From the IMG/VR virus record IMGVR_UViG_3300009537_000179, positions 1 through 23,818 of that record: 23,818 nt of DNA, one strand, 5' to 3'. The notes under the pieces are model-generated. The model was not told the origin of the DNA, did not search any database, and was given only the letters and a program-made list of their open reading frames with translations. This DNA is from a virus. This document shows positions 1-23,818 of the stretch, one piece after another (position 1 is the stretch's first letter; every line of letters starts with the position of its first letter). The translations under genes and the position numbers were made by a program.

Positions 1-54
1 GATCCAAAGGGCCACGTTCCAAGTCTCCCAGTTCTTCCACCCGTTGTAGGTCAT
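1..54 (-). CDS. YNGWKNWETWNVALW-type phage protein, 5' fragment
   Basis: The minus strand encodes 18 residues, MTYNGWKNWETWNVALWI, and runs off the left edge of the window. This N-terminus matches a small protein that recurs in many tailed phages, which I recall as DUF7249; the family name is from memory and the function is unknown to me. The start ATG overlaps the stop of the gene above it as ATGA, and AGAAGG lies upstream as a weak ribosome binding site. It is therefore probably translated together with that gene. Only the first 18 codons are present, so nothing can be said about the rest of the protein. Confidence 0.8.
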   Translation of the reverse strand, partial: MTYNGWKNWETWNVALWI

Positions 55-281
55 TGGGAGGCCTTCTCTAGGATACTGGCACGTTGTGCCCTGTCGTTGG
101 TCTTTTGGCTGGTTAGCACCCTCTCCACTTCGTAGAGGAGGTTAACGAAAGCTCGAATCTCGTTGCGGTATTGAATCTGAGTAGTGAGTGATAGGTCTTT
201 GTTCGCCATCACTTTGTCCATGCTCTCCTGATATGGAAGGCGCAGGGCTCGAAGGATGGTTTTGATTTGTGCGTTGGTCAT
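51..281 (-). CDS. Small helical phage protein of unknown function
   Basis: The product is 76 aa and starts MTNAQIKTILRALRLPYQ. I chose the ATG at 281 because GAGAGGG lies just upstream and a strong promoter (304-332) ends before it; a longer in-frame start at 368 would lie upstream of that promoter. The sequence is rich in charged residues and predicted helix, including an N-terminal segment rich in Leu, Arg and Glu, with no membrane segment and no motif I recognise. It is the first gene behind its own promoter and overlaps the start of the next leftward gene by four bases. Short leftward genes beside the packaging module are often early or host-takeover genes in phages; that is an inference from position only. 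Confidence 0.65.
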   Translation of the reverse strand: MTNAQIKTILRALRLPYQESMDKVMANKDLSLTTQIQYRNEIRAFVNLLYEVERVLTSQKTNDRAQRASILEKASQ

Positions 282-303
282 GGTTCCCTCTCTTTCTAAT
301 GTC

Positions 304-332
304 AAGATACCACATTTGACTGTGGAAGTCAA
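304..332 (-). promoter_or_regulatory. Leftward sigma70-like promoter P1
   Basis: On the minus strand TTGACT (327-332) and TATCTT (304-309) are separated by exactly 17 bases. It sits 23 bases upstream of the ATG at 281. The same two hexamers at the same spacing occur again at 1001-1029. A purine GA/G tract precedes the -35 box in both places. Confidence 0.75.
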
Positions 333-369
333 GCCCCCCCCCTCTCTCTCTCGGACCAGCGGGACCACC

Positions 370-394
370 CAAAGGAAAGCCCCCTCTCGGGGGC
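370..394 (-). terminator. Rho-independent terminator candidate, leftward
   Basis: On the minus strand GCCCCC and GGGGGC (379-394) form a six-pair GC stem with a four-base loop, followed by TTTCCTTT. It lies directly after the stop of the gene ending at 402 and before promoter P1, which is where a terminator would be expected. The T-run is interrupted, so termination may be partial. Confidence 0.6.
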
Positions 395-401
395 CGTCCT
401 C

Positions 402-665
402 TCACTCTAGGAAAGCGTCGAGGTGGAGATCCTCGAAGATGGCCCTTGCTGGGGCTGTCGCTCTCCCTCTCCATGCCACTCCTGCGGGTAGCTCTATCTC
501 TCTCTCCAACTCTCCCTCTCTTACTGCCTCGATCGCCTGCTTGCACGGTCCTAGCATGATTGGCGGCACGGGGGGATAGTGGTTGGAGGTCAGGTGCCAT
601 AGCAGCACCTGATCCTCTTCCAGCATCCCCGCCTCTAGCATGCCCTCCAGGGATGCACGGCCCAC
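402..665 (-). CDS. Hypothetical leftward phage protein
   Basis: I call an 87-aa product starting at a GTG that overlaps the stop of the upstream gene as TAGTG, with AAGG about 11 bases upstream. In-frame starts upstream (to 719) would overlap the neighbour by 55 bases. The C-terminal half is acidic and helix-prone (an IEAVREGELEREIELP run) and the end reads RAIFEDLHLDAFLE. There is no membrane segment and no family I recognise. It is probably co-transcribed with the gene at 665-973 from P2 and ends just before a terminator-like hairpin. The internal ATGs (MLEAGMLEEDQ) are alternative starts. Confidence 0.6.
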   Translation of the reverse strand: MGRASLEGMLEAGMLEEDQVLLWHLTSNHYPPVPPIMLGPCKQAIEAVREGELEREIELPAGVAWRGRATAPARAIFEDLHLDAFLE

Positions 666-973
666 TAGGACAGTACCTTCACGATCGCCCCATCCTTCAC
701 CATCACTCGGGCGTACCACGACCGCTTGCGGTACACATCTGGACCTACAGCAACGTGCTCACCGTCCTGTAGGGAACCAAAAGCGCTGGTTCCAAAGCAA
801 GGCACAGCACGTTCCTTGACCGCTTCCTTCAGGCTCTTTTTTGTCTTGTACCCCGTAACTCCGACGTTCATGTTTTCCTCTTCCTTTCCGGCCAGTATGG
901 CCTTGTGGTATCGCCTATGCTCATCTAGTGCGGCCCGGCGATTGAGGACCACTAGCGTGGACAAACCATGCAT
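665..973 (-). CDS. Hypothetical leftward phage protein
   Basis: The product is 102 aa. The ATG at 973 is well supported: AGGAGGTGAT, a near-perfect anti-16S match, lies at 980-989, and promoter P2 is just upstream. The N-terminal half is basic and helical (ALDEHRRYHKAILAGKEEEN). The C-terminal part looks beta-rich and ends WYARVMVKDGAIVKVLS, as in small phage proteins with a terminal hairpin. I do not recognise the family and see no catalytic motif. Its strong SD and consensus promoter suggest high expression, perhaps early in infection (inference). Confidence 0.7.
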   Translation of the reverse strand: MHGLSTLVVLNRRAALDEHRRYHKAILAGKEEENMNVGVTGYKTKKSLKEAVKERAVPCFGTSAFGSLQDGEHVAVGPDVYRKRSWYARVMVKDGAIVKVLS

Positions 974-1000
974 CCAATATCACCTCCTTTCTGTGAACTC

Positions 1001-1029
1001 AAGATACCTCTTTTGTGTCCCAAAGTCAA
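1001..1029 (-). promoter_or_regulatory. Leftward sigma70-like promoter P2
   Basis: On the minus strand TTGACT (1024-1029) and TATCTT (1001-1006) are separated by 17 bases, as in P1. The start codon at 973 and its strong SD follow 28 bases downstream of the -10 box. Confidence 0.78.
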
Positions 1030-1034
1030 GACTC

Positions 1035-1087
1035 CCTCTCTCTCGATGACGGGGCAAGTCTCTCTCTCTCTCGATGGCGCGGCAAAG
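1035..1087 (-). repeat. Tandem GA-tract repeat upstream of P2
   Basis: Two imperfect copies of a unit of about 29 bases (1035-1058 and 1064-1087) each contain a CT tract followed by CGATG, then A or G, then CG and GGCAA, read on the plus strand. On the minus strand each gives TTGCC followed by CATCGAGAGAGAG, ending just before the -35 box of P2. A similar GAGAGAGAG run followed by G lies before the -35 of P1 at about 333-356. The tracts could be upstream activating or protein-binding sites, or simply low-complexity slippage. Confidence 0.5.
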
Positions 1088-1099
1088 CCTAGACACCAC

Positions 1100-1139
1100 G
1101 ACGGGCTACCAGCCTGGAACGCCAGACCAATAGCCCGTC
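1100..1139 (-). promoter_or_regulatory. Long hairpin after the 51-aa gene
   Basis: GACGGGCTA (1100-1108) and TAGCCCGTC (1131-1139) are perfectly complementary. The loop holds a second stem, CTGG/CCAG (1114-1117 and 1122-1125), around AACG. It begins 13 bases past the stop of the leftward gene 1152-1307. No T-run follows on the minus strand, so it may protect a 3' end or act as a processing or Rho-associated site rather than an intrinsic terminator. The rest of the gap 974-1151 holds P2 and the GA repeats; I see no further gene there. Confidence 0.5.
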
Positions 1140-1151
1140 CACCACAACGTG

Positions 1152-1307
1152 CTACTCTGCCTTCAGTACTGCCTTCATAATCTCTCGATGCGATTCCGCT
1201 ACCTCTTGTCTAGCCAACTCACGGCCAGTGTTGACATGGTTGGCCCCGATTACTGCGAAGTAGTACAAGGTATTCAGGGCCTTTTCCAGCGGGGTCTGCT
1301 CAATCAT
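1152..1307 (-). CDS. 51-aa hypothetical phage protein
   Basis: This is a short leftward ORF starting MIEQTPLEKALNTLYYFAVI and ending MKAVLKAE. AGGTG lies seven bases upstream of the ATG at 1307, a good ribosome binding site. The chain looks fully helical: an amphipathic first part (LEKALNTLYYFAVIGANHV) and a charged second part with several Glu, Arg and Lys. It sits 51 bases after the gene 1359-1685 and is probably expressed from the same promoter, P3. A hairpin follows its stop. The family is not recognised. Codon use and SD support a real gene despite its length. Confidence 0.6.
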   Translation of the reverse strand: MIEQTPLEKALNTLYYFAVIGANHVNTGRELARQEVAESHREIMKAVLKAE

Positions 1308-1358
1308 TGTGACACCTGAGGGTTGAGTGTGGGTGATAGCGGGGGCATGGCGAGTGAA

Positions 1359-1685
1359 CTACATGTTGTCGATCATGTCGTCCCAACTAGGATCCGGCTC
1401 CCAACCTTCTGGAGCAAACTCGATCCTGACGTTGTGCCGCGCATCGCCTAGGCATTCAACGCCCATGTACTCGATGTGCTGTGCCACGATTGCCTTGCGG
1501 ACGTTGGGGAACTTCCTCAGGACTTGAATCGGTTCCCATCCATTAAAATGAGCTTGGATGGCCATCAGAGCGAAGTCCCGAAGGGATTCCAGAATTGGAG
1601 CACCCACGGTCCTCGACCGTTCGACCCAATCGTCCACCTCGAAGTCCATCACATCTTCGAACGTTTCAGTCTCGCGTTTCCGCAT
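1359..1685 (-). CDS. Acidic hypothetical phage protein
   Basis: The product is 108 aa from the ATG at 1685, chosen because GAGGTG sits four bases upstream; in-frame ATGs further up lack such a site. The protein is acidic, with an N-terminal MRKRETETFEDVMDFEVDD segment, a central helical region with several Trp and Phe residues, and a tail reading EGWEPDPSWDDMIDNM. No membrane segment, zinc motif or nuclease motif is visible and I do not recognise the family. It is the promoter-proximal gene of the leftward cluster behind P3, facing the divergent control region. Strong acidity in a small early phage protein can go with DNA mimicry or host-protein inhibition, but nothing here shows that. Confidence 0.65.
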   Translation of the reverse strand: MRKRETETFEDVMDFEVDDWVERSRTVGAPILESLRDFALMAIQAHFNGWEPIQVLRKFPNVRKAIVAQHIEYMGVECLGDARHNVRIEFAPEGWEPDPSWDDMIDNM

Positions 1686-1783
1686 GGTACACCTCGTTTG
1701 CTTTTGTGGTGGTGCCATGCCCCCGCCATCAGTTTTCAAAGAGCATCCTACCTAGGTAATATCGCACATTGTCAGCCGAAGTA

Positions 1784-1812
1784 AAGATACCACCTAAGTC
1801 CTTGTGGCACAA
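1784..1812 (-). promoter_or_regulatory. Leftward sigma70-like promoter P3
   Basis: On the minus strand TATCTT (1784-1789) is preceded at 17 bases by TTGTGC (1807-1812). The -10 box and its flank (GGTATCTT) are shared with P1 and P2, but the -35 box is weaker. The leader to the ATG at 1685 is about 98 bases long. Confidence 0.55.
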
Positions 1813-1863
1813 TCACTTAGACCCCACCTACCCCGAACCCCGCATGAGTCACCGGGGCGAAGA

Positions 1864-1884
1864 GGTCTCCAAAATTTGCAGACC
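1864..1884. promoter_or_regulatory. 21-bp palindrome, operator candidate
   Basis: GGTCT at 1864-1868 pairs with AGACC at 1880-1884, and CAAA (1870-1873) pairs with TTTG (1875-1878) around a central A. Nine of ten symmetric pairs match. It lies between the leftward promoter P3 and the rightward promoter P4, 41 bases from the P4 -35 box and 51 bases from that of P3. The dyad has the size and symmetry of a dimeric repressor or activator site. The rest of the gap 1813-1925 contains a weaker CCCCG/CGGGG dyad and no gene that I can support. Confidence 0.5.
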
Positions 1885-1925
1885 AGAAAAATCAACGTTC
1901 CACCCTGAAACGCCCCCACAACAGT

Positions 1926-1954
1926 TTGACCCCACACCCGATAGGTGATACATT
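1926..1954 (+). promoter_or_regulatory. Rightward sigma70-like promoter P4
   Basis: TTGACC (1926-1931) and TACATT (1949-1954) are separated by 17 bases, matching the geometry of the leftward promoters. A start near 1961 would place the first nucleotide almost on the ATG at 1963, so the mRNA would be nearly leaderless or translation would begin at the ATG at 2008. This is the only good rightward promoter I found, and it precedes the whole packed rightward gene set. Confidence 0.55.
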
Positions 1955-1962
1955 CTACTTCC

Positions 1963-2580
1963 ATGACGAGTCCCCTCCGACGTGTGAAACCATCGGCGAG
2001 GGTCCGCATGGCTGCGCGACTCTACGCCACAGGCGCGTGCCGGACCAAGAAAGCCGCCTCCCTGGCAGCGGGACTCCATCCCAACTACCTCACCATGTTG
2101 ACCAGCCCCGCCAACGGGAGTGTGCCTGTGTTGCGTATGCTCAACGACATCGATGAGAAGATCGAAGACCAAACGATTGAAACGTCGGCGATCATCTCCC
2201 TCCTGGGCCGCAAAGCCCTTGGCAAGATTGCCCATTTGATGAACAACGGCAGTGAGGGAACACAACTCAAGGCTGCCATTGACTTGGCCGATCGCGCACC
2301 AGAAACATCGAAGACGCAGAAGGTCCAGTTGGACAGCTTCTCCCTCTCGGGCCAGGATGTGAAAGATCTGGCAGCGGCAATGGTGGAAAGTGCGAAGGCC
2401 CAGTCGGCCTACGCGGATGTTGCCATTCACGGACTTGATGAGATTGGACTCACCCCTCTTAAGGAGATTCCTCCCTATGCCAGCGAATGTGTCGCAGACG
2501 AAGAAGCGGGGACCGACGCCCAAGACACCCCGGCCCTCCAAACCCAAACCCCCGAAGGCGAAGGGGTACGTATCAAGTAG
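1963..2580 (+). CDS. Terminase small subunit candidate
   Basis: The product is 205 aa. Residues about 12-45 (RVRMAARLYATGACRTKKAA onward) look like the helix-turn-helix DNA-binding domain of small terminases. It is followed by a helical middle region and a disordered acidic C-terminus. It lies upstream of the large terminase, separated by two genes. In packaging motors this subunit recognises viral DNA and stimulates the large subunit. The start is uncertain: ATG 1963 keeps the first helix whole, ATG 2008 has GAGGG five bases upstream and fits promoter P4, and GTG 1945 is also in frame. The C-terminal 104 bases overlap another ORF. The identity rests on position and HTH pattern, not on a diagnostic motif. 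Confidence 0.6.
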   Translation: MTSPLRRVKPSARVRMAARLYATGACRTKKAASLAAGLHPNYLTMLTSPANGSVPVLRMLNDIDEKIEDQTIETSAIISLLGRKALGKIAHLMNNGSEGTQLKAAIDLADRAPETSKTQKVQLDSFSLSGQDVKDLAAAMVESAKAQSAYADVAIHGLDEIGLTPLKEIPPYASECVADEEAGTDAQDTPALQTQTPEGEGVRIK

Positions 2581-2629
2581 TGGTGGGGATCTGTTGTCCC
2601 CGGCCCGAAAAGGTACACGGAAGAAGTAA
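2477..2629 (+). CDS. Small Lys/Pro-rich protein overlapping TerS
   Basis: This 50-aa ORF lies in a different frame from the small terminase. AAGGAG is ten bases upstream of the ATG at 2477, and the stop TAA shares its last base with the ATG of the next gene (TAATG). The chain is strongly basic: KKRGPTPKTPRPSKPKPPKA, then a short hydrophilic tail ending GTRKK. There is no fold or membrane segment. Such tails bind nucleic acid non-specifically. It fills the space between the terminase stop and the glycosyltransferase start. It could be a non-coding coincidence of a C-rich stretch, but SD, spacing and coupling together argue for translation. Confidence 0.5.
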   Translation: MPANVSQTKKRGPTPKTPRPSKPKPPKAKGYVSSSGGDLLSPARKGTRKK

Positions 2630-3375
2630 TGTCGCTGCACATCGCCATCGTCACGGCATTCTGGCAACGGCCTGTGGTGTCCATGCTCTATTGGCAAGGC
2701 ATCACCCGGTTGCGGAAAACAGCAGCCAAAGCGGGGCACCAGTTATCTGTCGTTTCGTGCATCTCAGCAGAAGATGTCGATAACACCATGCTCGCTCGGA
2801 TATACCAAGCATCTTGTATTGTTCACGCACCCAACCAACCACTAGCAGCCAAATTAAACGTCGCCGTCAAGGGTGCCCGTGTCCTTAATCCTGACTACGT
2901 AATGAATTTGGGGTCAGATGATCTTATTTCCGATGGCCTCTTCCTCGGGATGGTGCAAGCAATGGAAGCGGGAATCCCACATGCAGGCATCACTGACATC
3001 TACTTTTGGGACATGCTGTCGGGGCGAGCAACCTATTGGTCAGGGTATCAAGTAGGTTATCGTGTAGGCCGCTCGGTTGGGGTGGCCCGTTTCTACTCTA
3101 GGTGTGTGCTCGAAACACTTGACTGGATGGTGTGGCCAGAATCAGAAAGGTCACGAGGAATGGATGGGATTTCGGATGAGCGATTGATTGGTCACGGGAT
3201 TCCATTGTTAGCTCAACCGATGCGCGACTGGAAAGGGGTTGCTGTTGACGTCAAGAGTTGGACAAACATCTGGCCCTTTTACAAGTATGATCGGGAGCCC
3301 GTTGACGCAGCGATACTCGTAGATGACCTTCCTGAGTTGTCAGCCATCTTGGTGACACACGAGAGCAATGACTGA
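2629..3375 (+). CDS. GT-A glycosyltransferase-like protein
   Basis: The product is 248 aa. MSLHIAIVTAFWQRP is a typical first beta strand and loop of family-2-like GT-A enzymes. Residues 73-100 read as the nucleotide-sugar region: an AAKLNVAV segment, then NPDYVMNLGSDDLIS, whose SDD corresponds to the DXD metal and donor site. Acidic D179 and DE at 183-184 could supply a base. No membrane anchor is visible, so a soluble enzyme acting on a protein, surface glycan or modified base is possible; the substrate is unknown. The gene is visibly more AT-rich than the large terminase, suggesting separate acquisition. It overlaps the terminase start by eight bases, so expression is coupled. Confidence 0.65.
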   Translation: MSLHIAIVTAFWQRPVVSMLYWQGITRLRKTAAKAGHQLSVVSCISAEDVDNTMLARIYQASCIVHAPNQPLAAKLNVAVKGARVLNPDYVMNLGSDDLISDGLFLGMVQAMEAGIPHAGITDIYFWDMLSGRATYWSGYQVGYRVGRSVGVARFYSRCVLETLDWMVWPESERSRGMDGISDERLIGHGIPLLAQPMRDWKGVAVDVKSWTNIWPFYKYDREPVDAAILVDDLPELSAILVTHESND

Positions 3376-5035
3376 CGTCGATCTGCCGGGACTCGATGAC
3401 GAGATCACACGTCTGCCGCAGGACATCAGGGCCGACTTGGCCGAGCGGGGACGCAACGATCTCTACTTCTTTGCCAAGGGGGTGATGGGCTACAGTGACA
3501 TGACGGAGCGGTGCCACAAGCCCCTCTGCGTGTTCCTCGACCAGCATCCAGCCCTCCAGAAGTTGGTCCTGATGCCTCGGGGCCACTTCAAGTCCTCGAT
3601 CGCCACCATCGCCAGGACGGCCCAAAAGGTGGTGAGGGATCCCAACGAGCGGATCCTGGTCGTCAACGAAGTGGCTGACAACGCAGAGAACTTCCTCTCG
3701 GCCATCAAGCAACACGCCGAATCAAACAAAATCTTCAGGGCACTCTACAGCGAGATCATTCCCAAGGACACCAGACGCATCCGCTGGAGCGGGAAGGAGT
3801 TGGAGTTCAATCGCCAGTGGCATGGACCGGAGCCCACGGTGAGTGCGATGGGGATGACCAGTACTCTCACGTCGCGCCACTACACCCATCTGGCCTGCGA
3901 CGATCCCATCTCCGAAGATGCCGTCAAGTCTCCTACGGTGATGCAGGACGCCATCACACGCATCGGGAAGTTCCGAAGCCTCCAGGTGAAACCCAAGAGC
4001 GATACCTTCGATTTGGTGGGAACCAGGTGGGCTCTTCATGATGTCTACTCCTTCTTCATGAAGGCTTTAGAGGGGGAGATTGCCATCTTTGCACGGGCCG
4101 CGACGGTGGATGGGGAACTCATCTTCCCCGAACTGATCTCCCAGGAGATCTTGGCCTCCATCCGGAACGTGATCGGGGAGTACGCCTTCTCGTGTCTCTA
4201 CATGAACAACCCAAGGGACATCGCCAACCAGGACTTCAACGTCCAGGATCTTCGGTTCTGGAAGTGGTCGCGGGACCAAGAAGCCGTGATGCTCTACAAT
4301 CCCCAAGGGGAGATCCTTAGGGAGGTGCCGCTGGCGAAGCTGGACATCAACGTGTCGGTTGATCTGGCAATGAGTGAGAAGGTGACGAGCGATCGCAATG
4401 CAGTGGTGGTGACGGGCTGCACTCCCACAGGCGACGTGGTGGTGTTGGATACGTGGGTCCAACGGTGCACACCCCTCCAGGTGATCGAGCAGTTGTGTGC
4501 GGTGATCACGCGGTTCCGGCCTCGACAGGTGGGGATCGAGTCGATCATGTACCAGAAGTCACTGAAGCACTTCCTCAAGCAGGAGTTGGAGCGGCGGGGC
4601 CTCTACGCGAACATCACGGACCTCAAAGCCATTCCCTCGAAGCGGGGGACAGGCAACAACTCGAAGGAAGCGCGGATTCGAGGCCTGCAGCCGATCGCGG
4701 CCACAGGACACCTCTATATCCTGCCCACCCAGCATGAGTTGCGGAACGAACTGGCTGACTTCCCCCTCGGGGAGCACGATGACACGATTGATGCCCTGGC
4801 CCACCAGTTGACGATGTGGCGGGGCCTCCTGGGGACGGAGCGGATGAAGAAGTACAAGGCGAGTGAGGAACGGATCCTACGGGAGATTCGTACCGAGGAT
4901 CTCGCGGCCCGTCATCCCCACCGCTATCAGTATGAATCCTTTGGTCCTCACGACCGTCCCCATCCTGACGACTTGGGGATTGAGTTGCCCCAGTTCTCCC
5001 GGTTTGAGGACTTTGTGTTGACGGAGAGGATGTAG
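3368..5035 (+). CDS. terL: Terminase large subunit (packaging ATPase/nuclease)
   Basis: The 555-aa product is the motor that pumps and cuts viral DNA. The ATPase domain has the phage-type Walker A PRGHFKSS (residues 70-77), Walker B HLACDDP (174-180) and a coupling motif VGTRW (217-221). The RNase H-like nuclease domain follows, with D332 (SVDLAMSEK), E391 (GIESIMYQ) and the DDTIDAL segment (471-477). Length and order are normal for the family. The ATG at 3368 overlaps the end of the glycosyltransferase gene by eight bases. Codon use is GC-rich and regular, unlike the preceding gene. Family assignment is secure; the packaging strategy (cos or headful) cannot be read from it here. Confidence 0.95.
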   Translation: MTDVDLPGLDDEITRLPQDIRADLAERGRNDLYFFAKGVMGYSDMTERCHKPLCVFLDQHPALQKLVLMPRGHFKSSIATIARTAQKVVRDPNERILVVNEVADNAENFLSAIKQHAESNKIFRALYSEIIPKDTRRIRWSGKELEFNRQWHGPEPTVSAMGMTSTLTSRHYTHLACDDPISEDAVKSPTVMQDAITRIGKFRSLQVKPKSDTFDLVGTRWALHDVYSFFMKALEGEIAIFARAATVDGELIFPELISQEILASIRNVIGEYAFSCLYMNNPRDIANQDFNVQDLRFWKWSRDQEAVMLYNPQGEILREVPLAKLDINVSVDLAMSEKVTSDRNAVVVTGCTPTGDVVVLDTWVQRCTPLQVIEQLCAVITRFRPRQVGIESIMYQKSLKHFLKQELERRGLYANITDLKAIPSKRGTGNNSKEARIRGLQPIAATGHLYILPTQHELRNELADFPLGEHDDTIDALAHQLTMWRGLLGTERMKKYKASEERILREIRTEDLAARHPHRYQYESFGPHDRPHPDDLGIELPQFSRFEDFVLTERM

Positions 5036-5037
5036 CG

Positions 5038-5187
5038 ATGCCCAAGAAACTAGAGCGGGAACTCAAGCGAGATGCAAAGAAGAAGGGCCTCAAAGGCGAA
5101 CGGGCCGATGCGTATGTGTATGGAACGCTTCGGAAGACCGGGTGGACGCCCAGTCATCAGAAGAAGCCAACACGCCGGAAGGGCTGA
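5038..5187 (+). CDS. 49-aa conserved basic phage protein
   Basis: The short ORF encodes MPKKLERELKRDAKKKGLKG, then ERADAYVYGTLRKTGWTPSH and a basic tail. The pattern MPKKLE, KKGLKGERADAYVYGTLRKTGW recurs as a stand-alone small protein in many phage genomes, often near terminase or structural genes; I know the pattern but no function. It starts two bases after the large-terminase stop, with GGAGAGG upstream, and its TGA overlaps the ATG of the HNH gene (TGATG), so the three are probably translated in sequence. High Lys and Arg content suggests nucleic-acid contact. It is too short for most gene finders. Confidence 0.8.
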   Translation: MPKKLERELKRDAKKKGLKGERADAYVYGTLRKTGWTPSHQKKPTRRKG

Positions 5188-5558
5188 TGCCTGTTGTTGA
5201 TGGGGCGTTGATTGGAACGGCTGAGGCGCATCCACGGGCCGAGGTGGTGATTCGGGCGATGGAGACGCTCCTCCACGAGCGGTGGTTGAACCAGGTGTCG
5301 CGGGGCCGATTTCTGTTTCGGTGGAGCAGGCTCAGGAAGGCCTTGTTGATCACCGAGGAGTATCAGGATTTGCGGCGGCGGGTGCAGGAGCGGAGTCGGG
5401 GCAAGTGTGAGGTGTGTGGACAGGTGCCGATGCGTCATATCCATCACGAGAAACCTGTGGCGCGGTATCCTCGCAAGGCATTAGATTTTCACAACGTGCA
5501 AGGAGTGTGCAGGCCATGTCACGAGACCATCCACGACCACGCCCCGATCTCTGCCTAG
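5187..5558 (+). CDS. HNH endonuclease
   Basis: The 123-aa product has a C-terminal HNH domain: CEVC (C74, C77), HIHHEKP with the HH pair at 86-87, N103 in the DFHNVQG segment, and CRPCHETIHDH with C108, C111, H112 and H116. The four cysteines would bind structural zinc, and the histidines with N103 form the metal-dependent DNA-cutting site. HNH proteins next to terminases help DNA cleavage in some phages, such as HK97 gp74; a homing role is the alternative. The start at 5187 overlaps the upstream stop as TGATG with GGAAGGG before it; a GTG at 5142 is also in frame. The N-terminal 60 residues are helical with no known domain. Confidence 0.85.
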   Translation: MPVVDGALIGTAEAHPRAEVVIRAMETLLHERWLNQVSRGRFLFRWSRLRKALLITEEYQDLRRRVQERSRGKCEVCGQVPMRHIHHEKPVARYPRKALDFHNVQGVCRPCHETIHDHAPISA

Positions 5559-5737
5559 CGCCGGGAGCCCTCCCTTGCGACACCAACCGGGAAGCCCAAC
5601 CGCCCCGATCTTTGGGTGCGCCTGGATCTTCGTCCCCACGCACCAACCCCCACCCCGCGACCAGCGCGGCTACGCGCAATCCAGCCCTGTCGCTGGTCCC
5701 CTCTCACCAACTATCTACGCCACAGGAGATCGTCTGA
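5516..5737 (+). CDS. Possible small Pro/Ser-rich protein
   Basis: This 73-aa ORF begins inside the HNH gene in another frame and fills the otherwise empty stretch to the next gene. AAGGAG lies ten bases before the ATG at 5516, and the TGA overlaps the following ATG (TGATG). The product is rich in Pro, Ser, Ala and Arg with three cysteines near the front and no recognisable fold. The same arrangement (good SD inside the upstream gene, stop fused to the next start) is seen at 2477-2629. The stretch is C-rich, unlike the G-rich surrounding coding strand, so it may instead be a non-coding leader with a hairpin. Confidence 0.35.
   Translation: MSRDHPRPRPDLCLAPGALPCDTNREAQPPRSLGAPGSSSPRTNPHPATSAATRNPALSLVPSHQLSTPQEIV
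5659..5698 (+). repeat. Inverted repeat before the 5737 gene
   Basis: GACCAGCG (5659-5666) and CGCTGGTC (5691-5698) are perfectly complementary, with a 24-base loop. It lies 38 bases upstream of the ATG at 5737 in the only sizeable gap of the early rightward set. No T-run follows, so it is not a classical terminator. It could shape the leader RNA or serve as a processing site. Confidence 0.4.
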
Positions 5738-6063
5738 TGGAACTTCCAATTGCCAATGGCTTCCCACTCCAGAGTGCCGCGACGAGTGGTGCAGGCCAAG
5801 TGGCCGAGTTGAAGGCTCTTGCACGGAGTCTGGTAGCCTACATTACAGGCACAGGTGTGGTCTCGACGGGAGCCGTCCAATTAGAGACAGCGCCATCAAA
5901 GGATTATGCAGGCACTTGGGCAGCTATAGGTTCGCCTGTGACAGTAGTTTCGGGGACAACTATTGCTGTTACGTCCGTTGCTCCCTATGGCTACGTGCGC
6001 GCCAGAATTAGCACAGCCGTTACGGGTGGTGGCTCTGTCACCGTACAATTGTTTGCACGATAG
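5737..6063 (+). CDS. Small beta-rich structural-type phage protein
   Basis: The 108-aa product has a short helical start, then an Ala/Gly/Thr/Val-rich beta region (GTWAAIGSPVTVVSG, YGYVRARISTAV, GGSVTVQLFAR). The pattern is like small Ig-like or jelly-roll virion proteins of many phages, in which the chain ends with a YVRA strand and a TVQL strand. AGGAGAT lies six bases before the ATG at 5737, which settles the start over in-frame codons upstream. The stop overlaps a GTG of the next gene as TAGTG. A virion decoration or tail accessory role is an inference from composition only. Confidence 0.7.
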   Translation: MELPIANGFPLQSAATSGAGQVAELKALARSLVAYITGTGVVSTGAVQLETAPSKDYAGTWAAIGSPVTVVSGTTIAVTSVAPYGYVRARISTAVTGGGSVTVQLFAR

Positions 6064-6413
6064 TGTCCGTTCGACTGAGGCGAGTGGGCTACACCCTTTT
6101 GGGAATGGTAGCCATAGCTATGGTCGGGCACGATGTCTCGGTAGCCTTTGCACAAGATGGAGTGGTCGCCGTGAGTGGCGTCAGCGTCTTTGGCTTGACC
6201 GGACTGGTTGCCATCGTGGGAGTTGTTGGCTCGTGGGTTCGAATGGAAACACGATTGGCTGATATGCGGGATGGCTTTCGAGAACACAAAACGCGTGTGG
6301 ACGAGAAGATTGAGTTGTTGGTGCCACGGGAAGAAATTGACAGGCGATTTGACATGCTAAGCAGAAAGATAGACGAGTTGCCTGAAAAGGTGGTGCGACT
6401 GATTCATAAGTAG
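6063..6413 (+). CDS. Membrane protein with C-terminal coiled coil
   Basis: The 116-aa product has two hydrophobic segments (residues about 8-30 and 38-58) followed by a charged coiled-coil-like region (METRLADMRDGFREHKTR onward) and an RLIHK end. The first segment could be a signal peptide, since VAFAQD resembles a cleavage site. Positive residues precede it. The GTG start overlaps the previous stop (TAGTG); the ATG at codon 15 is an alternative. The layout of membrane anchor plus coiled coil fits a holin partner, an antiholin or a spanin-like protein. It lies directly before the best holin candidate, with its stop inside the hairpin that covers the holin SD. No family was assigned. Confidence 0.6.
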   Translation: MSVRLRRVGYTLLGMVAIAMVGHDVSVAFAQDGVVAVSGVSVFGLTGLVAIVGVVGSWVRMETRLADMRDGFREHKTRVDEKIELLVPREEIDRRFDMLSRKIDELPEKVVRLIHK

Positions 6414-6429
6414 TCTCCTCAAGGAGGTT
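6412..6429 (+). promoter_or_regulatory. Hairpin sequestering the SD of the holin candidate
   Basis: Bases 6412-6418 (AGTCTCC) can pair with 6423-6429 (GGAGGTT) around a TCAA loop, with four Watson-Crick pairs at the core plus wobble and AT pairs. The GGAGG core of the SD for the ATG at 6432 is inside the stem. The upstream stop codon (6411-6413) overlaps the stem foot, so a ribosome ending there would open it. This suggests translation coupled to the upstream gene. Confidence 0.45.
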
Positions 6430-6431
6430 TC

Positions 6432-6638
6432 ATGAGTTCCATCATCGAGTGGTTTGCAGGCAAGAAGACCTATCTGGCTATGGTATTGTTGGTCATTGCC
6501 TATGGCGGTCGCATGTTTGCACCGGACCTCGAACCTGTGTGGCAGTGGTTTGAGCGAGCGGGTATTGGTTTGGGTGGTGTGGGTCTGGCTGACAAGGTGC
6601 GTCGGGAAGTGACTGGTCCTAAGGAGCCGACGTCATGA
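6432..6638 (+). CDS. Holin candidate
   Basis: The product is 68 aa. A short amphipathic start (MSSIIEWFAGKKTYL) leads into a hydrophobic segment (residues about 14-31), a short loop with DLEP, a second hydrophobic glycine-rich segment (about 40-54, AGIGLGGVGLADKV) and a charged tail. Two membrane spans, a KKTY start and a short charged C-terminus are typical of small phage holins, which pierce the inner membrane to start lysis. AAGGAGG lies just upstream but is in a hairpin. The stop overlaps the next ATG (ATGA). The endolysin candidate is far away at 18717, so the lysis genes are not in one cassette. Confidence 0.6.
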   Translation: MSSIIEWFAGKKTYLAMVLLVIAYGGRMFAPDLEPVWQWFERAGIGLGGVGLADKVRREVTGPKEPTS

Positions 6639-7318
6639 AGGTGATGCTTGGGCTTCTTGGTGTTTTGTTGGTCGCAAGTGTGGCATCCAGCACCAAGAGA
6701 CCAAACGATCGGGTGCTGCCTGTCGTCAAGATGAATCCGGTAGAAGTGGTGGCGTTGGGACCGAACGTCATCATCAGGGGCTATTGGAAGGCGACAGGCA
6801 ATCCTGGCAACATTATTACTCAGTTGGTGACGGGAGGGACAACGCGACAGCACGATCTTCCAGGGTCGGCAACGAGTGACACATTTCAAATAGCCCGTCC
6901 GGCTGCAGGAACGACGATTACTGGAAACTTTTGTGTGCAGTCTCGACGTGTTGGATGGACATCAAGTACGAATGTGTGCTCTCCGTGGTCCTACGCTGAG
7001 GTGGGCACTCTTCCTCCACCTGTAATTGACTCTGTGCGCGCTGACACGTTGGTGGTTTCCCTCAGTCTATTTCCTGACACGTCTCGTGTGTTGGTGGGTG
7101 CTTCGATTGAGTTTTGTCCAGTGTGGGGCTTTGGTGATGGCGCGGTGGCTTTGAGGGCTGTGGATCAGACGCCTGGATGTCTGACGTACATTGCTGGTAA
7201 GCCGCAAGCGAGTGCCCTTCAACAGGCCATGATTAACGGTCGATGTCTGAGTTGGAAAGTCACAAGTGGCACCTTTGATCCACGCCATCCGTGTGATCAG
7301 GTGGTAGTGGGAGCCTGA
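6635..7318 (+). CDS. Secreted six-cysteine beta-rich protein
   Basis: The 227-aa product begins with a Sec-type signal peptide (MKVMLGLLGVLLVASVASS; cleavage likely near residue 19). There is no lipobox cysteine. The mature part has two beta-rich regions: about 30-125, like a fibronectin-III or Ig fold, and about 130-227. Six cysteines (100, 115, 161, 182, 204, 220) look like three disulfides, consistent with export. An exported phage protein beside membrane proteins might act in the periplasm, in superinfection exclusion, in lysis or as a virion component; none is shown. The ATG overlaps the previous stop. Confidence 0.6.
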   Translation: MKVMLGLLGVLLVASVASSTKRPNDRVLPVVKMNPVEVVALGPNVIIRGYWKATGNPGNIITQLVTGGTTRQHDLPGSATSDTFQIARPAAGTTITGNFCVQSRRVGWTSSTNVCSPWSYAEVGTLPPPVIDSVRADTLVVSLSLFPDTSRVLVGASIEFCPVWGFGDGAVALRAVDQTPGCLTYIAGKPQASALQQAMINGRCLSWKVTSGTFDPRHPCDQVVVGA

Positions 7319-7320
7319 CC

Positions 7321-7545
7321 ATGCCTGTAACGCTACGTGACCTCACTCCAGAGTTGATTGAACGGTTTGCGTCACGAGCGAGGCAGGCGAGTGGATGGGG
7401 ACGAGGGAAACCAGGACCGACGCTGAAAGAGTTGGCGAAGGAGTTTGATATGTCTATCAAGACGGCACAGCGTCTTCGTGTGCGGTTGGGCCTACAGGCC
7501 AAAATGCCACAGAGGAAGTCATGCGAGTCGATCACGCAGATGTAG
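7321..7545 (+). CDS. Small helix-turn-helix protein
   Basis: The 74-aa product contains a clear HTH segment at about residues 33-58 (PTLKELAKEFDMSIKTAQRL, then RVRLGL), as in small DNA-binding regulators and transposase-like N-termini. The basic first half (SRARQASGWGRGKPG) could add DNA contacts. It starts two bases after the preceding stop with GGGAG upstream. Its last 25 bases overlap the next gene. A regulator inside a structural and membrane gene set is unusual. Binding to the divergent-region palindrome is conceivable but only a guess. Confidence 0.6.
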   Translation: MPVTLRDLTPELIERFASRARQASGWGRGKPGPTLKELAKEFDMSIKTAQRLRVRLGLQAKMPQRKSCESITQM

Positions 7546-7799
7546 GTCGATGGGTTGAGAACGTTCCCTTGATGTTTGGGTCGCTGGTCATGTTGACCTA
7601 CGGCATGGGAGAAGCTCTGACGCACTCGGGAATGGTTGGTCGGTGTGGAGATCATATAGATGCAGGATTTCCGTGGGGGCTGGTAGTGATTGTGTCAGCG
7701 AGCGTGGTTCCAAAGACGATTGGTCGTGCGACGGCAGGAGATGTGTGGTCAAAGTTGGCTGGCATAACGGGACAACATAAAACTAAGGATGATGCCTGA
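7521..7799 (+). CDS. Two-span membrane protein, possible holin-like
   Basis: The 92-aa product has two hydrophobic segments (about 14-36 and 50-64), a short loop with Cys42, and a C-terminal region VPKTIGRATAGDVWSKLAG ending in a charged tail. AGAGGAAG lies just before the ATG at 7521, and the TGA overlaps the next ATG (TGATG). The arrangement resembles small phage membrane proteins annotated as holins, but the holin candidate at 6432 is closer to the usual size and shape. It could be the antiholin or an inner-membrane exclusion factor. No catalytic motif is seen. Confidence 0.55.
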   Translation: MRVDHADVGRWVENVPLMFGSLVMLTYGMGEALTHSGMVGRCGDHIDAGFPWGLVVIVSASVVPKTIGRATAGDVWSKLAGITGQHKTKDDA

Positions 7800-9064
7800 T
7801 GGCTGAGGTGTGGGCCAACGCTTCTGAGAGTTCGATTGTCGGGGACATTCTCGATACCGATCTCACGATTACTTTGCCGACAGGCGAGGGTGCACGGTTT
7901 GCTACTCCGGCAGGTGGGGATTATCAGGTGGCCACTCTGCGATTGAGTGTATTGCCTGGTGCCATCTTCGAGATCATACACATTACTGATAACACAGCGG
8001 ATGTGTTGACGGTGACGCGAGGGGAGGAAGGCACAACACCATTTGCGTGGACACACGGAACACGAGTAATTGGCTCTCCATCGGCTCAATCGCTGGTGGA
8101 TTTGGCTGTGGGAGGTGGTGGAGGTGAGGCTAACACAACGAGTAATGAAGGCGGAGGAGAAGGGCTGGCGTTGGCAAAGGTTGGGGACAATTTGCCATTT
8201 AAATCTTTGGTAGCAGGCAGCAATATCATTTTGACGCCTTCGGCAGATGAGTTGGAAATTGCTGCGGCTGGAAGTGTTGGGGAAGCGAATACATCATCCA
8301 ATGCTGGAGCAGGTGCTGGGTTAGCGAAGGCAAAGTCTGGTATTGATCTGCCATTTAAGTCGTTGGTGGCTGGTGCGAACATCACTCTGACTCCTTCAGC
8401 GGATGAAGTAGAGATTGCAGCAGCGGCTGGTGGAGGTGGTGGAGGGTACGGGCCGGACGAACCACCCTCGACGCCCGACGCAATGGATGATGAGGCGACG
8501 ACAGATAAAGGGCCGGGCGGGACGGGATTGTGGGCCTGGCGAAACCAGGGAAGCGCGACATATGCCTATGTCTCAGGTTCTCTCTACGTGACAGCGCCCC
8601 AAAGTGCGACGGAAAGCCTACGCATTTTTGAGCAAGTTGCGCCAACGGCTCCGTGGCGCATAAGGGCTAAGTTATCTCTTACTGCTCGGTCCCAAGATTT
8701 TTCACGGGCTTTTCTAGGCGTTTTGAGAAACTCCGACGGTAAGTCAACACAAATAAATCAAGCGCGCATCGGAGTAGCGTCGATGGCAGTGGAACGCTAC
8801 TCGACGGTGACGACATGGGACTCTCGGCCAGTCCTTATTTCTGACGGTTATCCGTGGCGTCCTGTATACTTTGAGATCGAAAACGACGCCACCAACCTTA
8901 TCTTTCGCGTATCGGGTAATGGCGTCGTCTATAGTCAAGTATATACCGAAACAATTGCTGCCTGGGTCACTACCGTGGATCGTGTCATTATCGGGGCCAA
9001 TGATTTGACCAACACTGCGAACGGATCTACGCTCGTTGTCGATTGGTTCCGGAGGGTTGCGTGA
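7799..9064 (+). CDS. Fiber-like protein with duplicated module and lectin-like C-terminus
   Basis: The product is 421 aa. Residues 1-105 form a beta-rich N-terminal region. Two copies of a module (109-157 and 161-209) share GEANT, an SN-glycine run, L-P-F-K-S-LVAG and LTPSADE; such GEANT/LVAG modules are common in phage fibers. A glycine linker (210-217) leads to a C-terminal domain (about 228-421) that looks like a concanavalin-type jelly roll, with WAWRNQG and IRAKLSLTAR segments and an end reading STLVVDWFRRVA. Codon use changes from G-rich to more mixed near 8560, consistent with swapping of the distal domain. Likely role: virion fiber or appendage binding a host sugar (inference). Confidence 0.7.
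   Translation: MAEVWANASESSIVGDILDTDLTITLPTGEGARFATPAGGDYQVATLRLSVLPGAIFEIIHITDNTADVLTVTRGEEGTTPFAWTHGTRVIGSPSAQSLVDLAVGGGGGEANTTSNEGGGEGLALAKVGDNLPFKSLVAGSNIILTPSADELEIAAAGSVGEANTSSNAGAGAGLAKAKSGIDLPFKSLVAGANITLTPSADEVEIAAAAGGGGGGYGPDEPPSTPDAMDDEATTDKGPGGTGLWAWRNQGSATYAYVSGSLYVTAPQSATESLRIFEQVAPTAPWRIRAKLSLTARSQDFSRAFLGVLRNSDGKSTQINQARIGVASMAVERYSTVTTWDSRPVLISDGYPWRPVYFEIENDATNLIFRVSGNGVVYSQVYTETIAAWVTTVDRVIIGANDLTNTANGSTLVVDWFRRVA
8123..8425 (+). repeat. Duplicated 49-residue module in the fiber-like gene
   Basis: Copy one (8123-8269) and copy two (8279-8425) encode near-identical protein units, each from GEANT through LPFKSLVAG to an AAA end. The DNA is diverged at third positions, so the duplication is old or kept by protein-level selection. 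Confidence 0.75.
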
Positions 9065-9264
9065 TTCCTTCAGTTACTTCTGTAGGGACGTTGGCTCTAA
9101 CGCAGGGTTTGCCGTTGGTGGAGGATGGATTTGAGTTGGATGGCTTGGAGATGGGTGGGCTGTTGGATATGACGATGGAAGTGGATGGGTTGTTGGAGGT
9201 GGGAATTGACATCGGTTCCTTGATGGCAGGAGCCGTCAAAGTGAACACTGGAGAAGATCAGTGA
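9061..9264 (+). CDS. 67-aa acidic repeat protein
   Basis: A GTG at 9061 overlaps the previous TGA (GTGA) and has GGAGGG five bases upstream. The product has a repetitive acidic centre: LPLVEDGFELDGLEMGGLLD, then MTMEVDGLLEVGIDIGSL, in which D-G-L or a related triplet returns every few residues. Hydrophobic residues alternate with Asp and Glu, which suggests a small beta-roll or an extended strand repeat. Asp-Gly turns can bind calcium, but no canonical motif is present. It sits between the fiber-like gene and a small structural protein, translationally coupled to both. Not recognised as a family. Confidence 0.6.
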   Translation: MIPSVTSVGTLALTQGLPLVEDGFELDGLEMGGLLDMTMEVDGLLEVGIDIGSLMAGAVKVNTGEDQ

Positions 9265-9578
9265 CGCCTCGTGCCTTCTACTATCTGAACAGCAATCTCA
9301 TGCGAGTGGTGGGACTGCGGAACAAGGTAACGAAGCAGTACATTACGAATACCTCTGGTGTGACGGTGACAGTGGAGTTGTTGCCGTCTGTGACAGGTGG
9401 ATCGAGGGCGATGACGTATGTGCCAGGATCGAAGGGTGTGTGGGAGGTTGTCTATCCCTCTGACGTTGGCGTGACACTGGCAGAGACGTATACCGCCCGT
9501 ATCAGTGCCTCAGGAGGTGTCTTCCTGGCAGGTAGGTGGAATGTCGAACTCGTAGTTGAAGAGAGGCTAGATACATGA
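9261..9578 (+). CDS. Small beta-rich phage structural-type protein
   Basis: The 105-aa product starts at a GTG overlapping the previous stop (GTGA), with GGAGAAG upstream. The chain is almost all beta: TNTSGVTVTVELLPS, MTYVPGSKGVWEVVYP, AETYTARISASGG and RWNVELVVEERLDT. This order resembles small Ig-like proteins encoded before the portal in some phages, where a Y-PGS-G-W turn and a W-VELVVE final strand recur. A role at the head or tail surface is inferred from that and from position; there is no enzymatic motif. Its stop overlaps the portal ATG (ATGA), so the two are coupled. Confidence 0.65.
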   Translation: MTPRAFYYLNSNLMRVVGLRNKVTKQYITNTSGVTVTVELLPSVTGGSRAMTYVPGSKGVWEVVYPSDVGVTLAETYTARISASGGVFLAGRWNVELVVEERLDT

Positions 9579-11632
9579 CGACACCAGACATCATCTTCCG
9601 GAGCGAAAGCGTGGACGTGGGGGAGAGCGTCACGGAAGACGATTTGAAGCTGCGGGAAGAGGTGATTGCGGAGGAGACGAAATCCAAGTTTCCACCGCCT
9701 ATTATCGAGGTATCTGACGAGCGGTTGGAAGCCTTCAAGATTTGGCTTGATCAGTGGTTGGAAGACTTGATTAGCGACCAAACGGAAAAGCATCGGGAAT
9801 GGGAGGAGCAGGAGGAGGCCTACAGAGCCCTTCCACAGCCCCGAAAGACGAGGCCCTATGTTGGGGCGAGCAGCGACGTGATTCCGGTCATGGCAATGGC
9901 AGTAGACCCCATCCATGCCCGTTTGGACACAGGGATCTTCAAGCAGGATCCAGTGTTCCGGCTGAAAGGCCTGAAGAAGTCTGTCCTCAAGTACACCCAG
10001 GCCCTGGAATCGTGGGTGGACTACTACCAGAAGAACAAACTCAAACTACGGTTGGTATCGTCGCCCAGGACCCACGAGTTGGTGAAGCTGGGGACCTGCG
10101 TCTTCAAGACGGTCTATGATCGCCAGGCCGCGAAGATTCGGACCTACGATGATGACTGGGAGGTGGTGGAGAAGACGGAGGTGCGGTTTAGCGGTCCACG
10201 AGTGTTTGGGATTTCCTTGGGCGACTTCCTGTTCCCAGCCAGCTACCAGTTCCTGCAGGACTGTCCGATCGTTGCAGAGCGGCAACGGACCAGTTATTGG
10301 AAGCTGAAGGTGGCCGAAGCAAGTGGAAAGTTGGCCAATGTAGACGAGGTGAAAGATCAGGAACGGAATGATCGGACCCAGTTGGAAGATGTGCGGGAGG
10401 AGATGACGGGGCACAAGAGTACTCGTCGCTATCACGATGACATCGTGGTGCATGAGATCTGGTGTGACTTCGACATCGATGGGAACGATCTGCCTGAGCA
10501 CTTGGTGTGTACGTACCACCGGGACACTCGCACGATCCTCCAGTTGCGCTATAACTGGTACTTTCATCAGCGAAAGCCCTACACCGTCATTCCCTATTCC
10601 GTGACCAACGAGTCGCTCTATGGGATCGGGGTGGGGGAGATGACTCGGCACCTGCAGGACGCAATGACCAAGTGGCATCAGATGGCGACAGACAATGCCT
10701 ATCTGTCGAACATTCGGATGTTCATTGTGAAGAAGGAATCAGGCATAGAGGAGGTTCCCCGTCTATATGCTGGTCGTTGCTTTTTCGTTGACGATCCTCG
10801 TAGTGATTTCATCCCTTTCGCTAGTGGGGACATATATCCTTCAACACTTGCAGAGCGACAGAACCTCTTTGGGTTGGTGGAGAAACGAACGGGGGTTAGT
10901 GATTACCTCACTGGGCGGGAATCTCCTATTATTGGCAGTCGCGCTACTGCTACTTCGACTCTTGCTCTGATCCAGGAGGGTACGAAACGGGTTGAAGAAG
11001 TGCTGGAGAACATCCGGAATGGGTTTGGGGAGATTCTCGAAAACTGCATATACATTTGGATTCAGTATGGGCTGGACGATCTCGATGACATCGTGTTTGG
11101 AGACGACGAGGTGGGGGCGTTGGTGCGGGAGTTCTTCACCACGGTAAGTGCTGAGAATGTCAATGGCGCGTTGGCGATCGACCTGTCAGCAACGGATGCT
11201 GCAGGCAATCGTCAGGCCGTACAGCAGATGCAGTTGCAGATCATCCAGATCATGATGCAGTACTTGGAGAAGGTGGTGGAGGCTGGCGCGGGTGCTATGC
11301 AGGCGATGCAGACCCAGCCGCAGTTGACTGAGTTGATTGCCGACGTAATGGCAGCGGCACGGAAGATGTTCCGTGACCTCTTGCATGAATACGAAATTCC
11401 AAATCCTGATGATTACCTGCCAGATCTCGAAAGGTATCTACGGCCCAATGTCGGACAGACTCCGGAACTTGGACAAGGAAACGGCGGAGGTATTGAAGGA
11501 CTCTTTGGTGGAACTGCAGGACCAGGAGGCGTGGTCCCTGGTGGTGGCGCACCTGGCGGATTTAGAGGCCCAGTCCCAACGGCGCCTGGAAGTGGAGGAC
11601 AACCACCTGGTGCTATACCGTTTGCAGGGTGA
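9575..11632 (+). CDS. Portal protein
   Basis: The 685-aa product forms the dodecameric gate for DNA at one vertex of the head. Its length, an acidic helical N-terminus, the RPYVGASSDVIPV segment (93-105) with the following MAVDPIHARLDTGI, and a long helical wing and barrel part match portals of P22-like and related podoviruses. Residues about 560-620 are Gln/Met-rich helix (barrel-like), then a Gly/Pro-rich tail from about 625. Two odd features: codon use shifts to T-ending codons in about 10760-10975, and the tail is overprinted by another gene. It stands directly before the scaffold and capsid genes. Assignment is by sequence character and gene order. Confidence 0.88.
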   Translation: MTTPDIIFRSESVDVGESVTEDDLKLREEVIAEETKSKFPPPIIEVSDERLEAFKIWLDQWLEDLISDQTEKHREWEEQEEAYRALPQPRKTRPYVGASSDVIPVMAMAVDPIHARLDTGIFKQDPVFRLKGLKKSVLKYTQALESWVDYYQKNKLKLRLVSSPRTHELVKLGTCVFKTVYDRQAAKIRTYDDDWEVVEKTEVRFSGPRVFGISLGDFLFPASYQFLQDCPIVAERQRTSYWKLKVAEASGKLANVDEVKDQERNDRTQLEDVREEMTGHKSTRRYHDDIVVHEIWCDFDIDGNDLPEHLVCTYHRDTRTILQLRYNWYFHQRKPYTVIPYSVTNESLYGIGVGEMTRHLQDAMTKWHQMATDNAYLSNIRMFIVKKESGIEEVPRLYAGRCFFVDDPRSDFIPFASGDIYPSTLAERQNLFGLVEKRTGVSDYLTGRESPIIGSRATATSTLALIQEGTKRVEEVLENIRNGFGEILENCIYIWIQYGLDDLDDIVFGDDEVGALVREFFTTVSAENVNGALAIDLSATDAAGNRQAVQQMQLQIIQIMMQYLEKVVEAGAGAMQAMQTQPQLTELIADVMAAARKMFRDLLHEYEIPNPDDYLPDLERYLRPNVGQTPELGQGNGGGIEGLFGGTAGPGGVVPGGGAPGGFRGPVPTAPGSGGQPPGAIPFAG
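10767..10970 (+). CDS. Candidate nested two-helix membrane protein in portal gene
   Basis: This 67-aa ORF lies in the +1 frame of the portal gene. AGGAGGT (10749-10755) stands 11 bases before the ATG. The product has two long hydrophobic runs, MLVVAFSLTILVVISSLSLV and an Ile/Leu/Ala run near the end, around a polar loop with QSDRT and RNERG. The portal codons here are unusually T-ending, which is exactly what makes the +1 frame hydrophobic. Either selection keeps the nested gene or a recombined segment with other codon habits creates it by chance. If real it resembles a small holin or membrane toxin. It is a candidate only. Confidence 0.35.
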   Translation: MLVVAFSLTILVVISSLSLVGTYILQHLQSDRTSLGWWRNERGLVITSLGGNLLLLAVALLLLRLLL

Positions 11633-11720
11633 AATCCAGGGCTATAAGTCAGCCCGTGGAGCAGTGAAGGACTTGTTGCGGGAGTTGCAACTAATCATGG
11701 ACGGAGGAGCAAATGAGTGA
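11448..11720 (+). CDS. Coiled-coil protein overprinted on portal tail
   Basis: The 90-aa product is highly charged and helical: MSDRLRNLDKETAEVLKDSL, a middle with EAWSLVVAHLADLEAQ, and a LQGEIQGYKSARGAVKDLLR segment. Small helical proteins with an LQGEI motif are often encoded just after podovirus portals; the function is not known to me. The first 185 bases share sequence with the end of the portal gene in another frame, and its last eight bases overlap the scaffold candidate. The SD is weak (AAAGG, about 13 bases upstream). Coding character is clear past the portal stop, so the gene is probably real. How far it extends into the portal is less sure. Confidence 0.65.
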   Translation: MSDRLRNLDKETAEVLKDSLVELQDQEAWSLVVAHLADLEAQSQRRLEVEDNHLVLYRLQGEIQGYKSARGAVKDLLRELQLIMDGGANE

Positions 11721-12507
11721 TCCAGTAGGGGCCACATCGGTCGAGTTGGAGGAGTTCGGGACGGAAACCACAGTCGCGCCTCCACCGAAGTTGGAAGAAA
11801 TGATGTTGGACGGGGACGATGTTCCTGAGGAGTTGCGGGGCAAGACGGCAGCGGATGCCATTGCACGGACGAAGGCGTTGTCCGAGGCGCTGAAGCTGTC
11901 GGAGGATGCGAGGAAGCAGTCAGACCTGATGGCCCAAACGGCCCTTAGGACACAGCCAACCCCGCCAGCCCCGCCTGCAGAAGAGCCGGAGATGTCGGAA
12001 GAGGAGTTGACACAGCTTCATGAGGACAATCCGTTGGCCGCAATTCGCGTGATGAACGCGCAGGCTATCCGGAGAGCCGAGAAAAACCTGGAAACACGGC
12101 TTCGACCACTCTTTTCTGGAACCTCGAAGTCCGTCGAAGAGCAGGCACGGGCCAAGTATGCCGATGAATTTGCGCTGTTTGGGGATCAGATCACGGAGAT
12201 TGCTCGTCAAGTGCCCAATGCAGAGGCTGTGTTGGCCAATCCAAGTGCTTGGGATGACATCGTATCCCTGGTGCGGGGTCGTCCAGGCAATTTCGACCGC
12301 CTGGTGGAGCGTAAATCGGCCCCAAAGACCGAAGAAACACGTCGTGCAGCCCAAAATGTGCAGTCGGAGACCGTAGGATTCAGTGGGACGGAGGCGCGAG
12401 TGGGATCTCGACCGATGACGGTGGCCAATTTGGACCCAATTCAGCGTGAGATCGCAGATAAGTTGGATATGACGCCCGAAGAGTACGTCAAGTGGTCTCA
12501 AGTTTGA
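11713..12507 (+). CDS. Scaffolding protein candidate
   Basis: The 264-aa product sits between portal and capsid genes, the usual place for scaffold, which guides procapsid assembly and is then lost. Its sequence fits: acidic disordered N-terminus, a Pro-rich linker at about 81-90 (TPPAPPAEEP), then a long charged helical region (AIRRAEKNLETRLRPLF; SKSVEEQARAKYADEFALF), with a C-terminus ending DMTPEEYVKWSQV. The ATG at 11713 overlaps the upstream stop. No protease motif is seen, so scaffold removal may not need a protease encoded here. Assignment is by position and composition. Confidence 0.7.
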   Translation: MSDPVGATSVELEEFGTETTVAPPPKLEEMMLDGDDVPEELRGKTAADAIARTKALSEALKLSEDARKQSDLMAQTALRTQPTPPAPPAEEPEMSEEELTQLHEDNPLAAIRVMNAQAIRRAEKNLETRLRPLFSGTSKSVEEQARAKYADEFALFGDQITEIARQVPNAEAVLANPSAWDDIVSLVRGRPGNFDRLVERKSAPKTEETRRAAQNVQSETVGFSGTEARVGSRPMTVANLDPIQREIADKLDMTPEEYVKWSQV

Positions 12508-12527
12508 TCTAACAAGGAGTGTGGGTC

Positions 12528-13004
12528 ATGGGAGCAAAGGAATTGGCCGAAAAGAAGGCTGCAGAGGTTACAGGAAGTGGAAAAACGGTCCAAGAGATGC
12601 AAAAGGACCTGGAAATTGTGGAACGGACAACGGGACCGTCCGGAGCCGTTCCCTTTACCCCCAAAGCACAGCTTTTGGATGCCAGTGACACGCAGGCAAA
12701 GCATCCTGACAAGCGGCTGCGGTGGGGGAACGTAGGAAACAAGGAGAAGATGGACCTGCGGGTGGCTCAGGGGTATGAGCGTGTGCCTGCAGCAGAAGGG
12801 GGCCGTCAAGTGGGCAACCTTGCGTTGATTGGGATCTCAAAAACCGAATATCAGAAGCGGGTACGAGACCAAGAGCAGCGCAACAAGGATCGTCTGAACG
12901 CGCACAAGACAGAAGTAGAGCAGATGGCTGAAGGGGTGGCGAGAGAATTGCGCGATCGTCACGGTATTCATGTTAGTGCAGAGAACATCATCATTCGAGA
13001 GTAG
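12528..13004 (+). CDS. Head-associated protein of unknown function
   Basis: The 158-aa product starts at the ATG at 12528, with AAGGAG eight bases upstream. It has a helical first part, a middle beginning HPDKRLRWGNVGNKEKMDLR and continuing to an AQGYERVPAAEGG segment, and a long basic-acidic helix (YQKRVRDQEQRNKDRLNAHK) towards the C-terminus. The KRLRW, AQGYE and EGG pattern recurs in small proteins between scaffold and capsid genes of other phages, as I recall, with no established role. It may be a minor head or assembly protein. It is followed by another small head gene nine bases later. Confidence 0.6.
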   Translation: MGAKELAEKKAAEVTGSGKTVQEMQKDLEIVERTTGPSGAVPFTPKAQLLDASDTQAKHPDKRLRWGNVGNKEKMDLRVAQGYERVPAAEGGRQVGNLALIGISKTEYQKRVRDQEQRNKDRLNAHKTEVEQMAEGVARELRDRHGIHVSAENIIIRE

Positions 13005-13013
13005 GAGGGACAC

Positions 13014-13505
13014 ATGCCCAGTAGTTTTCCCGCCTACGTCACCAGACGCATTGATGATTCTCAGGTGGAGGAGTATACCCCTTCGCAAGTAACCAATGAG
13101 AATCTGCTTGTCGGCGATCTGGCGGTGTGGGACGATGCGAATGACTGGGTGGAACGATCAGGGGCTGATCCAGCGGCAGGAACGATTGTCGGTATCTCAG
13201 AAGTGAACTCTGAGGCCGCTCGCGTTCTGACGCCCAACGGAAAGATTCCTATTCGTACACTCAGTCCGAGTACGGTTGTAGCGATGGCGAGCGCGACAGA
13301 TTATGTCGAGGCGACTCATCGGCAGAAGGAGTATGGCATCACACGGACTTCGGGCCGGTGGCTGGTGGACGTTGCAAAAACCGGAGGCGATGCCCGTGTT
13401 CTTGTAGTGGATGGTGTGGTCGCTAGTTTCGGTCCAGGTCAGAGTAACATCTGGTTCGTGAAGTTCCTGGCCGAGTTCCTCGCCAACGATGGCATCGACT
13501 CTTAA
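13014..13505 (+). CDS. Capsid decoration protein candidate
   Basis: The 163-aa product is beta-rich: LLVGDLAVWDDANDWVERSG, GTIVGISEVNSEAARVL, and a C-terminal region with GGDARVLVVDGVVASFG. The position, immediately upstream of the major capsid gene, and a fold of short strands suggest a head decoration or cement protein that stabilises the shell. GGAGGG lies five bases before the ATG. It is preceded by a small head protein and followed, 12 bases after its stop, by the capsid gene. No motif proves decoration, and some phages have other small head proteins here. Confidence 0.55.
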   Translation: MPSSFPAYVTRRIDDSQVEEYTPSQVTNENLLVGDLAVWDDANDWVERSGADPAAGTIVGISEVNSEAARVLTPNGKIPIRTLSPSTVVAMASATDYVEATHRQKEYGITRTSGRWLVDVAKTGGDARVLVVDGVVASFGPGQSNIWFVKFLAEFLANDGIDS

Positions 13506-13517
13506 AGGAGGCAGTCA

Positions 13518-14417
13518 ATGACTATGGTCAGAGGCGCCTTCTCTAATCTGTTGGCGCCAGGGTATCGGAAAATCGTCTTCGAGACATACAAGGAACGGGC
13601 TGTTGAGGGCAAAGCCTTGGTGAACTCGAATACGTCGAAGAGAGCGTATGAGGAAGACTTCCCCATTGCTGGCTTCGGTACGTTGCTGACCAAGGTGGAG
13701 GGTGGATCGGTCAGCTACCAGGATGCTTTGCAGGGCACCGTGAAGCGGTACACCTGGTCCACATACGGCCTGGGCTTCAGGATCACCCAGGAGATGATGG
13801 AAGATGACTTGTACGGGGTGATGGGGGGCCGGATGTCCAAGGCCCTCGGACGATCTGCCAGGAACAACATGGAGATCGTGATGCATGCTCCGTACAACAA
13901 CGCCTTCAACACGGCCTTCCCAGGCTTCGTTGCAGGTGAGTCATTGGCTTCAACTTCCCATGCGCTACTGCGTGGGGGCACGTTGGCCAACCGTCCTGCT
14001 GTTGACACAGACTTCGATCTGTTGTCATTGCAGGCGGCGTTGGAGCACTTCCACAACCTGACCGATGAATCGGGCATTCCAGTGGTGTACATCCCTCGGA
14101 TGGTCGTTCACTCGATCGGGGATCACTGGCTGGTGTCACAGATTCTGAAGTCTCAGTATCTGCCTGGTGGTCAACAGAACGACATCAACCAGGTCGCGCA
14201 GGAAGGCCTGCGTCCCCATCTGTCGCACTACCTGACAGACAGTGACGCATGGTTCGTGGTAGCGGATAACCATGATGTGAACTACTTCGACCGTCGTGCT
14301 GCGACATTCACCAACAGTGACGACTTCCACACGGGAGACGCGCTGTTCAAACTGACTCGAAGGAATGGGTCAGGTTGGGGTGACTGGCGTGGAATCTACG
14401 GTAGTCAGGGGATCTAA
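13518..14417 (+). CDS. Major capsid protein
   Basis: The 299-aa product is the likely shell protein. It begins with FSNLLAPGYRKIVFETYKE, followed by EEDFPIAGFGTLLTKVEGG, then YGLGFRITQEMMEDDLYGVM with a run of residues leading into a long helix; this FxITxEMxEDDLYG segment is characteristic of gpT/F-like HK97-fold capsids. The C-terminal half is beta-rich, ending FKLTRRNGSGWGDWRGIYGS. AAAGGAGG, the strongest kind of SD in this window, precedes the ATG, as expected for the most abundant virion protein. Length is normal for the family. It follows scaffold and decoration candidates in the standard order. Confidence 0.85.
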   Translation: MTMVRGAFSNLLAPGYRKIVFETYKERAVEGKALVNSNTSKRAYEEDFPIAGFGTLLTKVEGGSVSYQDALQGTVKRYTWSTYGLGFRITQEMMEDDLYGVMGGRMSKALGRSARNNMEIVMHAPYNNAFNTAFPGFVAGESLASTSHALLRGGTLANRPAVDTDFDLLSLQAALEHFHNLTDESGIPVVYIPRMVVHSIGDHWLVSQILKSQYLPGGQQNDINQVAQEGLRPHLSHYLTDSDAWFVVADNHDVNYFDRRAATFTNSDDFHTGDALFKLTRRNGSGWGDWRGIYGSQGI

Positions 14418-14419
14418 TC

Positions 14420-15076
14420 ATGCCGCTGCCTACTGGTTACATCTCAAACCGCTCACTGAACTCGCGGCGTGGTCGTAAGATCGACTGCTCTGCGATCATT
14501 CATGACTCGTGGGTAGACCCGATAGCTAGTGATGACAACGGCATCAGTGTCAGCCATTTGGGCGCTGGTGCAGCCGGAACTCGTGACCAGACTATCGGTG
14601 GAGCTTTGGCAAGTGGGGGAGTGGCCAGGATGGACTACCCCAGGAACGTGGTCATCACCGTCACACATTCTTCATCCGTTGTTGCAATGTCAGGGACGAT
14701 TTATGGAACTGACAAGTTTGGCAACACGATGACGGAAGCATGGTCTGTGACGGCAACGGGAACCTCGAAGGTCTTTACAGGTAAGAAGGCCTTCTGGACC
14801 GTCACGAGGATCAGTGAGACCGTGGCTGCTGATGCAAGCGCAAATTCCATCATAAGTGGCACTGGTGATGTTCTTGGTCTGAGTTCGCCATTGTCGGTAG
14901 CGTCAGCATTGAAGGAACGTGTGGCAGGTTCTGTGGTCACAAATGGAACTTTTGTTGCAGCGAGTACTGCTGCGTCAGCAGATCCACATGGAACCTATGC
15001 ACCCAATACCGTACCAGATGGCGTGAATGACTACGATGTGTGGTTCATTAGCGATTATCCGGAGCAGTCACGGTAA
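14420..15076 (+). CDS. Beta-rich virion protein next to capsid gene
   Basis: The 218-aa product opens MPLPTGYISNRSLNSRRG, then becomes mostly beta: RNVVITVTHSSSVVAMSGTI, EAWSVTATGTSKVFTG and a final NDYDVWFISDYPEQSR. The VVAMSGTIYGTDKFG, EAWSVTATGTSKV and FVAASTAASADPHGTYAPN pattern is one I associate with phage structural proteins of unknown detail. It starts two bases after the capsid stop. The next ATG overlaps its TAA (TAATG). It may be a head surface or neck protein. No enzyme motif is present. Confidence 0.65.
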   Translation: MPLPTGYISNRSLNSRRGRKIDCSAIIHDSWVDPIASDDNGISVSHLGAGAAGTRDQTIGGALASGGVARMDYPRNVVITVTHSSSVVAMSGTIYGTDKFGNTMTEAWSVTATGTSKVFTGKKAFWTVTRISETVAADASANSIISGTGDVLGLSSPLSVASALKERVAGSVVTNGTFVAASTAASADPHGTYAPNTVPDGVNDYDVWFISDYPEQSR

Positions 15077-15351
15077 TGGGTGCGATTCGTCTGGCTTTGG
15101 TGGCGTGTAAGGAAGCAACAATCGGTCCTTGGATTGTCGCTAAGGGCAACGAATTGCGCGTGAAGGTATCACGGTTGGCTGAAGGAGAATGTGTCAGGAT
15201 CGAGATGGAAGGTGGGCATGCCACTGAACTTCAAGAGCCTGGCACATTCCTCCTGACGCCTATGACAAAAAAGAATCGTTATCGCGTCGTGAAGGAGACG
15301 AACGGCTGCGAGCATCCGATGCCTACAACAGTGGAAGTGATCTATGGCTGA
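15076..15351 (+). CDS. Small beta-rich hypothetical protein
   Basis: The 91-aa product consists of short strands (IRLALVACKEATIGPW; ELRVKVSRLAEGECVRIEME; GTFLLTPMTKKNRYRVVKE) and ends MPTTVEVIYG. It looks like an Ig-like or jelly-roll domain with three cysteines. The ATG at 15076 shares a base with the previous TAA, and its TGA overlaps the next gene by eight bases, so it is embedded in a chain of coupled structural genes. A single-domain appendage on the head or tail is plausible. I do not recognise a family. Confidence 0.6.
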   Translation: MGAIRLALVACKEATIGPWIVAKGNELRVKVSRLAEGECVRIEMEGGHATELQEPGTFLLTPMTKKNRYRVVKETNGCEHPMPTTVEVIYG

Positions 15352-16396
15352 TGGCGTCCTGTTTATAGAAGGGTGGGAGACGGACACCACTGCGTCGGTG
15401 TGGGAGGACGTGTCAGGGATGTTTGGGCAGGCGAACATCATTCACTCTGACCATGCTCGCACAGGTGCGTATGGGTATGGAGTAGTGGGGTCAGGATATG
15501 CCCAAGCCCAAAGTCCCTTATGGGTGCCAACCAACTTTATCACCCTTGGCTTTGCTTTTCGATGGAAAGGTCAAGGTGGTGGCACCACGGGGGATGGCAT
15601 ATTTGAGCTTCGTGGGCCAGGAGATGTTGTGCATGTGACAGGATACTTTAATACACAGAATGTGTGGGGATTGAAGCGGCCTGACGGCACGTTCATCTGG
15701 TCTACAAGGACGTTGGACTACAATGCTTGGTACTACATCGAAGTGCAGACGTTCATTCACAACTCTGTAGGATCTATGGCGTTGCGGATCAATGGAGGAC
15801 CGGACATCTCCGTAACTGGTGTTGATACGGCAGGAGGAAGTCAGGCATCCAACTGGTACTGCAACCAAATCTTTCTTGGTCGATTTGATGGATTCTTGGC
15901 AGGCCAAGGGCCAACTGATTACGCCTTTGATGACATCTATGTGAGGGATGCCAACGTCAATGCAGGATTTTTTGGTGACGTTGAGGTGCTTGGACTAGGA
16001 TTGGAAGATGATAGCGTCATTCAGTTCTCGCGGTCAGGTGGGACGAAGAACTACGAGAACGTGGACGATCCAACGCCTGACGAGGATGCGACATACGTCT
16101 TTACTAATGTGGACGGGCATCAGGACCTCTACGTTGTGGCTGACTCGGTATTTGCAGGTACCATTCATGCGGTGCAGTTGGTGGCAAGGACGAGAAAGAC
16201 AGCCACACAGATTTGGACAATCAACACAGCAATCAAGTTGGGTGTAACGACTTCGTATGGAACGACACGATACATGGCCTACCCAACGTATGAGACACTG
16301 CAGCCAGATGTGTTTGGTGATGCGCCAGGGAGTAGTGGCTGGACTCTATCGCAACTCAATGCGATGGTGGTGGGCTTCAAAGTCAACACGCCGTAG
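15344..16396 (+). CDS. Lectin-like virion protein, paralogue A
   Basis: The 350-aa product starts MADGVLFIEGWET. Residues about 1-205 look like a concanavalin/laminin-G jelly roll: GFAFRWKG, YYIEVQTFIHN, SMALRINGG and YAFDDIYVRD are the usual strand patterns, ending in the DDIYVRD signature. The second part (about 212-350) is a separate domain with the pattern DEDATYV, GHQDLY, AVQLVARTRKT and PGSSGWTLSQLNAM. It is paralogous to the next gene along its length. Such domains bind sugars or serve as virion appendages. The ATG overlaps the upstream stop by eight bases. Confidence 0.65.
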   Translation: MADGVLFIEGWETDTTASVWEDVSGMFGQANIIHSDHARTGAYGYGVVGSGYAQAQSPLWVPTNFITLGFAFRWKGQGGGTTGDGIFELRGPGDVVHVTGYFNTQNVWGLKRPDGTFIWSTRTLDYNAWYYIEVQTFIHNSVGSMALRINGGPDISVTGVDTAGGSQASNWYCNQIFLGRFDGFLAGQGPTDYAFDDIYVRDANVNAGFFGDVEVLGLGLEDDSVIQFSRSGGTKNYENVDDPTPDEDATYVFTNVDGHQDLYVVADSVFAGTIHAVQLVARTRKTATQIWTINTAIKLGVTTSYGTTRYMAYPTYETLQPDVFGDAPGSSGWTLSQLNAMVVGFKVNTP

Positions 16397-16404
16397 GAGG
16401 ACGC

Positions 16405-17424
16405 ATGGCGAGTGGTGTGTTGTTTGCGACGGGACTTGACTGGCAACCGAATGGCGTGAATTTCCTTCCGTCTAACTGGACGGGTGGAAATGTCAATCAG
16501 TTGAATACCTCGTTTAGGGTTGGTCCGTTTGGAAAGGGGATGCGGGTCTTCGATACGACCAATGGACCCTATAAGACGGTGACTGGAGGCCCCTACACTC
16601 ACGTCGTATTGCAGTTTGCATTTAAGATGGACACGGGCGTTGGAGGAACGAACAATTGGATTGAGTTTCTGACGAACAACGCTACGACAATTCAGTTCAA
16701 TATGCGTGTCCTGTCAGATGGAACGATTGAGGCCAGAAGGGGATCGACGGTAGTGGCATCGTCTGCTGCAGGAGTAGTAGCGGCAGCAAGTACAGAGTAT
16801 ACAATTGAGATTCGGCTGCTGGTGGATGACACGGTAGGAGAGGTCGAAGTTCTATTGGATGGTGTTCAAGTGTTGGTAGGGACGGGATTGGACACGAAGG
16901 ATACGGCCTTTGTAGGATGTACAGGGTTTAGAGTTCAGAATCCTGTCAACGGCTGGAACATGGATGACATCATCTTCCGAGATTGGTCGGTGATTTCTTC
17001 GTTCATTGGCTTCCATGTCGTGCGGCCCTTTATGCCAGATGGTGCGGGAGACGCGACTGACTTCACACCGAGTGCAGGAGCCAACTGGGCAGCAGTGGAT
17101 GAAGTTGCAACAGATGACGATTCTACGTATGTGGAGTCAGCAACGGTAGGACACAAAGACCTCTACAACATTGCCACAACGGGATTCACGTCAGCGTCGG
17201 TGTTGGCTGTGCAGGTGCATCACATTGCGCGAAAGACAGATGGTGTCCTTCGAGAGATTCGACCACTGTTGAAACATGGAGCCACTGAGTTAGCTGGAGC
17301 AACTGTGGCGCTTGGAACAAGTTATTCCCGCACGTCAGAGTTGTTTGATGATGTGCCTGGTGGATCAGGGTGGACGTTGGCACAGGTTGAAGCACTGCAA
17401 GTGGGGCAGGAAGTTGTTACATGA
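16405..17424 (+). CDS. Lectin-like virion protein, paralogue B
   Basis: The 339-aa product has the same layout as its upstream neighbour: MASGVLFATG start, jelly-roll half with VVLQFAFKMDTG and TIEIRLLVDDTVGEVEVLLD, a WNMDDIIFRD signature, then the second domain with DDDSTYVESATVGHKDLYN, AVQVHHIARKTDG and PGGSGWTLAQVEALQVG. The lectin halves have diverged in loops more than the second domains. This fits duplication followed by change in ligand binding. GGAGG lies just before the ATG. The gene overlaps the next one (ATGA). Confidence 0.65.
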   Translation: MASGVLFATGLDWQPNGVNFLPSNWTGGNVNQLNTSFRVGPFGKGMRVFDTTNGPYKTVTGGPYTHVVLQFAFKMDTGVGGTNNWIEFLTNNATTIQFNMRVLSDGTIEARRGSTVVASSAAGVVAAASTEYTIEIRLLVDDTVGEVEVLLDGVQVLVGTGLDTKDTAFVGCTGFRVQNPVNGWNMDDIIFRDWSVISSFIGFHVVRPFMPDGAGDATDFTPSAGANWAAVDEVATDDDSTYVESATVGHKDLYNIATTGFTSASVLAVQVHHIARKTDGVLREIRPLLKHGATELAGATVALGTSYSRTSELFDDVPGGSGWTLAQVEALQVGQEVVT

Positions 17425-18023
17425 CCAGTCGCGTTACCCAGGTCGTCCCCGAGACGCTGGTTCAAGATACGGGTGGTGCATCACGAGTTACCCAAGTCGT
17501 TCCCGAGGTTTTGGTTAAGGACTTTGGATTTGGTCGTGTCACAGTTGAGCAGGTGCAGTTTGCAGGAACAGTGGATGATGGTGAGTCGAGAGTTTCGCAG
17601 GAACAGATCAGCTTTCTTGGACGGGATGTTCCTGGTGAGTCAAGAGTTACGCAAGAGCATGTGCAGTTTGGCGGGAATGCGGTACCAGGGTATGCTCGCG
17701 TTACCTGGTTGTCTTTGCAGGCGATGGTGGAGCGGGTTACGACGCCAGGACCAGACCTTCCTGGTGAACCAACGGAGTTGCCATGTATTTGTGTAGGACT
17801 GTCCTCCCTAGACGTTGCGTGTATGGGCGTGACGGCAACGCAGATGAATTGCAAGCCAGTAACAGCAACGCCAGTCGCTGTGTGTGTTGGAGTGGCTCCA
17901 CAAGCATCTGTGTGTGGTCCTGCCTCCGGCCCAGGAGTACCGATACCGGGACCGGACATTCCAATCAGTTTTGGGAACGTGACGATGTTGCATGTGCAGG
18001 TGCTAGTTGAACGAACACCTTAG
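17421..18023 (+). CDS. Repeat protein: 18-residue beta repeats plus cysteine ladder
   Basis: The 200-aa product contains at least six repeats starting at residues 4, 22, 39, 57, 75 and 93, each with R-V-T/S-Q/V then alternating hydrophobic residues and a turn. A further copy (NVTMLHVQVLVER) closes the chain. Repeats one and two are almost identical at DNA level (54-base period). Between them and the end lies a region with cysteines at 122, 124, 134, 144, 155 and 165, spaced about ten residues. Similar RVTQ repeat proteins occur among phage tail genes, as I recall. The cysteines may form a disulfide ladder or bind metal. A fibrous beta structure in the virion is likely. Confidence 0.6.
   Translation: MTSRVTQVVPETLVQDTGGASRVTQVVPEVLVKDFGFGRVTVEQVQFAGTVDDGESRVSQEQISFLGRDVPGESRVTQEHVQFGGNAVPGYARVTWLSLQAMVERVTTPGPDLPGEPTELPCICVGLSSLDVACMGVTATQMNCKPVTATPVAVCVGVAPQASVCGPASGPGVPIPGPDIPISFGNVTMLHVQVLVERTP
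17430..17745 (+). repeat. Tandem repeats of about 54 bases in the RVTQ protein gene
   Basis: Units begin at 17430, 17484, 17535, 17589, 17643 and 17697 (periods 54, 51, 54, 54, 54). Units one and two share GTTACCCA, GTCGT and CCCGAG strings; later units are related mainly at protein level. The pattern points to successive unit duplication with a recent event at the 5' end. Confidence 0.7.
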
Positions 18024-18032
18024 GAGTCTGTG

Positions 18033-18710
18033 ATGCCTAATCTTGGTGTCTTGAAGGGACGGTTGCGGAGGCAGATTGGTAATCCATCGACAGAGGATGT
18101 GTCAGATGGTGCGTTGCGCGAACACTTCAATGTTGCCTATCGAGATTTGGTCAACAAGTATCGCTTCCATTTGGGACGGAAGATCTGTCGGTTTGATACG
18201 GTGGACGGTGTTACACGGTACACCTTGTGGGACGATGTGGCAGCCATCCTTCGGGTGAGGAACAACACAACCGAGCGGAAGCTGATCAAGCTGGACCATA
18301 GGCGTCGGTATGAGTTGACGGGCATCACTGGGCCTGAACTGCAAAAGGGTGCGCCAACACACTACATCCGGTATCGGGATTGGATTGAGGTGCTGCCGAT
18401 TCCTGACGGGGTGTATGAGATCGAAGTGTTCTTCAAGATGCAGATCGCAGATCTGGTGGATGATGTCGATGTTCCGGTGATTCCGGAGTCGTGGCATCAA
18501 GGGATCGTGCGGTTGGCCAGGATGATCTACTATGAAGAAGAAGGTGATGAGGACAAGGCCATCATCGCAAACAACAGCTTCGAGCGGTGGGTGGCACGGC
18601 AGCCGATCGAGGTGGATGAGGAGAAGATTGACTTCGACTCGGGTGTGTACGTGCCGACGTTGGATGGGAGTGATGGCGAGGCCCGTCTCGACTTTGACCA
18701 TTCACCGTGA
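18033..18710 (+). CDS. Head-to-tail adaptor (gp4-like)
   Basis: The 225-aa product matches the adaptor proteins that ring the portal in P22- and T7-like phages: an N-terminal helical part (MPNLGVLKGRLRRQIGNPST, then AYRDLVNKYRFHL), strands around THYIRYRDWIEVLPIPDGVY, the segment ADLVDDVDVPVIPESWHQGI, and a final helix and acidic tail. The IPE-WH motif followed by a helix with EEEGDEDKA is typical. It attaches to the portal after packaging and seals the exit with the nozzle protein. The ATG at 18033 has GGAG six bases upstream; GTG 18030 is in frame. Assigned by pattern, fairly sure. Confidence 0.75.
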   Translation: MPNLGVLKGRLRRQIGNPSTEDVSDGALREHFNVAYRDLVNKYRFHLGRKICRFDTVDGVTRYTLWDDVAAILRVRNNTTERKLIKLDHRRRYELTGITGPELQKGAPTHYIRYRDWIEVLPIPDGVYEIEVFFKMQIADLVDDVDVPVIPESWHQGIVRLARMIYYEEEGDEDKAIIANNSFERWVARQPIEVDEEKIDFDSGVYVPTLDGSDGEARLDFDHSP

Positions 18711-18716
18711 TGACTG

Positions 18717-19118
18717 ATGCCCGTTCCAGTTAACCTCCGTTGGTTTAAGCCGTGGGAGTTCAACCATCCTGAGTTGGTGAACACCAAGGCAGCATGGTTG
18801 CTCGATGAGATTCGACAGCAGTTTGGCCGACCAATTGTGATCACCGATGATGCACGGATCATTGGTCAGCCCCTGCCACCAGGGGCGTCGGGAAACAGTC
18901 TCCACTTTCGGGGTCAGGCGTTTGATCTCAGGATTCGGAATTGGTCGCGGGAAGAGTTGTGGTACTTCGTGACGGTGGTGCAGACGATTGCTCATGGGCT
19001 GCCTCAGGCTGAAGCGGGAGTGGAATTGGAATTGGTGTGGTCCCGAACAGACAAACATGCCCATGTGGGCTTCTTCTTTGATGGTCGGCCTAATCGGCTG
19101 ATCATCGCGGGGGAGTAG
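18717..19118 (+). CDS. M15-type peptidase, endolysin candidate
   Basis: The 133-aa product has the M15 zinc peptidase signature: SLHFRGQAFDLRI, giving H63 and D70 as zinc ligands in the S-x-H-x-x-G-x-A-x-D pattern, and DKHAHVGFF (H114 and H116). This family includes D-Ala-D-Ala carboxypeptidases and phage endolysins such as T5 and A500 types, which cut peptidoglycan cross-links. A probable WFKPWEF start precedes the fold. Length is normal for a single-domain lysin. It is followed at once by an Rz-like gene, supporting a lysis role. It lies between the adaptor and nozzle genes, not with the holin candidates. A structural or morphogenetic role is the alternative. Confidence 0.8.
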   Translation: MPVPVNLRWFKPWEFNHPELVNTKAAWLLDEIRQQFGRPIVITDDARIIGQPLPPGASGNSLHFRGQAFDLRIRNWSREELWYFVTVVQTIAHGLPQAEAGVELELVWSRTDKHAHVGFFFDGRPNRLIIAGE

Positions 19119-19696
19119 TGTGGCAGTCGTGGGTACGCAAGTATTGGTGGGGGCCAGTTGCGGTCATCTTCTTGATGGTGTGGATGGCACAGCACGACAA
19201 GGTGGTGAAGTATCGTGCGCTGTCCGAGCAGAGGATTGAAGAGGTGCAAGAAGCGATAGCGATTGTTCGTCGGGCTGACTCGGCGATGCAGGCTCGGGAT
19301 TCGGCAGCCGTGGAGACACGGAAGGCCTTCCAGGCTGAGATCCAGCATCTGCGAATGGAAGGTGCCCAGGCCAGGCTTCGGACGAACGAGGCCATTGATA
19401 GCCTTGCTGAGACGCTCACGGAGTCCCAGCGGGAGCAGTTGGCCCAAGTGGTTGCGGGATTCGAGGATCAGTTGGCTGCAAAGGATGATGAAATCTCGAT
19501 CATGCGGATGGACCTTCAATTGGCACAGACACAAATCGCGGAGAAGGATAGTGTGTTGAAGGCCTATCGGGCCAATACCGACTCGCTAGTGCGGGTGTGG
19601 TTGAGGGCTGAGAGGGCTGGCAGGCCAACAATGATTGACCAAGTGAAACATGCATTGCCTGTGGTGTTCGCCGTGGGTGTGTTGATCTTTAAGTAA
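19118..19696 (+). CDS. Rz-like inner-membrane spanin candidate
   Basis: The 192-aa product starts at a GTG overlapping the endolysin stop (TAGTG). A short basic start leads to a membrane span (about 8-24, WWGPVAVIFLMVWMAQ), then a long coiled-coil region (about 30-160) with Glu, Gln, Ala and Leu repeats, and a C-terminal hydrophobic run (ALPVVFAVGVLIFK). N-terminal anchor plus periplasmic coiled coil is the i-spanin design used to fuse inner and outer membranes. The second hydrophobic end is unusual; it suggests a single-protein u-spanin-like or hairpin arrangement. I found no o-spanin lipoprotein in another frame. Confidence is moderate. Confidence 0.6.
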   Translation: MWQSWVRKYWWGPVAVIFLMVWMAQHDKVVKYRALSEQRIEEVQEAIAIVRRADSAMQARDSAAVETRKAFQAEIQHLRMEGAQARLRTNEAIDSLAETLTESQREQLAQVVAGFEDQLAAKDDEISIMRMDLQLAQTQIAEKDSVLKAYRANTDSLVRVWLRAERAGRPTMIDQVKHALPVVFAVGVLIFK

Positions 19697-19714
19697 TCTG
19701 ACTAGGAGACGACA

Positions 19715-20290
19715 GTGGCACATCCTCCGTGGGACGAAACTGCACCAGCAGGGACAGCGCCAGCAAATACAATAGACGACATCATTCGTGGCCTGAAGGG
19801 TGAGATTCGGGAGCGGATGGATGACATCGTGGTGGACTGGACGGATGATCCAGTAGAGGTAAAGCCGCAGTCTATTTTGCGAACTGGATTAATCTTAATT
19901 CTTGGTCCCTATGGAATGCAGACCGAGGACGACGAAGACAATGCCCAGTGGCCGCAAGGCAAATTCAATAATGCGGGCTCTACACCCAAAAACTCGCGTA
20001 TGAATATTCCTGTACAATCAGGGTGGAAGATTACCAAAATTGAGTTGATGGTAGATCGAGGATCTTCGTCCTCCCTGGATTTAGGGATATTCAAAGGCGA
20101 ATTTTTGGTGTCTAATAGCTATCAGAGCATTGGAACACTTAATGTAACGGCTGCTGGCAATCAGATCGTCACACTGTTTACGGGAACTGAAACTGTTTCC
20201 GGTAATCAGTTTTACTGGATTGAAATAAAAGGTCAAGCAAGTAGTAGCTGGTTCTTCTATGGAGCCAAGATTTACTACGACGAGGTATAG
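19715..20290 (+). CDS. Tail accessory protein: conserved anchor plus variable domain
   Basis: The 191-aa product begins AHPPWDETAPAGTAPANTID and DIIRGLKGEIRERMDD, an N-terminal pattern found in many phage tail accessory proteins (W-E-T-P-x-GT, then I-R-x-L-K). The GTG start has GGAG just upstream. After about residue 50 the chain turns into a beta domain (MNIPVQSGWKITKIELMVDR, FYWIEIKGQASSSWFF) and the DNA becomes clearly more AT-rich, with codons such as TTA, ATA and AAT. This suggests that a conserved anchor was joined to a swapped distal domain, common in receptor-binding parts. It lies next to the nozzle gene. The exact function is unknown. Confidence 0.55.
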   Translation: MAHPPWDETAPAGTAPANTIDDIIRGLKGEIRERMDDIVVDWTDDPVEVKPQSILRTGLILILGPYGMQTEDDEDNAQWPQGKFNNAGSTPKNSRMNIPVQSGWKITKIELMVDRGSSSSLDLGIFKGEFLVSNSYQSIGTLNVTAAGNQIVTLFTGTETVSGNQFYWIEIKGQASSSWFFYGAKIYYDEV

Positions 20291-20291
20291 G

Positions 20292-21485
20292 ATGCCAAAG
20301 TCGATTGTGGACCGTCGCCCTTTTATTCAAAAGATTGACCAGCGGAGTCCACTGGCGAATGTGGTGGACCAGTTCTTTTGGGCTGAACCAAAGGGTCTGA
20401 ACCTCACCTCACGGTTGAGTCGAGTAGACATCAAGTTTGCTCGTGACATCAACAACGTGATGCTTGACGATGGGTCGCTGCGAAGTCGGTATGGAACGGT
20501 GATGTTTGACGCTGTCGATCAAGACATCATGGCGATCGTGGGTTTTGTGCCTCCTTCAGGTGTGGGATACCTTGTGAGGGCCACCCAAACCAAATTGCAG
20601 TTTTGGACTGGAACGGCATGGAATGATGTACCGCTGGCCGTCTTCACTGGTGGGCCAGACGACTACTTCTCTTTTACCAACTTTGGAACACAACTGCTTG
20701 TTGCTAATGGTGTGAACAAGCTCTTCTATTGGGACATCGAGACTGGACTGTCGGGATTCATTGCAGAGTCTGTACCGTCAAAACACGTAGCCACCTTTAA
20801 TGGTCGGGTGGTGCTATCGAATACTGTTGAGGGATCGTCAAAGCCGTATCAAATTCGATGGTCCGTTAAAAATAATTCGTTTGATTGGACGACAGACGGC
20901 AGTGGATTTGAGGACTTGTTTTCGGCTCCTGGCGGGATTGTTGACACGGTGCATGGTGTCTTTCCAATCACTGACGATACGGCGCTTATTGTACGAGAAG
21001 CAAGTGTTTGGCTTATGTCAATCACTGGAAACGTGCTGGCCCCACATAGGTTCACGCGAGCTTATGCAGAGATTGGCACGAAGGCACGACGATCAGCGAC
21101 AGCTATTCCTGGTGGCGTGATGATGGTGACGCGAGAGAATGTGGTAGCTCTTACGCAATCAGATATTCGCGTGGTGGGAGATCTTGTGCGATTGGATCTC
21201 ATTGAGAGCGTGACAGACTTCGATGCAGTAGTGGCCAAATATGACTTTGTACGTAATGAGTACCGAGTGGCTATTGGGTCTGTCGTGTGGCGATATAATC
21301 TGAGGGATGGTGGCTGGACGAGGGATACCTATCCATTTGTTATACGAGACATGACCAGAATGGACGTTGATCGATTTGCCCTGCCAATTGATTCGCTAGT
21401 TGGAGACATTGACGGTTTGGTGGGAACTATCGACGACTTGGTTGCGCCAGGCTCGATTGATGGATTCCTCTTTGTGGGGGCATGA
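20292..21485 (+). CDS. Nozzle/stabilisation-like tail protein (gp10-like)
   Basis: The 397-aa product matches phage stabilisation or tail-tube-B-like proteins that close the head behind the adaptor. Signs: a start with WAEPKGLNLTSRLSRVDIKF, repeated strand motifs of a beta propeller (YFSFTNFGTQLLVANGVNKL, IRWSVKNNSFDWTTDGSG, REASVWLMSITGNVL), the SVxWLMSITG strand before FTRAYAEIGT, and an end with IDSLVGDIDGLVGTIDDLV, which repeats at seven residues. The GAGG before ATG 20292 fixes the start over 20259, whose upstream part overlaps the previous gene. It follows adaptor and lysis genes as in P22-like gene orders. Confidence 0.75.
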   Translation: MPKSIVDRRPFIQKIDQRSPLANVVDQFFWAEPKGLNLTSRLSRVDIKFARDINNVMLDDGSLRSRYGTVMFDAVDQDIMAIVGFVPPSGVGYLVRATQTKLQFWTGTAWNDVPLAVFTGGPDDYFSFTNFGTQLLVANGVNKLFYWDIETGLSGFIAESVPSKHVATFNGRVVLSNTVEGSSKPYQIRWSVKNNSFDWTTDGSGFEDLFSAPGGIVDTVHGVFPITDDTALIVREASVWLMSITGNVLAPHRFTRAYAEIGTKARRSATAIPGGVMMVTRENVVALTQSDIRVVGDLVRLDLIESVTDFDAVVAKYDFVRNEYRVAIGSVVWRYNLRDGGWTRDTYPFVIRDMTRMDVDRFALPIDSLVGDIDGLVGTIDDLVAPGSIDGFLFVGA

Positions 21486-21877
21486 TGGCAAATACGATTA
21501 TTGCCTTGGAGACATCAGTAGCTACACAGGATGTCAATCTTGCTGGGGTAACAGTAGATGGCGCTATTGTTTTGGCAACGGCACTTCTTGCTGCTGGCAA
21601 TCCGTTGGACCGGACGAAGGTGATTGAAGTGCAATTGGAGTACGAGGCCGATGAACCACAAGCTCTTGCAATTGATCACTCGACAGATGGGGGACTCAAT
21701 TGGGATCCATACAGTAGCATCACAGTGGATGTGACGGAAGGACCAACCATTCTATCTATTCGAAAGACGTTGGTGGGACACAATCTCCAGTTGCGGTTGT
21801 CATCTGAGACCTTGGGCAGTTTGAGGGTGTTGGCCTTTGTGCCACGAGTAGTGCAAGAAGCAAAGGTGAAACCATGA
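21482..21877 (+). CDS. Small beta-rich tail protein
   Basis: The 131-aa product is mostly beta: TIIALETSVATQDVNLAGV, VIEVQLEYEADEPQALAID, SITVDVTEGPTILSIRKTL and a final LRVLAFVPRVVQEAKV. It overlaps the nozzle stop by four bases (the ATG pair at 21482 and 21485) and is followed by another four-base overlap, so the three tail genes are tightly coupled. Similar small proteins follow the stabilisation protein in other phages and may be tail-tip or fiber-base parts; that is a recollection of gene order, not of a known fold. No enzyme motif is seen. Confidence 0.6.
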   Translation: MMANTIIALETSVATQDVNLAGVTVDGAIVLATALLAAGNPLDRTKVIEVQLEYEADEPQALAIDHSTDGGLNWDPYSSITVDVTEGPTILSIRKTLVGHNLQLRLSSETLGSLRVLAFVPRVVQEAKVKP

Positions 21878-22173
21878 GAGTTGATCTCATTGTACGGGAC
21901 ATTAAAGTGGCTGTGGAGACCATTATTCGTGGCCTCGACAACCGCCTAACAGCGAGTGAGAACTTCGCGCCTGAGGGAGATGCAGGACAAGTGTTGACGA
22001 GTAATGGCTCGCGGATGCCACCTAGCTATCAGGATTCAGGGGCGGCAATCACATTTCCCAACAACCCATCTCAGTTTTTGAATGGATCAGGAGTGTGGGT
22101 GGTTCCGCCCACTTCAAGTGCAGGTGGTTTGACTCATCCTCAAGTTATGTCTCGTGTTAGTCTGAGGCTGTAA
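21874..22173 (+). CDS. Small fiber-tip-like tail protein
   Basis: The 99-aa product opens with [20 protein letters not shown], a helical start, then a low-complexity segment with [20 protein letters not shown] and [19 protein letters not shown]. The GQVLTSNG and FLNGSGVW strings are common at the ends of phage fiber modules (F-NGxG-W pattern). It overlaps its neighbours on both sides (ATGA before, TAATG after). It could be a chaperone-like cap or a short tail fiber fragment that joins with the collagen-like gene. The beginning resembles the anchor of 19715-20290 in having IRGL, but the match is too short to call. Confidence 0.55.
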
Positions 22174-23818
22174 TGATCCTTTTCGTTGACGTTGCCGAGA
22201 AATTACAGGTCCAAACTGGATCGGCATTGGACGTTGATGTGCACGTCTCGTGGATAGATCACACGACGACGACGTTGACACCAGGCGATACCAATACGCC
22301 AATCACGACGGCAACAACAACTGATGTGATGGCAGGGCCGGGAGCATCGACTCAGCGTCAGTTGAAGTTCCTCAATGTACGAAATACGGATGGGGCAGGA
22401 TCGTGCCCAGTGACGGTAATTCATGTGGGCCTAGTGGACACGGTGGAGTTGTTCAAATGTACGCTGGGGCCTGGCGAGGAGTTGACCTTTCTTGACGGGA
22501 TTGGATGGCAGGTCTTTGACAACCAAGGCAGCGTCAAGGCGGGATTCACTGGGCCTGTTGGGGCGACGGGTGGAACGGGCGAAGTGGGTCCTCCGGTGTT
22601 TCTTGTGGGAGAGCCAGGAGAGGATGGGTGGCCTGGACCTCCTGGAATAGATGGGCAAACTGGACCGCAAGGACCTCAGGGGATTCAAGGACCAGAGGGA
22701 CCACAAGGACTCATCGGACCTGAGGGGCCTGAGGGACTGGAAGGCGTACGTGGACCACCTGGCGCTCCAGGGATGGACGGGGCGACTGGTGCAACTGGCG
22801 CTCAAGGCGATCAGGGACCTGTCATCTATATCGAACCGGACCCTGGTGATGAGGGGCCGATGGGACCTCCTGGATTGGAAGGTCCGACTGGACCGATTGG
22901 GCCAACTGGTTCCACGGGACCAACAGGTGCTCAAGGTGTTCAAGGAGAAGCGGGACCGCCTGTATTTCTTGTGGGAGATGATGGTGAAGAGGGTCCAATA
23001 GGTCCGCCTGGCCCAAGTGGTACTCCAGGTCCTACGGGCGCGACAGGGGCTACCGGGGCAACTGGAGCGACAGGACCAGCGGTGTTCCTTGTTGGAGAAG
23101 AGGGGCCTGAAGGTCCTCCAGGTCCTCCTGGCCCACAAGGGATGACAGGAACTGACTGGGACCAGATTCTCGACGAACAAGTTGAACCTGCGTCACCGCC
23201 AGCAGACTCCATTCATCTGTATGCTACGGATGAGCATGGTCTGACTTTTGTGTGGTTTAAGGATTCAAGTGGATTCACCCAACGGGTGATGCGAGATAAC
23301 ATTCTTCTCGTTAGAAATACGTCAGGTGGGCCTCTTACTAAGTCCACTGTAGTAAGTATTACGGGAACGACAGGAGATGTGCCAGAGGTAGCAGAAGCAT
23401 TGGCAGACAATATCGACACACTCGCTGATGGATTTCTTGCAGAAGATATTGCTGATAACTCCTTTGGCCGAATGATGATAGTTGGAAAGATTGAAGATCT
23501 TAATACCACTGGGCTGTCTGAGGGGTCAAGACTGTATCTGTCACAATCGACTCCTGGCGCATTCACTGATCAGGTTCCTCCAAATACAAGTCTTTGGCGA
23601 CAGCGGATAGGGATTGTTATTCGAGAACACGGAACTCAGGGGTCAATCCTTGTGATTATTGGTTCAGGAGATCGTGACATTCGAGTGCCACAGGTTGTGT
23701 TGAGTATGGGAGATGAGATTGAAGGACCTGAAGGACCTATGGGGCCAATAGGACCTCCTGGGCCAGCAGGAACTGGTAGTGGTAGTGATGGTTATCCACC
23801 TCAACTTGGGTATGCGAG
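22173..23818 (+). CDS. Collagen-like tail fiber protein, 3' end missing
   Basis: At least 548 aa are encoded before the window ends in frame. Residues 1-120 form a beta-rich head-proximal part. From about 124 to 327 lies a Gly-X-Y collagen-like region with many GPP, GPQ and GAT triplets, interrupted four times by a VFLVG-type motif (near 22596, 22821, 22962, 23082). Then comes a globular domain (about 345-505) with [31 protein letters not shown] and [16 protein letters not shown], well known in phage fibers. Collagen-like triplets then resume (about 517-534) and the chain runs off. Phage collagen-like regions form rigid trimeric stalks. The start ATG overlaps the previous stop as TAATG. Confidence 0.8.
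22590..23096 (+). repeat. Repeated VFLVG interruption motif in the collagen-like region
   Basis: Copies: [13 protein letters not shown] (22590 on), [13 protein letters not shown] (22818 on), [13 protein letters not shown] (22956 on) and [13 protein letters not shown] (23076 on). Each is a hydrophobic beta-like strand followed by an acidic turn, then GP or GPP triplets. The gaps between copies shrink: 75, 47 and 40 residues. Confidence 0.7.

Follow-up and report, generated by a model that had tools for sequence, protein, structure and literature searches.

The cos region of lambda-type phages is a multi-part, single-copy noncoding site that lies about 100–200 bp upstream of terS, the small terminase gene. 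The locus described here carries a conserved element that is alike in being multi-part, single-copy and at about this distance upstream of terS; unlike a lambda-type cos region, however, it is crossed by contigs. The gene plan resembles that of podoviruses of the phage 7-11/phiEco32 type, in which structural and functional clusters diverge from one long intergenic region with both promoters, as is seen here (PMC4331800), and the portal protein encoded in the window (the whole stretch of DNA analyzed, a 23.8-kb linear IMG/VR record of a podovirus-like phage) matches SU10_portal (PF23899), a further likeness to this type. The late promoters of phage 7-11 are specific to the phage (TGATGT with TATA) and depend on a sigma factor that it encodes (PMC4331800), while the rightward promoter of our phage, P4, is sigma70-like. 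In the A2b/A2c–A3 switch of Bacillus phage phi29 (PMC10899789), which involves p4, host-type promoters for leftward early and rightward late transcription likewise stand back to back and flank candidate protein sites, as predicted here, but the dyad of our phage is not kept in relatives and the element that is kept is asymmetric. Finally, the stoperators of the mycobacteriophage L5 have a layout like that of the dispersed, phage-specific sites of our relatives, one of which lies at P4, although L5-type sites are asymmetric, those of the relatives are dyads and the window itself lacks such a family (PMC9283540).

The phage stands far from described ones. Its large terminase matches phrog_38, yet the best matches of this protein among named records are 23–35% identical, and the region 1300–5100 gave zero nucleotide-level matches among 50,697 phage records. 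We compared the locus with about 15 uncultivated relatives, all contig fragments, obtained by alignment-driven searches of viral contigs; terS used alone as the query returned no relatives, and an alignment was required to find them. DNA upstream of terS was available for L004, L005, L011–L016 and L027–L030, and later for L044, L047/L048, L057 and L059. The TerS proteins of eight aligned relatives are 37–57% identical to that of our phage. The genome contigs searched held no terminase relative and therefore gave no hint of the host. A first MAFFT alignment of the whole upstream DNA regions was uninformative. The null distributions for the dyad and promoter scans were mostly mononucleotide shuffles.

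Divergent promoters between opposed gene blocks

The two relatives of 40–41 kb, G001 and G002, have opposed gene blocks. Packaging and structural genes run rightward from terS, and a primase-like DUF3987 gene, a UDG–DNA polymerase A fusion, a ParB-N/methylase gene and others run leftward. The blocks meet at one intergenic region, which is therefore the divergent hub of the genome, and a sigma70-like promoter was found for each direction. In the window, the late genes run rightward from 1963. The preliminary description had proposed a divergent control region here, with leftward genes on one side and the rightward late unit on the other, and the gene layout of G001 and G002 bears this out: the stretch is a genuine divergent control region, of an ordinary kind with interesting details. 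Leftward open reading frames at 22431–23566 were discounted as antisense to a collagen-like plus-strand gene. The transcription features of the hub are as follows.

1359–1685, minus strand: first leftward open reading frame, an orphan of 108 aa with the Shine–Dalgarno (SD) sequence GAGGTG
1733–1745, minus strand: boxA-like TGCTCTTTGAAAA in the predicted leader of the P3 transcript, one mismatch to NGCTCTTTGACAA
1784–1812, minus strand: leftward promoter P3, TTGTGC-17-TATCTT with an extended −10
1926–1954, plus strand: P4, promoter of terS and the late unit, the best sigma70-like match upstream of terS

P4 consists of TTGACC (1926–1931), a 17-base spacer and TACATT (1949–1954), exactly as claimed before, with an extended −10 TG at 1946–1947. 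Its score is 9/12, with p of about 0.017 when the 150 bp before the gene are shuffled. In 13 phages, these 150 bp were scanned without bias for the best match, which was a TTG-17-T sigma70-like promoter in 10, with p at most 0.017 in seven, this phage included. The extended −10 TG, which played no part in the scan score, is present in 7 of these 10 promoters and in 12 of 16 once those assigned by eye are added; three promoters, those of L012, L016 and L027, were assigned in this way, as the unbiased scan had ranked others first. Nearly every relative has a sigma70-like promoter with a 17-bp spacer directly upstream of terS, and within the close group P4 of this phage (TTGACC, TACATT) is the weakest. 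This conserved placement, which upholds the earlier one, supports the assignment of P4 as a genuine promoter. A direct repeat, CACTTAGACCCCAC at 1814–1827 beside the P3 −35 and CAGTTTGACCCCAC at 1922–1935 over the P4 −35, may be a chance match. A terminator-like minus-strand hairpin at 1894–1914 was considered a chance match.

On the leftward side, promoters occur at the same place as P3 in L004, L005, L027 and L059, and the −10 and spacing of P3 recur in the window at 1029–1001 and 332–304, in two more leftward promoters. The boxA consensus in transcript leaders is GYTCTTTAANA (PMC5725501), from which TGCTCTTTGAAAA shows one core difference (G for A). Similarly placed boxA-like elements were found on the minus strand of L004 (343), L005 (49) and L027 (5631), and Nus-dependent antitermination of the leftward transcript would be a reasonable guess. 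An 18-nt inverted repeat (1334–1351 and 1714–1731; 17/18, the mismatch being a possible G-U) flanks the first leftward open reading frame, so that its 5' and 3' untranslated ends could pair. In addition, a 28-bp tandem repeat, CAAGACTCCCTCTCTCTCGATGACGGGG, at 1027–1082 adjoins the leftward promoter P2.

With regard to a regulator, the helix-turn-helix (HTH) protein of 7321–7545 had been put forward, but it has no Pfam or PHROG match and sits in the late block. An HTH-like early gene, present in 6 of 10 records, is a better candidate; in this phage it would be expected to the left of the window. Sigma70_r4 was not detected over the cut-off in 10 records, which are partial, and PF00940 (phage RNA polymerase) had no match in a search whose positive controls gave no signal either.

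The start and leader of terS

1961–1963, plus strand: predicted transcription start, C1961 to A1963, 7–9 bases past the last −10 base, giving a leader of 0–2 nt
1963–2580, plus strand: terS, small terminase of 205 aa, start ATG1963 by N-terminal alignment

The N terminus of TerS, MTSPLRRVKPSARVRMAARLY, aligns without gaps with MANPLANVKPSPRVRMAARLY of L011 and MYDPIANV... of L004. ATG1963 is the right start because MxxPLxxVKPS is common to the relatives. The preliminary description had proposed that terS is either leaderless or begins at 2008; the latter start is rejected, as conserved N-terminal residues would be lost, and the former holds as the best prediction. The −10 of P4 ends 8 bases before ATG1963, within the distance of 7–9 bases taken as the criterion for a leaderless mRNA. 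No usable SD was found for ATG1963, whereas a recognizable one precedes most other genes of the window. The gap from the −10 to the start codon is 8 bases in this phage versus 18–114 in the relatives, and the leaderless layout is therefore peculiar to this phage and not a feature of the group.

As a prediction, a nearly leaderless terS message is well supported, and we regard it as probable for this phage. Alternatively, the message could have a longer 5' end from an unrecognized upstream promoter and use AGGTGAT (1943–1949), the sole SD-like sequence before ATG1963, as its SD. This sequence is similar to the SD AGGAGGTGAT, and all relatives have leaders before terS. Nevertheless, AGGTGAT lies too far upstream (17 bases from AGG to ATG), its presence is accounted for by overlap with the −10, and 1880–1945 holds no other −10, which makes a leadered message unlikely.

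A conserved asymmetric element and the palindrome within it

1828–1839: block 1 of the conserved noncoding element, the ACCTACCCCGAACC region with CCCCGAA at 1831–1837
1864–1892: block 2, GGTCTCCAAAATTTGCAGACCAGAAAAAT, 46 bp from block 1, the sole strong match in the window
1864–1884: 21-bp dyad GGTCTCCAAAATTTGCAGACC, 9 of 10 pairs matching, identical to the first 21 bases of block 2

Between the two promoters, the relatives share an element that consists of CCCCGAA, a CGCGC core within nTCTCaaCnnTTCGCGCA at 45–47 bp from the first base, and an A-tract (..AAAAA). In this phage, the element spans 1831–1892, upstream of both promoters, and block 2 starts exactly at 1864. Ten relatives, without this phage, were used to build a two-block scoring matrix that limits the spacing, and this matrix matched at 1831 with 22.8 bits and a spacing of 46; the next independent place on either strand scored about 7, and the best score in 500 shuffled intergenic regions was 16.2. 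An nhmmer search with a model of the element missed the window copy, as its filters probably need longer ungapped matches. The element occurs once per record in the 11 phage records scanned, always near terS. It was not found in more distant terminase relatives, nor was a conserved RNA fold found for it.

The distance from the element to the P4 −35 ranges from 95 to 204 bp across the relatives without a pattern, and in L016 an HNH-type endonuclease gene (3005–3460, minus strand) lies between the element plus dyad and the terS promoter, separating them by ~700 bp. Both observations argue against a proximal activator site; they would better fit a site whose function does not depend on P4, for instance in packaging or at the genome terminus. 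In several relatives the contig continues through the element, which rules out a simple cohesive end for these records. No terminal repeats were found in G001 or G002.

The pairing of 9 of 10 positions at 1864–1884 is correct as it was first reported. Throughout the 23.8-kb window, no other 10+1+10 dyad has one mismatch or fewer, where shuffles expect 0.5 such dyads, and the chance of such a dyad in the 223-bp intergenic region is 0.35% for the exact geometry and 2.2% when gaps of 0–8 are allowed. These values are suggestive: the dyad is modestly surprising in its place and unremarkable genome-wide. The window holds no second copy within 3 mismatches. Conservation in relatives was the test that the preliminary description had itself set for a conserved operator, and at the homologous 21 bases of 11 relatives just 0–4 of 10 positions pair, so that a conserved operator is not supported. 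The exact dyad pattern was matched 11 times among 2.9 million viral contigs, never near a terminase relative, and these matches were taken as chance. The palindrome is probably incidental to the conserved asymmetric element, and its symmetry peculiar to this phage.

Dyads of a different kind are common in the relatives. In 12 of 16 phages, the 70 bp that precede the P4 −35 contain a 7-6-7 dyad (7-bp arms with a 6-bp gap, at least 6 of 7 pairs), compared with a mean of 0.97 and a maximum of 5 in the shuffle null. The arms vary by phage (CTTGTCC, CTTGTAC, GTTATTC, GTTAC and others), and in several phages the phage's own 20-bp dyad recurs elsewhere: six copies each in G002 and G001, four or five in G004, three in several others and four copies of a GATTCA form in L027. 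The copies in the two 40–41-kb relatives are located as follows.

G001 (L018–L020): 1336, 4987, 7027, 8279, 10928 and 27610
G002 (L021–L023): 761, 3243, 9679, 21674, 32208 and 37887

Dispersed dyads are also present in L024, L025, L027, L029 and L047. In each family, one copy is always near P4 of terS, and several lie in short intergenic gaps. The window has neither a dispersed dyad family nor a 7-6-7 dyad before P4; either this phage lost the 7-6-7 system or the dyad at 1864 replaced it. The dispersed dyads may have a partner in the product of an early L022 gene (16345–17583, minus strand), which fuses a ParB N-terminal domain with an N6/N4 DNA methylase.

What the hub may do

We consider it probable, at roughly 60%, that the locus consists of divergent early and late promoters around a conserved DNA site, which would serve either packaging or the genome terminus or else bind a regulator. 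In this uncultivated podovirus with an SU10 portal, transcription would diverge from a single hub, the region 1740–1962. P3, a sigma70 promoter of the host type with a boxA-like sequence in its leader, would send transcription leftward into the replication block, presumably early, whereas the rightward block of packaging and structural genes would be transcribed from P4, a host-type promoter with an extended −10. The P4–terS leader of this phage appears to have shrunk until the message starts at ATG1963 or no more than two bases from it, and this message would have to be translated by leaderless initiation. Between the promoters, selection seems to keep the asymmetric sequence of 1831–1892, with the palindrome lying inside block 2. 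We suggest that the element is a DNA–protein site needed once per genome beside terS, and we somewhat prefer a packaging or terminus site bound by terminase over a binding site for an early/late regulator.

Taken on its own, the more specific proposal that the element is a pac- or cos-like site recognized by the adjacent small terminase, with the promoters merely flanking it, is tentative. Its single copy in each record near terS, its two-part asymmetric build with an A-tract at one end and its retention where an HNH gene was inserted between it and P4 all speak for such a site, as does phage 7-11, whose two clusters diverge from a long intergenic stretch made up of the genome ends (PMC4331800). 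Against this stand the lack of terminal repeats in G001 and G002 and the contigs that cross the element. Somewhat less probable is that the 21-bp dyad is an operator of this phage, at which a dimeric phage regulator switches leftward early to rightward late transcription in the manner of phi29 p4. Since the dyad at 1864 possibly replaced the 7-6-7 system, this proposal stays alive: the dyad is improbable by chance in its place (0.35–2.2%) and could be a real operator newly arisen here, it sits 41 bp upstream of the P4 −35 where a dyad at about such a position is the rule (12/16 relatives), and an HTH-like early gene is present in 6/10 records. However, its geometry is odd (7-7-7) compared with the even gap of 6 in the relatives, it is single-copy here whereas the relatives have dispersed families, and it falls exactly on block 2 of the asymmetric element. 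It is conceivable, but improbable, that the element doubles as a terminase recognition and regulatory site, with TerS made from its own nearly leaderless message binding between P3 and P4 and so coupling the start of packaging to a shift between leftward and rightward transcription.

With the preferred reading of the locus, an uncultivated podovirus group without a close isolate gains a documented control region. What is conserved (P4, the terS start and the asymmetric element) is now separated from what is not (the palindrome), which points experiments to the right bases. The element, single in each record beside terS, is a concrete candidate for a packaging or switch site. Moreover, the predicted leaderless terS of this phage and the leadered terS of its relatives lend themselves naturally to a comparison of the ways in which phages adjust terminase expression.
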